Positions 1 to 64,000 of a stretch of 64,000 nt of DNA are shown here, one piece after another (the first letter of the stretch is position 1; the number at the start of each line of letters is the position of its first letter). Source of the DNA: Planctomycetota bacterium (GTDB taxonomy: Bacteria > Planctomycetota > Planctomycetia > Planctomycetales > Planctomycetaceae); assembly GCA_027623235.1 (NCBI GenBank), contig JAQBVJ010000004.1, positions 1 through 64,000 on the forward strand. The letters are read 5' to 3'. The position numbers and the translations under genes were made by a program. The notes beneath the pieces were generated by a model. The model saw only the letters and a list, made by a program, of their open reading frames with translations, was not told where the DNA came from and searched no databases.

Positions 1-95
1 CGTTGGCGCGTCAGGCTCCTTGTATTGCTTCGTGCGGTGTAATAGTTTGTCCCGTCTGCACCTCAGTTCCGCCCTGATTTGTCAGGAATGGCATC

Positions 96-1136
96 ATGCA
101 AATTCGATTGAACTGCCTTTGTGCTCTAACACTGCTTTGTGGAGCCCTCTTATTCGTGTCTGGCTGCACGCCGGCCGAAGAGGAAACATCGACAACTGAA
201 GCTGCGGGTGGCTCGCCGTCCGGCACGCGCAAGATCGGTTTCTCAGCCCTCACGCTGAAGAATCCCTTCTTTAAAATCATTGCTGACAGTGTCACTGAAG
301 AAGGACAGGCCAACGGTTTTGAAGTGACCGTTAACGATGCAGAGCGTGATGTGAACACCCAGTCGAAACACATCGACAACTACATCGCCCAGGGCGTCTC
401 CGCGATCATCATCAACCCGGCTGACCGGGTTGCGATCGGCCCGGCGATCCGAAAGGCCAACGAAGCGGGCATCCCCGTTTTTACCTGCGACCTTCAATGC
501 ACTGCGGAAGACGCGAAGATTGCGGGTCACATCGGCACGGATAATTACCAGGGAGGCCGCCTGGCTGGTGAGGCGATGATCGAAGCTCTTGGTGACGGCG
601 GCGGCCAGGTACTGATTCTGCACTTCAAACAGGCGAACTCGTGCGTCCTTCGAGTGAAGGGGTTCATGGAAGTCGTTGAAGCTCACAACAAGGGCCGAAA
701 GTCCGGAATGATCGAAGTCGTTGCTGAACTGGAAGGCGGCGGACTTCGTGACGAGGGATTCCGCGCAACGTCCGATGCTCTGCAGGCGCATCCGAATCTA
801 GCGGGCGTTTTTGCCATCAACGATCCGTCAGCACTTGGGGCCTGGACGGCGCTCAAACAGGCAGACAAGGTCGGGCAGATTACGATCATCGGCTTTGACG
901 GTCAGCTTGAGGGCAAACAGGCGATTCTCGAAGGCAAAATTTACGCCGACCCGATTCAGTTCCCGAAGCAGATGGGGCAGGTCTCCGTCCGAAATATCAT
1001 GGCCTATCTGGACGGCAAGGAATTTGAGCAGACGACGCTGATTCCGACGAAAATTTACAAGAAGGCTGACGCGGAGAATGACCCGGAGCTTCAACGCGGC
1101 GAGGCCGCTCCGGCCGAAGTACCGACTGAGGAGTAG
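96..1136 (+). CDS. Sugar ABC transporter substrate-binding lipoprotein (RbsB-like)
   Basis: Extracytoplasmic binding protein for a pentose- or hexose-type sugar ABC importer. The N-terminus is a lipoprotein signal with lipobox VSGC (Cys24), followed by an acidic, Thr-rich linker. The mature part (from about residue 45) has the periplasmic-binding-protein 1 fold: it opens with IGFSALTLKNPFF, then contains IIINPADRVAIGPAI and FAINDPSALGAWTAL and the closing IIGFDGQLEGKQAI. At 346 residues it is of normal family length. The ATG at 96 follows a CAGGAA Shine-Dalgarno-like stretch. It is the first of three collinear transporter genes, and an intrinsic terminator separates it from the ATPase gene. 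The exact sugar cannot be read from the sequence. Confidence 0.93.
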   Translation: MQIRLNCLCALTLLCGALLFVSGCTPAEEETSTTEAAGGSPSGTRKIGFSALTLKNPFFKIIADSVTEEGQANGFEVTVNDAERDVNTQSKHIDNYIAQGVSAIIINPADRVAIGPAIRKANEAGIPVFTCDLQCTAEDAKIAGHIGTDNYQGGRLAGEAMIEALGDGGGQVLILHFKQANSCVLRVKGFMEVVEAHNKGRKSGMIEVVAELEGGGLRDEGFRATSDALQAHPNLAGVFAINDPSALGAWTALKQADKVGQITIIGFDGQLEGKQAILEGKIYADPIQFPKQMGQVSVRNIMAYLDGKEFEQTTLIPTKIYKKADAENDPELQRGEAAPAEVPTEE

Positions 1137-1191
1137 TTCGGACGGTCGTTCGGTCCGCCACCCGTTTCGCATCGTGAGCGCTGGGGATCAG

Positions 1192-1224
1192 AAGCCCGGT
1201 TTCTTGGGGAGGCCGGGCTTTTTT
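1192..1224 (+). terminator. Intrinsic terminator / attenuator after the binding-protein gene
   Basis: An 8-bp perfect GC-rich stem (AAGCCCGG at 1192-1199 with CCGGGCTT at 1213-1220) is followed by a T-run. It lies between the binding-protein gene and the ATPase gene. This placement is common in ABC importer operons and is expected to give more binding protein than ATPase and permease. Confidence 0.8.
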
Positions 1225-1244
1225 GCCTTTCAGCTCGAATTGAA

Positions 1245-2765
1245 ATGAACGAAACGACCCACAAAACACAGCCGATTCTGACGATGCGCGGGATCGATAA
1301 ATCGTTTCCTGGCGTGCATGCATTGCGAAACGTCGACCTCGATCTCATCGCCGGCGAGGTTCTTGCGCTTCTCGGCGAAAATGGCGCAGGGAAGAGCACA
1401 CTCATCCGTGTTCTGGGTGGGGCTCATTCCCTGGACAAGGGCACGATTCACATTGACGGCCAGGCCGTTTCCGTCGACAGCCCGCAGGAATCTCAGGCTG
1501 CCGGCATCAGTATCATTTACCAGGAGTTCAACCTGGTTCCCGCGCTGTCAGTTCGCGAGAACGTGTTTCTTGGTCAGGAACCGTCGCGGCTCAGCATCAT
1601 CCCCGTCGAAAAGGAGCGGAAGCGGACGCGGGAACTGTTTGCAAAAATCGGTGTGACGATCGACCCGGATGCCCTCGTACGCGACCTGACAATCGCTGAG
1701 CAGCAGGTTGTCGAAATCGCAAAAGCACTCGCCACCGATGCGCGGATCATTGTGATGGACGAGCCGACGGCGGCACTTTCTCCGAACGAAGTGGAAGGCC
1801 TGTTTACGATCATCCGCGATCTTCGCTCGCAGGGCATTGGAATCGTCTACGTCAGTCACCGGCTTGTCGAGATATTTGAAATCGCTGACCGAGTCACGGT
1901 GCTACGTGATGGAAGCCTGGTTGGCACAAAGCCGATTGGCGAGCTCACGCGTGAGTCGATGATCGAGATGATGGTTGGCCGCAAGCTGGAGAATGAATTT
2001 CCCAAAAGATCTTCAGGATCGACACCGGAAACGAGTGCGGGTGAGGGCGGGCTCGTTGTCAGCAATCTCTGTCGAGGTGACGCGGTTCGCAACGTTTCGT
2101 TTCAGGTCAAACGCGGAGAGCTCGTCGCTCTGACGGGACTCGTCGGCGCCGGACGAACGGAGACTGTGCGTCTGATTTTCGGGGCCGACCGTCGCGACGC
2201 CGGTGATATTCTGCTGGACGGGAAGAAACTTGCGGTCAGCAAACCGCGAGATGCCATTGCTGCCGGAATCTGTCTACTGACAGAAGACAGAAAGCACCAG
2301 GGCCTCGTTCTGAAACGGAGCGTGCTGGAGAATTTCGGGCTACCAAACATGTCACGGTTCGCGCCGAGAGGCTGGATCGATCAGAAACAGGAGCGATCTG
2401 CGTTTGACGGTTACGTGAAACAGTTGCGGGTCAAAGTTGCGTCGCGCGATCAGCTCGCTGCGAATCTTTCCGGCGGGAATCAGCAGAAGATCGTCCTCGC
2501 CCGGTGGCTGGAACGAAATGCGGAGGTCATCATCTTTGACGAGCCGACGCGCGGCATCGATGTTGGAGCCAAGTACGAAATCTATCTGCTGATGAATGAG
2601 CTGGCGGCCCAGGGCAAAGTCGTCCTCATGATCAGCAGCGAGCTGCCCGAAGTGATCGGCATGGCCGATCGGATTCTCGTAATGCACGAGGGTCGGATTA
2701 CGGGTGAGATTGCCGACGGCCGCGCGGCAACTCAGGAACAGATCATGGACCTCGCGGTGCAGTAG
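1245..2765 (+). CDS. Sugar ABC transporter ATP-binding protein (RbsA/MglA type, two NBDs)
   Basis: Cytoplasmic ATPase of a carbohydrate importer of the CUT2 class, with two fused nucleotide-binding domains in 506 residues, the usual length. NBD1 has Walker A GENGAGKST near residue 45, a signature region LTIAEQQVVEIAKAL and Walker B IIVMDEPTAAL. NBD2 (from about residue 275) has the less conserved P-loop region GLVGAGRTE, signature LSGGNQQKIVLARWL and Walker B VIIFDEPTRGID, exactly as in RbsA, whose second P-loop is also divergent. It follows the binding protein after the internal terminator and precedes the permease by about 40 bp, so ATPase and permease are probably co-transcribed. Confidence 0.95.
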   Translation: MNETTHKTQPILTMRGIDKSFPGVHALRNVDLDLIAGEVLALLGENGAGKSTLIRVLGGAHSLDKGTIHIDGQAVSVDSPQESQAAGISIIYQEFNLVPALSVRENVFLGQEPSRLSIIPVEKERKRTRELFAKIGVTIDPDALVRDLTIAEQQVVEIAKALATDARIIVMDEPTAALSPNEVEGLFTIIRDLRSQGIGIVYVSHRLVEIFEIADRVTVLRDGSLVGTKPIGELTRESMIEMMVGRKLENEFPKRSSGSTPETSAGEGGLVVSNLCRGDAVRNVSFQVKRGELVALTGLVGAGRTETVRLIFGADRRDAGDILLDGKKLAVSKPRDAIAAGICLLTEDRKHQGLVLKRSVLENFGLPNMSRFAPRGWIDQKQERSAFDGYVKQLRVKVASRDQLAANLSGGNQQKIVLARWLERNAEVIIFDEPTRGIDVGAKYEIYLLMNELAAQGKVVLMISSELPEVIGMADRILVMHEGRITGEIADGRAATQEQIMDLAVQ

Positions 2766-2805
2766 TTGTCTGGCGTTCCGAATCGTTCTCTGGCAGTAAG
2801 ACGTG

Positions 2806-4167
2806 ATGAAGAAATTTCTCCTCAACAACGGCTCGGTCGTCGTTCTGGTTCTGTTGTGCGTTTACTACAGCATCGTGACGATCGGCCGTCAGCACCCGGT
2901 GACTCCTGCCGCGGGCGAGGAAGTGGCACAGGCAATTCTCGCTGACACGAAGGCCCCGTCTGTCCTGATCGTCACTCGCGACACGGATCAGGATCGTGAG
3001 TTTGCCCGGGCTGTTCGCGCTGTCATCGAAGCCGGAGGCGGAACGATCGTCGATTCGGTTCATGGAATCGCAATTGATGCCGGGCGGGCGATCCGGACGG
3101 CAGGTGAGGCGGGCAAGCAGGTTGACGCCATCGCGACTCACCAACCGTCGTCCGAATGGGGACCGCTGAAAACAGAACGGCTTGAGGAATCCAGGAACGA
3201 ATTTCGGTCGCTTCGAGGCGTGAAGCTCTACAAGCCGGTGAGCTATGTGTGGCCGAGCTTTCTGACGCGGCCCAACCTGGTCAACGTCGTCAATCAAAAC
3301 GCGGACATCGCGATAATTGCCATCGGCATGACCCTGGTGATTATCACTGCGGGGATTGATCTCTCGGTCGGCAGTCTGGTTGCCGTCGCCGGTGTCGTCA
3401 CAGCGGTGACCATCCAGAAGTGGGCGGGCGGAGCGGACGCCGGAGCGGCGGGAATGATCGGTTGCAGCCTGATCGGCATTGGCGTCTGTCTGCTGTGTGG
3501 AGTCTTCAACGGAGTGATGGTGACGTATTTTCGTGTGCCGGCATTCGTGGTCACGCTGGGAATTATGATGGTCGCGCGAGGCGTCGCGCTGATCATCGCG
3601 GTGCAGTATCAGAGCTCTTTGCTTGGCGGGGGGACCAAGGGAACTCCGGAAGCGGTCAAAGTCGAGGCCATCGCCTGGCCCTGGCTTGGCAACGGGTCGA
3701 TTCTTGGCGTGCCGAATCCGATTCTGCTGATGCTGGTGCTTTATATCCTCGCCCATCTGGTCATGACGAGAACTTCGTTTGGGCGATACGTGTACGCGGT
3801 CGGCGGAAACCCCGAAGCGGCGAGGTTGTCGGGTGTGCCGGTCTTCGCTGTTCTGATTTCGGTGTACGCTCTTTGTGGAGCAATGGCCGGTCTCGCCGGA
3901 GTGATTGACGCGTCGCGGTTCGAGGGCGGGCGGCCGATTGCAGGAGACCTCTACGAGCTGAAAGTGATCGCCGCGGTTGTCGTCGGCGGGACAAGCCTGG
4001 CCGGTGGCGAGGGCCGGATTTTCGGAACACTGATCGGTGCGATGATCATCGCAGTCATCGAGAACGGCCTGAACATGGCCGGCGTGGCGAGTTATGAGCA
4101 GAAGATCGTGTTCGGCCTGCTGATCCTCGTCGCTGTGCTGCTCGATCGGCTGAAGGCTCGCGATTAG
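2806..4167 (+). CDS. Sugar ABC transporter permease (RbsC-like) with extra extracytoplasmic domain
   Basis: Inner-membrane permease of the ribose/xylose importer family (BPD_transp_2). After a first hydrophobic helix (about residues 10-27) there is an extra soluble stretch of about 120 residues, then the canonical permease core beginning SFLTRPNLVNVVNQNADIAI with the hallmark ITAGIDLSVGS and a later GRYVYAVGGNPEAARLSG loop. Total length is 453 residues against about 320-340 for typical RbsC. The inserted segment contains an alternating strand/helix pattern (APSVLIVTRDTDQDREFARA, then a KQVDAIAT strand) that resembles one lobe of a periplasmic binding protein. The start is the ATG at 2806; an overlapping GTG at 2803 is also possible. 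It is the last gene of the transporter group. Confidence 0.9.
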   Translation: MKKFLLNNGSVVVLVLLCVYYSIVTIGRQHPVTPAAGEEVAQAILADTKAPSVLIVTRDTDQDREFARAVRAVIEAGGGTIVDSVHGIAIDAGRAIRTAGEAGKQVDAIATHQPSSEWGPLKTERLEESRNEFRSLRGVKLYKPVSYVWPSFLTRPNLVNVVNQNADIAIIAIGMTLVIITAGIDLSVGSLVAVAGVVTAVTIQKWAGGADAGAAGMIGCSLIGIGVCLLCGVFNGVMVTYFRVPAFVVTLGIMMVARGVALIIAVQYQSSLLGGGTKGTPEAVKVEAIAWPWLGNGSILGVPNPILLMLVLYILAHLVMTRTSFGRYVYAVGGNPEAARLSGVPVFAVLISVYALCGAMAGLAGVIDASRFEGGRPIAGDLYELKVIAAVVVGGTSLAGGEGRIFGTLIGAMIIAVIENGLNMAGVASYEQKIVFGLLILVAVLLDRLKARD

Positions 4168-4177
4168 ACGCGTTGTC

Positions 4178-4262
4178 GCAGGGTGGGGCGAACGCGGCGA
4201 GGCGCGCCGATCCTGCCTTCCTCAGGACGATGGTGGGGCTCGCTTTGCTCGGCCCACCCTAC
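4178..4262. repeat. Imperfect inverted repeat (GGTGGGCC type) between convergent genes
   Basis: GCAGGGTGGGG at 4178-4188 faces GGCCCACCCTAC at 4251-4262, bounding a GC-rich interval. It lies between the convergent permease and UvrA-like genes. The right arm supplies the TAG stop codon of the UvrA-like gene (4259-4261). It looks like a dispersed intergenic palindrome; copy number elsewhere cannot be seen here. Confidence 0.55.
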
Positions 4263-7150
4263 TGCAATGGCAGCCAGCGCCCTGTCAGTGACTCGGGGCA
4301 GTCCTGGATCTGTTTGAGAGAACCGGTGACGACGACGGTGCCTCCGCCCGGGCCGGCTTCGAGGCCGAGGTCGATGATGTGGTCGGCCGCTCGAATGACC
4401 TGCGGGTTATGCTCAATCACGAGCAGCGAATGGCCGACGGCGAGCAGTCGGTCGAAGCAGTCCAGCAGTCGCACTGTGTCGGCTGGGTGCAGTCCTGTTG
4501 CGGGCTCGGTCAGGATGAGGAGTGATCGCGTCCTGCCCGTTGCGGACAGCGACGATGCCAGCTTGAGTCGTTGTGCCTCGCCGCCCGACAGTGTCGAAAG
4601 CGATTGCCCGAGCGTCAGGTAGCCAAGGCCGACTTCTTTGAGGCTCTGGAGCTTCTTCTGGATTTTCGGCTGGCCACGGAAGAATGAAAACGCTTCTTCG
4701 GCGGTCATGTCGAGGACGTTGGCAATCGATCGGCCTCGCCAGGTGACTTCGAGGATGTCGCGCTGGAAGCGCGTGCCGTGGCAATCCGGGCAGGTCATCA
4801 CGACGTCCGATAAAAACTGCATGTCGATCTCGACACTGCCCGTGCCTTTGCATTTATCGCAGCGTCCGCCGCCGCTGGTGTTGAAGCTGAACGTCGACGG
4901 AGTGAAGTTGCGCGAACGGGCTTCGGCGGTTTCGGCAAAGAGCTGCCGGATTCCGTCGAAGATTTTCAGCCAGGTCGCCGGGTTGCTGCGACGGCCGCCG
5001 GAAAGTCGTTCGGCACTGACAAGCTGCACGTCTCCAATCTGATCGGCTCCGCTGAGTTTCTCAAACGATCCGCGGTCGTCAATCGGGCAGGGAAGGCCGA
5101 GGGCTTCGCACAATGCCGGAAAAAGTGTTTGCTCGATGAGGCTGCTTTTGCCGGAGCCACTGACACCTGTCACAACGCAAAGGCAGCCCAGCGGGAACTC
5201 AGCCGTGACATTCTGCAGCGTGTGACGACGGCAGTTTTCGATCACGATGGAACCGGTTGGTTGCCGACGGTTCTCTTGCGACGACTGATCATACGGGGGC
5301 ATCGTCGTCAGGGCAGGGCCCTCGGAAGTCACGTTGCCGCCGTCTCGGCCAGCACCGGGTCCGAGTTCAATGATGTGGTCCGCGGCCCCGATGAATTGTC
5401 GCTGATGTTCGACGGCGACGATTGTGTTTCCCGCATCCCGCAGCCGCAGCACGATTTTCAGAAGTCTCTCGCAGTCGCGCGGATGCTGCCCAGCCGAAGG
5501 TTCGTCGAGGACGAACAGTGTGTTGACGAGGCTTGATCCCAGAATCGCCGCCATGCTGACTCGCCGGGCTTCTCCGAGCGACATCGCCGACATCGCTCGG
5601 CCGATTTCGAGATAGCCGAGACCCGATTCACGCAGGAACTCCAGCCGACTTTCGAGGTCGCGGATCAGTGCGTCGACCAGTTGGCGGTTGGCTACACAAA
5701 GCGTGTCACTCAGTTCGGCCAGCCAGCCGGACGCGTTGTCGACCGATCGCTTTGCAACATCGGCGATGGTCAGGTTCTCGCCCAGTCGAATGGCCAGCGA
5801 CTCGGGCTTCAAACGACTTCCCCCGCACGACGGGCATGTCGTCGGAGGGGTCCATCGCGAAATGTCGTCTCGAATTGACGAACGGTTCTGTCGGGCGGCG
5901 CGTTGCAGCAGCGTTTGAATTCCGGCGAACTCGGATTCGGGTTCTGAGTGGCTGTCGCGGAGGAGTGGACCGTCTCTCAAAACGGCCAGGTGACGTTCGT
6001 TGAGCCTGGCGAAAGGCTCGTCGATCGGAATCGACTCGGCATGACACAATTCCAGAAGCTGCGTCTTTTCACGACTCCAGCGACGTTCGCTCAGCAGGAC
6101 GATCGCGTCGTCATCGATCGTTTTCTGCGGGTCTGGCACGAGTCGTTGCCAGTCGACCCGCGGCACCTGCCCGGCACCTGAGCACTCGCGGCACGCTCCG
6201 ACCGGGCTGTGAAAACTCAGGAGCTGCGGGCCTGGCTTCTGGAAGGAGCGGTTGCACGAGGAGCAGTCAAGGTGCGCCGAAAACCGCGACACCTTCCAGA
6301 GTTTGTCGTCGAGTACGAAACAGGCTGGCTGTGAGCTGGGGCACTCGTCCTCGCTGGTGACCTCACGCAGCACTGTGCATCGCCCTCCACCGTGGCGGAA
6401 GCATGTTTCCAGGCTTTCGGTGATTCGCGACCGTTTCGTCCGTCCGGTTGTGACTCGGTCGACGATGACGAGCAACTCCTGCTTGCGACTTGCGAGAGCG
6501 TCTTTCCGTGACTGGTCGATCGTGAGCTCGTCGAGACGGATTGTTTGTGCGGTCGGCTGTCCTTCGGATCGGTCAATGATGAGGCCTCGTGTGAAGCCGG
6601 TGTGAGACAGCTGTTCTGCCAGGCCGTCTGGACTCGTGCAGAGCTCGGGAGTGAAACCGAGCATCAGCTTCGTACCGTCCGGCGAATCTTCGACATCCGC
6701 AACGACGTCCTGTGCTGACCACGGGCGTACGGGGATGGAACAGTCAGGGCACACGATCGTCCCCAGCCGTGCGAAGAGCAGTCGCAGCGAGACGTCAATC
6801 CCCGTCACTGTGGCGACGGTGGACATTGGGGATCGGCTGACGGAATTCTGCCGGATCGCGACGGCCGGAGGGAGATGCTCGATTAAATCGGCGTCTGGTT
6901 TCTCAAGCCGGTCGAGATGCTGTCTGGCCTGAGCGGAAAAGCTTTCGATGTATCGTCGCTGCCCTTCCGCGTAGAGCGTGTCGATTGCCAGGCTGCTTTT
7001 TCCCGAACCACTGACGCCTGTCAGGACTGTGAGCCGCCGATGCGGAATGTCGACATCGATGCTGCGCAGGTTGTGGACTCGAACGCCGCGGAGTTTGATT
7101 GCGGACTGCTCGAAAGAATCATGTTCTGAAGTGCGCGAATTTTTCGACAC
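4259..7150 (-). CDS. uvrA: Excinuclease ABC subunit A (UvrA) family protein, probable paralogue
   Basis: DNA-damage-recognition ATPase family of nucleotide excision repair, 963 residues. In order: NBD1 Walker A GVSGSGKS (45-52), a first Cys pair CPDC (134-137), a segment corresponding to the UvrB-binding region (about 140-260), a zinc module CSSC/CREC (296-323), NBD1 signature region (523-530), Walker B VLDEPSAGQH (547-556), NBD2 Walker A (662-669), zinc module CDKCKG...CPDCHG (764-792), signature LSGGEAQR (854-861) and Walker B region LILTEPATGLH. Unusual points: the NBD1 signature reads MSLGEARR rather than LSGGEAQR, and the NBD2 Walker B Asp is Thr881, with Glu882 kept. In head-to-tail NBD pairs these two changes fall in the same composite ATP site. 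The start is a GTG with no obvious Shine-Dalgarno. It could be the housekeeping UvrA, but the degenerate site favours a paralogue. Confidence 0.85.
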   Translation of the reverse strand: MSKNSRTSEHDSFEQSAIKLRGVRVHNLRSIDVDIPHRRLTVLTGVSGSGKSSLAIDTLYAEGQRRYIESFSAQARQHLDRLEKPDADLIEHLPPAVAIRQNSVSRSPMSTVATVTGIDVSLRLLFARLGTIVCPDCSIPVRPWSAQDVVADVEDSPDGTKLMLGFTPELCTSPDGLAEQLSHTGFTRGLIIDRSEGQPTAQTIRLDELTIDQSRKDALASRKQELLVIVDRVTTGRTKRSRITESLETCFRHGGGRCTVLREVTSEDECPSSQPACFVLDDKLWKVSRFSAHLDCSSCNRSFQKPGPQLLSFHSPVGACRECSGAGQVPRVDWQRLVPDPQKTIDDDAIVLLSERRWSREKTQLLELCHAESIPIDEPFARLNERHLAVLRDGPLLRDSHSEPESEFAGIQTLLQRAARQNRSSIRDDISRWTPPTTCPSCGGSRLKPESLAIRLGENLTIADVAKRSVDNASGWLAELSDTLCVANRQLVDALIRDLESRLEFLRESGLGYLEIGRAMSAMSLGEARRVSMAAILGSSLVNTLFVLDEPSAGQHPRDCERLLKIVLRLRDAGNTIVAVEHQRQFIGAADHIIELGPGAGRDGGNVTSEGPALTTMPPYDQSSQENRRQPTGSIVIENCRRHTLQNVTAEFPLGCLCVVTGVSGSGKSSLIEQTLFPALCEALGLPCPIDDRGSFEKLSGADQIGDVQLVSAERLSGGRRSNPATWLKIFDGIRQLFAETAEARSRNFTPSTFSFNTSGGGRCDKCKGTGSVEIDMQFLSDVVMTCPDCHGTRFQRDILEVTWRGRSIANVLDMTAEEAFSFFRGQPKIQKKLQSLKEVGLGYLTLGQSLSTLSGGEAQRLKLASSLSATGRTRSLLILTEPATGLHPADTVRLLDCFDRLLAVGHSLLVIEHNPQVIRAADHIIDLGLEAGPGGGTVVVTGSLKQIQDCPESLTGRWLPLQ

Positions 7151-7264
7151 GGAGCCAGGCCAGTCTGAAGTGAAGTCCGGACGCGAACATCCTTTACGAA
7201 CAGCAGAGGAGTATCGCGTCTCGGCACACAGCTCAACTGATCGTTGGCCAGAGTGACGGGATTG

Positions 7265-7924
7265 TCAAATTGAGGAAGAGGCCGGCGTATCGAAGGTACT
7301 GTCCGTCGACTTCTCAATCTGCTCAACGAGTGTCAGCAGACGGGCCAGTTCGGGGGCGGTGGGAACCTGCATTTTTTCGAAGACGGTCCGGCGGCGGCGG
7401 TCAACGGTTCGCATGCTGATTCCCAGATCTGAAGCGACCGATTTGTTGGGACGACCGTCGATGATCATCACTAGAACCTGTTCTTCGTCGTCGGTCAGCG
7501 ACGATCGTCTCGCTCGGACGTCGGCAACAAATTCCGCCTGGCGTTGGAGTTCTGTCGACATATCGAGAGCCCGCATGACCGCCCGGATCATCTCGTTGTG
7601 ATCATCCGGTTTTTCGATCAGCGTGATGGCTCCCTGCTCCATCACTTTCACTGCGGTTCCCACATCCGCTCGCCCACTGACAAAAATGACCGGGAGAAAG
7701 CCGCCCACTTTGTTTAAATGCTCCTGCAGTTGCAGGCCGCTGATTCCGGGCAGTTTCAGGTCGGTGACAACGCACCCGCGTGCGCCCTCGTGAGCCCCGT
7801 CGAGAAAATCTTCCGCAGTCAGGTAGGTTTGGATTTAGACTTCCAATGTCTGCAGCGGAGCAGACAGTGAGGCAAGGACGACCGGGTCATCGTCAATCAG
7901 AAAAATGCTGTGAGCGCTACCCAT
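7265..7924 (-). pseudogene. FixJ/NarL-type response regulator interrupted by an in-frame TAA
   Basis: Reading from the ATG at 7924 (preceded by GAGGG) gives a receiver start MGSAHSIFLIDDDP (acidic residues 11-13), then a TAA at 7835-7837 as codon 30. The same frame continues as a normal receiver with phosphoacceptor Asp55 in VVTDLKLPGISG, the FVSGRADVG switch segment, Lys105-Pro and a C-terminal LuxR-type helix-turn-helix (LTDDEEQVLVMIIDG...DLGISMRTVDRRR). Apart from the one nonsense codon the gene is complete (220 codons), so the lesion looks recent or is a sequencing error. A downstream GTG at 7708 could give a receiver lacking the acidic pocket and the phosphorylation site. No histidine kinase is adjacent; the IS element lies about 176 bp upstream. 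Confidence 0.85.
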
Positions 7925-8100
7925 GGTTGCCCTCGTCGAACTCTTATGTGGCCCAGTGTGCAGAGGCTCAAAATGAGTCGGGGGCTCGACGAACTTTCTT
8001 AAAACGCTGAAATTTCGTTTTGCTTCGCGAGAACGGAGGGTGCCCCCAGACGTCTCGTGAGTTTGTCTTGCCCGCAAACTACGCTTTGTCACCGCGTAAT

Positions 8101-8116
8101 CTAGCAGCGTGTCCGG
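8101..8116 (+). repeat. IS terminal inverted repeat, left copy
   Basis: Sixteen bases identical to the reverse complement of 9741-9756. The outermost four bases (CTAG) may be the target site. Confidence 0.9.
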
Positions 8117-8285
8117 AAAGCTGTTGTGTGGCGTAGCCGGTGAGGTCTGAAAATATCAGAATTCCTGTCGCTGCCCTGTTTGATTCGAGGCCTCTCGTGA
8201 ACGACGTGGAAGATGGGGCAACCACAGAAAGCCGGGGCTTTGTGTGCCGCCTGAATTCAAGGCGTACGTCTCCCTGGCGATCATT

Positions 8286-9641
8286 TTACCAGGCTGCCTG
8301 CGCACCGCTTCTGAACAACTTCAGTAAGTTGTGAGTCAGGCAGACCAGCTTCCATTCCCCCTGCATCTTCTCAAGGCCTCGCAGGAGGAAATTGCGAAAC
8401 CCCTGACCCGCTTTGATCTGTCCGAACACTGGTTCGATAATCACCTTTCGGCGAGCATATTCGGCTCGCCCTTTCTTCGTCCGGTTGCGACGAGCCATCT
8501 TCTGTTTGGCCGTCAGGTCTTTCGGTGGTCGACCTTTCGGGGAATCCGGCACTTTGTCGTGGTGCTTCTGACGGCCCGTCGCGATGAACACAGCGTCGAT
8601 CCGGTCATGAGCATCCAGAGCGTCCATGTTCTCTTCGCTGAAGTAACCCGCGTCGGCGGTGAACGCTCCGATGTTTTCCGTGACGCCTGCTTCATTGAGA
8701 TTGTCAATCGCCTGCTCCGTCATCGGTACTGTCTGACGGACGTCGTTCGCCTGGCCAGTGACATCAGCCGCGATGATGATCTGCTGCTCGTTGGCCACCG
8801 CTTGAGCATTGCCGCACTGGTCGAAGCCTTTGTTCGAAGTCTTCATGATCTTCGATTCCGGGTCCGTGAAATTGCGCTGAGCCTTCGAATCGGGGACCGC
8901 CTCGTCAGGGTTGGTGCGATGGTTGCGGCCTTCCGCCTCCATCTTGTCGACATGGTCCTGAGCCTTCTGACGAGCCGCCTCTTCCAGCGCTGCCTTCGCC
9001 TCCAGAATCTTCTTCAGTCGACTTTCGCGACGTTTCAGTTCATCCGGAATTTCGTCACCCGACAGATCGCCGAACTGATCGTCATCAGCCGTATCCGCAT
9101 CATCAGCCCGAGCCAGCAGAGCATCGATCTCCTGCTGCAGTCGTTCGGCTTCGGGCCCCATGCGATCGTAGCTCATCGCTTTGTTCCGCGACGCGTTCGC
9201 CTTGACCTTCGTGCCGTCCAGCGAGAGCCGTCCCACCTTCAGCAGGCCCGCTTCACGACACAGCACCAGCACTTCCAGAAACAACGGTTGCAGATGCTTC
9301 AGGTGCCGGGCTCGAAATTCGGCGATGCGACGGAAGTTGGGAATGTCCTCGCCCACGACGACTCGAAAGGCCGCGTCAGTGACGCATCGCTGCATGATCT
9401 TCCGCGATGAAAACACGCCGGAGCTGTAAGCATACAGCAGCAGCACGAGCATCATCCGCGGATGAAACGGCGGCTGACCACCGTAGTCGCTGGCGTAATC
9501 GTCAACGATCGGCGAAATATCGATCTGAGCAGTCACATCCAGCAGAAAGTAAACCAGATGATCTTCCGGCAACCAGTCTCTGGGAGACGGCGGAAACAAC
9601 CAGCCCGCATCCGGCTGCCATTCGCGAAACTTACGAGTCAT
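8286..9641 (-). CDS. IS1182-family transposase
   Basis: DDE transposase of 451 residues. The N-terminal part has the family's FREWQPDAGWLFPPSPRDWLPEDHLVYFLLD opening (shown here only as FREWQPDAGWLFPPSP) and YSSGVFSSRKIMQRCVTDAAFR-type DUF772 region (YSSGVFSSRKI). Catalytic acidic residues are expected in LSLDGTKVKANAS, in FTADAGYFSEEN and in VIIEPVFGQIKAG near residue 400. A charged coiled insert separates the first and second. It has no frameshift or stop, so the element appears transposition-competent. The gene fills most of the IS and its start is about 115 bp inside the 9756 end. Confidence 0.92.
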   Translation of the reverse strand: MTRKFREWQPDAGWLFPPSPRDWLPEDHLVYFLLDVTAQIDISPIVDDYASDYGGQPPFHPRMMLVLLLYAYSSGVFSSRKIMQRCVTDAAFRVVVGEDIPNFRRIAEFRARHLKHLQPLFLEVLVLCREAGLLKVGRLSLDGTKVKANASRNKAMSYDRMGPEAERLQQEIDALLARADDADTADDDQFGDLSGDEIPDELKRRESRLKKILEAKAALEEAARQKAQDHVDKMEAEGRNHRTNPDEAVPDSKAQRNFTDPESKIMKTSNKGFDQCGNAQAVANEQQIIIAADVTGQANDVRQTVPMTEQAIDNLNEAGVTENIGAFTADAGYFSEENMDALDAHDRIDAVFIATGRQKHHDKVPDSPKGRPPKDLTAKQKMARRNRTKKGRAEYARRKVIIEPVFGQIKAGQGFRNFLLRGLEKMQGEWKLVCLTHNLLKLFRSGAQAAW

Positions 9642-9740
9642 CCGTGAAACTCACACAAAGTCCAAACAAAAATAAAATGCAACGTCAACTGAAGCCGGAA
9701 TACAACATCTCACCAACGAAAACCAGGTCGGAATGAGTAT

Positions 9741-9756
9741 CCGGACACGCTGCTAG
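9741..9756 (-). repeat. IS terminal inverted repeat, right copy
   Basis: Sixteen-base perfect inverted copy of 8101-8116. It ends 65 bp upstream of the preferred sulfatase start codon. Confidence 0.9.
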
Positions 9757-9821
9757 CGCCAAAACGGCTGATGAATAACCCGGGCTATGATCGGGACGAG
9801 TCGAAATTCAAGAGGTCTCCC

Positions 9822-11249
9822 ATGCCGCTGCGCAGTCTCACACTCGCTCTGCTTGCCGTCGTTTGTTTTCAATCGATTCTTGCGGCCGCCAAGTCTCCGC
9901 CGAACATCGTCTTCATCCTGATCGACGATCTCGGCTGGATGGACCTGGCTTGCCAGGGTAATAAGCTGGTCGAGACGCCCAACATCGACCGTTTCGCGAA
10001 AGAGGGCGTTCGATTTACCGATGCCTACGCGGCTGCGCCCGTGTGCTCGCCGACGCGGGCTTCAATCCTGACCGGGCTCTCGCCGGCGAGGCTGCACATC
10101 ACGAACCACATTCCTGATCAGAAACGATTCATCCCGAAGGACGCGAAGCTGCTGCCGGCTCCGATGATCAATCATCTTCCACTGGAGCATGTGACGATTG
10201 CCGAACGGCTGCGGGATGCCGGTTACCGCACCGGCTTCATCGGCAAGTGGCATCTGTGCGAGGACGGGTCACTCCGCGACGGCGGTGTCGGCGACGCCCG
10301 GTTCGCTCCGGAGAAACAGGGCTTCGACGTCAACATCGCCGGCTGTGCGTACGGCGGGCCGCCGAGCTTCTTTTCGCCGTACCGTATCCACAATCTGCCG
10401 GACGGACCGCAGGGCGAGTACATGCCCGATCGGCTCGCCGCGGAGTCGATCAATTTCATGAAGGAATCGCAGGCCGGCAAGAAGCCGTTCATGCTCTTCC
10501 TGTGGAACTACACGGTCCACTGGCCGATGCAGGCTCCCGAAAATTTGCTCAAGAAATACGAGACGCGGACCGGGCCGGGCCTCAACGACACGCGCTATGG
10601 AGCCATGATCGAGGCGATGGACACGGCGATCGGACGGGTTTTGAAGTCGATCGACGACCTCGGACTGAGAGACGATACGCTGGTCGTGTTCACCTCCGAC
10701 AACGGTGCGTTCGGCGGAGTCGGCGACAACCGCCCGCTGCGTCGCGACAAAGGCTGGCTGTATGAAGGCGGCATCCGAGTGCCACTCATCATCCGCTGGC
10801 CGGGCGTCACGAAGCCCGGGCGAGAGTGCAGCGTCCCGGTGATCAGCACCGATTTTTACGCGACACTTCTTGAGGCTGCAGGCCTTCCTCTGCAGGAAGA
10901 ACATCCAGCGCGAGATCAGGTCGCACGGCCGCAGGACGGGGTGAGCCTCGTCCCTATTCTGAAGGGGGCTGATTCGCTCGACCGGAAGTCACTCTTTTTC
11001 CACTACCCGAATTATGCTTTTCACCAGGCCAACCCGCTCGGCGGTGCCATCCGCGAGGGCGATTTCAAACTGATCGAAAACTTCGCCGACAGGTCGCTGG
11101 AACTTTACAACTTAAAGGAAGACCTCAGCGAGAAGCGAAACCTGGCCTCGGACAAACCGGACGTGGCGAGAGCGATGCAGCAGCGTCTTGCCGACTGGAG
11201 AAAAGTATCGGGCGCGGCGATGCCGCTTCCTGTTCCGAAGTCAGACTGA
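9822..11249 (+). CDS. Secreted type I sulfatase (formylglycine-dependent)
   Basis: Arylsulfatase-family enzyme that hydrolyses sulfate esters, probably on sulfated polysaccharides. The signal peptide is MPLRSLTLALLAVVCFQSIL followed by Ala-rich cleavage residues. Asp35-Asp36 in ILIDDLGW are metal ligands. The signature CSPTRASILTG carries Cys75, the residue converted to formylglycine, and Arg79. Later FIGKWHLC, VVFTSDNGAFGG and a C-terminal FKLIENF...LYNLKEDLSE match the family. Length is 475 residues. The ATG at 9822 is chosen because AGAGG precedes it and it begins the signal peptide; an upstream in-frame ATG at 9771 would add 17 hydrophilic residues. The IS end lies just upstream and may have displaced the native promoter. 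No formylglycine-generating enzyme gene is in the window. Confidence 0.95.
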   Translation: MPLRSLTLALLAVVCFQSILAAAKSPPNIVFILIDDLGWMDLACQGNKLVETPNIDRFAKEGVRFTDAYAAAPVCSPTRASILTGLSPARLHITNHIPDQKRFIPKDAKLLPAPMINHLPLEHVTIAERLRDAGYRTGFIGKWHLCEDGSLRDGGVGDARFAPEKQGFDVNIAGCAYGGPPSFFSPYRIHNLPDGPQGEYMPDRLAAESINFMKESQAGKKPFMLFLWNYTVHWPMQAPENLLKKYETRTGPGLNDTRYGAMIEAMDTAIGRVLKSIDDLGLRDDTLVVFTSDNGAFGGVGDNRPLRRDKGWLYEGGIRVPLIIRWPGVTKPGRECSVPVISTDFYATLLEAAGLPLQEEHPARDQVARPQDGVSLVPILKGADSLDRKSLFFHYPNYAFHQANPLGGAIREGDFKLIENFADRSLELYNLKEDLSEKRNLASDKPDVARAMQQRLADWRKVSGAAMPLPVPKSD

Positions 11250-11281
11250 ATAGCCACGGACGTTCTTAAGTGGTACCAGGT

Positions 11282-11353
11282 TCGGCTGATTGTCGCCTTT
11301 CGCTCCGCGAAAGTAGCGCTGCTTTCGCGGAGCGAAAGGCGACAATCAGCCGA
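11282..11353. repeat. 72-bp near-perfect palindrome (TTCGCTCCGCGAAAG type)
   Basis: The two 36-base arms pair completely except for one G-T wobble and with no loop (centre at 11317/11318). The arm contains GTCGCCTTTCGCTCCGCGAA. It lies between the sulfatase and the NHL gene. This sequence type is, from general knowledge, frequent in planctomycete intergenic DNA and is often mistranslated as short hypothetical proteins. Confidence 0.85.
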
Positions 11354-11461
11354 CACAACTCTGGTCCCACTGAATCAACGCCAGGGGCAATACGCTGCCG
11401 CCGCTTCGCGGTTGAAAATGCCGACAAGTGAACGTTCCTCGAACTCGACAAGGGAGCCAGA

Positions 11462-12385
11462 ATGAATCGTCACGTCAGGTTGAATGCCTCTGGAATTCTC
11501 ATGGCCTGCCTGTGCTTTCCGCAGGCTTCGCTGCTCGCGGAAGTCGACGCACCCAGGCTTAAACCGGTTCCGGATTTCCTGACGCTGCCGGATTCGGTGA
11601 AGCTCGGGAAATGCTCAGCCGTGGCGATCGGAAAAGACGGCGAGCTGTTTCTGTTTCACCGAGGCAAACAGCCGATCCTCTGCTGCGACGCCCAGGGAAA
11701 ATTCATCCGCTCGTGGGGAGACGATCTGATCGGATCGGCTCACGGAATGCGGGTCGATCCGGACGGCAACGTCTGGGCGACCGACATCGGGCATCACATG
11801 GTTTTCAAATTCACGCCGAGCGGAAAACTGCTGCTGGCTCTCGGGCAGATCGACAGGCCGGGCGACGGCATCGATCAATTCAACAAGCCGACCGATGTGG
11901 CCTTCGGACCGCAGGGTGAGGTCTTCGTCTCCGATGGGTACGGCAATAACCGCGTTTTGAAATTTGATCGGTCGGGGCGATTTCTCGCTCAGTGGGGCAC
12001 GGCGGGAACGGGGGCAGGCGAATTCGACCTGCCGCACTCGATCGTGGTCGATGCGAAAAGCCGGGTCATCGTGGGAGACCGCGAGAACGACCGCATCCAG
12101 GTCTTCGACCTCGCCGGACGCCACCTGGCAACGTGGCCGGGCTTTGCTCCGTACGGCATCGCCCTCGACAAAAAGCAGCGGCTCTTCGTGGCCGACGGCC
12201 GAGCTCAGCAGATCGTGCAGCTCGACGCGACGGGCAAAGTCACCGCTCGCTTCGGGAAAAAAGGAGCGAAGCCGGGCGAATTCAACCTGCCGCACATGCT
12301 TGCGGTGGACGTCGACGGGAATCTCATCGTCGCGGAAGTCGGCGGCGAACGGTTTCAAAAGTTGCGTCTGCCTGATGCCCGCTGA
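11462..12385 (+). CDS. Secreted NHL-repeat six-bladed beta-propeller protein
   Basis: Exported protein of 307 residues with a signal peptide (MNRHVRLNASGILMACLCFP, then ending near AEVDA) and at least five NHL-type blades. The repeat pattern is a D-G-N/E V/L F V sequence followed by NNRVLKFDRSG, NDRIQVFDLAG and QIVQLDATG, alternating with GTAGTGAGEFDLPHSIVVD and GAKPGEFNLPHMLAVD. Related proteins include peptidyl-alpha-hydroxyglycine amidating lyase-like propellers, but catalytic function cannot be asserted. A strong GGGAG precedes the ATG. It lies downstream of the sulfatase with a large palindrome between them. Confidence 0.88.
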   Translation: MNRHVRLNASGILMACLCFPQASLLAEVDAPRLKPVPDFLTLPDSVKLGKCSAVAIGKDGELFLFHRGKQPILCCDAQGKFIRSWGDDLIGSAHGMRVDPDGNVWATDIGHHMVFKFTPSGKLLLALGQIDRPGDGIDQFNKPTDVAFGPQGEVFVSDGYGNNRVLKFDRSGRFLAQWGTAGTGAGEFDLPHSIVVDAKSRVIVGDRENDRIQVFDLAGRHLATWPGFAPYGIALDKKQRLFVADGRAQQIVQLDATGKVTARFGKKGAKPGEFNLPHMLAVDVDGNLIVAEVGGERFQKLRLPDAR

Positions 12386-12463
12386 ATCGGTCTGGCCTGA
12401 AATTCGTCGATTCGCCTATCGTCCGGTGTCGGGAGGGAATCCGACATTCAGGAGTCAAAATCG

Positions 12464-12910
12464 ATGACACGGATCGTCCCCGTTTTCTGCGCCTTTCTGC
12501 TGGCCGGATGTCAGCAGACTCTCTTGTCGCCGCCGGCTGGTTTGCCGGAGTCGACCCTCAATGCTGAAGGGCAGCTTGAACCGTCCGACGATGTGCCTGG
12601 GCCGGAGCAGCTTTCGGAATTGAAGCCGGGCACCGAGTGCACCGTGACGCTGGCTGACTCCACGTCGGAGACGACGCGCGAAGTCACCGGCTATGTTGCC
12701 AGCGCCGCTGACGGCGTGCTCGTGCTGAGTGATGCTCAGGAAATCACCACAGGTCGCAACGAGCGGGGAGTTCCCCTGTTAAACAAAATGCCCTATGCGA
12801 ACCGGATGTTCAAAAACGTCGGAGTCGGTGTTACCCGCTCAGCGATCGGTACGGAAACACTTTCCGCCAGGCAGATTCGCTCAGTCCGAATCATTGAAGC
12901 AGCTCAGTAG
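12464..12910 (+). CDS. Small lipoprotein of unknown function
   Basis: A 148-residue protein with a lipoprotein signal and lipobox LAGC (Cys16). The mature part is short, with beta-rich character and no recognised domain: GTECTVTLADSTSETTREVT and GYVASAADGVLVLSDAQEI look like an SH3-like or attachment-type beta fold handling a settable property. An AGGAG lies 10 bases before the ATG. It follows the NHL gene by 78 bp on the same strand and could share its transcript. Confidence 0.75.
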   Translation: MTRIVPVFCAFLLAGCQQTLLSPPAGLPESTLNAEGQLEPSDDVPGPEQLSELKPGTECTVTLADSTSETTREVTGYVASAADGVLVLSDAQEITTGRNERGVPLLNKMPYANRMFKNVGVGVTRSAIGTETLSARQIRSVRIIEAAQ

Positions 12911-12928
12911 GTGCCCCGACCGTGTCGC

Positions 12929-14452
<1,524 letters not shown>

Positions 14453-14497
14453 CACTCACTCACTTTCTTGATGCCGATTTGTCTTTAGATTCTGAAT

Positions 14498-15073
14498 TCA
14501 GTTTGCGCTGGAAGGCGGAAGCAGGTCCGTGATCCTGCATTCAAATCCGGGAAGGACGTCTTCGCCACTGAGAGAACCGTCAGCACCGAGACGCTCGTAC
14601 GAGGCATCCTGACGATGAACGATTGCAATCCTGGCGAGCGGATCAATGATCCAGACAAGTCGCACGCCAGCTGAGAGATATTCGGCCACTTTTTCTTCCG
14701 TGTTGTGAAACCCGTCGCTCGGAGAGATGACCTCAACAGCCAGGTCGGGAGCAACTCTGACGTATCCCGCTTCCTTTTCGGCGTCAGAGATCCGACCCAC
14801 GGCGACAAATGAAACATCTGGTTTCCGGACCTGCTGTGGGGCAAACGAAAAACACTGGTATCCGCAATCCGAGCCGAAAACGGACCCCAGGCCCTGCGGC
14901 CTCACGAAGTTCATTAAATGCCAGGCAAGAATCATGGCAACTTCGCTCGAAAGTCCGCTCATGTTCAACTCCACCAGTTTTCCGTCGACCAGTTCGTAGT
15001 TCTTTTCGTCGGAAAGCGCGAGCAGATCCTTAGCCGTCATTCGATCCGACTTGTCAGGAGTTGCGGTGCTCAT
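14498..15073 (-). CDS. Uma2-family (DUF820) PD-(D/E)XK nuclease-like protein
   Basis: A 191-residue protein of the Uma2/DUF820 family. MTAKDLLALSDEKNYELVDGKLVELNMSG is represented by MTAKDLLAL...YELVDGKLVE, and the nuclease-like core has KPDVSFVAVG, APDLAVEVISPSD and KVAEYLSAGVRLVWIIDP. The E-V-I-S-P-S-D and D-V segments correspond to restriction-endonuclease-fold active-site positions. These genes are numerous in planctomycetes and cyanobacteria and their function is unclear. The start ATG at 15073 has GGAAGGAA upstream. It sits between gltB and gltD with gaps of 45-55 bp, so it is probably transcribed with them. Confidence 0.88.
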   Translation of the reverse strand: MSTATPDKSDRMTAKDLLALSDEKNYELVDGKLVELNMSGLSSEVAMILAWHLMNFVRPQGLGSVFGSDCGYQCFSFAPQQVRKPDVSFVAVGRISDAEKEAGYVRVAPDLAVEVISPSDGFHNTEEKVAEYLSAGVRLVWIIDPLARIAIVHRQDASYERLGADGSLSGEDVLPGFECRITDLLPPSSAN

Positions 15074-15128
15074 GCCTGTTCCTTCCCGTTTGCGACGTGA
15101 CGATGAGAGGTGACGAATCCGGATTACT

Positions 15129-18100
15129 TCACGCTTTAACTGTTTCTGCAGCAAGTTCCGCCGCAAGTTCGGCCAGGGCTCGCTTGTAGTCGCGTGGCAT
15201 GACCTTGATGAATTTCGGCAGAGTCTCCGTCCAGTTGTCGAGGATGCCGGACGCCACAGTCGAGCCCGTGTAGTTGGCGTGTTTTTCGATCAGCTCTTTC
15301 AGCTCGGCGATGTCCTCGTCGGCTTCGACTTCTTCAAGTTCCACCAGGCCGAGGTTGCAGTTGAGCCGGAACTCTTCCTTATCTTTGGCAAGGACGTACG
15401 CGATGCCGCCGGACATGCCGGCTGCGAAATTGCGGCCGGTCGGGCCGAGGACCACGACTCGTCCACCGGTCATGTATTCCAGGGCGTGGTCGCCGACGCC
15501 CTCGATGACCGCGCGGGCACCCGAATTGCGGACGCAGAACCGCTCGGCCGACATACCACGGAAGAAGGCCTCACCTGTGGTCGCTCCATAAAGAGCCACG
15601 TTGCCGATGATGATGTTTTCTTCCGGCTTGAAGGTCGACTTCTTCGGCGGGTAGATGATCAGACGGCCGCCGGACAAGCCTTTGCCGGCGTAGTCGTTCG
15701 CGTCGCCTTCGAGTTCAATTGTGATGCCCGGAACCAGCCACGCTCCGACACTCTGGCCGGCTGAGCCATTGGCGTTGATGTGGATCGTGCCGTCCGGCAG
15801 ACCGGCCGGTCCATGAGCTCGCGAAACTTCGTTTGACAGCCAGGTTCCAAAGGCGCGGTCCGTATTCACGAGGTCAAAGTCCAGCTCAACCTTCTCCGGG
15901 TTCTCTTTGAGCGCCGGCTGGCATTCTTCAATCAGGACATTGTCGAGGACATCTTCCAGACCGTGCTTCTGCTCGATCTGACAAAACGTACCGACCCGTG
16001 CGTGCGGCTTGACGGCCGTTGTGAGGATCGGCGTCAGGTCGATTCCTTTGGCCTTCCAGTGAGTTACCGCGTCGTCGATCTCGAGGGCTTCGACATGACC
16101 GACCATTTCGTTGATCGTGCGGAAGCCAAGTTCCGCCATGATCTGCCTGGTATCCTCAGCCACCATGAAGAGGTAGTTGACGACGTGTTCCGGTTTGCCT
16201 TTGAACTTTTTGCGAAGCTCCGGATCCTGCGTGGCGATCCCAACCGGGCAGGTATTGAGGTGGCACTTCCTCATCATGATGCAGCCCAGCGTGATGAGCG
16301 GTGCGGTCGCGAAGCCGAATTCTTCCGCACCAAGAAGTGCTGCCATCACAACGTCGCGGCCGGTCTTAATCTGACCGTCCGTTTCGAGACGCACGCGGCT
16401 GCGCAGATCGTTCATCACCAGAACCTGATGAGTTTCCGCGATGCCAAGCTCCCACGGCAGGCCGGCGTGCTTGATGCTGGTCAGCGGTGAGGCTCCGGTG
16501 CCGCCGTCTGTCCCGGAAATCAGAATCTTGTCCGCGTGGCCTTTCGCGACGCCGGCGGCGATCGTGCCAACCCCGACTTCGGAAACAAGCTTCACGCTGA
16601 TGGCCGCTCGCGGGTTCGAGTTCTTCAGGTCGAAGATGAGCTGCGCAAGGTCCTCGATCGAGTAAATGTCATGGTGAGGTGGCGGGCTGATGAGGCCGAC
16701 GCCCGGCGTTGAGAGACGTGTCGCCGCGATGATCTTGTCGACTTTGTAGCCGGGAAGTTCGCCGCCTTCGCCCGGCTTGGCTCCCTGAGCCACTTTGATC
16801 TGCAACTCGTCGGCGTTGGTGAGGTACCAGCTTGTCACACCGAAACGACCGCTGGCGACCTGCTTGATGCAGGACCGCTTTGAGTACTCGTTCGGAGCGT
16901 CGGCATTCTCTGGATCGAACTGCCGCACCGTATCGACCATGTACTTGTGCTCGTCGTCGGGCCTGGCGTAGGACTCGAATCGTTTGGGATCCTCGCCACC
17001 CTCGCCGGTGTTACTTTTTCCGCCGAGCACGTTCATCGCGACGGCCAGCGTCTCGTGAGCTTCCGCTGAGATTGACCCGTAGCTCATAGCGCCGGTGCAG
17101 AACCGCTTGACGATATTTTTTGCGGACTCGACTTCTTCCAGTGGAACGGCTTCCCGGTAGAACTTGAACTTCAGCAGTCCGCGCAGGAAGCACGATCTGG
17201 TGTTGTGCTCGTTGACCAGTTTTGCGAAGTCCGCGTAGGCGTTTTTCGATCCCGTTCGCGCGGCAGTTTGAATGGCGGCGATCGAGTACGGGTTCCAGGC
17301 GTGAGCTTCGCCTTCTTTCCGCCAGTGGAACTGCCCGTCGTTCGGGAGGACCGGCAACGCGTTGGTGTCGCGGGTCGGGAAACCGATCTCGTGGCGGCGG
17401 ATGCCTTCTTCGGCGAGGACGTCGAAGCCGACGCCGGCAATGCGGCTGGCGGTGCCAGCGAAGCACTCGTCAACGACTTCCGCGTTCAGGCCGACGGCCT
17501 CGAAAATCTGAGCCCCTTTATACGAAGCCAGCGTCGAGATGCCCATTTTGCCCATGACTTTGAGCATGCCCTTCGCGACGGCTTTGCGGAATGACGAAAC
17601 GATTTTGTCGTCGGTGTATGTTGCCTCAAGCAGGCCATCTTCACGGGCCTGGTAAAGAGATTCAAACGCGAGGTAGGGATTGATCGCGTCCGCTCCGTAG
17701 CCGCTCAGCAGGCAGAAGTGGTGGACCTCGCGAGCCTCGCCGGATTCAACGAGGACGCCGATTCGGGTTCGCAATTCCTGCCGGACGAGCGCGTGATGGA
17801 CGGCTCCCGTCGCGAGCAGCGCGCTGATCGGGACTCGTTCGGCAGATGTCTCGCGGTCGGAGAGAACGATCAGCGAGTAGCCGTCTTCAATCGCCTGGGT
17901 GGCTTCCTGGCAGACTCGCTCGATCGCCGGTCGCAGTCCGGCCGCGCCTTCACTGCGTGCATAGGTCGTGTCGATCGTTTTTGTTTTCCAGCTGCCCCAC
18001 TTGTCGCTGCTCTCGTTGTGATTGCCACTGCCGTCGAGCGTCTCGATGGCGGCCAGTTCCGTGTTGGTGAGAATCGGATGCGGAATGCAGAGGCGGTGGC

Positions 18101-19853
18101 ACTGCTCTTCCGTCGTGTCGAGCAGATTGCCTTCCGGGCCGATGTAGCACTCAAGGCTCATGATGATGTCTTCGCGGATCGAATCGACGGCCGGGTTCGT
18201 GACCTGCGCGAAGAGCTGCTTGAAGTAGTCGTAGGTCATGCGAGCCTGGTCAGACAGCACGGCCAGGGCCGCGTCGTTGCCCATTGAACCGATCGGGTCC
18301 CGCTTTTCCCGAAGCATCGGCATCAGCATGAACTGCAGGGTTTCCGTCGTGTAGCCAAAGGCCTGCATCCGCTTCAGCAGATCATCTGAGGAGAAGTGAT
18401 CCGGCGTGTCGACACGCGGCAGATCGTCGAGGTGGATGGACTGATTCTGGAGCCACTGCTTGTACGGTCGCTTCGCGGCAACGGACGTTTTGAGCTCCTC
18501 GTCGGCGATGATGCGGCCTTGCTCGAAATCGACGAGGAACATTCGGCCTGGCTGCAGTCGACCCTTGGATTTGACATCTTTGGGAGCGACGTCCACGACG
18601 CCGACTTCGCTCGCCATGATGACGCGGTCGTCGTGAGTCACGTAGTAGCGGCTGGGGCGAAGTCCGTTACGATCCAGAATCGCGCCGATGTAACGCCCGT
18701 CGGTGAACGAGATCGAAGCCGGGCCGTCCCACGGCTCCTGCAGAGCGGAGTAGTATTCGTAAAACGCCCGCTTGTCTTCGGTCATGCTGTGGTGATTCTG
18801 CCACGCCTCGGGAATCATCATCATGACCGATTCCTGCAGCGTCCGGCCGCTGTGGTAAAGCATCTCCAGAGCGTTATCGAAGTTGCCCGAGTCCGAGCAT
18901 TCCGGCTCGATGATCGGACACAGCTTGCGAAGATCTCCGCCCCACAGTTCACTTTCCATCACGCCTTGCCGAGCGAACATCCAGTTTGAGTTGCCGCGCA
19001 GCGTATTGATCTCACCGTTGTGAGCCATGAATCGGCATGGCTGAGCCCGGTCCCAGCTGGGAAACGTGTTTGTCGAAAACCGCGAGTGAACCATCGCCAG
19101 ATGCGACTTGTATTCCGGATCCTGCAGGTCCTTGAACAGCGGCATGACTTGCATTGAGCGGAGCATACCCTTCCAGATGATGACCTTGGTTGAGAGCGAG
19201 CAGACGTAAAACATCAGCCGCTGATCCATGTCACTCCGCACGCGGATGTCGCGACTGGCCTGTTTACGAATTACGAAGAGCTGCCGTTCAAAGGCGTCGC
19301 TGTCGAGTCCGTCGGCCGCCGCGATGAAGAGCTGCTCAAAATGAGGCATGCACGCGCGAGCGGTCGGGCCAACGTCTGCGGCGTCCGGATCGACGGGCAG
19401 CACGCGCCAACCGACGAGCTTCTGCCCCTGCGCCTCGATGATGTCGTTCACAATTCTCCGAGACTGCTCGCGTTCGGTCTCGTCGTTCGGCATGAAAACA
19501 ACGCCGGCTCCGTAGAGACCGCGCGCTGGCAGGACCGCGCCGAGATCTTCCTTTGCGACTCGCTCCAACTGCTCGTAAGGCAGAGCTGTCAACATTCCGG
19601 CGCCGTCGCCGGTGTTCTCCTCGCAACCGCACGCTCCGCGATGTTCCATCCGCTGGAGCATCCGATCGGCATCGTCAACGATCTGCCGCGACCGCTTGCC
19701 TTTGATGTGAGCGATGAAGCCAACTCCGCAGTTCTCGTGCTCGAACTGCGGGTCATAGAGGCCCCGCTTCGCCGGGAGTCGTCCGTTCCGGAGGGCGTCC
19801 TGGAAGTATTTTTCGTCGACATTGTCGTCGTTCTGGTTTGGCGTTCTGGCCAT
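15129..19853 (-). CDS. gltB: Glutamate synthase large subunit
   Basis: Ferredoxin/NADPH-dependent GOGAT large subunit, 1574 residues. An apparent 41-residue propeptide precedes the class II amidotransferase nucleophile Cys42 (ENCGVGF). Then come the glutaminase domain (HSRFSTNTFPSWDRAQPCRF, HNGEINTLRGN), the central domain, the FMN-binding synthase domain (GGKSNTGEGGEDP, PGEGGELPGYKV, SPPPHHDIYSIEDLAQLI, GTDGGTGASP) and the 3Fe-4S cysteines in CIMMRKCHLNTCPVG near residues 1187-1198. The C-terminal GXGXG beta-helix includes YAGKGLSGGRLII and GNVALYGATTGEAFFRG. All key elements are present. It is preceded by a LysR gene in the same direction, with a palindromic repeat in the 167-bp gap. Confidence 0.98.
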   Translation of the reverse strand: MARTPNQNDDNVDEKYFQDALRNGRLPAKRGLYDPQFEHENCGVGFIAHIKGKRSRQIVDDADRMLQRMEHRGACGCEENTGDGAGMLTALPYEQLERVAKEDLGAVLPARGLYGAGVVFMPNDETEREQSRRIVNDIIEAQGQKLVGWRVLPVDPDAADVGPTARACMPHFEQLFIAAADGLDSDAFERQLFVIRKQASRDIRVRSDMDQRLMFYVCSLSTKVIIWKGMLRSMQVMPLFKDLQDPEYKSHLAMVHSRFSTNTFPSWDRAQPCRFMAHNGEINTLRGNSNWMFARQGVMESELWGGDLRKLCPIIEPECSDSGNFDNALEMLYHSGRTLQESVMMMIPEAWQNHHSMTEDKRAFYEYYSALQEPWDGPASISFTDGRYIGAILDRNGLRPSRYYVTHDDRVIMASEVGVVDVAPKDVKSKGRLQPGRMFLVDFEQGRIIADEELKTSVAAKRPYKQWLQNQSIHLDDLPRVDTPDHFSSDDLLKRMQAFGYTTETLQFMLMPMLREKRDPIGSMGNDAALAVLSDQARMTYDYFKQLFAQVTNPAVDSIREDIIMSLECYIGPEGNLLDTTEEQCHRLCIPHPILTNTELAAIETLDGSGNHNESSDKWGSWKTKTIDTTYARSEGAAGLRPAIERVCQEATQAIEDGYSLIVLSDRETSAERVPISALLATGAVHHALVRQELRTRIGVLVESGEAREVHHFCLLSGYGADAINPYLAFESLYQAREDGLLEATYTDDKIVSSFRKAVAKGMLKVMGKMGISTLASYKGAQIFEAVGLNAEVVDECFAGTASRIAGVGFDVLAEEGIRRHEIGFPTRDTNALPVLPNDGQFHWRKEGEAHAWNPYSIAAIQTAARTGSKNAYADFAKLVNEHNTRSCFLRGLLKFKFYREAVPLEEVESAKNIVKRFCTGAMSYGSISAEAHETLAVAMNVLGGKSNTGEGGEDPKRFESYARPDDEHKYMVDTVRQFDPENADAPNEYSKRSCIKQVASGRFGVTSWYLTNADELQIKVAQGAKPGEGGELPGYKVDKIIAATRLSTPGVGLISPPPHHDIYSIEDLAQLIFDLKNSNPRAAISVKLVSEVGVGTIAAGVAKGHADKILISGTDGGTGASPLTSIKHAGLPWELGIAETHQVLVMNDLRSRVRLETDGQIKTGRDVVMAALLGAEEFGFATAPLITLGCIMMRKCHLNTCPVGIATQDPELRKKFKGKPEHVVNYLFMVAEDTRQIMAELGFRTINEMVGHVEALEIDDAVTHWKAKGIDLTPILTTAVKPHARVGTFCQIEQKHGLEDVLDNVLIEECQPALKENPEKVELDFDLVNTDRAFGTWLSNEVSRAHGPAGLPDGTIHINANGSAGQSVGAWLVPGITIELEGDANDYAGKGLSGGRLIIYPPKKSTFKPEENIIIGNVALYGATTGEAFFRGMSAERFCVRNSGARAVIEGVGDHALEYMTGGRVVVLGPTGRNFAAGMSGGIAYVLAKDKEEFRLNCNLGLVELEEVEADEDIAELKELIEKHANYTGSTVASGILDNWTETLPKFIKVMPRDYKRALAELAAELAAETVKA

Positions 19854-19914
19854 CTGTCTTTCTCGTCTCTTTATCGAGTGGCATCGCTGCCGAGGTTTTT
19901 TTCAAGAAGGCTCG

Positions 19915-19992
19915 TAGGACGGACGCCCACGTCCGTCAGCCGCCAACACGATTTCAATTGACCTGCACTGACGGACGTGGGCGTCCGTCTTA
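19915..19992. repeat. Inverted repeat (GGACGTGGGCGTCCGTC type) upstream of gltB
   Basis: A 25-base left arm (19915-19939) matches the complement of 19968-19992 at 24 of 25 positions, with a 28-base loop. A related half-element (GGACATGGAAGTCCGTCCTA) follows at about 20002-20023. It occupies most of the gap between the LysR stop and the gltB start, where a gltB promoter would be expected. Confidence 0.85.
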
Positions 19993-20020
19993 CCGGCTTT
20001 GGCGGACATGGAAGTCCGTC

Positions 20021-20956
20021 CTAACGGGCCGTTGTCCGTACCGAGTCCCGCTCTTTTGGTTTCGGGGCCTCGTGTAGAAGCTCGACAAACCGACTGGCGG
20101 CGTTGCTGAGCTTCCGGTTCCGCTTATGGATGATGCCGAGCGGACGAGTCCACTCGACGTCGGAAAGCCGTAGGCTGACGAGCGTCCCTGTCTCGACACT
20201 GCGGGTGACAGTCGGAGCCGGCAGCAGGGCCACCCCGAGCCCATCCTCAACGGCAGCCCGGATCTGCTCCACATTGTCAAACTCGTGGACGATTCTGGGC
20301 GAAACGCCGACTTCTTTCAGCCAGCGGTCAATCTGCCGACGCACTCGCAGTTCGGTCGTAAAGCCCACGAAATCCTCACCTTCGAGCTCCCTGATCGAGG
20401 CGGCAGGGTAGTGTTCAGAGTCGTGATTTGCGAGCCTGTGCCCCGGCGGGACGACGATCACAAACGGCTGCTCCTGCCACAGAATTGAGCTGAATTCCGC
20501 ACCATCCTGAGGAAACGAGACGAGCCCGATCTCGGCCGACTCGTCCCGGACCCGACTGTACACATCCTCCGGATGAAGCGACTCGATTCGAAAGTCGACT
20601 GCCGGGCAGACTGTTTTCAGCTGTTGCGCATACCGATCCAGTTCGAGCAGCCCGACGGAGTAAATCGCCGCAACGCGAAGCCTCCCCGTCACTTTCTGCA
20701 CGAGTTGCTGCACCGAATCTTCCAGCTCGCGGAAGTTCGAAAGCAGGGTGACGCACCCGTTGAAGTAAGTCTGGCCGGCTGTTGTGAGCTCCAGCGGGCG
20801 GTGCTGCCGATCGATCAGCTGGATTCCGAGACGCTTCTCAAGCTGCGCAACTGCTTGACTCACAGAGGATTGCGAGATCTCGTAGACGTCAGCCGCCCGT
20901 GAGAAGCTGCGGCAGCGGGCGACTTCGCAAAAGAGTTCCACATTGCGGAGAGACAT
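20021..20956 (-). CDS. LysR-family transcriptional regulator
   Basis: A 311-residue LTTR. The N-terminal winged helix-turn-helix spans residues 1-60 (RNVELFCEVARCRSFSRAAD, SQSSVSQAVAQLEKRLGIQL, LTTAGQTYF), followed by a linker helix and a two-lobed effector domain (GRLRVAAIYSVGLLELDR, EIGLVSFPQDG, QEQPFVIVVPPGHRLA, AAVEDGLGVALLP). The ATG at 20956 gives the canonical MSLRNVELF start. It is transcribed toward gltB, 167 bp upstream of it, and faces away from the DUF6807 gene. By analogy with GltC, a LysR activator of glutamate synthase, it may control gltB-gltD; this is inference from position only. Confidence 0.93.
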   Translation of the reverse strand: MSLRNVELFCEVARCRSFSRAADVYEISQSSVSQAVAQLEKRLGIQLIDRQHRPLELTTAGQTYFNGCVTLLSNFRELEDSVQQLVQKVTGRLRVAAIYSVGLLELDRYAQQLKTVCPAVDFRIESLHPEDVYSRVRDESAEIGLVSFPQDGAEFSSILWQEQPFVIVVPPGHRLANHDSEHYPAASIRELEGEDFVGFTTELRVRRQIDRWLKEVGVSPRIVHEFDNVEQIRAAVEDGLGVALLPAPTVTRSVETGTLVSLRLSDVEWTRPLGIIHKRNRKLSNAASRFVELLHEAPKPKERDSVRTTAR

Positions 20957-21167
20957 GGGCAACGCTGTATAGGTGAAAGCTAATGTTGATATGTGGATGT
21001 ATTTGAAACGGCGATGAGGTTACTCGTTCGAGACAACTGCGACAAGGATTCGGTTCAGGCCGCGCGGGAGTGACACCTGACCTGCGGGGTCGATTTCATT
21101 CGGCCTGGCGATTCCGTAGCCTTCCGTCTGGTCATAACAGTTCAGTGCCGATCAGAAGGAGCTCAAG

Positions 21168-22085
21168 ATGAAGTCACTGCAGATTCTGCTGTGTGGACTG
21201 GCAATCTGTGTCGCCTCGAGTGCTGTCGCTCAAGCGAAGGTCAAGCTGGAAAAGAAAGGGACGACCGTCACGATCACTGTCGATGGTGAGGCGTTTTCGG
21301 TCTTCAATTTCGGCGAGGAACTCCCGAAGCCGTTCATGTCTCCTGTGCGGGGACCGGGTGGGACCGTGTTGACTCGCGAGATCTTCACTGACAGGACGAA
21401 GGGAGATCACCCTCACCACAAAGGAATCTGGGTGGCGGTCGATCAGATCAACAAGATCGAGTTCTGGGGCGAGAAGGGCAAAATCGTCAATCGCGAAGTC
21501 AAGCTCGACGTGGCTGAGGGCGACGCTGCTCAAATGACCGTCGTGAATGACTGGCAGGGCGAGGACGGCAAAGCCGTCGTGACCGAGACCACCATCATCA
21601 AGATCGGTTCCAACCGGCTCTTCTCTTACGACATCACGTTCCGCGCGGCGGGGACCGAGCCCGTCGAGTTTGGCGACACGAAAGAAGGCTTGTTCGGTTT
21701 CCGCATGGTCGACTCAATGCGCGAAAACGAAGGCGGCAAGGTCGTCAACGCGGAAGGCGACGAGGGAACGAAACTGTGCTGGGGACAAGCGTCTGCCTGG
21801 ATCGATTACACCGGCACGGTCGAGGGCAAGACGTTCGGCGTCGCTCTGTTCGACCACCCGCTCAACTTCCGCGCGTCACGATACCACGTGAGAAACTACG
21901 GCCTGTTCTCGATCAATCCTTTCGGTGAGAAGTCCTACACCGGTGGAAAACGTCCGGCTCAGTTTGAGTACCTTTTGCCGGGAGCCACGATGCGACTGCG
22001 ATACGGACTTCTGATTCACAGCGGCGACACGAAGTCCGCCAACGTCGAGGGTGTTTATCAGAGCTACCTGAAGAGTGGCGGGTAG
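21168..22085 (+). CDS. PmoA-like (DUF6807) exported protein
   Basis: A 305-residue protein with a signal peptide (MKSLQILLCGLAICVASSAVAQA). It matches the family annotated as methane oxygenase PmoA-like/DUF6807, common in planctomycetes: FNFGEELPKPFMSPVRGPGG, then DHPHHKGIWVA, FWGEKGKIVN, FGDTKEGLFGFRMVDSM and FDHPLNFRASRYHVRNYGLFSINPFG (in parts: DHPLNF, WHVRNYG-like RYHVRNYGLF). Despite the name there is no evidence for methane oxidation; the family has a beta-sandwich fold resembling carbohydrate-active proteins. GGAG precedes the ATG. It is divergent from the LysR gene. Confidence 0.9.
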   Translation: MKSLQILLCGLAICVASSAVAQAKVKLEKKGTTVTITVDGEAFSVFNFGEELPKPFMSPVRGPGGTVLTREIFTDRTKGDHPHHKGIWVAVDQINKIEFWGEKGKIVNREVKLDVAEGDAAQMTVVNDWQGEDGKAVVTETTIIKIGSNRLFSYDITFRAAGTEPVEFGDTKEGLFGFRMVDSMRENEGGKVVNAEGDEGTKLCWGQASAWIDYTGTVEGKTFGVALFDHPLNFRASRYHVRNYGLFSINPFGEKSYTGGKRPAQFEYLLPGATMRLRYGLLIHSGDTKSANVEGVYQSYLKSGG

Positions 22086-22120
22086 GGCCGCGAACGTCTC
22101 TTTAACGTCCTCACACAAAT

Positions 22121-22195
22121 GGCGGAACGGCGCAGGCGGTCCGGTCGAACGGCGATTCGTCCCGCGTGACACCGGGCGGCTTGCGCCGCACCGCT
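22121..22195. repeat. Imperfect inverted repeat (GGCGGAACGGCGCA type)
   Basis: GCGGAACGGCGCAGGCGGTCC (first 20 bases from 22122) is opposed by GGGCGGCTTGCGCCGCACCGC at about 22174-22194 (first bases GGGCGGCTTGCGCCGC). The arms match at most positions with several mismatches. It lies just after the DUF6807 gene. Confidence 0.6.
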
Positions 22196-22202
22196 ACTGC
22201 AG

Positions 22203-22233
22203 AAAGCCTGGTTGATTAATTCGGCCAGGCTTT
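22203..22233 (+). terminator. Probable terminator of the DUF6807 gene
   Basis: A 9-bp perfect stem, AAAGCCTGG (22203-22211) with CCAGGCTTT (22225-22233), is followed by a short T/A-rich stretch. The T-run is weak, so termination efficiency is uncertain. It is symmetric and could act on either strand. Confidence 0.55.
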
Positions 22234-22304
22234 ATTCAGACGCGGCTCCGAATTCAGACGCGGCTCCGAATTCAGACACGGCTCCGAATTCAGACACGGC
22301 TCAA
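22234..22304. repeat. Four tandem copies of an 18-bp unit
   Basis: Units start at 22234, 22252, 22270 and 22288 with consensus ATTCAGACRCGGCTCCGA. Copies 1-2 have G and copies 3-4 have A at position 10, and copy 4 degenerates at its end. The unit contains GAATTC at each junction. It starts one base after the terminator stem. Confidence 0.93.
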
Positions 22305-22804
22305 TCGGCACAGGTCGGCTAACGCGCGCGGTCTGAGCTTCGCAGGGGTGAGCCGCATTTGCTCGATCAGGTCTGGATTCGTCTTTCCTCCAGTTCGATG
22401 CGCTGAGTAATCGGAACGACCGTCGTGGAGTGCTCGCGCATCGCGCCGGGCAGGGCAGACAGTCGCCACAATCGACGGGTCGTGCACGATGCGTTACGTA
22501 CGGACGAGCGGTTTGTGAGGCGTTTTCGCGCGGAACGCGCTTCTCCGCACGGCAGGTGCAACGGTCGCTCGGTCTCGGCAACTGTGTTGCGAAATACGAA
22601 TTGAGTCGGCTTCGCGATTCGATCTCCCGATACAGACTCTGCCCGAGAGGAATTCACACGTCTGAGTCGACACCCGGTCGTACTCAACTCGTTCGGGTGA
22701 GGGCGGGATCAGAATCCTGCATGCAGAATCCCATCCCCCGATTTCACATCTTGAGCGTTTCGGAGTTCCCCTTGACCCACTCACACCTTCCCGTGCAGCA
22801 CTTG
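22305..22804. other. Intergenic stretch without a convincing gene
   Basis: About 500 bp between the tandem repeat and the next gene. An open frame runs through most of it in phase with the downstream gene, but its translation (Arg/Ser-rich, no homology recognised) does not look like protein. Possible in-frame upstream starts for the next gene are an ATG at 22722 and a TTG at 22772. No RNA gene was recognised. Confidence 0.5.
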
Positions 22805-23257
22805 ATGAAGCGAATGGAAAACTGGCAACCCGGACAGGGCGGCGACCGTCGGCCCGACTGGCTGACGAAACTCATTGAAGAGACCGCTGAAATGTTTGAG
22901 CCGCTGACGGGCGTCGCTCGAGTCGGTTTCGAATGCCACCGCGAAGAGGACTGCTGGGTGGCTCGACTTTATCTTGGATCGACGGAAGTGGTCGGTGGAT
23001 CTCGCGACGGTCAGATGAAACCGATGAGCTTTGAAGTCGATATCGAAAAACTGCTGGCGAAGTTTACTGAGCGGGATGAGTTCTTCTGGTCCGTGTTCCC
23101 TGCCGGAGCAGAAGACATCGATGACCCTCAGAGCTACCTCACAATTTCCGGTCTGGTCGCGGAAAACCGCGTCCGGCTGCACGTATTCGCGACTCCCTCA
23201 GAGGAGACGGGCCCCGGCTTGAAGGTCTTCCCGGACGGCCGGTTTGAACTCGCCTGA
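22805..23257 (+). CDS. Conserved-looking hypothetical protein
   Basis: A 151-residue soluble protein with no recognised domain. It starts MKRMENWQPGQGG, has an amphipathic segment LIEETAEMFEPLTGVARVGF, then a beta-rich half with ARLYLGSTEVVGG, SFEVDIEKLLAKF and LTISGLVAENRVRLHVFATP. The coding pattern is convincing from about 22805; the start is uncertain (ATG 22805 here, alternatives TTG 22772 with GGAG upstream, or ATG 22722). A strong terminator follows it. Function is unknown. Confidence 0.65.
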   Translation: MKRMENWQPGQGGDRRPDWLTKLIEETAEMFEPLTGVARVGFECHREEDCWVARLYLGSTEVVGGSRDGQMKPMSFEVDIEKLLAKFTERDEFFWSVFPAGAEDIDDPQSYLTISGLVAENRVRLHVFATPSEETGPGLKVFPDGRFELA

Positions 23258-23324
23258 TTGACACACTGAGATCGTGCTCCCTGCCTGAAGGTGGTTCGGA
23301 CCTTCTGGCACGTCTCCAGGAAGA

Positions 23325-23350
23325 CGACCCGCAATGTGCGGGTCGTTTTT
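23325..23350 (+). terminator. Intrinsic terminator
   Basis: A 9-bp perfect stem CGACCCGCA (23325-23333) with TGCGGGTCG (23337-23345), three-base loop, then TTTTT. It lies 67 bp after the stop of the preceding plus-strand gene and is a textbook terminator. Confidence 0.9.
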
Positions 23351-23380
23351 CTTTGCGCGGTCACCGATTGTCAGCCGCAA

Positions 23381-23451
23381 GTAACCCGACGCGTCAGTCA
23401 GCGAGGGCGAACGTCGATCGACTCTCATCCCTTGATGACTCGTCGGGTTAG
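23381..23451. repeat. Inverted repeat (GTAACCCGAAGCGTCAG type), copy 1
   Basis: GTAACCCGACGCGTCAG at 23381 is opposed by GACTCGTCGGGTTAG ending at 23451, with degenerate inner arms. The right arm supplies the TAA stop codon of the MFS transporter (23448-23450). Copies 2 and 3 lie at 25998-26044 and 35895-35978. Confidence 0.8.
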
Positions 23452-24818
23452 TTTGGCGAGACTCGCTGCGGCGAACGAGCGGTCCAGACGGCACACGCGG
23501 CAAAGAGTGGCATCGCGATGAAGAACAGCAGCGCCGGTCGGTACGAGTTAAAGTAGTCGACCGAAAGCGCGAGAGGCAGTGGCCCCAGCGCCGACGCGAG
23601 GATCATGGCTGACCACGCGACTCCGCGGACGGCTCCCTGGTGAGCTCGCCCGTAAAAATTGATCCAGACGACCGTGCCCGTGCTGCGCAGGATGCTCCCG
23701 TGGAGTCCCAGCAGCAGAGCGTAAACGATTGCCATCCAGGTAAACGGCAGCGTCATCACCAGCAAAGACGCTCCGGCCAGGCACAGCATCGCGAAAAACA
23801 GTATGAACCGGCTTTCGACACGGTCGGTCAGCCAGCCAACTGGAAACGTCATAGCCGTCGCAAAGCCTGCCTGGATTGTCATCAGACCGAGCGCGCTGAA
23901 CGAGTCCAGGCCGTGTGTCCCCATCAAGGCGACCTGGTGAAACACCAGCCCCGTTCCGACCAGGCCTGCCGTCGACGGAACAGCGAGCAGCTTCCAGAAC
24001 GTTGGGTCGCGAAGGACCTCCGGGACTGTCCACGCATCGCCGGTCGGTGCAATGAGCGACATCCTCGGCGCGGTCTCAGGCGAGGCATCGTCGGACAGAT
24101 CGTCCTCTGCTTCGCTGCCTTCGAGCTCGGAGGGATGCTCAAAGCCGTCCGGTTTCAGCCCAGTTTCCTCCGGCCGATCCCGGATCAGGAGGATTCCCGG
24201 GATGATCAGCACGCCCCACACGGCCAGTGCGAGGATGGCCCAGGCGGTGTTCCATCCGTATTGAATGATCAGCCAGTTCATGAGGATCGGTACGGTCATC
24301 ACCGAAAGGCCGCCACCGAGCCCAGCAATCGCGGTCGCCATACCGCGCTTCTTCTCGTACCACTCCCCAACCAGCCAGACGGAGATCAGCGACAGCGCGC
24401 CCTGGCCGAGACTGCGAACAATGCAGAACGCGATGTAGAGCCCCGTCAGGGACGAGATCGTTGACATGAACAGACAACCGCAGCCCAGTCCCACCGCGAT
24501 CAACGGCAGCGTCTTTCTGGCTCCGACGGAATCGATGATCCGTCCGACGTATGGCAACAGCGCGGCGCTCAGCAAAGTGGCGACAGCGTAGGCAAGCGAA
24601 AAGTCCGTCTCGGAAATTCCAAGCCCGTCCCGCATAGGTTCCTTGAAAGCGGCGACCGAATACGACTGACCCGGAGCCGACATGTATTGCAGAGCCCCGG
24701 CCATGCCAAGCATCGTCCAGCCGGGATACCACTTGCGGGCCGAGTCCGGTCCAGGCCCTCCGCGCGCGGGTTCGCCAGCCGCTTCGACTGGCGAAATAGT
24801 GACGGGGTCTGAACTCAT
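23448..24818 (-). CDS. MFS transporter (monocarboxylate/oxalate-formate antiporter-like)
   Basis: A 456-residue inner-membrane permease with 12 predicted helices in two bundles. The loop motif GRIIDSVGARKTLPL after the second helix and GWLTDRVESRFILFF in the second half are the MFS signature pair. A cytoplasmic central loop (about residues 205-265) is acidic (ELEGSEAEDDLSDDAS). Features such as SYSVAAFKEPMRDGLGIS and YEKKRGMATAIAGLGGGLSV resemble the OFA/monocarboxylate group; the substrate is unknown. The ATG at 24818 has a GAGGCG upstream; an upstream start at 24908 would add 30 residues without a good ribosome site. It overlaps a palindromic repeat at its stop. Confidence 0.9.
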   Translation of the reverse strand: MSSDPVTISPVEAAGEPARGGPGPDSARKWYPGWTMLGMAGALQYMSAPGQSYSVAAFKEPMRDGLGISETDFSLAYAVATLLSAALLPYVGRIIDSVGARKTLPLIAVGLGCGCLFMSTISSLTGLYIAFCIVRSLGQGALSLISVWLVGEWYEKKRGMATAIAGLGGGLSVMTVPILMNWLIIQYGWNTAWAILALAVWGVLIIPGILLIRDRPEETGLKPDGFEHPSELEGSEAEDDLSDDASPETAPRMSLIAPTGDAWTVPEVLRDPTFWKLLAVPSTAGLVGTGLVFHQVALMGTHGLDSFSALGLMTIQAGFATAMTFPVGWLTDRVESRFILFFAMLCLAGASLLVMTLPFTWMAIVYALLLGLHGSILRSTGTVVWINFYGRAHQGAVRGVAWSAMILASALGPLPLALSVDYFNSYRPALLFFIAMPLFAACAVWTARSPQRVSPN

Positions 24819-24946
24819 TCGACGCGCCTCATCCCTGGACACGTCGAGCAGCCAATGCAGGACGGCCATTTCTGGCAAACGATCTGGAGGCCCGAACGGG
24901 CCTGGCACAACGGCCTCGTGCCGTGTGACTTCTCTTCAGTCTATTT

Positions 24947-25885
24947 CTACTTTTTCTTCCGGGGCTCTTTCGGATCGAGATTCGCGTCGAGATCCTCTTT
25001 CGTGACACTCGACTCGACACCACTCTTCGGCACGTCCGCCTTCGCGACCCACAGCAGAGAATTTAGAACCACCTTGCGGTAATCGTCATTCCCCCAGTTG
25101 TCATGAAAGTGTCCGCCGGTGAATCCGAAACCGCGTCCGCCATCTTCCCGTTCGACCGCCCACATCATGGCTTCAGCCCGCCCTTTGGCTTTCTGAATGT
25201 GCTCGTAGGGGCCTCTCGGGTAAACGTACGGTCCGTCGCGGACTTCATCGGATGGCGCGGCGACGAGGATTGGCACGAAGCTTGTCTTCTCGACCTTGGC
25301 CGGCTTGTTGCCAGGCAGGTCATCGATGAACCGCATGTTGAAATACCACTCGTCCTTGATCGCAAACGGTTTCACACCATTCGAAATCGGGTGATCGGGA
25401 AACGATGTAAAGCTCGGTTCCCAGATGGGATTGCACGAGAAAGAATTCTCGTAATGGCCGCCGATCCAGCGTTGAAACTGCACGCCGGCCTGGTCACGGA
25501 TGACCTCGACGCCGTAATGCATGCAGCCGATGCCGACGCCTTTCTGAGTCCACTCGTCGACCATTTTCATGCGGCGTCCGTTTTCCTGGACGACCTCATG
25601 CCGCCCGCCGCCGTCCATGTAAAACACGACCGCGTCGGCTCCCTCGAAGATCGCCTCGTCTTTCGGCCATCCGTTGAGCACGATGTGAACATCGAGGCCC
25701 TTGACTCCCTTCAGGCATTTTTCGAGCAACTGCACACCGGCATTGAACTCGTGCATCCGCGGCGGATGTGACGGTTTTCCGGCGACAATGACGAGTTTTC
25801 GCGAGCCATCCTCGGCGGCAGATTCCATCGTCAACACCGCCAGTCCGGCCAGTGCCGTCAGCAGGAGAGTCGAGAGACGTTTCAT
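24947..25885 (-). CDS. Secreted ThuA-domain protein
   Basis: A 312-residue exported protein. The signal peptide is MKRLSTLLLTALAGLAVLTM, ending near ESAAEDG. The ThuA-like, glutamine-amidotransferase-fold domain shows KLVIVAGKPSHPPRMHEF, DAVVFYMDGGGRHEVV, GVGIGCMHYGVEV, WIGGHYENSFSCNPIW, HPISNGV and GRGFGFTGGHFHDNWGNDDY. The family is linked to sugar metabolism in planctomycetes, with a proposed carbohydrate role but no established reaction. AAAGGA precedes the ATG at 25885. It ends 128 bp before the MFS start on the same strand. Confidence 0.93.
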   Translation of the reverse strand: MKRLSTLLLTALAGLAVLTMESAAEDGSRKLVIVAGKPSHPPRMHEFNAGVQLLEKCLKGVKGLDVHIVLNGWPKDEAIFEGADAVVFYMDGGGRHEVVQENGRRMKMVDEWTQKGVGIGCMHYGVEVIRDQAGVQFQRWIGGHYENSFSCNPIWEPSFTSFPDHPISNGVKPFAIKDEWYFNMRFIDDLPGNKPAKVEKTSFVPILVAAPSDEVRDGPYVYPRGPYEHIQKAKGRAEAMMWAVEREDGGRGFGFTGGHFHDNWGNDDYRKVVLNSLLWVAKADVPKSGVESSVTKEDLDANLDPKEPRKKK

Positions 25886-25997
25886 GAGATGTCCTTTCGG
25901 TCGTGGCTCACGCAAGGTCTGTGAGTCAGTCAATTTTCGAGTTCCCGTTGTTCCGTTTGCCGCTGGAGTATGAGGGGTCAGGCTGAATCCCGCCAGG

Positions 25998-26044
25998 CTC
26001 GCCCTCGCCACGTCCTGGAAGTAACCCGAAGCGTGTGCCAGCGG
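25998..26044. repeat. GTAACCCGAAGCGT-type repeat, copy 2 (rearranged)
   Basis: GCTCGCCCTCGCCACG precedes GTAACCCGAAGCGTGTGCC at 26021, so both characteristic arms are present but in an order unlike the copy at 35895. It begins four bases after the stop of the XRE-cupin gene (minus strand). Confidence 0.6.
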
Positions 26045-26048
26045 ACCG

Positions 26049-26645
26049 TCATTCGTAGCTCACGACCAGAAACGCGACCGCGTCGCCCCGGCCGGCGTTT
26101 TCGATGCAGTGCTCGATGTCAGCCCGATAACTGGCCGAGTCGCCGCGGTTCAGATCGACGATTTCTTCTCCGGAAGCGACCGTCAGCCGACCCTTCTGCA
26201 GCGTGAGGAACTCGCGTGTTCCCTCAAAGTGAGCGGCACTTTTCAGCTTCGCGCCGGGCTTCAGTTCAAGCTCGTAGAATTCAACGTCCTTTTCCAGGTG
26301 AAGCGGCGAGAGCGTGCGGATGCGGCAGGCCTTGTCCGACCGGTAGTGGTATTCACGATCGCCGGCCCGGATGACGTGAATGCTCGGACTGGCCGATGGC
26401 GAATCGACCAGCTCGCCCAGCGACAGGCCGAACGCCTGAGCGATTCTGGCCGTGACGGCGAGCGTCGGGTTCGCCTCGTTCCGCTCAATCTGGCTGAGCA
26501 TCGACTTGGAAACGCCGCACGCGGCAGACAGGGAATCGAGTGACCAGCCGCGTGCGACACGCAGTTCGCGGACCTTGCGGCAGAACTTTGTGCTGATCTG
26601 ATCGGCCTCTGGAGCGACGGCCTGCGAGCTGGTTTTCTTTTTCAT
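26049..26645 (-). CDS. XRE-family regulator with C-terminal cupin domain
   Basis: A 198-residue DNA-binding protein. Residues 20-75 form a Cro/CI helix-turn-helix (KVRELRVARGWSLDSLSAAC, VSKSMLSQIERNEANPTL). Residues about 95-195 form a cupin_2 barrel (VEFYELELKPGAKLKSAAHF, EFLTLQKGRLTVASGEEIVD, LNRGDSASY). Proteins of this architecture commonly sense small metabolites. The ATG at 26645 is preceded by GGCAGG. It is divergent from tdh with a 158-bp gap holding a small palindrome, so it probably controls tdh-kbl and itself. Confidence 0.93.
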   Translation of the reverse strand: MKKKTSSQAVAPEADQISTKFCRKVRELRVARGWSLDSLSAACGVSKSMLSQIERNEANPTLAVTARIAQAFGLSLGELVDSPSASPSIHVIRAGDREYHYRSDKACRIRTLSPLHLEKDVEFYELELKPGAKLKSAAHFEGTREFLTLQKGRLTVASGEEIVDLNRGDSASYRADIEHCIENAGRGDAVAFLVVSYE

Positions 26646-26669
26646 GAGCCTGCCGAAATAGTTATGAAT

Positions 26670-26685
26670 GTCCAATAGAGTGGAC
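26670..26685. promoter_or_regulatory. Putative operator palindrome between XRE-cupin and tdh
   Basis: GTCCA-ATAGAG-TGGAC, a perfect 5-bp inverted repeat with 6-bp spacer, lies 25 bp upstream of the XRE-cupin start and 119 bp upstream of tdh. Its position in a divergent regulator-target gap suggests an operator. The assignment is inference. Confidence 0.4.
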
Positions 26686-26803
26686 GAGATGTCTTGCCTG
26701 GAAAATGCCGGGGTGTAGCATACCGGACGACCGTGCAGAATACAGGACGCGAGTCGGGCGTCTTTCCGAGAACTGTTGCAAAGACAAATACACTGAGGCA
26801 CCC

Positions 26804-27853
26804 ATGAAAGCACTCGTCAAAAAAGAAGCCGCGCCGGGACTCTGGCTGGAGGATATCCCGGAACCCGAATACGGAATCAACGATGTCCTGATCAAGGTGC
26901 ACCGCACCGGCATCTGCGGCACCGACGTCCACATTTACAAATGGGACGCCTGGGCACGAAAGACGATCCCCGTGCCGATGGCGGTTGGCCACGAGTTCGT
27001 CGGCGAGGTGATCGAGGTCGGCTCGAACGTCGCCGACTTTCATCCGGGTGAGATTGTCAGCGGGGAAGGGCACGTCGTCTGCGGGCTTTGTCGCAACTGC
27101 CTTGCAGGGCGAAGGCATCTCTGTGCTCACACCGTCGGCATCGGAGTCAACCGCCCAGGAGCTTTCGCCGAGTACATCGCGCTGCCGATGACGAACGTGT
27201 GGCACCACGCTCCCGGAGTCGACTGGGACATCGCGTCGATTTTCGACCCGTTCGGAAACGCCGTTCACACAGCGTTGTCGTTTCCGGTTCTTGGTGAGGA
27301 CGTCCTCATCACGGGAGCAGGGCCAATCGGGCTGATGGCAGCGGCCGTTGTTCGCCACGCGGGAGCTCGGTTCGTCGTGATCACGGATGTCAATCCGTGG
27401 CGGCTGGAGCTGGCGAAGAAGCTGGGCGTGACGGCAGCCGTCAACGTCCGGGAAAAATCGGTCGCTGATGTGCAGAAGGAACTCGACATGCACGAAGGCT
27501 TCGACGTTGGTCTGGAGATGTCCGGAAACGGGTCGGCATTTCAGGACATGCTGGCCAACATGGCTCACGGCGGCAAAGTCGCGATGCTTGGAATTCCGGA
27601 AGGCGAGATGTCGATTGACTGGAACACGGTCGTCTTCAACATGCTCACCATTAAGGGAATCTACGGCCGGGAGATGTACGAAACGTGGTACAAAATGACG
27701 GTGATGCTGCAAAGCGGTCTGAATATCTCGCCGGTGATTACTCACCGAATGCACTACACGGAGTTTGAGACCGGGTTCCAGGCGATGCTCAGTGGTGAGT
27801 CCGGTAAGGTCATCCTCAACTGGACGGACGCCGGGCCGGACCGTTCCTCGTGA
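26804..27853 (+). CDS. tdh: L-threonine 3-dehydrogenase
   Basis: Zinc-dependent medium-chain dehydrogenase that oxidises L-threonine to 2-amino-3-oxobutanoate with NAD+. It has 349 residues. Catalytic zinc ligands are Cys38 ([14 protein letters not shown]), His63 and Glu64 (GHEFVGEV); structural zinc ligands are Cys93, Cys96, Cys99 and Cys107. The Rossmann motif is [14 protein letters not shown]. The segment [13 protein letters not shown] and the C-terminal [19 protein letters not shown] are characteristic of Tdh. The ATG at 26804 follows GAGGC. It forms the classical pair with kbl about 100 bp downstream. Confidence 0.97.
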
Positions 27854-27857
27854 ATGG

Positions 27858-27921
27858 ACCGCGCATCAACGCGAATTGTGGACTCAGATTTGCGTTCATT
27901 CGTGTCTATTCGCGGTTTCCC
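27858..27921. repeat. Imperfect inverted repeat between tdh and kbl
   Basis: ACCGCGCATCAACGCGAATT near 27858 is opposed by GCGTTCATTCGTGTCTATTC and CGCGGT near 27891-27915. The arms match at about two thirds of positions. The right part resembles a widespread planctomycete intergenic sequence (CGTTCATTCGTGTCTATTCGCGG-like). It lies inside the tdh-kbl gap. Confidence 0.5.
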
Positions 27922-27953
27922 AAACTGTCAGAAATCATATTGGATGAGACGTC

Positions 27954-29138
<1,185 letters not shown>

Positions 29139-29351
29139 AATGCGGGAGCTGCCCGCGCGCACCTCGACCGGTGGCGTGATGAGATCCGCTTTGGGTCCCT
29201 CTTTGTTTCTGCAAAGCCGACTGCGCGAAAGAAACCCGACAGACTTTCGGTAGATTCTTTGTGGCCGCGTTGCACCAGCACGCCTCGCCGTGTTGAAATC
29301 GGGTTGTGTGCTGCTGTATGAGCAGCCGATCGATCCGAGGCGAGCCTTCTC

Positions 29352-30293
29352 ATGAGTATTCCTCCGCAAGGATCCGCTTCCGTTTCAGAGCTGTTGCAGC
29401 TCACTCAGGCCGGAGATCAGCTTGCGCTGAACGCTCTGATCGAACGGAGTGGCACGCGGCTGCGGGGCCTGACGCGGCACATGCTCAACGGGTCGCCGGC
29501 TTTGCGAAGGTGGACCGGCAGCGACGACGTTCTGCAGAACTCGCTGATCCGACTTGTGCGAGCTCTTGAGGCAGTCAAGCCGGATTCCAGTCGAGACTTT
29601 TTCGGGCTCGCCGCGCTGCAGATGCGGCGGGAGCTGATTGACCTTGCGCGGCACTTCTTCGGTCCCCAGGGCCACGGAGCCAACCATGAAAGCGGCACCG
29701 ATGAGCGGCTGCTTGATGCAGGGCAACATGCAGATTCGAACCAGCCCGACGTGGTGGCGCAGTGGGCCGAGCTTCATGAGCATATGGGGCTGCTGGATGA
29801 ATCGCAGCGTGAGATCGTCGATCTGATTTTCTACCAGGGTTTGAGTCAGGCAGAGACCGCTGAGGTGCTGGGTGTCTCCGTGCGAACCGTGCAGCGCCGC
29901 TGGCATGCGGTGCTGTTGAAGTTGAATGAGTTTCTGGAAGGCAGCCTCGGCGGCGAAAGCGCTTTTCATCCGGCATTGCTACGGGTGTCACAACCACAAC
30001 CTGGTGAAAGGCGGCATTCGAATTCTGCATCACCGGCTGCTGGTCAACGTCCGCAAAGTCGTCATTCCCGGCAGGCCGGACGAGTCCGAACTGCTGCAGC
30101 TCCTGGTGCTGGATTCCGAGGGGGCGATGCCTCCGCCGCCGCGGCCTCGGTTGAGCGAAGCCGAAGTGAGAGCGATCCGGCAGTGGATCGCGGAAGGGGC
30201 GAGTCCGTTTCCGCCGGATTGACACCGTTGTGGTTTTCTCACACGAAGTCACAAAGACACGAAGGAAAGCACAGTCTTCGTGCCTTCACGTGA
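29352..30293 (+). CDS. ECF sigma factor with an aberrant C-terminal tail
   Basis: The first ~196 residues form an extracytoplasmic-function sigma factor of planctomycete type: region 2 (HMLNGSPALRRWTGSDDVLQ, NSLIRLVRALE), then region 4 (LLDESQREIVDLIFYQGLSQ, AETAEVLGVSVRTVQRRWH). After LKLNEFLEG the frame runs on for about 115 residues of Arg/Ser/Ala-rich sequence without homology. In another frame that same DNA encodes a cytochrome domain fragment, so the native sigma C-terminus is probably lost at a junction near 29947. The sigma domains themselves are intact, so activity is possible. The ATG follows GAGGCGAG. Confidence 0.8.
   Translation: MSIPPQGSASVSELLQLTQAGDQLALNALIERSGTRLRGLTRHMLNGSPALRRWTGSDDVLQNSLIRLVRALEAVKPDSSRDFFGLAALQMRRELIDLARHFFGPQGHGANHESGTDERLLDAGQHADSNQPDVVAQWAELHEHMGLLDESQREIVDLIFYQGLSQAETAEVLGVSVRTVQRRWHAVLLKLNEFLEGSLGGESAFHPALLRVSQPQPGERRHSNSASPAAGQRPQSRHSRQAGRVRTAAAPGAGFRGGDASAAAASVERSRSESDPAVDRGRGESVSAGLTPLWFSHTKSQRHEGKHSLRAFT
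29947..30222 (+). pseudogene. Remnant of a PSCyt1-type planctomycete cytochrome c domain
   Basis: In the frame shifted relative to the sigma gene, the DNA encodes AKALFIRHCYGCHNHNLVKGG (haem motif CYGCH), then VIPGRPDESELLQLL and AMPPPPRPRLSEAEVRAIRQ. This is the planctomycete PSCyt1 pattern, normally at the start of large secreted proteins. Here there is no signal peptide and the frame stops at 30222. An ATG at 29926 could start translation by coupling, but the product would be cytoplasmic and unable to acquire haem c. Best read as a fragment left by a deletion. Confidence 0.75.
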
Positions 30294-30296
30294 GGT
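30237..30296. repeat. Imperfect inverted repeat (CACACGAAGTCACAAAG type)
   Basis: TCTCACACGAAGTCACAAAG at 30237 opposes GTCTTCGTGCCTTCACGTGA ending near 30294, matching at about 16 of 22 positions. It begins 14 bp after the cytochrome fragment. Sequence of this type recurs in planctomycete intergenic DNA from general knowledge. Confidence 0.6.
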
Positions 30297-30323
30297 CTTT
30301 CTGGCAAGTCTTCGAGATGGGGG

Positions 30324-30752
30324 TTGGCCCGGCCAGGGACGTGTCTTGACAGAGTCCAGAACAATTCCGGGACAGCCTTGCTCCTCAGGCGTCATTCAGC
30401 AGTGAACTCAAGAAACCGCAATCCTCTGAGCACGTCACCTCGGCTGTTGTCGGACCTCGTCGATCGGCATGCGGCTCGGCTGGTGCTTTACGCTCGACAG
30501 ATTTGCAGCGAGCCGGAAGACGTTGTTCAGGAAGCGTTTCTTGAGCTTTTTGAGCCGCCCGTTCAGCCGGAGAATCTCACCGCGTGGCTTTTTCGAGTTG
30601 TGCGAAATCGGCTGATGAAAACGCTGGAAGACGAGGACGTGATGGCAAAGGCTCGTTCGTTTCTGGTCAAAGAAGCGGGCGACAAAGGAAGCGGCCGTGA
30701 AAAAGATGGCGGCGACACAGGTGTTGTTGCTTTGCGAGGGGGCTCAGTATGA
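30324..30752 (+). pseudogene. Truncated ECF sigma factor (region 2 only)
   Basis: An open frame of 142 codons. Its middle (about residues 39-97) is a clear sigma-70 region 2: LLSDLVDRHAARLVLYARQI, EDVVQEAFLELF and ENLTAWLFRVVRNRLM. Homologues continue with a basic linker and region 4, but here the sequence changes after VVRNRLM to an unrelated stretch (KTLEDEDVMAKARSFLVKEA) and stops. The true start may be a GTG at 30402. Without region 4 it cannot recognise a -35 element. It lies in the same decayed stretch as the sigma/cytochrome junction. Confidence 0.65.
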
Positions 30753-30908
30753 GCGGCTTCGGATCGCTCTTTTCAACGCTCGCCGGCGTTTTCTGGTGGC
30801 ATCGCTCAGTGGATCTCGGTCGCTGAGTCGGCATGGCTGCGGTGTGAATTCGGGTGAGCTATCGTGCGAGGCGTTTCGCAGACACTCTCCGGAATTCGCA
30901 GGTCCCTC

Positions 30909-32030
30909 ATGCCCTCTTCACTGATCAACTATCTCACAGCCATTCAGTTCGGTGCGGGGGCCGTCTCGGAACTGGCGGCCATTCTGAAACAGTATCGTGT
31001 GAAGCGGCCGCTGCTTGTGACTGATCGAGGACTCGCCGAACTCGGGATCGTGGAGCGATTGCCAATGGAAGCGGCCGCGGTCTTCGCGGAAGTTCCAACG
31101 AATCCGACCGAGGCAAGTGTGCTGGCCGGAGTCGTCGTGTATCGGGACAACGATTGCGACGGGATCGTTGCTCTTGGAGGTGGCTCGCCGATCGACTGTG
31201 CCAAGGCGATTTCGATCCTGGCGACTCATCCCGAACCGCTCGATCAGTACGCGCTCATTCGAGGTGGCCTCGCAAAGATCTCTTCGCAGAAACCGCCCGT
31301 CATTGCTGTTCCGACGACTTCCGGAACGGGAAGCGAAGCCGGACGCGGGGCGCTGATTTCGTTTCCGAGCGGCGAGAAGCTGGCGCTGATCAGTCCTCAC
31401 GTCATCCCGACTGCGGCCGTTTGCGATCCGGAATTGACGCTCGGCCTGCCACCGCTGCTCACGGCGGCGACCGGGATGGACGCGATTTCGCACTGCGTCG
31501 AAACGTTCTGCAGTCCGAAGGTCAATCCGGTCGCCGATGCGATCGCCCTCGACGGTCTTGCCCGGGCGTTCGGTTCGCTTCGAGCGGCCGTGAACGACGG
31601 CTCAAATCTGCATCATCGATCAGAGATGATGATGGCCTCGCTGCAGGGAGGGCTGACGTTTCAAAAGGGGCTCGGCATGATTCACAGTCTTAGCCATCCG
31701 CTGGGAGCACTGCCCGGCAAGCCGCTGCATCATGGCACTCTGAATGCGATCTTTCTGCCGCACGTTTTGCGCTACAACGCGAAAGCGTGTCCAGGAAAGC
31801 TCGACCGAATGGCCGGCGCGATGAAGTGTGGCGAGGGACGGGATTTGCCGACGGTGTTCGAGCGGCTCATTTCTGACATTGGCCTGCCGCAGCGTCTGTC
31901 AGAACTCGGCGTGACCGAAACAGATCTGGAGTCAATCCCACAACTGGCGATGGCCGATCATTCGACGCCGACGAATCCTCGCGCGATGACCATCGAAGAC
32001 TGCCACATTCTCCTGCGGCTTTCGATGTGA
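30909..32030 (+). CDS. Iron-containing alcohol dehydrogenase
   Basis: Group III (Fe-dependent) NAD(P) alcohol dehydrogenase of 373 residues. The nucleotide-binding part has VALGGGSPIDCAKAISIL and VPTTSGTGSEAG. Metal ligands are expected in TAATGMDAISHCVETFCSPK (Asp and His) and in GMIHSLSHPLGALPGKPLHH-type sequence (MIHSLSHPLGA, LHHG). The ATG at 30909 begins MPSSLINYLTAIQFGAGAV, matching the family start; a frame-extended start at 30864 is less likely. The substrate is unknown. It is convergent with the WD40 gene, with a 29-bp gap. Confidence 0.94.
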   Translation: MPSSLINYLTAIQFGAGAVSELAAILKQYRVKRPLLVTDRGLAELGIVERLPMEAAAVFAEVPTNPTEASVLAGVVVYRDNDCDGIVALGGGSPIDCAKAISILATHPEPLDQYALIRGGLAKISSQKPPVIAVPTTSGTGSEAGRGALISFPSGEKLALISPHVIPTAAVCDPELTLGLPPLLTAATGMDAISHCVETFCSPKVNPVADAIALDGLARAFGSLRAAVNDGSNLHHRSEMMMASLQGGLTFQKGLGMIHSLSHPLGALPGKPLHHGTLNAIFLPHVLRYNAKACPGKLDRMAGAMKCGEGRDLPTVFERLISDIGLPQRLSELGVTETDLESIPQLAMADHSTPTNPRAMTIEDCHILLRLSM

Positions 32031-32059
32031 CGTTTGCCGGGTGGGTCTTCCACAACAGG

Positions 32060-33031
32060 TCACGGCAGCTTCCAGAAGTCGACACTTCTCGTTCCGCAGA
32101 CGGTCATGGCGGTCTTGCCGTCCGCAGTCACGGCCAGCCCGAGGACGGCCGCACCGGTGTCGAATTCTGATTTGAGAGTCCCGGCGTCTCCCTTGATCTC
32201 CCAGACTCGCACGCGCCTGTCCCAGCTTCCGGTGATGATGACCTCTCCGTGAACGGCGAGTGCTGAGACGGCGTCCGGCTGAGAAAATGTCGCGATGACT
32301 TCCCGCGTTGCGGTCGAGGTCACCCGCACGTGCCCGTCCCAGTCGGCGGAAATCACAGCGTCTCCTCCTGGCGAGAGAAGCACGACAGAGATCTCTGCGG
32401 AGTGCGTTTTCTGTCTCGCAATCTGCTGCTGCTGCTGCTCCTGCAGGTCGTACCAGATGAGGTCTCCTTCCGAGCCGCCGGAAATCAACACGGTCCCTTC
32501 TTTGTTCAACGCCAGTGCCTTCACGCCGCGATGGCCGGAAACTCGCGGAGTCGCTCCCTGGTCGTCGACCGTCACGATTCGACCTTCTGCCATGCCAAGA
32601 AACAGCTGCTTTCTGCCGGCGACTTCGCGAAAGGCCACGCAGGTTACCGGGACGGCCGGGCTCTCAATTTCAAGCGGTTTGAGCGACGGCAGTTCCCACA
32701 GCCGCAGCCGTCCCGAGAGATCGCCGGCCAGCAACAGACTGTCAGGAGTCAGACCGAGCACAGTGACCGGAACAGATCCTGTCGGGGAGAGAATTTCTCC
32801 GCTGCCTGTCCCGGGCATCAGCCAGTGCACGACGCTGCCGTCCCCACCTGCGGCAAACAGCAGGCGACCGTCTTCACTGAGCTGAAGCCGCGCGAGGCCC
32901 GTGGCCGACGACGAAATGGACCGCTCAAATTCGACAGGAAATTCGCGACCGCCGCGCAGGGCGAGTGCGGTTCCGATCGCCGCAGCGACGAGAACAACGA
33001 TGGCAGTCAGACGAGCCCAGCGGGATGACAA
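32060..33031 (-). CDS. Membrane-anchored WD40-repeat protein
   Basis: A protein of about 323 residues with an N-terminal hydrophobic helix (WARLTAIVVLVAAAIGTALA) and a beta-propeller of WD40-type repeats: RLQLSEDGRLLFAAGGDGSV, then VLGLTPDSLLLAGDLSGRLR, ALALNKEGTVLISGGSEGDL, VVLLSPGGDAVISADWDGHV and ALAVHGEVIITGSWDRRVRV. About seven blades can be counted. There is no ATG start; TTG at 33031 is chosen because GGAG lies nine bases upstream, and TTG at 33046 is the alternative. Probably exported or periplasm-facing; the partner is unknown. Confidence 0.82.
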   Translation of the reverse strand: MSSRWARLTAIVVLVAAAIGTALALRGGREFPVEFERSISSSATGLARLQLSEDGRLLFAAGGDGSVVHWLMPGTGSGEILSPTGSVPVTVLGLTPDSLLLAGDLSGRLRLWELPSLKPLEIESPAVPVTCVAFREVAGRKQLFLGMAEGRIVTVDDQGATPRVSGHRGVKALALNKEGTVLISGGSEGDLIWYDLQEQQQQQIARQKTHSAEISVVLLSPGGDAVISADWDGHVRVTSTATREVIATFSQPDAVSALAVHGEVIITGSWDRRVRVWEIKGDAGTLKSEFDTGAAVLGLAVTADGKTAMTVCGTRSVDFWKLP

Positions 33032-33046
33032 CGGTGAGAGCTCCAA

Positions 33047-33380
33047 AGAAAAGTTGAAAGCGGGTCGAACTGCGGCGGATCGTAGCGGAAGTCCGGCGAC
33101 GGGTTAGCGCGGGTTAGCGATGCGACGGCTGTTGCTCCGCCATTGTCAATTCTGGTCTTTCCCAGGCGAGAGTTTGAGGCCGATGCAGGGTGAGAGTTTG
33201 GGGACAAGGAAAGCCAGGCGGCGGTGGCTCGCTTTGAATCGACTCCGAACACTGGTAATTTGCGAGTCTTCAGGGTGGGCCGGCGGAGCAGAGCCACTGG
33301 CCAGAGTTGGCTCGACCCTGTCGGACTTCCCGTTGCTTCTGTCGACGAGCGATTAACGTAACTCCAGACCAGAGAACGAC
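33047..33380. other. Intergenic region between WD40 gene and xylA
   Basis: About 330 bp between divergent genes, so it must hold both promoters. It contains two near-direct copies of GAGAGTTTG (33171 and 33191 area) and a GGGTGGGCC motif near 33276, similar to the arm of the repeat at 4178-4262. No RNA gene or clear operator is seen. Confidence 0.4.
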
Positions 33381-34691
33381 ATGGCTTATTTTCCGGACGT
33401 CACGAAGATCGAATTCGAGGGGCCCTCGACCGACAATCCGCTCGCCTTCCGTCACTACAACCCCGACGAAATCGTCGAGGGGAAGTCGATGAGGGATCAA
33501 CTGCGGTTCAGCGTCTGCTACTGGCACACGTTCCGGGCCTCCGGCGTCGATCCGTTCGGGGCACCGACGATGCAGCGGCCCTGGGAAGACGGAACCGACT
33601 CGGTCGACAACGCGCTGCGGCGGGTCGATGTCGCCTTCGAGTTCATGGAGAAACTTCAGGCTCCGTTTTACTGCTTCCACGATCGAGACGTCTCTCCGGA
33701 AGGCAGCACGCTCGCCGAGTCGAACTCGAACCTCGACAAAATTGCCGCCAAACTGAAGGCTGAGCAGGAGCGAACCGGGATCGATCTTTTGTGGGGAACG
33801 GCGAATCTGTTTTCGAATCCGCGATTCATGCACGGTGCCGCGACGACCTGCAACGCGGACGTGTTTGCGTTCGCCGCCGCTCAGGTGAAAAAGGCGCTGG
33901 AGGTCACCCACGAGCTCGGCGGACTCAACTACGTTTTCTGGGGTGGCCGCGAGGGTTACCACAACCTCTTTAATACCGACATGAAGCGCGAGCTGGACCA
34001 CATGGCTCGCTTCCTTCATCTGGCGAAAGATCACGCGAAGTCGATCGGCTTCGAAGGACAGTTCCTGCTCGAACCAAAACCGAAAGAGCCGACGAAACAC
34101 CAATACGATTTCGACGCAGCCGCCTGCATGAACTTCATCCGCAGCTACGGTCTGGAGGACGTCTGCAAGCTCAACGTCGAGACGAACCACGCGACGCTGG
34201 CCGGGCACACGATGATGCACGAGCTGCAGTATTCGTCGATGCAGGGAGCTCTCGGCAGCATCGACGCCAACACGGGCGACATGATGCTTGGCTGGGATAC
34301 CGACCAGTTCCCGACGGACATTTACCTCACGACGCAGTGCATGCTGGTCATCCTGGAACAGGGCGGACTCACACCCGGCGGCGTGAACTTCGACGCGAAA
34401 GTTCGCCGCGAAAGCTTTGAGCCGATTGACCTGTTCCACGCTCATATTGGTGGGATGGATGCGTTTGCCCGCGGGCTCAAAATCGCCGCGAAGATTCGCG
34501 CCGACGGCAAGCTGACCGACATCGTCAAGAATCGATATCGCAGCTGGGACGAAGGCATCGGGGCAAAGATCGAAGCCGGCGAAGTCAACTTCGCCGACCT
34601 TGAGGCCTATATGCTCAAAAAGGGCGAAGCAGCTCCCAACGAAAGCGGTCGCCAGGAATTCCTCGAAAACCTGATCAACGATTACATTTGA
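33381..34691 (+). CDS. xylA: Xylose isomerase
   Basis: Converts D-xylose to D-xylulose (also D-glucose to D-fructose) with divalent metal ions. It has 436 residues, class II length. Catalytic His100 and Asp103 are in [47 protein letters not shown] and [20 protein letters not shown]-type sequence ([13 protein letters not shown]) carry the metal ligands, and [11 protein letters not shown] completes the site. The next gene begins 30 bp downstream, suggesting an operon. No xylulokinase gene is in the window; the sugar ABC importer at 96-4167 could be related but this is not shown. Confidence 0.98.
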
Positions 34692-34720
34692 AACAGGTTC
34701 CGTCCTGTGGAGTGTCACCG

Positions 34721-35218
34721 ATGGGCGAACGCGAACTGCGTGAAAAGCGTCTGACGATGACCGTGCTGATGACGCCGGACAAAGCCAACTTTTCCGGCAA
34801 CGTCCACGGTGGCGAGATGCTCAAGATGCTCGACGAAGTCGCGTACGCCTGCGGCTCTCGATTCTGCGGTCACTACGTTGTCACGCTGTGCGTTGATCAG
34901 GTGGTTTTTCGCGAGCCCGTCCGGATCGGCGAGCTCGTCACCTTGCTCGCCCAGGTGAACTACACCGGCCGGACGTCGATGGAAGTTGGCGTTAAGGTCA
35001 TCGCCGAGGACATCACCGGTCGAACGTGCCGGCACACGAATTCGTGTTACTTTACGATGGTCGCTGTGGAAGATGGCAGGTCCGTTCCGGTTGGCGATGT
35101 CGAACTCGAGAATGACGAGGACGAAGCCCGCTGGGAAGCGGCGAAAGCTCGTCGTGAATTTCGGCGCGAAGTCGAGAGACGCAGCCAGGAACTCCGCAGC
35201 AGCCGTCAGGCCAGGTGA
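34721..35218 (+). CDS. Acyl-CoA thioesterase (hot-dog fold, YciA/ACOT type)
   Basis: A 165-residue hot-dog-fold thioesterase hydrolysing acyl-CoA. The core has MTPDKANFSGNVHGGEMLKM with the catalytic-region sequence NVHGGEMLKMLDEVAY (in part), VDQVVFREPVRIGELVTLLA and YTGRTSMEVGVKV. The C-terminal tail is charged (EARWEAAKARREFRREVERR). The ATG at 34721 is preceded by GGAG; an earlier in-frame start at 34688 would overlap xylA by four bases. Co-transcription with xylA is likely but a metabolic link is not evident. Confidence 0.9.
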   Translation: MGERELREKRLTMTVLMTPDKANFSGNVHGGEMLKMLDEVAYACGSRFCGHYVVTLCVDQVVFREPVRIGELVTLLAQVNYTGRTSMEVGVKVIAEDITGRTCRHTNSCYFTMVAVEDGRSVPVGDVELENDEDEARWEAAKARREFRREVERRSQELRSSRQAR

Positions 35219-35496
35219 CGTTGACCTCAGGCACAAACCTCATGTGAGGCGGCCGAGCACTCGCCATTGCCGGATTCTCATCAGTGGTACGCCGTTGCTT
35301 CGTTCAGCCATCGCCCGGTTTGGCGGATGCTTGCTGCCTTGTCTCTGAGCCAACGTCAGGGAGAGGTCGTTTCGTTGCGATTTCGGGGAGCGTGCTCTGA
35401 GTTGCCGGTCGAAAGACGATCGCGGATAGTCACGACTTCTTACAGGTTTCTCACCATTCACAATCGACCATCAACTATCAACCGAAGGAGTGCCGC

Positions 35497-35817
35497 ATGT
35501 CGGCAGACGCACCAGTTGCACACATCGTTTTTTTTGACCTCAACGATGATTCGGCGGAGGCTCGTCAGAAGCTGATCGAGTCCGCAAAGAAATATCTGTC
35601 CGGTCACGACGGCACGGTTTATTTTTCTGTGGGCATCATTGGCGACGGATTCGACCGGCCGGTCAACGACCACGACTTCAGCGTCGCTTTGCACGTCGTG
35701 TTTGAAAATAGAGCCGCTCACGACGTTTACCAGACCCACGAACGGCACGTGGCTTACATCGCAGAGAACAAAGGCAACTGGAAACGCGTGCGGGTTTTCG
35801 ATTCGTACGAGTGCTGA
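35497..35817 (+). CDS. Dabb (stress-responsive alpha/beta barrel) domain protein
   Basis: A 106-residue protein of the ferredoxin-like Dabb family. It has the opening VAHIVFFDLNDDSAEARQKL, central SVGIIGDGFDRPVNDHDFSV and the terminal VYQTHERHVAYIAENKGNWK. Dabb proteins are small dimeric alpha/beta barrels of varied or unknown function. GAAGGAG precedes the ATG, an excellent ribosome site. It stands alone. Confidence 0.9.
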   Translation: MSADAPVAHIVFFDLNDDSAEARQKLIESAKKYLSGHDGTVYFSVGIIGDGFDRPVNDHDFSVALHVVFENRAAHDVYQTHERHVAYIAENKGNWKRVRVFDSYEC

Positions 35818-35894
35818 TTGAAGATCGAGTCAAAGTGGGAGGGCGAAGCTCCTGCTGCGCCGCTTAGGAATGTGTTGGAAATTACTTCCTGAAA

Positions 35895-35978
35895 GTAACC
35901 CGAAGCGTCAGCCAGGGCGAAAGTCGAGCCGTGTCGCTATCTCGAATCACGCTCGCCCTCGCTGACGCTTCGGGTTAG
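35895..35978. repeat. Inverted repeat (GTAACCCGAAGCGTCAG type), copy 3, most complete
   Basis: Arms 35895-35920 and 35953-35978 match at 24 of 26 positions; the arm reads GTAACCCGAAGCGTCAGCCA then GGGCGA. The loop is 32 bases. This copy defines the element whose variants lie at 23381 and 25998. Confidence 0.9.
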
Positions 35979-36087
35979 TAGAAACAGCGAAGTTATTCTG
36001 GACACAGTCCTTACGATGGCTCGGCGCGAGCCTCGCCCTCCCTCATGCGTCTCACCTGAGGAGACTGCACGATGCTGAGCCGCGAAG

Positions 36088-36690
36088 ATGGACATCACGC
36101 CGGTTACGCCGATCCGAATGGCGGGTTACGGTGCGCGACTGAAAGAGTCCGAAGGCGTTGCCGATCCGATTTTCGCGAGAGCCCTCGTCATCGGTGGCGA
36201 CCGAAAGTTTACGAAAGACAAATTCGCGTCGGAGAAAACCAGCGAGTTCATGGGCAGCGGGCAGGGGGCGTTACTCGAACCGGACATGACCATCGTCGTC
36301 TCGGTCGAAAGCTGTGGCGTGCCGGACACGTTGACGAATCGTCTGTGCGAGGAACTCGCGACGCGGTTCGGCGTGACGCGACAGCGGATTGCAGTCTGCT
36401 CAACGCACTCGCATTCGGCTCCGTGGCTGCGTGAGTTTTCGCCTCTGCACATTTCGCAGGTCACCCCGGAGCAGAATCAGCGGCTCGCCCAGTACGAAGT
36501 CGAGCTGCTGGACGAGCTGGTCAAGGTGGTCACGCAAGCGGTTGAGTCGCGGCGGCCCGGACGACTCGAATGGGGAACGACGAACCTCGACTTCGCGATT
36601 AACCGGCGACGGCTGGACGGCGGGCGATGGGTCGGTTTCGGAGCTGTCCCTGACGGGCCGGTCGATCACCGGATGCCGCTGCTCAGCGGC
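36088..36690 (+). pseudogene. N-terminal fragment of a neutral/alkaline ceramidase-like protein
   Basis: The frame encodes MDITPVTPIRMAGYGARLKE, then FARALVIGG, VVSVESCGVPDTLTNRL, RQRIAVCSTHSHSAPWL with histidines typical of the zinc site, and RWVGFGAVPDGPVDHRMPLL. This matches the start of planctomycete proteins of the neutral ceramidase N-terminal family. There is no signal peptide, and homology ends near 36690 where the DNA switches to another gene in another frame. The frame runs on to 36942 as nonsense. A deletion remnant missing both ends is the best reading. Confidence 0.7.
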
Positions 36691-36692
36691 AG

Positions 36693-37658
36693 GTGCTGCT
36701 CAATTCAGCAGACAACGAGGTCAAACAGCTGGCCGCTTCTGTTTTTCGGACGGGATCGAACTCGGACCGTGCGGCGATTGTGGATTCGTTTTCGCCGGCG
36801 CGAGAACTCGAAGGAGATGTCGCGCGAGGAGCTGACGTCTTTAAGAAGAGGTGCGCGTCCTGCCACGAGCTTGGAAAAATTGGGAAGCAACTGGGTGCGG
36901 ACCTGGCCTCGCTGCGCGACCGCTCGACCGATTCGCTGCTGACCGCGATCCTTGACCCGAATCGCGCGGTCGAAGCGCGGTTTCTCAACTACGTTGCCGT
37001 GACGAATGCCGGCAAGATCTACTCAGGGATGCTGGGATCGGAGTCTGCGACGTCGATCACGCTGGCAACTGCCGATGGGAAAGAAGTCGCGCTGCTTCGC
37101 AAAGACCTCGACACGCTGATTGGTTCAGCACTGTCATTCATGCCGGAAGGTCTGGAGAAAGATCTCTCGCACCAGGACATGGCGGATGTCATCCGCTTTG
37201 TTCAGTCGTCCGGGGCGCCGTGGAAACGGTTCGACGGAAACCAGCCAGCGATCGTTCAGCCGACGGACGATGGCTCGCTGACTCTGCCGGCATCCGCTGC
37301 GGCGATTCACGGACCGAGCCTCATCTTCGAAGCGAAGTATAAAAACCTCGGCTACTGGAGCAGCGAGAAAGACTTCGCCGTGTGGACGCTCGAAGTTCCT
37401 TCGTCGGGCACGTACGAAGTCGAGGTCGAGTACGCCTGCGGGAATTCGACAGCCGGCAACTCGATTCGATTCTCAACAGGCACGCGAGTCTTGACCGCCA
37501 ACGTGCCCGGCACAGGAACGTGGGACGAGTATCGCAATTGGAAGGCGGGCTCGATCGACCTGTCACGCGGCCGTGTTGAGTTTGTGGTCTCGGCCGCAAA
37601 GCAGCCTGTGTCGCACCTGCTCGATCTGCGGTCGATCACGCTTCGAAAACTTCCGTAG
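36693..37658 (+). pseudogene. C-terminal fragment of a PVC-type haem-binding domain protein
   Basis: The frame begins VLLNSADNEVKQLAASVFRT-like sequence (starting LLNSADNEVKQL), then a cytochrome domain with haem motif CASCH (DVFKKRCASCHELGKIGKQL), the continuation LTAILDPNRAVEARF, YSGMLGSESATSITL and LSHQDMADVIRFVQ. This is the planctomycete TIGR02603-type haem-binding region. A final beta-sandwich (about residues 225-321; FAVWTLEVPSSGTYEVEVEY) resembles a carbohydrate-binding module. Proteins of this family are normally 800 or more residues with a signal peptide; here only the last third remains, joined out of frame to the ceramidase-like fragment. Confidence 0.75.
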
Positions 37659-37726
37659 TCTCGGCACCGCTTCGTCGGCGGAGTTCGGCAGCGGGAGAAT
37701 TCTCTCGACCGGACTCGCGAGAACAC

Positions 37727-37760
37727 AAAAAGCCAGCCGGCTCAAAGGAACCGACTGGCT
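37727..37760 (-). terminator. Intrinsic terminator of the giant coiled-coil gene
   Basis: On the minus strand AGCCAGTCGG (37760-37751) pairs with CCGGCTGGCT (37740-37731) with one wobble, followed by a T5 run (37731-37727). It lies 33 bp after the stop at 37793. Confidence 0.85.
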
Positions 37761-37792
37761 GGGATGTCGACTGCAGCGATGGTCAAAGCCGC

Positions 37793-40700
37793 TCAGATCT
37801 CACCACGCGAGCTCTCATTTTCGGTCGTGACGGGTTCGCCGTTTCCGTAGCGGTCCTGGTCTTTCATGTACTTGCGATATTTGTCTTCAAACCTGTTCTG
37901 GTTCACGGAGCGTTTGCCGCCGGCTTTGCGGAGCGAGTGGATTCGCTGCCAGCCGAGGAAGTTTCGCAGCAGTTGAATAATTGCGACGACACCGATCACG
38001 ACGGCCGCCCAGCCGCACGTGACCCACAAAGCCTGCGGCGATTCCTGAGTCAGATAGGCTCCCCCCATGCCAAGCGAGATGCAGGCCAGCGTGCCGTCCA
38101 TCCACATTTGCCGACGCAGTTTCTGCTGCGAGTGTGTTGCCAGAGCGCTTCGCGCGGATTCGTTCGCCACTTCACGAAGCTCTGTCATCGCGAGTCGCCG
38201 GGCCAGCGTTCGAGTCTCGCTCGGACGCCGGTCGTCGTCGGCTTCGTTGCCGGTGCGATACTTGGCTCGGTCGACGACAGGGCCGGTCGGAGCGGCTTCT
38301 TTCGCCCAGGCAGGCAGTTCCTGCTCGGCTGGCTCGTCGATGGTGTGCGGGTCGTCCGATTCAGCTTCGTCCGCAACATCGGCGCTGTTGGATGCAGCAT
38401 TCGTAATGGCATCGGCCTGGGACTCTTCGGAAGCGAGGCTTTCCGTATCCTCGATTTCGTCGGGTTGTGTTTCCACCTTTTTCGGTGCCCGCTTAATGCC
38501 AAACATCGAGGCCAGCATTCCGCGGAAAGCCTGCAACTGCTTGTCTTCATCGTTGCCCGCCTCACGAGCCTTGTTTGCGAGCTCGACGACAGACACCGCG
38601 TCTTTTTCAGAGCGGACTTTGGATTTCTTCGGCAAAGTTGGCTCTTCCGCGAGCCCGTCCTCCGTTCGGTCAGTATCCGTGTCGCTAGAGTCTGCCGGGC
38701 TGAACCGGGCATCGTCCGACGAATCTTCCAGCGAGACTTCGTCAGCGATTTGTGTGAGTTGAGGTGGCACTTTGGCAGGTACGTCAAGGTCCTCTTCAGC
38801 AAAGTCGACATCGTCCACAAGGTCGCCGAAGTCGATGTCCGCTCCCGTCTCTCGATCGGAAAGGCTGTTGAGAGTTGCAAGGAATCGTTCCTGCTCCTGG
38901 CTGAGCTGTGCCTGGACATGGTTGAACTGCTGAGCCATTGCCGCGAGCTGTTCGCGTTCGATGTTTCGTGCCCGGCGTTCGTAATCGAGTTCGTCGAGGG
39001 CCAGCTGCAGACGGTCCTTCAAGCTGTCGTCGTCGCCCGCCGCGGCGAGCTGGTTTGTGAGGTGCTCCTGTCGTGTATCCAGCTCGGTTCGCTCGTGCAG
39101 CAGCCGTTCCAGTCTGCCCGTCATGACGCTGACCTGACTGGCGAGTCCTTCGCGGGTTGCCTGCAGCGACTTCGTGACTCCTTTAACTTCCGTCTCGCGG
39201 CGGGCAATCGTGCGTTGTCGACCGGCGAGTCGGTGCCTCTCGGCCGCCAGCTGATCCCGCATCTGCTGCAGCTGAGTCTGTCCGCCGGCGAACCGTGATT
39301 CCAGTTCGCGCAGTTGAGATCGGTCCTGTTCGCGGGCCTGTCGTTCGGCCTGCAATTCAAGAATCGCCCGCTCCAGCCGCTGGGCGAGCCCCTGAGCCTG
39401 CTGGCTGACCTCGTTGTTGTCGGACGCCAGTTTTTCCCGCTCGGTATCGATCCAGTTTCGGTCGCTCTTCAACTGCTGGCGGGTTGTCCCGAGTTGCGTG
39501 AACTGCGACCGGATCGTCTCGTCCTCAAGGGCAAGTTCTTCCCGGGCCCTTGTCAGTTCCATGTCCTTCTGAGCGAGTGCCCGTTCGAGTGACGCGAGTC
39601 GGTCTTCGCGAGCGGAAACGCCGAGCCGGTATGTCTGAAGTTTCTCGCCATCCTGAGCGTACCGGGCGCGAAGCTGGCTGACTTCGACCTGCTCGCTGGC
39701 AAGCTGCTGTTCCATGTTCGCAATTCGGTGCCGGTCGCTGTCCCGTTCGGTCCGTTCTGCTTTCAGTTCGGCAAGAGCTGATTCCAGCCGCGCGGTCAGT
39801 TCCGCCTGGGCTTCTGTCGGCTCGGCATCGCCCGTCATGATCTGCTGCTCAAGTTCGGCGACGCGAGCCCGTTCCGCGTCGCGTCGTTCACGCTCGACTT
39901 TGAGCTCGGCCATCGCCGACTCAAGTTGAGTGGTGAGATCTTTTTCCCGCACGGCGAGCGTCGTTGACTTTTCGGCGATCTCGACCTTGACGGACTCGAC
40001 CGTGTGTCGCTCGTCGCGCAGCTCGGCGTGTTCCTGATTGAGTTCTTCCATCCGCAGCGAGAGTGCTTCGCGGTCTTCGTTGAGAGCCGCCTTCGCCGCA
40101 ACGAGCTGCGATTCCAGCAGTTCCAGTTTCCGCCGGACGGATTCGACCTGCTGTCGATCGGCGGTGACGTCCGCTTTTTCGGTCTGAACTCGGGCGAGGT
40201 CCGCTTCAATCCGCGATTTCTGGGCCTCGAGTTTTGCGTACTGCGATTCGACTTTCGCCTGCTCCAGCGCGAGCCGTGCCCGCTCGGCGGACACCTCGCT
40301 GCGCTCACTTTCCACTTCGTGGCGAGCGGCTGTCAGTTCTGTTTGGGCCGCTTCGAACTTTTCCCGCTCGTCGCCGAACAGCTCACGCTCACACTCAAGC
40401 TCCTCGCGGGCCGATGTCAGCTCACGCTCTGCTTCGTCGAAGCACTCCCTGTCCGCTTCCAGTTTCTGTTTGTCGGTGGCGAGTTGAGCTTCGCGAATCT
40501 CCAGGTCCTCGCGAGCTGCGTTGAGCTCTTCGGTTTCCAGTTCGAGAAACTCGCGGTCTTCCTTGAGCTGCTTTTCGCGGCCCTCCAGTTCCGTCGCGAG
40601 TTTCTGAAGCTGCTGTTCCTCTTCCGCGATCTGCGCGGCCTGCTGTTCGAGCTGTGCCTGTTCGTCTTCAGCTTCGAGCCGGGTCGCTTCGAGAGACTGT

Positions 40701-43700
40701 TGCTCGGCTTCGAGCTTTCCAAACTCTTCGGCCAGCTGCTCCTGACGCGCGGTCAGCTCGGCCCACTCCGAATCGAGCTGCGTGCGTTCCTCACCGAGGG
40801 CGGCGACAGCGACTTCGTGAGTCGCCTGTTCATCGAAGAACGTCTCTCGGTCGTGGTCCAGTGCCTGTCGCGTTTCTGAAAGTTCGGTGAGCGAAGATGC
40901 CAGTTCCTGTTCCCGTGACTGAACTTCTCGCAGCCGCTCGGTGCAGCCTTCTTCAAGCTGCTCCCGTTCGATCCGCAGCTCGTCCCGTGCAGCGGCAAGT
41001 TGCTCCTGCTGAGCATCGAGTGTCTCGCGGCGTGTCGCGATTTCCTGAAGGTCTTTGTGAAACTGCTCGGAACGGGCGGCCTGTTCTTCTTCCAGACCGG
41101 CTCGACTGGCCGAGAGTTCTGCCCGGGTCGTTTCGATTTCTTCACGAAGGCCAGCCAGGGCCGCCCGCTCTTCCCGCATCGACTCGGCTTCCGCGGCGAG
41201 CTCTTCCCGCTCCCGGCCGGCCGCCTCCCGGTCGTCGTCGATCGCTCGCTGAGCGACCTCGACGACTTCCTCGCGCGATTCCAGATCGCTGAGTGTTCTG
41301 TGGAGTTCTTCTTCTCTGGCGGCGATCGACTTCTCGTCTTCTGTCAGACGGCCGAGCTTCTCGTCAAACTCGTCGTTCTTCGCCGTCCAGTTGGCTTCAA
41401 GCTGCTCAAGCGACATCTGTCGATCGCGAAGGTCCTCCAGCTGAGCATCAAACTCGCCGCGCTCGTTGATGAGCGATTCCCGCTCGGCCGCAAGCCGGTT
41501 CTGTGTCTCTTCGAGTTCGGCCCGTTCCTGCTGCAGCGCGAACTGTTCGAGTCGAGCCGATTCTTTTCCGGCTTCGATTCCGGACAGCTCGGTTTCAAAC
41601 TGCCGTTGCTCTTCTTCGAGCAGGGCGGCTTTTTTTTCGAGGTCCGCTTCCTTCTCGCGAAGTTCTGCCTGAGCCTCCCGCAGCTGTGCGCGGTTGAGTT
41701 CGAGCCGCTCGCGGTCGTGCTTGAGCGACGCGTGGTATTCGTCGAGGGCCGTCTGCGCAGTTCCGTATGCGTGCGATTTTTCATCCAGTTTCGAGCGTTC
41801 CGAAGCGATGTCTGAGAGTTTCTTTTCGAAGCCCGCCTGCTGGCTCTGCAGTTCTTCCCGTTCGACGGCAATGGCCGCTTCCAGACCTGCGAGTGACTCA
41901 CGCTGAGTTTCGACTTCCGCTCGCGCCGCTTCCAGCTGGCGTCGCAGTTCGTCAAGACTGTCCTGTTCGCCCTGGCAATGGGCGAGGTGAACGGTGAGCT
42001 CACTTCGCTCGTCGGCCAACTGCAGTTCCTTCGCTTCGATCCGGTCTTCAAGTTCAGCCAGACGTTGCCGCTCGGCAGTCAGATCGGCTCGTTCTGAGTC
42101 GAATCGAGACTGATCGATCGTCAGCTGGTCGGCCTGTTCCTGCAGGTCGATGCGGAGCTTCGCCACTTCAGCACAGTCTTCCTGGAGTTTCAGCTGCCCC
42201 TGTGTCAGTTCTGCCTGGGCGAATTCCAGATCGCCTTCCGTCATCGACGTTTGCGCAAACAGTTCGGCGAGTGCGTCCCGCTGTCGCCGGAGTTCCTGCT
42301 GTTCGTCCTGAATTCTTTCTTCCGCCAGGCTGATTTGACTCCGCAGCTCCGTCAGTTCTTTTTCGTTGGATTCCAGTTGTGCTTCGCGGTCCCGCAACTG
42401 CTCCTGTGCGACGCGGCTGCTTTCTTCGAACTCACGCAGCTTCGCTTCGAGGTCTCCCTGTGACGAGTGTGTTCGCGACTCAAAAACGGTTCGCGATTCC
42501 TCGAACTCGCGACGAGCGGCTTCCAGTTCCCGCTGCTGCTCTTCCAGCGACTGCTCGAGTTCGGACGCCCACTCGATCCGGTGGCGGAGGGAGTCGTTAG
42601 TCGAGTCCAGTTCCGCCTGCTGTTCGGCGACGGCCGCCTCGCGCTCGGCGATTGTCGACTCGAGCTGCTCGCGCTGCGCGTCGAGTCGGGCCTGAGCCGC
42701 CACGAGTGCCTCGTTCCGACCAGCGACTTCTTCGCGAAGTGCCTCAAGCTCACCGCGATCACCGTTGATCTCCTCTTCACGCTGCTGGAGTTGTTCCTCA
42801 CGCGCGGCGAGGTCGGACTTCTGCTGCTGCAGCTTCGTTTCCAGATCAAGAACCCACCGTTCCTGTGTGGTCGTGTCGAGAGTCTTTTTCTCGATGCGGC
42901 TTTGCTCGCTGAGGACGTTCTTTTCCCGCGCGGCCAGTTCCTGCGTCCGTTTTGCAATGAACTCTTCTTTGCGGGCGGCTTCGGTCAGTCGTGCCTCAAG
43001 CGACGTTCGCTGGTTCTCCAGCTCGTCCTGCCACTGAGCGATGTCTGCTTGATAGCGGTCTACCTGCGCCCGGAGGTGTACCTCACGTTCGCGCAGCGAG
43101 TCGGCGAGCTGGCGGAGCTGTTCTTCCTGCGAAGCGTGATCGGCAGAGGCGGTTTCAAACCCCTCGCCGCTTTCCTGCAGATGCCGGCGTTGCCGTTCGA
43201 CGTCAGCCTGCTGTCGCTTGAGGCTTTCCTCGCGCTCGCGCAGACGGCGTTCCCGCTCGTCGATGTCCTGTCGCCGCGTGTCGATGTCGACTCCGCCACG
43301 GGCCGCGGATTTCTCGCGTTGTTCGGTCTCGTGAAGTCGTTGTCGCAGTTCGTCCCGTTCCCGCTCGACGCGCTCCTGGAGTTTCTGCAGCTCACTTCGT
43401 TCCGCGTCGAGCAGCATTCGCGCGGCGGCGAGTTCACTGTCGCCCCACTGGCCACCGTTCGCTGTGAGTTCACCCTTCAGACGCTCGAGCGTTTCTCGCT
43501 GGGCGTCCAGTTCCTTCTGCCGTTCGTAAAGATCCCGGCGAGCGACGTCGGACTGCTCCTGTCGTTCGCGATACTGCGACTGAAGTTGCTCGTGCTCCCG
43601 CTGTCGCTGCAGAATCTCGCTCTGCTGCCGTTCCAGTTCCCGCTCTCGCTCGGCGAGTGCGGACTGTCGTTCTTCGACGGCCTGCTGCTGTTCGGCAAGC

Positions 43701-44377
43701 TCTCTGCGTTCTTCATCCAGCGAATCCTCTTCGGCGAGCTTGCGAAGTTGCGCGTCGAGTTCGTTGGCGGCAGCGGTCGAGCTGTCTTCACCGTTCCCAG
43801 TCAGGTACTGAAGTTTCTGGTCGAGCTGTTCGAACTTCGAATTGAGCTCGTCTTCGCGTTCACGCAGCGTCAGCTCTCGCGACTGAAGCTCAGCCGCTTC
43901 CCTGGCGAGCCGTTCCTGACGTTCGGAAAGCTCTGCCTGCTGGTAACGCAAGGCATCGGCGGCTTCCGCATCGAGCTCGGCCGAATCCCCATCGTTGCCG
44001 AAGGGGAGAGACTGTTCGATTTCTTCCGCGGTGGCCATGCGGAATCGGAACTCAGCCGGGCCGACGGCCAGCCGGTCGTTTTCCATGAGCTCAAGCGGGT
44101 CCCGAACCGGCCGGTCGTTGAGCCAGGTCTGCTCTCCGAATTCCTTGAGGATGGTGCTGTTCGGACCGGACATGATCAGGCAGTGCTGAGGAAGAATCCC
44201 CTGGGCACGGACCGTCAGTGTGCAGGCCCGGGACGAACCGATCGAGCACTGCGTTCCTGGCGGAAGCAGAATGGAGTGCCGGCCGTGGTGCTGCTGGACG
44301 GGCTCGATGACGAGCACTTCCCGCACCGGGCGGAGAGAACGGACGGAAGGACGCAAGTTCTGTGACGACTCACTCAT
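37793..44377 (-). CDS. Giant FHA-domain coiled-coil membrane protein
   Basis: A 2194-residue protein. Residues about 20-130 form an FHA domain (REVLVIEPVQQHHGRHSILL, CSIGSSRACTLTV, ILPQHCLIM, TWLNDRPV). Residues about 150-1850 are almost continuous heptad coiled coil, dominated by Glu, Leu, Gln, Arg and Ala. An acidic Ser/Asp/Glu-rich stretch follows (about 1850-2040). The end carries two hydrophobic helices (GTLACISLGMGGAYL and WVTCGWAAVVIGVVAIIQLL), then a basic tail. There is no Walker motif, so it is not an SMC/Rad50 ATPase. The ATG at 44377 begins MSESSQNLRP; a TTG at 44476 would extend it by 33 residues. It could tether a phosphothreonine-dependent assembly to the membrane through a very long rod; a structural role is inference. 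Confidence 0.9.
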   Translation of the reverse strand: MSESSQNLRPSVRSLRPVREVLVIEPVQQHHGRHSILLPPGTQCSIGSSRACTLTVRAQGILPQHCLIMSGPNSTILKEFGEQTWLNDRPVRDPLELMENDRLAVGPAEFRFRMATAEEIEQSLPFGNDGDSAELDAEAADALRYQQAELSERQERLAREAAELQSRELTLREREDELNSKFEQLDQKLQYLTGNGEDSSTAAANELDAQLRKLAEEDSLDEERRELAEQQQAVEERQSALAERERELERQQSEILQRQREHEQLQSQYRERQEQSDVARRDLYERQKELDAQRETLERLKGELTANGGQWGDSELAAARMLLDAERSELQKLQERVERERDELRQRLHETEQREKSAARGGVDIDTRRQDIDERERRLREREESLKRQQADVERQRRHLQESGEGFETASADHASQEEQLRQLADSLREREVHLRAQVDRYQADIAQWQDELENQRTSLEARLTEAARKEEFIAKRTQELAAREKNVLSEQSRIEKKTLDTTTQERWVLDLETKLQQQKSDLAAREEQLQQREEEINGDRGELEALREEVAGRNEALVAAQARLDAQREQLESTIAEREAAVAEQQAELDSTNDSLRHRIEWASELEQSLEEQQRELEAARREFEESRTVFESRTHSSQGDLEAKLREFEESSRVAQEQLRDREAQLESNEKELTELRSQISLAEERIQDEQQELRRQRDALAELFAQTSMTEGDLEFAQAELTQGQLKLQEDCAEVAKLRIDLQEQADQLTIDQSRFDSERADLTAERQRLAELEDRIEAKELQLADERSELTVHLAHCQGEQDSLDELRRQLEAARAEVETQRESLAGLEAAIAVEREELQSQQAGFEKKLSDIASERSKLDEKSHAYGTAQTALDEYHASLKHDRERLELNRAQLREAQAELREKEADLEKKAALLEEEQRQFETELSGIEAGKESARLEQFALQQERAELEETQNRLAAERESLINERGEFDAQLEDLRDRQMSLEQLEANWTAKNDEFDEKLGRLTEDEKSIAAREEELHRTLSDLESREEVVEVAQRAIDDDREAAGREREELAAEAESMREERAALAGLREEIETTRAELSASRAGLEEEQAARSEQFHKDLQEIATRRETLDAQQEQLAAARDELRIEREQLEEGCTERLREVQSREQELASSLTELSETRQALDHDRETFFDEQATHEVAVAALGEERTQLDSEWAELTARQEQLAEEFGKLEAEQQSLEATRLEAEDEQAQLEQQAAQIAEEEQQLQKLATELEGREKQLKEDREFLELETEELNAAREDLEIREAQLATDKQKLEADRECFDEAERELTSAREELECERELFGDEREKFEAAQTELTAARHEVESERSEVSAERARLALEQAKVESQYAKLEAQKSRIEADLARVQTEKADVTADRQQVESVRRKLELLESQLVAAKAALNEDREALSLRMEELNQEHAELRDERHTVESVKVEIAEKSTTLAVREKDLTTQLESAMAELKVERERRDAERARVAELEQQIMTGDAEPTEAQAELTARLESALAELKAERTERDSDRHRIANMEQQLASEQVEVSQLRARYAQDGEKLQTYRLGVSAREDRLASLERALAQKDMELTRAREELALEDETIRSQFTQLGTTRQQLKSDRNWIDTEREKLASDNNEVSQQAQGLAQRLERAILELQAERQAREQDRSQLRELESRFAGGQTQLQQMRDQLAAERHRLAGRQRTIARRETEVKGVTKSLQATREGLASQVSVMTGRLERLLHERTELDTRQEHLTNQLAAAGDDDSLKDRLQLALDELDYERRARNIEREQLAAMAQQFNHVQAQLSQEQERFLATLNSLSDRETGADIDFGDLVDDVDFAEEDLDVPAKVPPQLTQIADEVSLEDSSDDARFSPADSSDTDTDRTEDGLAEEPTLPKKSKVRSEKDAVSVVELANKAREAGNDEDKQLQAFRGMLASMFGIKRAPKKVETQPDEIEDTESLASEESQADAITNAASNSADVADEAESDDPHTIDEPAEQELPAWAKEAAPTGPVVDRAKYRTGNEADDDRRPSETRTLARRLAMTELREVANESARSALATHSQQKLRRQMWMDGTLACISLGMGGAYLTQESPQALWVTCGWAAVVIGVVAIIQLLRNFLGWQRIHSLRKAGGKRSVNQNRFEDKYRKYMKDQDRYGNGEPVTTENESSRGEI

Positions 44378-44705
44378 GATCGACCACCTGGTGTCAGAGC
44401 GTGGAAAAACCGCAGGACCTGTCAGACCGGTTCCGAACAGCGGGGAAAGACCCACTCTCAGCGTCCGAAACCGCAACAGACTCCAACGTCACTGGGATAT
44501 ACACCACGCAGTGAGGCAGTCAAAAAACGTGAACGCTCCGCGACGTTAAAGTCGGAAACAGTCGTCCGTTCAGCAGGATCGGTCCAGGCGTGCCGCGAAT
44601 TCCAGCAGGTTGTGTTTCGGCAACGTGCGCAGCGCGAAACGCCGGTTTGGGATCTTGCGCAGAGAGGCGTAACAGCAAGCTTGATCGCCGGGGCAATCGA
44701 TGGTT
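44378..44705. other. Intergenic region between two minus-strand genes
   Basis: About 330 bp between the zinc-ribbon gene stop and the giant-protein start. Any promoter of the giant gene must be here. No tRNA, riboswitch or repeat was recognised. Confidence 0.4.
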
Positions 44706-45416
44706 CTACTCTTCAGCGTCGTCGCTGTAGAGCAGACGGCCGCACATTCGGCAGCGGATGACTTTTCCGACTCGCAGTTCGAGCTGGTGCTGCGGCGACA
44801 GTTCCGTGAAGCACTCGGTGCAGGCGGTTTCGTCCGCAACGGCAATTGCACCCGGTCCGTAGGCCTGAACGAGCCGGCGGTAGTCGTCGCCAAACTTGGA
44901 CGGAATGCAGATTTCCGCTGCCGAGACCTCTTTGGCCAGTTCGTCAATAGCCACCTGGAGGCCCGCTTCTGCAGCTTTGACTTCGATGGCGATTTCTTTG
45001 GCGAGTCGGGTGGCTACTTCGAGCTCACCTTCCAGGATTTTGTTCTTTTCCCTGGCTGCATCGACCTGTTCGAGCAGTTCCAGATACTCATCTTCCAGCA
45101 CCGCGTTCGCTGCCGAGTCGGCCTCGATCTGCCCTTTGAAGATGTCAAACTCGCGGTTGGATGCGGCCGCGTTGAGCTTGCCTTTGAGTTCGTTGATCTT
45201 CTGCTCGTTGGTTCGGAACTGCAGATTTTTGTCGTCAGCGGCTTTCTGAATATTCTTGATGCAGTTCTTCTGTTCGGCGATTTCAGCCAGCTTCTTTTTG
45301 CAGATTCCCTCGCGGAGCGCAATTTTTCGAGGTCCAGCTTCCAGTTCCGACTGCTTCTTGTGCAGCCGCTCGTGGAGAAGGTGGAGGTCTTTCAGGCCTC
45401 CTGTCGTTGGACTCAT
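44706..45416 (-). CDS. Coiled-coil protein with C4 zinc ribbon (DUF164/CdsZ-like)
   Basis: A 236-residue protein. Residues 5-180 form a long antiparallel coiled-coil hairpin (LHERLHKKQSELEAGPRKI, NREFDIFKGQIEADSAANAV, LVATRLAKEIAIEVKAAEAG-like ATRLAKEIAIEVKA). The C-terminus is a zinc ribbon with CTECFTELSP and VIRCRMCGRLLY. The architecture matches the C4-type zinc-ribbon family that includes CdsZ and RNA- or ribosome-associated proteins. ATG 45416 is chosen with CGGAG upstream. It is upstream of, and collinear with, the giant coiled-coil gene. Confidence 0.9.
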   Translation of the reverse strand: MSPTTGGLKDLHLLHERLHKKQSELEAGPRKIALREGICKKKLAEIAEQKNCIKNIQKAADDKNLQFRTNEQKINELKGKLNAAASNREFDIFKGQIEADSAANAVLEDEYLELLEQVDAAREKNKILEGELEVATRLAKEIAIEVKAAEAGLQVAIDELAKEVSAAEICIPSKFGDDYRRLVQAYGPGAIAVADETACTECFTELSPQHQLELRVGKVIRCRMCGRLLYSDDAEE

Positions 45417-45652
45417 AGCAGGCTCCGGGTGGAAGCGGGGACGCGGTGCGGACAGAAGACGGAGCATACGTCATCGCGAGCGACGATGCGAGCAGCCAAA
45501 GGGCGGGAACGGAGCGACGTTGTCGATCGGAACAGGAGTCGAGTCTGTCAGGGTTGAAGTCCAGGCACCGGTGGCGTTGAATTGTCGATCCCCGTTTTAT
45601 GGCGGACAACTCCGGTCACCCAAAGGCCGATTCCAACTCGAAAGGAAGTTCG

Positions 45653-46294
45653 ATGAAGACACTCAACAGGCTCACTCTGGCATTCCTGCTCGCCTCGCTT
45701 TCGCAGGCCGTCGCCGATGACGGGAAACGCGACGAAGGCGAAAAGGGATTCACAACAATCTTCGACGGGAAGTCGCTTAGAGGCTGGAAAGCCAACGAGA
45801 ACACGGACAGCTGGTCTCTGGAAGACGGAGTCCTTGTGGCGAAGGGACCTCGAAGTCACATGTTCTTTTTGGCGGACAAACCGTTTGTGAATTTTGAACT
45901 CAAGGTCGAGTGCATGACCGAGAAAGGCTCGAACGGAGGGATTTATTTCCACACGGAGTTTCAGGAGACGGGCTGGCCGAAATACGGCTACGAATCGCAG
46001 GTCAATAATACTCACAAAGACTGGCGGAAGACCGGCAGCCTCTATGGGGTCGACGATGTGAAGGAAGCTCCCGCCGTGGATGGCAAATGGTGGACGCAGC
46101 ACATCATCGTGAAGGGAAAGAACATTCAGATTCTGGTCGACGGCAAAAAGGTCGTCGACTACACGGAACCGGCTGATAAGGAAGCCGGCCAGGACTTCAC
46201 CAGAAAGCTCGACAAGGGCACGTTCGCTCTGCAGGCTCACGACCCGGACAGCGTTGTTCGGTTCCGGAATATTCGGGTGAAGCGACTGGATTAA
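45653..46294 (+). CDS. Secreted DUF1080 (3-keto-disaccharide hydrolase) protein
   Basis: A 213-residue exported protein. The signal peptide is [20 protein letters not shown] with cleavage near ADDGK. The DUF1080 beta-sandwich has [52 protein letters not shown] and [20 protein letters not shown], then [20 protein letters not shown] and the family-end [20 protein letters not shown]. Family members hydrolyse 3-keto-sugar glycosides, and planctomycetes encode many. GGAAG precedes the ATG. It is divergent from the zinc-ribbon gene. Confidence 0.93.
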
Positions 46295-46447
46295 TGACTG
46301 ACAAATGAACGCCGTCATGGAGAAAGTCGTGACGGCAGGTGTCAGTGAGTGTTGACTTGACGTCGGGATACCTGATATCCGTAGTCGCGATTCTCTGTGC
46401 GTCTGGTCAGTTCAGGACGAGCTGTCTGATTTCGGGGGTTCTGGAAC

Positions 46448-46861
46448 ATGCGGAAAACAAAGCCGTACCACCTGTTGGTGGCGGATGACGACGCGCGATT
46501 TCGCAGTGTCCTGCGGTCGCTGCTCGAACCCTGGTTTGAGCTGTTCGAGGCCAGTTCGGGTGAGCGTGCCGTGGAAATTGTCGAGGACCGACGGATCGAT
46601 CTGTTGCTACTCGACATGCACATGGAGGAGTTGACCGGGATTGAGACGGTGGAAATCGTCAAGCGAATTAATTCCCGGTTGCCCTGCATTCTTGTCACCG
46701 GAGACGCAACGGACGAAGTGGTTGAGAAGGCGACCAAAGCCGATATCTGGTCTGTCCTGTCCAAGCCGGTCCGTCGTGTGGATCTGATGGCCACCGTTTC
46801 GGCCGCAATCGACAATTTCTACGACGATCCAGACGTCTTTTCTGGCTTCAGTACGAACTGA
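46448..46861 (+). CDS. Receiver-only (CheY-like) response regulator
   Basis: A 137-residue single receiver domain. The acidic pocket is Asp13-15 (LVADDDARF), the phosphoacceptor Asp56 (LLLLDMHMEELTGIE), Thr84 (ILVTGDATDE) and Lys106-Pro107 (VLSKPVRR). There is no output domain; a short tail follows. GGGGG lies upstream of the ATG. The FHA gene starts 75 bp downstream on the same strand, so the two may be co-expressed. No kinase gene is in the window. Confidence 0.95.
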   Translation: MRKTKPYHLLVADDDARFRSVLRSLLEPWFELFEASSGERAVEIVEDRRIDLLLLDMHMEELTGIETVEIVKRINSRLPCILVTGDATDEVVEKATKADIWSVLSKPVRRVDLMATVSAAIDNFYDDPDVFSGFSTN

Positions 46862-46936
46862 CAGCTCAATAAGAAATTGCCGCGGGGTGGGTACGAACAG
46901 GAGTTCATCCGCGCGGAAAACTCAAAGCGACAACAA

Positions 46937-47614
46937 ATGAAGTCTCTGACATTTCAGGTTCTGGAAGGGATGGAGCGCGGCCGCGTTCTCGAAAACCTCT
47001 TTCCCCCGATCACAATCGGCCGGGAAGAGGACAACGGGATCCAGCTCAACGACGAAAGGGTGAGTCGTTTCCACGCGAAAGTGCAGGAAGACGGCGGCCG
47101 GATCATCCTGACTGACCTCGAAAGCACCAACGGAACCCGGGTCAACGGGCACCCTGTGCAGATGCACGTGTTGCGGATCGGTGATCAGGTTTCGATCGGG
47201 CGTTGTCTGCTTCTGTACGGCAGTGCCGTTGAGATCGAAGAGCGAATCAAAGCCCGGCGACCTGCTGACCTGAAGGCCAACGGGAACGCAACGGTCGAGT
47301 CCGGTTCAGATTTCGACTTTCTCGATGCGGCCAGCCGAGACGACGATGAAGAACTGCCTCGTCTCTTTCCTGACGGCGCTCCCGAGATTCCTGACGAACT
47401 GCGGCCAGTCCAGGTGGCTCAGTTGGCGGACCTGCTGGCCCACATTCACGATCGGTTGCGGTCTGTCGTCACGGCGGGTCGAGTGGCCAGCGAGGGTGGA
47501 GAAATGCCGCCTTACGAACTGGACTGGGTTGCCTGGCAGCGGGCTCTGCAGCTCGAAATGAACGTGGCCGAGTATTTGCGGAGTCTGACCAATCCGGCAG
47601 CTGACGCCGATTAG
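46937..47614 (+). CDS. Small FHA-domain protein
   Basis: A 225-residue cytoplasmic protein. Residues about 3-95 form an FHA domain with the phosphothreonine-binding residues in place: IGRE (Gly28-Arg29), RVSRFHA (Ser43, Arg44, His46) and ESTNGTRVNG (Asn65-Gly66, Asn70). The C-terminal half is acidic then helical (QVAQLADLLAHIHDRLRSVV, QRALQLEMNVAEYLRSLTNP), with no recognised domain. The ATG at 46937 starts the domain closely but lacks a Shine-Dalgarno; an in-frame TTG at 46877 is an alternative. It probably forms a unit with the receiver upstream. Confidence 0.9.
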   Translation: MKSLTFQVLEGMERGRVLENLFPPITIGREEDNGIQLNDERVSRFHAKVQEDGGRIILTDLESTNGTRVNGHPVQMHVLRIGDQVSIGRCLLLYGSAVEIEERIKARRPADLKANGNATVESGSDFDFLDAASRDDDEELPRLFPDGAPEIPDELRPVQVAQLADLLAHIHDRLRSVVTAGRVASEGGEMPPYELDWVAWQRALQLEMNVAEYLRSLTNPAADAD

Positions 47615-48184
47615 CTCGGTCGGAACTTCTTTTACCCGCCGTCGCATGCCGGATGAGCACCGATGAGGCTGAACATGGCCTGGTCAGCAAACAGACACTG
47701 CGCCTTGCTCGATTGTGCGTTGTGTATCACAGCGCCGCATTTGTGCTGGATTCTGGAGACGGTCCGGCCTTTCAGTTCGAAAGTCGACAGGCTCTCGAAC
47801 AAGTTTTTGAGAGAGTGAAAGTGTCGTCCGCGCGCGTTCGCAGGGGCGGCACATGGCTGGCTGGCGACGCCGATCGATTCCCAGAGATGAGAAAAGAATC
47901 GAGCTCTGCCCAATGCTGGGTAATTCCAGTTTCGGTCGCTTGAACGCCTGAAACCCTTCTGTCATAGTTCGCGCCGCAACTCGGGAGCTGGTGGACATTT
48001 CACGCTTCTCCCGCGTGTTGAGGCGGGCTCTCAAACGGCTGTTCATCGACAGGGTGTCGGTGGGAATGCCAGCTGGAAGACCGGTCGCAAAGTGTGCTTC
48101 GATGCCGTGACTCTGCACGGTGACGATTCCGAAACGCGACATTATTTGGCATCGCGACACTGGCCGTACCAGGAAGGACGGGTG
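47615..48184. other. Intergenic region before nuoH
   Basis: About 570 bp. A frame at 47653-47943 (+) encodes 96 residues (RLARLCVVYHSAAFVLDSGD) and an antisense frame spans 47684-48247, but neither shows domain homology or a good ribosome site, so neither is called as a gene with confidence. The nuo promoter is expected in this stretch. Confidence 0.4.
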
Positions 48185-49393
48185 ATGCACCCTCTGCTGG
48201 CTGCAACTGAATTTGAATGGGCTCCCCTTCTGCTGGGAGTTCTGCACGTTGCCCTCGTCGGTGCGTTCTTTGGTCTCCCGGCCGGAATTTTCATCTGGGC
48301 GGAACGGAAGGTCTCTGCGCGAATTCAGGACCGACTTGGACCAACTCGAACGGGCGGCCGGTTTGGCTGGCTGCAGTCCGCGGCCGACGGCGCGAAGCTG
48401 ATTCAGAAAGAAGACCTCGCCCCGAAAGCGGCTGACCAGTTCCTCTTCAAACTGGCCCCTTACATTGTCGTCGTCGCATCCTTTTCCGCATTCATGTTCC
48501 TCCCGTTCGCTGATGGCTGGGCAGCAGTCGATTCAGACGTCGGCCTGTTCATGATGCTGGCGATGCTTTCTCTGGAAGTAATCGGCGTCATCCTTGCCGG
48601 ATGGTCGAGCGCTTCAAAATGGGCTCTGTTCGGTGCGATCCGTGAAGCGGCCCAGATGGTCAGCTACGAAATTCCGATGGCAATCTGCAGCCTCGTGCCG
48701 ATCGTCCTGCTGGGAACGCTCAACCTGAATGAAATCGTCCAGATTCAGGCGGGAGACTGGCAGGGTGGCTTCCCTCCGATGTTCAACTGGATGATTTTCC
48801 ACCCGGTCGCTGGCCCCGCCTTTATCTGCTACTTCGTCTGTGCCACTGCCAGTTGTAAACGAGCTCCGTTCGATCTTGCTGAGGCGGAAAGTGAACTCGT
48901 TGCCGGGTTCCTGACCGAGTACTCCGGCATGCGGTGGTCGTTCTTCTTTCTGGCCGAATACGCAAGCATGTACGCAGTCAGCGGAATTGCGGCGATTCTC
49001 TTTCTCGGCGGCTGGGACGATGGCCTGGGCATTCACTCCTGGTTGAAGAATCTCGGCTGGGGCGGAGCGCTTGCCGCCAATCTCTTTGGGGCCGTTGTGC
49101 TCATGAAAAAAGCGTCCGTGCTGGTCTTCCTCCAAATCTGGGTGCGATGGACGCTGCCTCGGCTGCGGATTGACCAGGTCATGACAACCTGTCTGAAATA
49201 TCTCATCCCGATAGCCTGCACTCTGTTTCTGGCGGCGGTGGTCTATCCCCTGATTCTCGTGTCTGCGACCGGCCGACCGATGATTCTTCCGCTGGAAGCA
49301 ACGGGTGAGCGAGTCGGGCATCCGTCGGCGAATGACAGAATCTGGCACGGTGCCGAGGCGGAAACCGCCTCGTTGTCGGAGGGTGATGAGTAA
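48185..49393 (+). CDS. nuoH: NADH-quinone oxidoreductase subunit H
   Basis: Membrane subunit of complex I that forms part of the quinone chamber. It has 402 residues with about eight helices. The cytoplasmic-loop signature is FIWAERKVSARIQDRLGPTR, then GGRFGWLQSAADGAKLIQKE. Later SASKWALFGAIREAAQMVSY, FDLAEAESELVAGFLTEYSG and FFLAEYASMY are canonical, and MRWTLPRLRIDQVM-type sequence (VRWTLPRLRIDQ) ends the core. AGGAAGGA lies six bases before the ATG at 48185. The stop overlaps the nuoJ start (TAATG), so translation is coupled. nuoI, which usually lies between H and J, is absent. Confidence 0.97.
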   Translation: MHPLLAATEFEWAPLLLGVLHVALVGAFFGLPAGIFIWAERKVSARIQDRLGPTRTGGRFGWLQSAADGAKLIQKEDLAPKAADQFLFKLAPYIVVVASFSAFMFLPFADGWAAVDSDVGLFMMLAMLSLEVIGVILAGWSSASKWALFGAIREAAQMVSYEIPMAICSLVPIVLLGTLNLNEIVQIQAGDWQGGFPPMFNWMIFHPVAGPAFICYFVCATASCKRAPFDLAEAESELVAGFLTEYSGMRWSFFFLAEYASMYAVSGIAAILFLGGWDDGLGIHSWLKNLGWGGALAANLFGAVVLMKKASVLVFLQIWVRWTLPRLRIDQVMTTCLKYLIPIACTLFLAAVVYPLILVSATGRPMILPLEATGERVGHPSANDRIWHGAEAETASLSEGDE

Positions 49394-50010
49394 TGTGGGA
49401 CTGGATTGAAAGTGCGTTCTCGCTCTGGGAATCAGGTCTGTTCTGGCTGTTTGCAGTCGTTGCATGCGGTGGCGCAGTATCGGTTGTCATCAGCCAGAAC
49501 GTCGTCCGGATGGCTCTTGGGTTGATCGTTTCCCTGTCGTCGGTCAGTGCTCTGTTTTTCATGATGAGTGCAGACTTCGTCGGTGCGACGCAACTGATGG
49601 TTTACGTTGGCGGCACAATCGTGCTCGTGATTTTCGGAGTCATGCTCACATCGAGTTCCAAGCTCGTGAAGATCAAAGCGTCTCCTGCCGACGGTGCTCT
49701 GGCTGCGGGAATCGGGGTTTTGTTCCTCGCCACAATTGCGTTCACAGTCGGCAGTGTTGAAAGCTGGAAAGCCAGCGCGAATCCGGAGACTCGTGGATAC
49801 AACTACGTCGAAGGCGGACCTGCGACTGGAAACACGCTTCGTCCGCTGGCCATGTCGTTTGTCGGTCTTCGGCCAGACGCACCTGGCCGATCGGGCTACC
49901 TGTTGCCTTTTGAAATCGTTTCGGTCCATCTGCTGGTCGTGCTTGTAGGGGCCGCGTATCTGGCGCGAGCAAAACGCAGAGTGCCGACGGATTCTCAGCA
50001 GCAGAGTTGA
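49393..50010 (+). CDS. nuoJ: NADH-quinone oxidoreductase subunit J
   Basis: Complex I membrane subunit of 205 residues with five helices. The conserved third-helix segment is ATQLMVYVGGTIVLVIFGVM, preceded by SQNVVRMALGLIVSLSSVSA. A longer loop (about residues 115-165) precedes the final helix EIVSVHLLVVLVGAAYLARA. The start overlaps the nuoH stop by one base. Confidence 0.95.
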   Translation: MWDWIESAFSLWESGLFWLFAVVACGGAVSVVISQNVVRMALGLIVSLSSVSALFFMMSADFVGATQLMVYVGGTIVLVIFGVMLTSSSKLVKIKASPADGALAAGIGVLFLATIAFTVGSVESWKASANPETRGYNYVEGGPATGNTLRPLAMSFVGLRPDAPGRSGYLLPFEIVSVHLLVVLVGAAYLARAKRRVPTDSQQQS

Positions 50011-50052
50011 AATCAAGCTGCGAATTTACCGGCCTGAACCGGGACGAATGAT

Positions 50053-50364
50053 ATGACTGAGATTCCTTTAAATTCTGTGCTCTGGGTGGGAGCGATCCTG
50101 TTCGTCTGCGGCGTGATCTGCATGACCACGAAGCGGAACGGAATCGGCGTGCTCATGGGGGTGGAACTGGTGCTCAACGGAGCAAACATCAACTTCGTCG
50201 CATTTTCTCGATACGGAAAGCTGGGCCTCGACGGGCAGGTGATTGCTCTATTCGTCATTGTTCTCGCGGCGGCTGAAGCGGCCGTTGCGATCGCGATTGC
50301 CCTCAACTTTTATAACAACCACCTGACGATCGATGTTGACCAGGGTGACACGCTGCGTGGCTGA
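50053..50364 (+). CDS. nuoK: NADH-quinone oxidoreductase subunit K
   Basis: Small complex I antiporter-associated subunit, 103 residues and three helices. Conserved glutamates are seen in MGVELVLNGANINFVAF and in AAAEAAVAIAIALNFYNNH, matching the two membrane glutamates of proton transfer. The start WVGAILFVCGVICMTTKRNG is typical. Confidence 0.96.
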   Translation: MTEIPLNSVLWVGAILFVCGVICMTTKRNGIGVLMGVELVLNGANINFVAFSRYGKLGLDGQVIALFVIVLAAAEAAVAIAIALNFYNNHLTIDVDQGDTLRG

Positions 50365-50426
50365 CGGCTACGTGTTGAGTTTCCCGTTCTGGTTCGATCG
50401 CTGACTGATAAACAACAGAGAGTCTC

Positions 50427-53147
50427 ATGGACAGTCTTGGTCCTGAACTTGCAACTTATTTAGGCATCGCCACAGTTCTGCCGTTGATCGGCTTTTTCGT
50501 GGAACTGATCTGTGGTGCCTACCTCTGGGACCGGCTCGGCAAACGCGCCGCCCTGTGCTCAATCGCGTGTATCGGAATTGGATTTGTCCTCAGCTTTACG
50601 GCGTACCTTCGCTGGGCAGACGCAACCGACAACCAGTACCTGAAGAATGTCTCGGCTCATGCCGACGAAGTCGGGGCCGGACACGCCGAAGAATCGCATG
50701 AACAGGAAGGCCACAAGGGACACCTTTACGTTTCGGATACTCCAGACGAATCCTCGTCATCGGAAACGGAGTCTGCGGCGCACGCGAGTCCTGGCCATTT
50801 TTCCGGGACATTCTACACGCTGGCCGAGTTTGGCAGCCTTCGACTTTCGATCGACTACTACATCGACAGCCTGACGATCCTGATGTTCTGCATGGTGACA
50901 TTTATCGCCACCTGCATTCACATCTTTGCTGTTGGCTACATGGCCGATGAACTCACCGAAGACTACGTCGATCACTTCGCCCATACGGCCGACGGCAAAC
51001 ACGTTCATCGGCCTGGCCGCTTCTACCGGTTCTTTTCGTACCTGTCGCTGTTTTGTTTTTCCATGCTGGGACTGGTCCTGGCTGGCAACATCTTTCAGGT
51101 ATTTGTCTTCTGGGAACTCGTCGGCATCTGCAGTTTTCTGCTGATCGGTTTTTATGTTGAGCGAAAGTCGGCCAACGTCGCCGCCAACAAGGCCTTCATC
51201 GTAAACCGGGTTGGCGACTTCGGCTTCATCATCGGCCTGATGATCCTGTGGACGTGGTGCGGCACGTTTCAGTTTGGCGATTATGAAAAATCTGTGCTGA
51301 CCGCCGAAATTGTCGCAGGCGACGAGACCGCTGAACTTGCCAGCTTTGAAGACGTCATTCTTGTGCTTGAAGGGGCCGATCGGGGCCTTGCTGTCACCGA
51401 CTTCGGCACAGAAGGCCGAATCCGGCTCCGGTTCCGCGGTAAGGCGGACACGAAAATCCACATCGCTGCGCTCGACCTGAAAGGTCACGGACCGTCTGTT
51501 GATTTTGATAAAGACGGTGGCATCCACTTGACTCTCGACAGCAGCAAAGAAGGACCGACGACTGTCGGCGGCCTCGTGGAGTTCCTTGCCGATTACGGCG
51601 TCGCGAATCCCGGTTTGTTCAGCATGCTTCGCGATCATCATGGCGAGCTGACTGCGGCTGGAGACGATGTGGCTCTGCTGACAGAACAACACGGTGACCA
51701 TTGGGACGTCGCTCACGATGAGTCAAAGCAGCGGAAGATTCCGTACATGTTGCTTGTCGTTGCAGGTCTCGGCGTCTTCGCCGGGTGCATCGGCAAGAGT
51801 GCCCAGTTCCCACTGCAGACCTGGCTTCCCGACGCGATGGAAGGCCCGACACCTGTGTCGGCACTGGTCCATTCAGCGACGATGGTTGCGGCGGGCGTCT
51901 ATCTGGCCGCAAGGTTCTTCCCGGTCTTCACCGCTGAGGTTCTACTGACGATCGCCTATGTCGGCTGCATTACGCTTTTTGTCGCGGCAACGATCGCCGT
52001 CGTGGCAACCGACATCAAACGCGTTCTGGCTTACTCAACGATCAGTCAACTGGGCTACATGATGCTCGCCATCGGCTTGGGTGGCTGGGCAGCCGGCCTG
52101 TTTCATCTGATTACTCATGCGTTTTTCAAGTCACTCATGTTCCTGTGCTCGGGCAGTGTCATTCATGGATGCCATCATGAGCAGGAAATGACAAAGATGG
52201 GTGGCCTTCGTAAGAAGATGCCGGTCACCGCGTACACAATGCTTGTGGGTGTGATCGCAATCGCGGGGCTCGCGATTCCCGGTGTGATCGCTTTCTCTGG
52301 TTACCATTCCAAAGACGCGATCCTCGCAACGGCCCTGGCTTACACCAGCAAGAACAGTCTGCATTTTCTGCTGTTCCTTGTGCCATTGGTGACGGCGGGT
52401 ATCACGGCCTTCTACATGTTCCGGCTCTGGTTCTACACGTTTACCGGAAAACCTCGTGACAGCCATGTTTACGATCACTGCCATGAGAGCCCGTCGGTCA
52501 TATACGCTCCGCTGGTGGTTCTGGCTGTTCTTGCGGCGGGTTGTGCGATCGGTGGAGAGCACGGACATCTCTTCGGCATGATTAAAGGCAGTATCCCCGC
52601 CGGCGTCGATCACGGAATTGCATCGTTCGACCACGCGGTCACTGATGTCTCGCTGCCGAGTCACCATGAGATTCACGAAGTGCACGGTACGGCTGGTACG
52701 GCGGCCCTTCTATCAGCAGTGCTCGGAATGGTCATTGCGTTTTTGCTTTACTGTCGACCGGTGGTCGATCCTGCGCGGATTCGAGATCAGATGCCAGGCG
52801 TCTACAACTTCCTGGTTGAGAAATGGCAGTTTGACAATCTTTATGAAGCCATGTTCGTGAAACCAGCATTGGTCGTCGGGCGTTGGTGTGTGACCTTTGA
52901 TCGCGTGGTGCTTGACGGCGTCCTGCACACTTCTGCAAACCTGGTTATTTCCGTGTCTCGATGGGACAGGAAGTTTGATGAAGGCATCATCGATGGCTTC
53001 GTCAATTTACTGGGGACTGGTACACGTCGATTTGGGCTTTCACTTCGAGTTTTCCAGACGGGCCGCATGCGGCAGTACGTCATGTTTATTGCCGTCAGCG
53101 TTCTGGTTCTGTTTGCTCTGCTGTTTGTATTCGTTCCAAAAGCATGA
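50427..53147 (+). CDS. nuoL: NADH-quinone oxidoreductase subunit L with two large inserts
   Basis: Antiporter-like proton-channel subunit at the distal end of complex I. The core is present: Glu230 (VFVFWELVGICSFLLIGFY), Lys457 (CIGKSAQFPLQTWLPDAMEG), PTPVSALVHSATMVAAGVYL and KRVLAYSTISQLGYM. It is 906 residues against about 610-660 usually. Extra material includes a His/Glu/Ser-rich stretch after helix 2 (about residues 64-130) and a domain of about 130-150 residues after helix 6 (about 290-437), with RIRLRFRGKADTKIHIAALD and GGIHLTLDSSKEGPTTVGGL. With the usual N-out topology both face the periplasm. The frame is continuous, so these are not errors. A segment of the second insert resembles the NuoN insert. 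Confidence 0.95.
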   Translation: MDSLGPELATYLGIATVLPLIGFFVELICGAYLWDRLGKRAALCSIACIGIGFVLSFTAYLRWADATDNQYLKNVSAHADEVGAGHAEESHEQEGHKGHLYVSDTPDESSSSETESAAHASPGHFSGTFYTLAEFGSLRLSIDYYIDSLTILMFCMVTFIATCIHIFAVGYMADELTEDYVDHFAHTADGKHVHRPGRFYRFFSYLSLFCFSMLGLVLAGNIFQVFVFWELVGICSFLLIGFYVERKSANVAANKAFIVNRVGDFGFIIGLMILWTWCGTFQFGDYEKSVLTAEIVAGDETAELASFEDVILVLEGADRGLAVTDFGTEGRIRLRFRGKADTKIHIAALDLKGHGPSVDFDKDGGIHLTLDSSKEGPTTVGGLVEFLADYGVANPGLFSMLRDHHGELTAAGDDVALLTEQHGDHWDVAHDESKQRKIPYMLLVVAGLGVFAGCIGKSAQFPLQTWLPDAMEGPTPVSALVHSATMVAAGVYLAARFFPVFTAEVLLTIAYVGCITLFVAATIAVVATDIKRVLAYSTISQLGYMMLAIGLGGWAAGLFHLITHAFFKSLMFLCSGSVIHGCHHEQEMTKMGGLRKKMPVTAYTMLVGVIAIAGLAIPGVIAFSGYHSKDAILATALAYTSKNSLHFLLFLVPLVTAGITAFYMFRLWFYTFTGKPRDSHVYDHCHESPSVIYAPLVVLAVLAAGCAIGGEHGHLFGMIKGSIPAGVDHGIASFDHAVTDVSLPSHHEIHEVHGTAGTAALLSAVLGMVIAFLLYCRPVVDPARIRDQMPGVYNFLVEKWQFDNLYEAMFVKPALVVGRWCVTFDRVVLDGVLHTSANLVISVSRWDRKFDEGIIDGFVNLLGTGTRRFGLSLRVFQTGRMRQYVMFIAVSVLVLFALLFVFVPKA

Positions 53148-53216
53148 CCGTCTTGCGGTCCTTGCCGACCGTTCGGGTTCGGCATCACTGAAAATCGTCT
53201 GAGGTATTGGACAGCA

Positions 53217-54818
53217 ATGGATCCTCTCATTTTTCTTTCGCTGGTGATTTTCCTGCCAACGCTGGGCGCGATTGGGCTTCTGGCTTTCAACAGTAAAGCC
53301 GTCGATGCGATGCGCTTCTACAGCCTGATCGTCACGATTGTCACGCTGCTGCTGACGTTCCAGATGTGGACTGAGTTCAACCCTGACATTGCAGGGCTTC
53401 AGGCGGGTGGCAAAGCCATCGACGCAGCGAATCCAGTTTCGGCAGAATGGATTTCCGGCTGGAAAATCAACTACAGCCTTGGATACGACGGAATCAGTCT
53501 GCCACTGGTTCTCCTCACAAGTTTCATCAGCGTTTTTGCCTGCATGGCATCGTGGAGTATCAAGAAACTTCACAAGGGATATTTCATTCTCTTTCTGCTG
53601 CTCGAATCGGGCATGCTGGGTGTGTTTCTCTCGCTTGATTTCTTTCTGTTTTACGTGTTCTGGGAAGTCATGCTGCTGCCGATGTACTTCCTCATCGGAA
53701 TCTGGGGCGGACCTCGAAAAGAGTATGCGGCCATCAAGTTTTTCCTTTACACGCTGGCGGGTTCAGTCTTGATGCTGATCGCCATGCTGATGTTTTACTT
53801 CGCTGGCGACACATTCAGCCTGCCTGAGCTGGCGCAGCTCGGGCAGGGCCGACATCCCAGTGGTGCAACGATGGACAACTGGAGTCAGCTGACAGCGTTT
53901 ACTCTGCTGTTCATTGGGTTTGCAATCAAAATCCCGACCTTCCCATTCCACACCTGGCTTCCGGATGCGCACGTCGAGGCTCCCACGCCGATCAGCATGA
54001 TCCTGGCGGGGGTGCTTCTGAAGATGGGTGGTTACGGAATCCTGAGAATTGCCTTCCCGCTTTGTCCGCATGGGGCTCATGTTGCGGCCAACTGGCTGGT
54101 GGCGATCGGCGTGATCAGCATTATCTATGGAGCATTCGCTGCTCTGGCTCAGACGGACTTCAAGCGTCTGGTGGCTTACAGCTCGGTCAGTCACATGGGA
54201 TATGTCGTTCTTGGGATGGGTGTCTGGCAGATTTCGCAGGACGGGAGTTTCGACCACTGGTCGATGGGAATGAACGGAGCGATGTTCCAGATGCTGGGGC
54301 ACGGAGTCTCCTCGGCCGGTATGTTCTTTATGGTCGGAGTCATTTATGACCGGGTTCACCATCGTGATTTGAATCAGTTCGGCGGACTTGCCGGTAAGAT
54401 GCCGTTGTACGCAGGTCTCTCGGCGGGGTTGTTTTTTGCCGGCCTCGGTCTTCCGGGTCTTTGCGGGTTTATCGGCGAAATATTCGTTGTGTTGAGTGCC
54501 TGGAATAAGAGCGCAGTCCTCGCCATTGTTGCCGCCGGTGGAGTGATTCTGACTGCTGGCTACATCCTCTGGACGATGCAGCGGGTCTTTCTGGGGCCGG
54601 AATACAAGGGGCCTCACGGGGAAGAAATTACCCCGATCAACGCTCGCGAAGCCACCGTTGGGTTCGTGCTGCTGGCGACTGCCATTCTTCTGGGTGTCTA
54701 CCCATCCATCATGTTTGACATGATGCGTGGCTCAATGGCTCTGCTGGTCGAATCCCTTGAGCAGGGGTATCAGGTTGCCGAGCAGGCTGTTAACGGAACC
54801 GCGTCACTCACCAAATAG
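53217..54818 (+). CDS. nuoM: NADH-quinone oxidoreductase subunit M
   Basis: Antiporter-like subunit of complex I, 533 residues with about 14 helices. Key residues are the Glu in FYVFWEVMLLPMYFLIGIWG and the Lys in FAIKIPTFPFHTWLPDAHVE, followed by PTPISMILAGVLLKMGGYGI and KRLVAYSSVSHMGYVVLGM. It has only a modest loop after the second helix, unlike NuoL and NuoN. Gaps of about 50-70 bp separate it from its neighbours. Confidence 0.97.
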   Translation: MDPLIFLSLVIFLPTLGAIGLLAFNSKAVDAMRFYSLIVTIVTLLLTFQMWTEFNPDIAGLQAGGKAIDAANPVSAEWISGWKINYSLGYDGISLPLVLLTSFISVFACMASWSIKKLHKGYFILFLLLESGMLGVFLSLDFFLFYVFWEVMLLPMYFLIGIWGGPRKEYAAIKFFLYTLAGSVLMLIAMLMFYFAGDTFSLPELAQLGQGRHPSGATMDNWSQLTAFTLLFIGFAIKIPTFPFHTWLPDAHVEAPTPISMILAGVLLKMGGYGILRIAFPLCPHGAHVAANWLVAIGVISIIYGAFAALAQTDFKRLVAYSSVSHMGYVVLGMGVWQISQDGSFDHWSMGMNGAMFQMLGHGVSSAGMFFMVGVIYDRVHHRDLNQFGGLAGKMPLYAGLSAGLFFAGLGLPGLCGFIGEIFVVLSAWNKSAVLAIVAAGGVILTAGYILWTMQRVFLGPEYKGPHGEEITPINAREATVGFVLLATAILLGVYPSIMFDMMRGSMALLVESLEQGYQVAEQAVNGTASLTK

Positions 54819-54865
54819 TTATCCCCGTCCTGTGACGGATAGATATTCGTAGAGACTGAATCCTC

Positions 54866-56770
54866 ATGTTCAGCAATCTTCTTGAGCAACTGATCGCCGA
54901 AACGACGCTGACGTCGCTCTGTCATTTTGTGCCCGAGCTGGCCCTCAGCGCGACGATTGTCGTGCTGTTGCTGCTTCGACTTTGCTGGTCAATCGACCGG
55001 TGGATTCCAGCCTATGTGACGGCGCTCGCCGGAGCGCTGGTTGCTCTCGGGTTCAGTGGTTTCCAACTGTTGAACCTGCTTGACGGGCGAGGTGAGTTGT
55101 CTTCGGCAAGAGTGGAAGTCAACGGAGGAGAGACTTCTCTGCGAGTCGCGTCCGACGTTCAGACCGTCCGGATTGTCAGCGGTGCATCCGACGAAGTCGC
55201 GATCAACCCCGGCGAAATTATCGTCACAGTTTCCGGCGGCGACGGTGCAGCATCGGTTGGAGCGGTCCTGACGTTTTTGAATGGCGATGCCGCTCAAAAG
55301 ACACTCAAGGAATCGGGGCAACGACTTTGTGCTGTGATGCTGGCTGGTTCTGCAGAGACGAAACTTCCCAAAGACGGAATCTCGGCAACGCTTGAATCTC
55401 ATCAGCACTTTGGCGGCCTGCTCGTGTTCGACCAGTTTGGAGCGTTTGTTCGAGGGCTTCTCGCACTGTTTCTTGTCCTGATGATTGCTCTGACGGTTCT
55501 GACTGGGATTCCGGATGCTGAAGACGGACCGGATTTCTACACGCTGCTGTTTGGTGCGACGATTGGCATGATGTTGATGGCATCGGCCAATCACCTATTG
55601 ATATTTTTCCTGGGCATCGAGATGGCGAGTGTTCCCAGCTATGTCATGGTTGGCTTTCTGAAAGGCCGCAGGGAGAGCAGTGAAGCGGCGTTTAAATACG
55701 TTGTCTACGGCGCTGGCGCTGCTGGTGTGATGCTTTACGGGATCAGTCTGCTGTGCGGGTTACTCGGTACGGCGAGCATTCCGGAAGTGTCGGTTCAGCT
55801 TGGCGCCATGCTGTCGGGTGATGGTTTTTCGACGGCTGAAGCTCGAACTGCACTTCTGGCTGTGCTGATGGTGTTCGTCGGGCTTGCCTTCAAACTTTCA
55901 CTTGTTCCGTTTCACTTCTGGTGCCCGGACGCCTTTGAGGGGGCCTCGGCCGAAGTCGCAGGGTTCCTCTCTGTCGCATCCAAGGGAGCGGCGTTCGCCC
56001 TGCTCGTGCGATTCAGTCTGGCTCTTACTGGCGGCATTGAGGTGGCGTCTGACACGTTGGCAGGGGTGGGAGTCGCTATTGGCGTTATTGCCGCGTTGAC
56101 CGTCACGTTTGGTAACCTTGCCGCGTACGGGCAAAGCAACATCAAACGACTACTTGCGTATTCAACGATCGCTCATGCGGGCTACATGCTCATGGCTGTG
56201 TCAGCTTTGATCGTGATCCAGGCTGCGGGAAGCGGAGTTGCCGGATTCGACGTCGCCGGAAACTCAGAACGATGCGTTGAAGGGCTGCTGTTCTACCTGT
56301 TTGTCTACCTCTTTATGAATCTGGGGGCCTTTGCAGTTGTGGCTCTGATTCGGAATGAAACCTTCAGCGAAGACATCGACTCCTACAACGGAATTGGATG
56401 GGAGTGTCCCGTTCTATGTTCATGCATGGCCATCTGCATGTTCAGCCTTGTTGGACTGCCTCCATTCGGTGGTTTCTGGGGCAAGCTGGTGATCTTCGCG
56501 TCTCTGTTTCAGGCAGGACACATTCACTGGTTTCTGTGGGTTCTTCTGGTGATTGCCGGTCTCAACACAGTCTTCAGCCTTTTCTATTACGTTCGAGTCT
56601 TGAAGGCGATGTTTATCAGGCCGCGTGCGGAGGGCGCTCGACGCGTCGACATTCTTCCGTCGATGGGGAATTACGCCCTGCTGATTGCAATTCCGGTTCT
56701 TCTCCTTGGCCTGTTGCCGAATTCGGTGACCGAGCTGGCACGGACGGTTTCCCGAGCGTTGTTCGAATAG
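54866..56770 (+). CDS. nuoN: NADH-quinone oxidoreductase subunit N with a periplasmic insert
   Basis: Antiporter-like complex I subunit of 634 residues against about 480-500 in other bacteria. The core shows FFLGIEMASVPSYVMVGFLK, FKLSLVPFHFWCPDAFEGAS, EVAGFLSVASKGAAFALLVR and KRLLAYSTIAHAGYMLMAVS. An insert of about 110 residues (about 73-182) lies between helices 2 and 3, containing SSARVEVNGGETSLRVASDV and GEIIVTVSGGDGAASVGAVL. It should face the periplasm. It is the last recognisable nuo gene. Confidence 0.96.
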   Translation: MFSNLLEQLIAETTLTSLCHFVPELALSATIVVLLLLRLCWSIDRWIPAYVTALAGALVALGFSGFQLLNLLDGRGELSSARVEVNGGETSLRVASDVQTVRIVSGASDEVAINPGEIIVTVSGGDGAASVGAVLTFLNGDAAQKTLKESGQRLCAVMLAGSAETKLPKDGISATLESHQHFGGLLVFDQFGAFVRGLLALFLVLMIALTVLTGIPDAEDGPDFYTLLFGATIGMMLMASANHLLIFFLGIEMASVPSYVMVGFLKGRRESSEAAFKYVVYGAGAAGVMLYGISLLCGLLGTASIPEVSVQLGAMLSGDGFSTAEARTALLAVLMVFVGLAFKLSLVPFHFWCPDAFEGASAEVAGFLSVASKGAAFALLVRFSLALTGGIEVASDTLAGVGVAIGVIAALTVTFGNLAAYGQSNIKRLLAYSTIAHAGYMLMAVSALIVIQAAGSGVAGFDVAGNSERCVEGLLFYLFVYLFMNLGAFAVVALIRNETFSEDIDSYNGIGWECPVLCSCMAICMFSLVGLPPFGGFWGKLVIFASLFQAGHIHWFLWVLLVIAGLNTVFSLFYYVRVLKAMFIRPRAEGARRVDILPSMGNYALLIAIPVLLLGLLPNSVTELARTVSRALFE

Positions 56771-56836
56771 CGTGGCGACTCAACGCCATTTGCATTCTCT
56801 TTCAGGCTTGTTTGATCAAGGAATTCGGCATCGGCC

Positions 56837-57247
56837 ATGACTGACGCTAGTCTGCAGATTCTGAACACGGTGCTGGACCGCCTGACTCATACGCTTCTCC
56901 AATACGTTGGTGAGGCCTGGCCTTGGACCAATCCGCTGGAAACTCACGGTCAGGAGACCATGAATGGTCTCGTCCGCCGGCAGCAATTCGGGGCAGACCG
57001 AGTCGCCCAGTTCCTTGCAGAGCGTCGAGCCATCATTACCCTGGGGAACTACCGGTTCGATGGTTCGCTGCTGAACTATTGCACGTTTGACTTTTTAAAG
57101 TCTCAGTTGATCAAGGACGAGACCTGTCTGATTGCTGAACTTCGAGAAGCAGTTTCCTGCGTCAATGGTGATCCTGGTGCTGTCCGGCTTCTCGAGCAGT
57201 TGATTGTGGACGAAGAAGAAACGCTCAAACGGTTGAACGAGCTTTGA
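56837..57247 (+). CDS. Small conserved-looking protein of unknown function
   Basis: A 136-residue soluble, largely helical protein: LQILNTVLDRLTHTLLQYVG, ETMNGLVRRQQFGADRVAQF and the C-terminal VRLLEQLIVDEEETLKRLNE. The end resembles ferritin-like or DUF892 helices, but no metal-binding pattern is convincing. It follows nuoN by 66 bp on the same strand and precedes the TatD gene, so it may belong to either transcript. Confidence 0.75.
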   Translation: MTDASLQILNTVLDRLTHTLLQYVGEAWPWTNPLETHGQETMNGLVRRQQFGADRVAQFLAERRAIITLGNYRFDGSLLNYCTFDFLKSQLIKDETCLIAELREAVSCVNGDPGAVRLLEQLIVDEEETLKRLNEL

Positions 57248-57353
57248 CCCGACGGACGGATGGGGCAGTGGGGCCAGCCGGCGTGTTTTGGAGCGGCTTT
57301 GGCGTGCTGGACATCGACTTGCGATGGTGTCGACTGATGGCAGGTATCCGACG

Positions 57354-58124
57354 ATGCGGTTGATCGATACGCACTGTCATCTCGACGAAGAGTCGCTTTA
57401 CGAAGATCTGCCGAACGTGGTCGACGCAGCCCACGAAGCCGGTGTCGAGGCGATTATCACGATCGGAACAAGTGCCGAGAGTAGTCGTCGTTCAGTGGAG
57501 CTTGCAGAGAACTACGATTGCATCTTTGCGGTCGTAGGAATTCACCCAAACTACTGCTCGGAAGTGAAGCCTGGCGACTGGGAAGTCATCCAGGAACTTT
57601 CGGAGCACGCCAAAGTGGTTGCCGTGGGCGAGACGGGCCTGGATCGGTACTGGGATTATGCTCCCATTGATCTGCAGCTGGAGTTTTTCCAGCGTCACCT
57701 TGAGCTTTCGCGGAACATTGGGAAACCGTTTGTTGTGCATTGCCGTGACGCGGATGACGATGTGCGAGCGGTCCTCCGTGAAGCTGCTGCAGAAGGGCCT
57801 TTGAACGGAGTGATGCACTCGTTCTGTCAGTCAGCCCAGTCGGCTGAGGAATATGTGACGATGGGGCTGCACCTTTCGTTTACTGGAATGCTGACTTTCG
57901 GAAAAAACCACTCGCTGCGAGAAACCGCTGCTGCAGTGCCAGTCGACCGCATCTTCGTTGAAACAGATGCGCCTTACCTGTCTCCGGTGCCACACCGCGG
58001 CAAACGGAATGAGCCGGCGTTCGTAAGCTATACACTCAGGACCCTGGCTGAGGCTCGCGGAGTTGAGCCGGAAGAAATGGCCGAGCTTACGACGGCCAAC
58101 GCACGTCGGTTCTTCGGCCTCTAA
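57354..58124 (+). CDS. TatD-family metal-dependent deoxyribonuclease
   Basis: A 256-residue amidohydrolase-superfamily TIM barrel. Metal ligands are in MRLIDTHCHLDEE (HxH), VAVGETGLDRYW (Glu and Asp region), KPFVVHCRDADDDV (His), NGVMHSFCQSAQSAEEY (His) and FVETDAPYLSPVPHRGKRNE (Asp). All signature positions of the TatD/YcfH/YjjV group are present. The canonical start at 57354 is used; upstream in-frame starts at 57324 and 57288 would add short tails. Likely 3'-5' DNase or DNA repair/quality role. Confidence 0.95.
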   Translation: MRLIDTHCHLDEESLYEDLPNVVDAAHEAGVEAIITIGTSAESSRRSVELAENYDCIFAVVGIHPNYCSEVKPGDWEVIQELSEHAKVVAVGETGLDRYWDYAPIDLQLEFFQRHLELSRNIGKPFVVHCRDADDDVRAVLREAAAEGPLNGVMHSFCQSAQSAEEYVTMGLHLSFTGMLTFGKNHSLRETAAAVPVDRIFVETDAPYLSPVPHRGKRNEPAFVSYTLRTLAEARGVEPEEMAELTTANARRFFGL

Positions 58125-58502
58125 AATGGCCGGAGTCGCGATTGGCTGCACATCGCGATTGGCTACACAGTGGGAACCCCTGCGTCTGTAGCGTTACCCG
58201 CACTTGATCAGGATCTGATCAATGACCGCCAGGTGATCCCTCACAACCAGTCGCGTCCACCGAATTCCAGGGCGGGAGAACGATTTGAGTTTAAGTCCGT
58301 CACGAGTCTGGAAATTGACTGCGTGTGAGACTTTACGGGTTTTTCGTGTCCGACCTAAGCAATTGACAGAATTGCTCGCGAGCAGTTCGAGTCGGCCTGG
58401 AAAGGTCATCCCAGGAAGACCCGGACTCCGAAGACATGATGACGTATTCGATCGGGAAACCTGCATCCCTTCGACTGATTACTGGGATCGAGATTACTCA
58501 GC
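58125..58502. other. Intergenic region before the HlyD-like gene
   Basis: About 380 bp. It begins with two 17-bp direct repeats (58136-58169). The rest contains no recognisable gene; a minus-strand frame at 58194-58466 has no homology. The promoter of the HlyD-like gene is presumably here. Confidence 0.4.
58136..58169. repeat. Direct repeat, two 17-bp copies
   Basis: TCGCGATTGGCTGCACA at 58136 is followed directly by TCGCGATTGGCTACACA at 58153 (one mismatch). It begins 11 bp after the TatD stop. Confidence 0.9.
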
Positions 58503-59654
58503 ATGACCAACGCACCACCGCAATCGGAATTACCAGCCGGTCTGTCGCCCGAGTCTCAGAAATGTCCTTCGGTGTTGCGCGCGGCGGCTTTCGTTGCGGG
58601 TGCGCTTGTTTTCAGCGTCGCAGCAACAGTACTGGTTGCCGGATTTTCAGAGGAGCAGTTTCCTGGGACACTGATGACCGAAAGCGTGTCTGTGGTGTCG
58701 CCCGTCACGGGGCGGATCGCAGAGATCGGCATCAACTGTGGTGAGATTATCCTGCCAGACCGAAAGCTATTCCTCATCACGGATGAGGAACTTCAGGAGC
58801 GAGTTTCGACCGCTCAGAATCAGGTCCGTCAGCTGGAGTCGCAGGTTGCGTCCGCACAGGCCAATGCGATGATTCGATCGGGCCAGCAGCTCGCGATTAT
58901 CAACACCGAAATTTTCGAAACGGAGCTCCAACTGGCGGACTTCCTGCGTCGTCACTTTCAGCATAAGTTTGAGGTGACCGCCTGGACGAACTACCTCAAT
59001 CCCGTGGATGCGCTTGCCAGTAATCGGACCGCGCCAGTCGATCTGAGGTCAGCCATTATTCCCCGACGGCCTGATGCTGGTGAGGCCAGGATTCGGGCGA
59101 TCATTTCTCGCGCAACATCTGCTAACGAGGTCGAGTCTCTTGAAGCTAAAATCGAAATGTGCGAGCGGCGTCTGGAGACGTTGCGGGGACGGAGTGAATT
59201 GATTGCCGAATCGACAGAGGCGTCACTTGGGGTGTCCGAACTTCTCGAGGAACTCCGGTCGGCGGAAGCGAATCTTGCCGACCTTGAAACGGAACCGGCC
59301 GAATACAGCGTTGAGGCACCAGGCTATGGGATGACCGGGTTGATTCAATACTCGGTGAAAAGTCAGGTCAGAAAAGGGGACGTTCTCGTCGATCTGTTTG
59401 ATCGGGACGACGAATTTGTTGTGGTTGAATTTCCTAGCCGGATGGCTCAGCAGATCCGAAAGGGGGCACGAGTCAAGCTTGTGTTTCCGGGCGATGAGGA
59501 ACGTGAAGGGCAGATGATGGAGGCGCCGTCTCAGGTGACGTCACCCGCGCGCGGGGATCAACTTGAAAGCCACATTGCTGTACGCGTCGCTCCTGCCGGT
59601 CGAGCCTGGCCGACTCTCCCGGTCGGCAGCACAGTTTATGCGAGCTTCAAATAA
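58503..59654 (+). CDS. HlyD-like membrane fusion (adaptor) protein
   Basis: A 383-residue inner-membrane adaptor. One N-terminal helix (about 25-47, SVLRAAAFVAGALVFSVAAT) is followed by a barrel-sandwich half (SVVSPVTGRIAEIGINCGEI), a coiled-coil hairpin in two parts (ELQERVSTAQNQVRQLESQV and VESLEAKIEMCERRLETLRG), the second sandwich half (YSVEAPGYGMTGLIQYSVKS) and a beta-barrel (EFVVVEFPSRMAQQIRKGAR). The lipoyl-like sandwich split by a hairpin is the HlyD/EmrA architecture. No RND, ABC or MFS partner or TolC lies next to it, so its pump is unknown. Confidence 0.87.
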   Translation: MTNAPPQSELPAGLSPESQKCPSVLRAAAFVAGALVFSVAATVLVAGFSEEQFPGTLMTESVSVVSPVTGRIAEIGINCGEIILPDRKLFLITDEELQERVSTAQNQVRQLESQVASAQANAMIRSGQQLAIINTEIFETELQLADFLRRHFQHKFEVTAWTNYLNPVDALASNRTAPVDLRSAIIPRRPDAGEARIRAIISRATSANEVESLEAKIEMCERRLETLRGRSELIAESTEASLGVSELLEELRSAEANLADLETEPAEYSVEAPGYGMTGLIQYSVKSQVRKGDVLVDLFDRDDEFVVVEFPSRMAQQIRKGARVKLVFPGDEEREGQMMEAPSQVTSPARGDQLESHIAVRVAPAGRAWPTLPVGSTVYASFK

Positions 59655-59674
59655 GTTTTGCGAGCTTCAAATCA
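59640..59674. repeat. Short direct repeat across the stop of the HlyD-like gene
   Basis: GCGAGCTTCAAAT occurs at 59640-59652 (including the gene's last codons) and again at 59662-59674. It looks like a small local duplication. Confidence 0.75.
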
Positions 59675-59886
59675 GCCGCGCTCTCAAAAGACGCTCCACG
59701 AAAGCGTGCCTCGCGTTGTTGAGCGGGGCAGTCTCGCGCCCGTTTATCCGTTGGCGACTGGCAGATTTGTCGCGACTTTCAGCAACGGGTAGCATGGGCG
59801 CTTCAAACGGCCGTTGCCGGTAGCAGTCTCTGCTGGACCGCCTGGCTTTGCCGCATCAATCTTGTTCGCTTTATGTCTGGCCTGCC

Positions 59887-60486
59887 ATGCTTGTTCGAAT
59901 CAACTCTGCAGTGTTCCTTCTGTGTATTGTGACGATGTGGGGACTGGCAGGCTGTGCCGATTCCGATCCGCCCGCAATTCCCGATGTCCCGGTTGTCGAA
60001 GCCTCCCCGAAGGAACGGGCCGACGACACGACTTCGCTCCCCGCTGCTGGAGGTTGGAGGAAGTATGACGGTGTCAGTTTTCAGATTCCGGACGACTGGA
60101 CAGAAGCTGAAGCGAAGATGGTCGATTCGAAATACATCATTTCAACAGACGACGGAGACATCGAAGTGACACTGACTTCGATGGGAGGCGGAATCGACGC
60201 CAATTTGAGCCGCTGGGTGCAGCAGATGAAGCAGGGGCCCGGCGACTCTCCTGAGGAGTCGGTCATTACCCTGGACGGAGTTGAAGCCAAAATGATTGAT
60301 GTGCGGGGAGTCTTCAACAGTCGTGTCGGAGCACAGCAGATCGCAAAGAACTCGCGACTGATCGGAGTCGCATTACCAATTCGTCCCATGGACTTTTTTG
60401 TGAAGTTGAACGGACCTCGTGATGCTGTCGCAGGTTACTACGAAGACTTTCGGGCGTTTCTAAAAACGGCGCAGATCGAGCAGTAG
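59887..60486 (+). CDS. Putative lipoprotein of unknown function
   Basis: A 199-residue lipoprotein. The signal MLVRINSAVFLLCIVTMWGL ends in lipobox LAGC with Cys23. After a Pro/Glu/Asp linker comes a domain starting WRKYDGVSFQIPDDWTEAEA, KYIISTDDGDIEVTLTSMGG and a late FFVKLNGPRDAVAGYYEDFR, reminiscent of PsbP/lipoprotein-type folds in which a signal is bound; no assignment is made. The start ATG at 59887 gives a good signal peptide; an upstream in-frame TTG at 59848 is less likely. It is convergent with the large protein downstream. Confidence 0.8.
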   Translation: MLVRINSAVFLLCIVTMWGLAGCADSDPPAIPDVPVVEASPKERADDTTSLPAAGGWRKYDGVSFQIPDDWTEAEAKMVDSKYIISTDDGDIEVTLTSMGGGIDANLSRWVQQMKQGPGDSPEESVITLDGVEAKMIDVRGVFNSRVGAQQIAKNSRLIGVALPIRPMDFFVKLNGPRDAVAGYYEDFRAFLKTAQIEQ

Positions 60487-60529
60487 ACCTGTCGGGCGGT
60501 GGCCCGTGAATTCTGCTGCGGACAAGGCT

Positions 60530-63500
60530 TTAGACGGCCCTGCTGGTCCAGTCGCGGGCAATGTGGGTTAGATCCGGCTCGTCCCCCGATCGATCGAAAA
60601 AGTAGTACTGCTCGAGGCGGTTGATTGTCCCGGAAAGTTCCGTCGTTCGATCCGGATTCAGTCCATTGTTGGACTCGATGTCCTTCAGCAGGCCGATGAC
60701 CGTAAACGGAGTGACTTCGTTCGGCATCTTGAATCGGCGGGCGACCACCAGCGTTTTTGGTTTGCTCAGTTGGAAATAGACCAGGAGGAGGGCGACGGCC
60801 ACAACGATCCCCCCTCCAAGAAACAACGGCCACGTCGATGCTGGTTCTCCGTATTGCTGTTCGAGCAAAATGACGGCTTCGACGCTGTCGAGGTCTGCAT
60901 CGACGTATCGTTGATGTTCGACCTGTGCGTCAGCGATGAGTGATTCACCAAACTGAAATTCTTCTGGATGCTCCTTGAGGTCTTTTTTTGCTTCAAGGTT
61001 CACCAGAAAGTTTCGTTCAGACACGATGGCGTTCTCATCACTTTCCTTGTCGAACTGAGACACCGACGCGCCTTCGTCGTCGATACTGACGACGTCGAAT
61101 TCTGCTGGAGCCACTTGAAGCAGTTTGTCGAGGGAAGGGATCAGGCCACGGCCTGTTACTTTCACTTCGAGGACGAGCTTCCCCTCGCCCGCCTGTCGTT
61201 CATCGAGTGTCTGAGTAATCGATACATTGCTGATGGGGCGGGGATCTGCCTGACTGGTTTTTGCGTCGATCGGAACAGGCGAAGTCTCGACGGGAAGGAC
61301 CGCATAGCCGGAAGTGTCGAGGAAATCCAGGTCCAGGCGGACGGGTGGCAGCGTGTCGATTTCGGGTCCCCGTGCCTTCACCAGAAGGTACGCGTAGGGA
61401 GTCATTCGCCAGCCGACCTGCGAAGTGGCTCTGGAATTAACATCTTCTCGCTGGAATGTGACGGACAGGACTTCAAAGTGTTCGTCCAGCGCGGCGACAC
61501 AGGCCTCTTCGAATTTGTCCCGATAGTTCTCTGTAGGACGTCCGTAGTTGTAGGCGTAGTATCTGTTGTTTTGATTCTGCAGGTACTTGGAGAAACCACC
61601 GGCTTCCCGCTCAATTTCCTTCGTGTGGTTAATGTTGATGAAGACGCCAAACGGCTCTTTGTGGCCGACAACGTCGCTGCCATCGATGACCGCCTGCAAC
61701 TCGATTTCCGTGACGAGGTCGTTGTAGTACTCCAGGACTTTGCGTGCTTCGTCGGCCCGTTTGTTGTCCTGAACGATTTCGAAGCCAGCCCGCAGGAACC
61801 GGAATTTGACCGCGGCGTTGACTGCGCTGAGCCGTGTGAAGAGCGAGTTCGCGAACATGTCCATATGTCGTTCGGCGAGTTCGCCCGGCAGCGCGATGAT
61901 TGCTTCGCGGATCAATGCAATCTCTTTCAGGTCTGGCTGAGACTCCGGCTTGATCTGGCCGACGTCGCTCGCACCAAGACTCGCGTAGAACCACGACTCA
62001 AAGACGCTGACATTCTGCTTGTCCTCGTCGAGGTCCATTGCGGCTTTTGCGTAGAGGTCTGCCGCTGTGCGGTACTCGGCAACGGCGACTCGCCGACGGG
62101 CAGAGTACTCCGAGCTGTTTTCCAGTTCGTTGTAGTACTCATTCTCGTCAAACGCCATGGCCGCTTTGGCGAGCTGCAATGACCAGTGGTCCGGGTACGT
62201 CTCCATGCCCTTCCGCAGGACGTGGTTGGCGACGGTGTAGCCGCGTTCGACCTCGGCCTGAACGTCTTTCTGTTTACGGTTTGTGTTCGAGTCCTTCTGG
62301 GTCTCTGGTAGCCGCCAGACGCCTGCGAGATTCTGTCGCATTTTCTGGATGAGCTGTGCGAGCGTCGCCGGCTTCAGTTTGTCCAGCGAACCGAAAACGC
62401 GTTCGATATTCTCAAGCCGATAAACCTCAGCCGTTCCGTGAGTATTCGTGAATGCGTTTGTCAGGACGGTTTCGTCAATATCCTCAATGGGGATATCCCG
62501 CAGCCGCTTCAGCCAGCCAGCGAGTTCTGTCAGGTTTCGTTCCTGCTTGGATCGTGTCAGCGGAATTCCCTGAGCTCGTTGATTGAAGCCCCACGAAAAC
62601 ATGTAATAGCTGGTGCGGCGACGGCTGGAGTTTGGATCGTGGTTCGTCGTCCAGACTCGCAGAAATTCCTCGGCGAGGTCCTTCGCGACTTCCGGATGTG
62701 TCTTCGCGATCTCCTCGATATAGGGGAACGCTTTGTCTTCTTCCTGCACCTTCAAATAGAGCTGAGGCAGAATCGTGCGGAAGCGGGGTTTGAGCGGCTC
62801 GTCAACGACCTCAAGCCATTTGCCTTCCGGTTTCAATTCGAGAAGCTTGCCTGTGCTCACCGCACTCGGTGTCCGCGACGACGAATTCGACATGTTCTGC
62901 TGGAAACCTTCTGCCCCGTAAAAATAGTTGCCATAAATGTCGCGCTGCATCATTGGCTGTCTGCTGGTTGAGGCGTCATAGCTTCGGGAATGTTCCGCCT
63001 CGACGAGCCAGTTTCTTGCGAGCAGGTTGAGGGTTTGCGACCACTCTTCGGCTCGTTCCGGAGCGGCATTGAGCAAGGCGTTCACGGCGGTGTGTTGCAG
63101 CTCAAGTCCCCTGGCTCGCTCATCGGGAATCGAGGCCTGCCTGACGAGTCCGGTTGACACCGCGGAGCCGATCGTCGCGAGAAGTTCCATGCCACGCTCG
63201 GGACGCGTTGTGAAACTCTCTGCGAGCCAGGCAGTCCCGAGTTCTTCGCGAATCTTTGGAGCCAGTTCGACGGCGCGGGCGAGGGCCTCCTGTTTCTGCT
63301 CATCCGTGATCTCGCCAGCGGCGAGGGCTGCCTGTGTGACTTCCCAGGCCTGTTCCAGGAATTCGATTTTCTTTTCGGCCTGATGTTTCGCGAGGAAGTA
63401 CTTTGCGAGCAGGTTGAGGCCATCCCGGTCTGTCACCTCGATGGCCTTTTCAGGAGTCGGCAGGAATTCGCCAGCTTTCAGGATCTGCCCCGCACCGATA

Positions 63501-64000
63501 AGAAGTTGTGCGATTGTCTGCCCATTGAGTCGTGGCTTCCCGCCGCCTTCTTCGCCCGTCGCTGCCTTGGATGCCTTCGCTGCATCGCGAAACCGTTCAA
63601 TGAATTTGTTGATGTCGTTTCCGGATGCGATCGAAATTCGCAGTGTCGCGCCGATTCCAGGGAGCACCGTCTTGTCGAGCTCGTGCGGGCAGGCATCGAC
63701 CACTGCGAAGACATCGTCGACAGAGAAGACCGGCTTCTCGGCAAACTGCACCATCTGTGGGGGAACCCCCTGCGGTGGAGCCTGAAGTCCGATGAGCATT
63801 TTCAGGTAAGCGGCCTTGCCTTCATCCTCGGCCAGCTCCTTCAGGAAGCTTGATGCGGCGTCCCAGTTGCTCAGAGTGACGTCTCGTTGAAACGCTGCCA
63901 GCTGAAGGTCGAACTCTTTCAGTTTCTCAGCGTTCGGGTCTGGCGGCGTGGCTGGTGTTTCCGGAGTTGCCTCAGCCGGCTGTGTTTCAGCGGATTCCGC
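60530..64000 (-). CDS. Very large membrane-anchored protein, unknown function (partial)
   Basis: The frame is open to the right edge of the window, so the N-terminus is missing; at least 1157 residues are present. The visible N-part is a Pro/Ala/Thr/Glu-rich linker, followed by a helical scaffold with many short alpha-hairpins (AEKKIEFLEQAWEVTQAALA, TAADLYAKAAMDLDEDKQNV) resembling TPR-type solenoids. A domain near the end (PVRLDLDFLDTSGYAVLPVE, GKLVLEVKVTGRGLIPSLDK) is beta-rich. One transmembrane helix (WPLFLGGGIVVAVALLLVYF) precedes a cytoplasmic tail of about 85 residues. If exported it would be mostly periplasmic with a C-terminal anchor. No catalytic motif was recognised. Confidence 0.8.
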   Translation of the reverse strand, partial: AESAETQPAEATPETPATPPDPNAEKLKEFDLQLAAFQRDVTLSNWDAASSFLKELAEDEGKAAYLKMLIGLQAPPQGVPPQMVQFAEKPVFSVDDVFAVVDACPHELDKTVLPGIGATLRISIASGNDINKFIERFRDAAKASKAATGEEGGGKPRLNGQTIAQLLIGAGQILKAGEFLPTPEKAIEVTDRDGLNLLAKYFLAKHQAEKKIEFLEQAWEVTQAALAAGEITDEQKQEALARAVELAPKIREELGTAWLAESFTTRPERGMELLATIGSAVSTGLVRQASIPDERARGLELQHTAVNALLNAAPERAEEWSQTLNLLARNWLVEAEHSRSYDASTSRQPMMQRDIYGNYFYGAEGFQQNMSNSSSRTPSAVSTGKLLELKPEGKWLEVVDEPLKPRFRTILPQLYLKVQEEDKAFPYIEEIAKTHPEVAKDLAEEFLRVWTTNHDPNSSRRRTSYYMFSWGFNQRAQGIPLTRSKQERNLTELAGWLKRLRDIPIEDIDETVLTNAFTNTHGTAEVYRLENIERVFGSLDKLKPATLAQLIQKMRQNLAGVWRLPETQKDSNTNRKQKDVQAEVERGYTVANHVLRKGMETYPDHWSLQLAKAAMAFDENEYYNELENSSEYSARRRVAVAEYRTAADLYAKAAMDLDEDKQNVSVFESWFYASLGASDVGQIKPESQPDLKEIALIREAIIALPGELAERHMDMFANSLFTRLSAVNAAVKFRFLRAGFEIVQDNKRADEARKVLEYYNDLVTEIELQAVIDGSDVVGHKEPFGVFININHTKEIEREAGGFSKYLQNQNNRYYAYNYGRPTENYRDKFEEACVAALDEHFEVLSVTFQREDVNSRATSQVGWRMTPYAYLLVKARGPEIDTLPPVRLDLDFLDTSGYAVLPVETSPVPIDAKTSQADPRPISNVSITQTLDERQAGEGKLVLEVKVTGRGLIPSLDKLLQVAPAEFDVVSIDDEGASVSQFDKESDENAIVSERNFLVNLEAKKDLKEHPEEFQFGESLIADAQVEHQRYVDADLDSVEAVILLEQQYGEPASTWPLFLGGGIVVAVALLLVYFQLSKPKTLVVARRFKMPNEVTPFTVIGLLKDIESNNGLNPDRTTELSGTINRLEQYYFFDRSGDEPDLTHIARDWTSRAV

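Follow-up and report, generated by a model that had tools for sequence, protein, structure and literature searches.

A long rod protein of Planctomycetia with an FHA-like head and a membrane hairpin: a candidate membrane-anchored tether or scaffold

Introduction

Long coils held at a membrane are known from eukaryotes, where the golgins giantin, golgin-84 and CASP consist of a long cytoplasmic coil with a C-terminal membrane anchor, and in most golgins binding is done by the far N-terminal end (PMC6611411). SLMAP, also eukaryotic, combines an N-terminal FHA domain, a coiled coil and a C-terminal membrane anchor (PMC2712456). Among bacteria, the intermediate-filament-like proteins crescentin and FilP are cytoplasmic, segmented coiled-coil rods (PMC2680258). 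FHA domains that bind phosphothreonine (pThr) have a hallmark set of residues, namely Gly40, Arg41, Ser55, His58 and Asn76 in MupFHA (PMC4238996). An FHA fold with a degenerate pThr site is found in the type III secretion membrane proteins YscD, PrgH and CdsD, and since the contact residues of the YscD/PrgH FHA domains are replaced, pThr binding was judged unlikely by the authors (PMC3635987).

Few genes are candidates for explaining how Planctomycetes shape their deeply invaginated membrane, how they bud and how many of the species divide without FtsZ. Here we describe a gene of a member of the Planctomycetaceae, located in a window of 64,000 nucleotides (the whole stretch of DNA that was analysed), whose product is a very long, rod-shaped protein; no prior study of any relative was found in the literature.

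Gene and overall architecture

The 2194-residue reading frame reported in a preliminary description of this DNA was confirmed, and its parts are as follows.

37793..44377, (-) strand: complete coding sequence, 2194 aa; ATG at 44377, stop at 37793; start position conserved in homologues
44009..44338, (-) strand: pseudo-FHA head, aa 14-123; IGS for IGR, LPQH for SRxH, EQTWLN for NGTxxN
44060-44245, (-) strand: Pfam FHA core, aa 45-106; PF00498 match
38846..43969, (-) strand: single-stripe heptad rod, aa 137-1844, 1708 residues; from heptad periodicity and homologue alignments
39038..40480, (-) strand: best-conserved stretch of the rod, aa 1300-1780; identity to other genera 46-64% per 100-residue block
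38240..38845, (-) strand: acidic linker, aa 1845-2046; from residue counts
38495..38530, (-) strand: short motif AFRGMLASMFGI, aa 1950-1961; corresponds to the membrane-near family motif LRxxLAxMFxx, seen by eye
37919..38221, (-) strand: C-terminal membrane module, aa 2053-2153; helix containing LREVANESARSALATH (aa 2067-2082), TM1, turn, TM2, basic tail helix

The start position is conserved in other genera: in the homologues L043, L044 and L120-L123 as well, the FHA core begins at residue 45. Between two homologues compared, divergence at codon positions 1, 2 and 3 was 0.16, 0.09 and 0.51, indicating purifying selection on the protein. A search of the PDB with the whole protein gave no matches. 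The order of FHA head, rod, acidic linker and membrane hairpin is well supported.

The FHA-like head

PF00498 matches aa 45-106 with 26.7 bits, above the curated cut-off of 20.7 (32.9 bits in the genome scan), AlphaFold2 with 28 homologues predicts a beta sandwich with a pLDDT of 92, and the best PDB matches of this model found by Foldseek are all FHA domains, so that the FHA domain noted earlier at this end stands. The top Foldseek match is 3gqs, the FHA domain of CT664/CdsD (YscD), and PF16697 matches the head in 28/28 members. By sequence, the best PDB match of the head profile is 3po8, mycobacterial FhaA (TB39.8), with an E of 1.6e-11; FhaA keeps GR, SRRH and NGT, which the rod-protein head does not, and to our knowledge has neither rod nor hairpin.

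Among the 28 family members, the Gly and the His of the FHA motif are each retained in 28/28, and of the pThr-contact residues Arg is kept in none, Ser in two and Asn in none. Unlike this head, a canonical FHA protein encoded close by (46877-47614 of the window) has IGR, SRFH and NGT. Because the Arg, Ser and Asn contacts are replaced in the protein and family-wide, a pThr-binding head was rejected, and the premise of the preliminary description that the FHA domain binds phosphothreonine fails here. As far as its residues tell, the head has the FHA fold but is not a pThr-binding FHA domain.

The same residues bear on an alternative in which the protein is a pThr-dependent signalling scaffold, like SLMAP in STRIPAK, with the FHA head holding a kinase substrate. 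The fold is present and the source genome encodes many FHA domains (36 matches), but the contacts are absent here and in the family, and a kinase-like neighbour cluster, read by eye, occurs at six loci only and in inconsistent places; we consider this alternative very improbable. The search for Ser/Thr kinases beside the gene, proposed earlier, found no conserved kinase neighbour at related loci, the steady neighbours elsewhere being the gene pair A and B described below.

The heptad rod

About 1700 residues of heptad repeats had been proposed, with disorder named beforehand as a refutation. Over the 1708 residues of the rod, local power at period 3.5 averages 4.78, compared with 1.01 +/- 0.14 in block shuffles, autocorrelation is 2.7 at lag 7 and has fallen only to 2.4 by lag 35, and proline occurs once where about 81 would be expected; the repeats are thus confirmed, and disorder is not supported. 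If fully helical and straight, the rod would measure 1708 x 0.1485 nm = 254 nm, which makes the suggested span of over 200 nm possible.

The rod has one hydrophobic stripe, with 90% hydrophobic residues at one heptad position vs 13-14% at i+3 and i+4, unlike the SMC of the same genome, which has 47-70% at both heptad positions. Judged by this pattern, the rod is not a canonical a/d coiled coil with two hydrophobic positions per heptad, and since a one-stripe heptad is weak by canonical a/d standards, stable dimerisation is not certain. A single alpha-helix (ER/K) rod was rejected, as E-R/K pairs from i to i+4 exceed expectation only slightly (56 and 64 vs 50) and Leu recurs every seventh residue. 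A chromosome-associated, SMC-like or DNA-binding coil is extremely unlikely: the coil gives a sub-threshold NCBIfam SMC match (92.7 bits vs a cut-off of 567), but ATPase heads and hinge are missing, and a real SMC, of a different heptad type, is encoded at C20 of the same genome. SMC/Rad50 homology was rejected, the match being one of coil composition only.

Register breaks lie near aa 199, 218, 314, 436, 576, 645, 1101, 1143, 1483, 1531, 1668 and 1784. Four full-length homologues with 42-45% identity have zero indels over ~1470 residues (about aa 308 to 1780), rod indels in other homologues measure 7, 14 and 21 residues, and L043 has a large deletion, 436 residues in total, that is in phase wherever it is placed. 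Indels of 1-3 residues coincide with register breaks found beforehand by HMM (196/199, 214/218, 308/314 and 1781/1784). The fragment homologues L172 and L173 were left out, since their alignments were meaningless; the ORF chosen for its length was apparently not the rod gene in either. Elsewhere, rod indels mostly preserve heptad phase, and with its long periodicity and a phase preserved in evolution the rod is, on the sequence, a coiled coil in the wide sense. It offers a natural example of a rod that evolves mainly in steps of whole heptads and carries a single hydrophobic stripe in place of two.

At the DNA level, tandem repeats behind the rod were considered and rejected (one 2-copy 21-bp match only). 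Large ORFs antisense to the gene, 42467-44365 on the (+) strand among them, look like by-products of coil composition.

A rod that is continuous, regular, negatively charged and conserved in register could also belong to an intermediate-filament-like cytoskeleton, in which rods associate laterally and end to end, forming filament bundles attached to the membrane that give the cell or its invaginations their shape, and do not act as single tethers. Bacterial rod-domain proteins, FilP and others, commonly form filaments (PMC2680258), and filamentous, putatively cytoskeletal elements in thick bundles, seemingly filling membrane cavities, were observed in the Planctomycetaceae strain Calycomorphotria (PMC7716856); but a membrane anchor and a globular head are unusual for such proteins, and the definition of Bagchi et al. 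leaves out those with transmembrane segments (PMC2680258). We regard this possibility as unlikely.

Acidic linker and membrane hairpin

The acidic region and two transmembrane helices noted earlier at the other end are both present. The linker (aa 1845-2046) contains 53 D/E and 20 K/R, and it is followed by hydrophobic helices at about aa 2091-2109 (TM1) and 2116-2137 (TM2), predicted to form a helical hairpin with basic residues on both sides of its short loop. Inspection of the protein sequence by eye showed no signal peptide. The C-terminal signature LREVANxSARxA with the hairpin had no family match in the libraries searched, in keeping with the earlier remark that no annotated family fits. 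The same module also ends proteins with cadherin ectodomains, where it comes after an internal transmembrane segment and a cytoplasmic acidic stretch and therefore lies on the cytoplasmic side too. For the rod protein we likewise infer a cytoplasmic orientation.

Family distribution and gene neighbourhood

The FHA-rod-hairpin layout was found in 128 of 170 Planctomycetaceae genomes, covering 52 of 58 genera, and representatives of further families in the class Planctomycetia share it, so that the planctomycete context proposed earlier holds. The family is mostly single-copy, and its length ranges from 561 to 2272 aa across the class; rod length varies so widely that no single reach applies throughout. 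Cultured species carry the gene too, putatively Caulifigura coniformis, Maioricimonas rarisocia and Alienimonas californiensis, and deletion or tagging is therefore possible where genetic tools exist.

Seven neighbouring genes from the window, the closest included, were tested and none lies near the rod gene in related loci, so that the window neighbours were dropped as a functional clue. In 40 genomes of 15 genera, the rod gene is divergent to the conserved pair A and B, a zinc-ribbon membrane protein and a secreted protein; for the latter, two members were scanned and one gave a BamE-like match, weak and below threshold. In the source genome, A and B are not adjacent to the rod gene and are found at G000:C39.

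This linkage, together with the CdsD-like head, is consistent with the protein being the inner-membrane part of an envelope-spanning complex with A and B, loosely similar to YscD/PrgH, the rod being a mere spacer that recruits cytoplasmic components. Such a role is rather improbable: the transmembrane helices are joined by a short loop with no YscD-type periplasmic domain after them, and A and B are found in almost every genome of the family, some of them without a detected rod gene.

Proposed role

A membrane-anchored tether or scaffold, as suggested in the preliminary description, stays the best reading, now with a head acting independently of phosphorylation; we give this cytoplasmic rod an even chance of being correct. 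The LREVAN helix and the two-helix hairpin would be embedded in the cytoplasmic membrane, both ends on its cytoplasmic side, the acidic linker would serve as a flexible spacer, and the rod, probably a self-associating one-stripe coiled coil, would extend into the cell by as much as about 250 nm. Partner proteins may then be bound, through phosphorylation-independent contacts, by the distal pseudo-FHA head and by the conserved stretch of the rod close to the membrane. In this way the protein would tether or space something relative to the membrane, be it a second membrane surface, the edge of the nucleoid, a filament or a complex of the envelope, in a mode that may be likened to that of golgins and SLMAP. 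In many relatives, the protein probably acts together with A and B, which are encoded divergently to it. That it dimerises, how far it reaches, that it tethers and what it binds are all inferred.

With its membrane anchor, potentially very long reach, putative binding head and conserved neighbour pair, the family is of the right kind for the question of how Planctomycetes shape their membranes and divide. A wider view, which we put forward tentatively and hold to be somewhat doubtful, is that of a Planctomycetia-wide membrane-anchored rod system, in which selection maintains the phase of the one-stripe rod (within this clade its length as well), the head is a pseudo-FHA and the LREVAN hairpin serves as a new anchor, and which works with A and B to organise the invaginated cytoplasmic membrane or putative cytoskeletal bundles.

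Comparison with known systems

The rod protein shares the degenerate FHA fold in a membrane protein with YscD, PrgH and CdsD. However, in YscD a transmembrane segment is followed by a periplasmic ring-building region, in place of which the rod protein has a giant rod and a terminal hairpin; as the head alone matches PF16697 and the chain ends in the hairpin and a short basic tail, it is not a YscD/PrgH inner ring of type III secretion. Like crescentin and FilP it has a cytoplasmic coiled-coil rod, to which it adds a membrane anchor, a globular FHA-like head, a one-stripe heptad and far greater length. The survey definition of bacterial intermediate-filament-like proteins asks for no transmembrane segments or known domains (PMC2680258), and with its FHA and transmembrane helices the rod protein is outside it.

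The SLMAP architecture agrees with that found here. SLMAP is much shorter and its FHA domain is canonical and pThr-binding, with a tail anchor, whereas the rod protein lacks the pThr site and is anchored by a two-helix hairpin, which sets it apart from SLMAP. Golgins are eukaryotic, with a single C-terminal transmembrane segment and no FHA head, and no homology to them was found or is claimed; read from sequence only, the architecture of the rod protein agrees with theirs in its C-terminal anchor and distal head.

The rod gene and its pseudo-FHA head

The gene under study, hereafter the rod gene, is read as follows:

37793-44377, minus strand of the window: rod gene, ATG start, 2194 residues

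The FHA core lies at the same distance from the start as in homologues from other genera, and the gene evolves as coding sequence, judged from a DNA divergence of 0.16/0.09/0.51 at codon positions 1/2/3 between two homologous loci (L120 vs. L123). Pfam recognizes an FHA domain at aa 45-106 and nothing in the rest of the protein, and NCBIfam returns coil matches only, all sub-threshold (e.g., SMC, 92.7 vs. 567 bits), in keeping with the preliminary description, which had placed an FHA domain at one end and found no annotated family to fit. AlphaFold2, supplied with an alignment of 28 family heads, predicts a confident FHA sandwich (pLDDT 92). Among solved structures, it comes nearest to Chlamydia CT664/CdsD (3gqs) and to FhaA from mycobacteria (3po8).

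The binding of phosphothreonine (pThr) for which FHA domains had been noted is not borne out for this one by the alignment. Gly and His of the pThr site are retained in all 28 heads; the Arg is kept in none, being replaced by Ser or Ala in 28/28, the Ser is left in two, and the Asn in none. Family-specific conserved features are a TWLN loop and an HC pair. The loss is a property of the rod family and not of the genome, since the window (46877-47614, plus strand) also encodes a 245-aa FHA protein with canonical IGR, SRFH, and NGT. This latter gene stands upstream of an NADH dehydrogenase (nuo) gene cluster. A comparably degraded site is found in PrgH, in which the corresponding residues were mutated without effect and pThr binding was considered unlikely by the authors (PMC3635987). 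Given the family-wide loss and this precedent, we call the head a pseudo-FHA.

A one-stripe heptad rod

The long heptad repeats reported earlier are confirmed by a 7-state register HMM, which fits a continuous rod over aa 137-1844, with a period-3.5 signal 4.8 times background, a seven-residue correlation of 2.7 (still 2.4 after five heptads), and a single proline in 1708 residues. The main heptad position is 90% I/L/V/M/F/W/Y, both would-be second-stripe positions hold 13-14% hydrophobics, and the residue at i+4 is in most cases Arg, Gln, or Glu. The rod has one stripe, whereas SMC of the same genome, fitted likewise, has two, each 47-70% hydrophobic. All 13 other members that were fitted repeat the single stripe (main position 54-94%, others clearly lower).

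The homologues L044, L120, L122, and L123, which come from two other genera and are full-length, share 42-45% identity with the protein over the rod; none of the four has an indel between about aa 308 and 1780. Rod indels in other relatives are mostly of 7, 14, or 21 residues. One homologue, L043 (G030:C83), is missing 436 rod residues altogether; two alignments place the deletion differently, but the heptad phase is preserved in both. By contrast, L120 and L123 of the same genus have the full-length rod. Small indels (1-3 residues) at aa 196, 214, 308, and 1781 adjoin the register breaks at 199, 218, 314, and 1784, which the HMM had placed from the rod-protein sequence alone. Exceptions come mainly from the two g26 members (L045 and L121), in which the alignment of rod gaps is uncertain and some gaps are seemingly compensating. 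Protein length in the window's clade is 2194-2272 aa, except for L043 (1826 aa). From this pattern, with indels absent, in whole heptads, or at register breaks, we read both the unbroken register and the near-constant length in this clade as being under selection. The L045 homologue (G025:C127) is split, through either an assembly error or a real break, into a 252-aa frame (3896-4213) with the head and, behind it, a 1767-aa frame with rod and anchor.

The predicted membrane anchor

The last 150 residues carry an LREVANxSARxAxA signature and, after it, two hydrophobic helices, for which the AlphaFold2 model is a hairpin with both helices long (pLDDT 85). This agrees with the C-terminal membrane helices described previously. 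Inspection by eye found no signal peptide, and basic residues flank the outer sides of the hairpin, both ends of which are thus probably cytoplasmic. In two genomes (G022, G036) the same module ends another protein type, consisting of a signal peptide, cadherin repeats, an internal TM, an acidic stretch, the signature, and the hairpin:

L048:6033-8762, minus strand: cadherin-type protein with anchor module, without FHA (PF00028, E 5e-49; G022)
L040:5849-8638, minus strand: cadherin-type protein with anchor module, without FHA (cadherin seen by eye)

With a signal peptide, ectodomain, and internal TM preceding the acidic stretch, the predicted hairpin of these proteins must be entered from the cytoplasm. 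Family loci also carry two conserved short motifs, LRxxLAxMFxx and DxSIxxYMxxLLxRxR, about 20-350 aa before the LREVAN motif and embedded in otherwise acidic, low-complexity cytoplasmic linkers. The two motifs are likely partner-binding sites; the second of them is missing from the window's long-rod clade.

Distribution

A phylogenetic profile across the phylum had been proposed as a check. The anchor profile matches 128 of the 170 genomes of the window's family, Planctomycetaceae (52/58 genera), usually once, and in a phylum-wide sample its strong matches fall in family members only. A head-profile search, followed by reading of 14 loci outside the family, found the same layout in other families of the class (GS-type head, coil, LRxLANxSARxAI, hydrophobic helices), many members having the motif DxxIxxYMxxLLxR. 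Sampled members range from 561 to 2272 aa. The window's genome itself holds a second, shorter member of 970 aa on contig C231 (L039:5810-8797, minus strand), an acidic pseudo-FHA protein largely without rod that carries DNPDSIxxYMxxLLARNR, and the close relatives g26, g31, and g43 mostly have two anchor-module copies too. No description of the family was found among the titles and abstracts that full-text searches of the open-licence literature listed for planctomycete FHA/coiled-coil and cytoskeletal proteins and for giant proteins.

Neighboring genes

In the window, the rod gene neighbors a cytochrome c-like protein, a zinc-ribbon coil, a 3-keto-disaccharide hydrolase, and nuo genes, none conserved beside it elsewhere, closest relatives included. 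The coil gene lies upstream on the same strand:

44706-45467, minus strand: small coiled-coil protein with a C4 zinc ribbon at its C-terminus (PF02591, narrowly below cut-off)

Elsewhere in the window, a 1089-aa ORF (60530-63799, minus strand) has no Pfam match.

The rod gene is divergent from two adjacent genes, A and B, in 14 of 51 fetched loci and, by coordinates, in 40 genomes of 15 genera; a locus from another family (L160) has the same arrangement. A and B, both uncharacterized, form a conserved operon and are near-universal, in 159 and 160 of the 170 family genomes, respectively:

G000:C39:42483-45318: A-B operon of the window's genome, on another contig than the rod gene
L060:5286-8071 and L036:5526-8374: further examples

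The N-terminal part of protein A bears four cysteines in a zinc-ribbon-like motif (C.CG ... C..C, then LPxxxYP); after a basic linker and a single TM comes an extracytoplasmic domain. Pfam finds no match in protein A. Protein B carries a signal peptide, is helical in the middle, and shows GMxxxxVxxxLGxP ... WxYG in its C-terminal region. Its only Pfam match is a weak C-terminal resemblance to BamE, which scores well under the cut-off and came from one of the two members scanned.

A proposed membrane-anchored tether or scaffold

The most economical reading is a membrane-anchored tether or scaffold, in which the anchor would hold one end in the membrane, the head would bind at the far end, and the in-register rod would act as spacer; the gene's broad distribution, mostly in single copy, points the same way. 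The chief competing reading is a system of filaments, favored by the putative cytoskeletal bundles that seemingly fill membrane cavities in a Planctomycetaceae strain (PMC7716856) and by the filaments that rod proteins of other bacteria form (PMC2680258). For a tether or scaffold, and with no claim of homology, the nearest working analogues are golgins with C-terminal TM anchors (PMC6611411) and SLMAP (PMC2712456).
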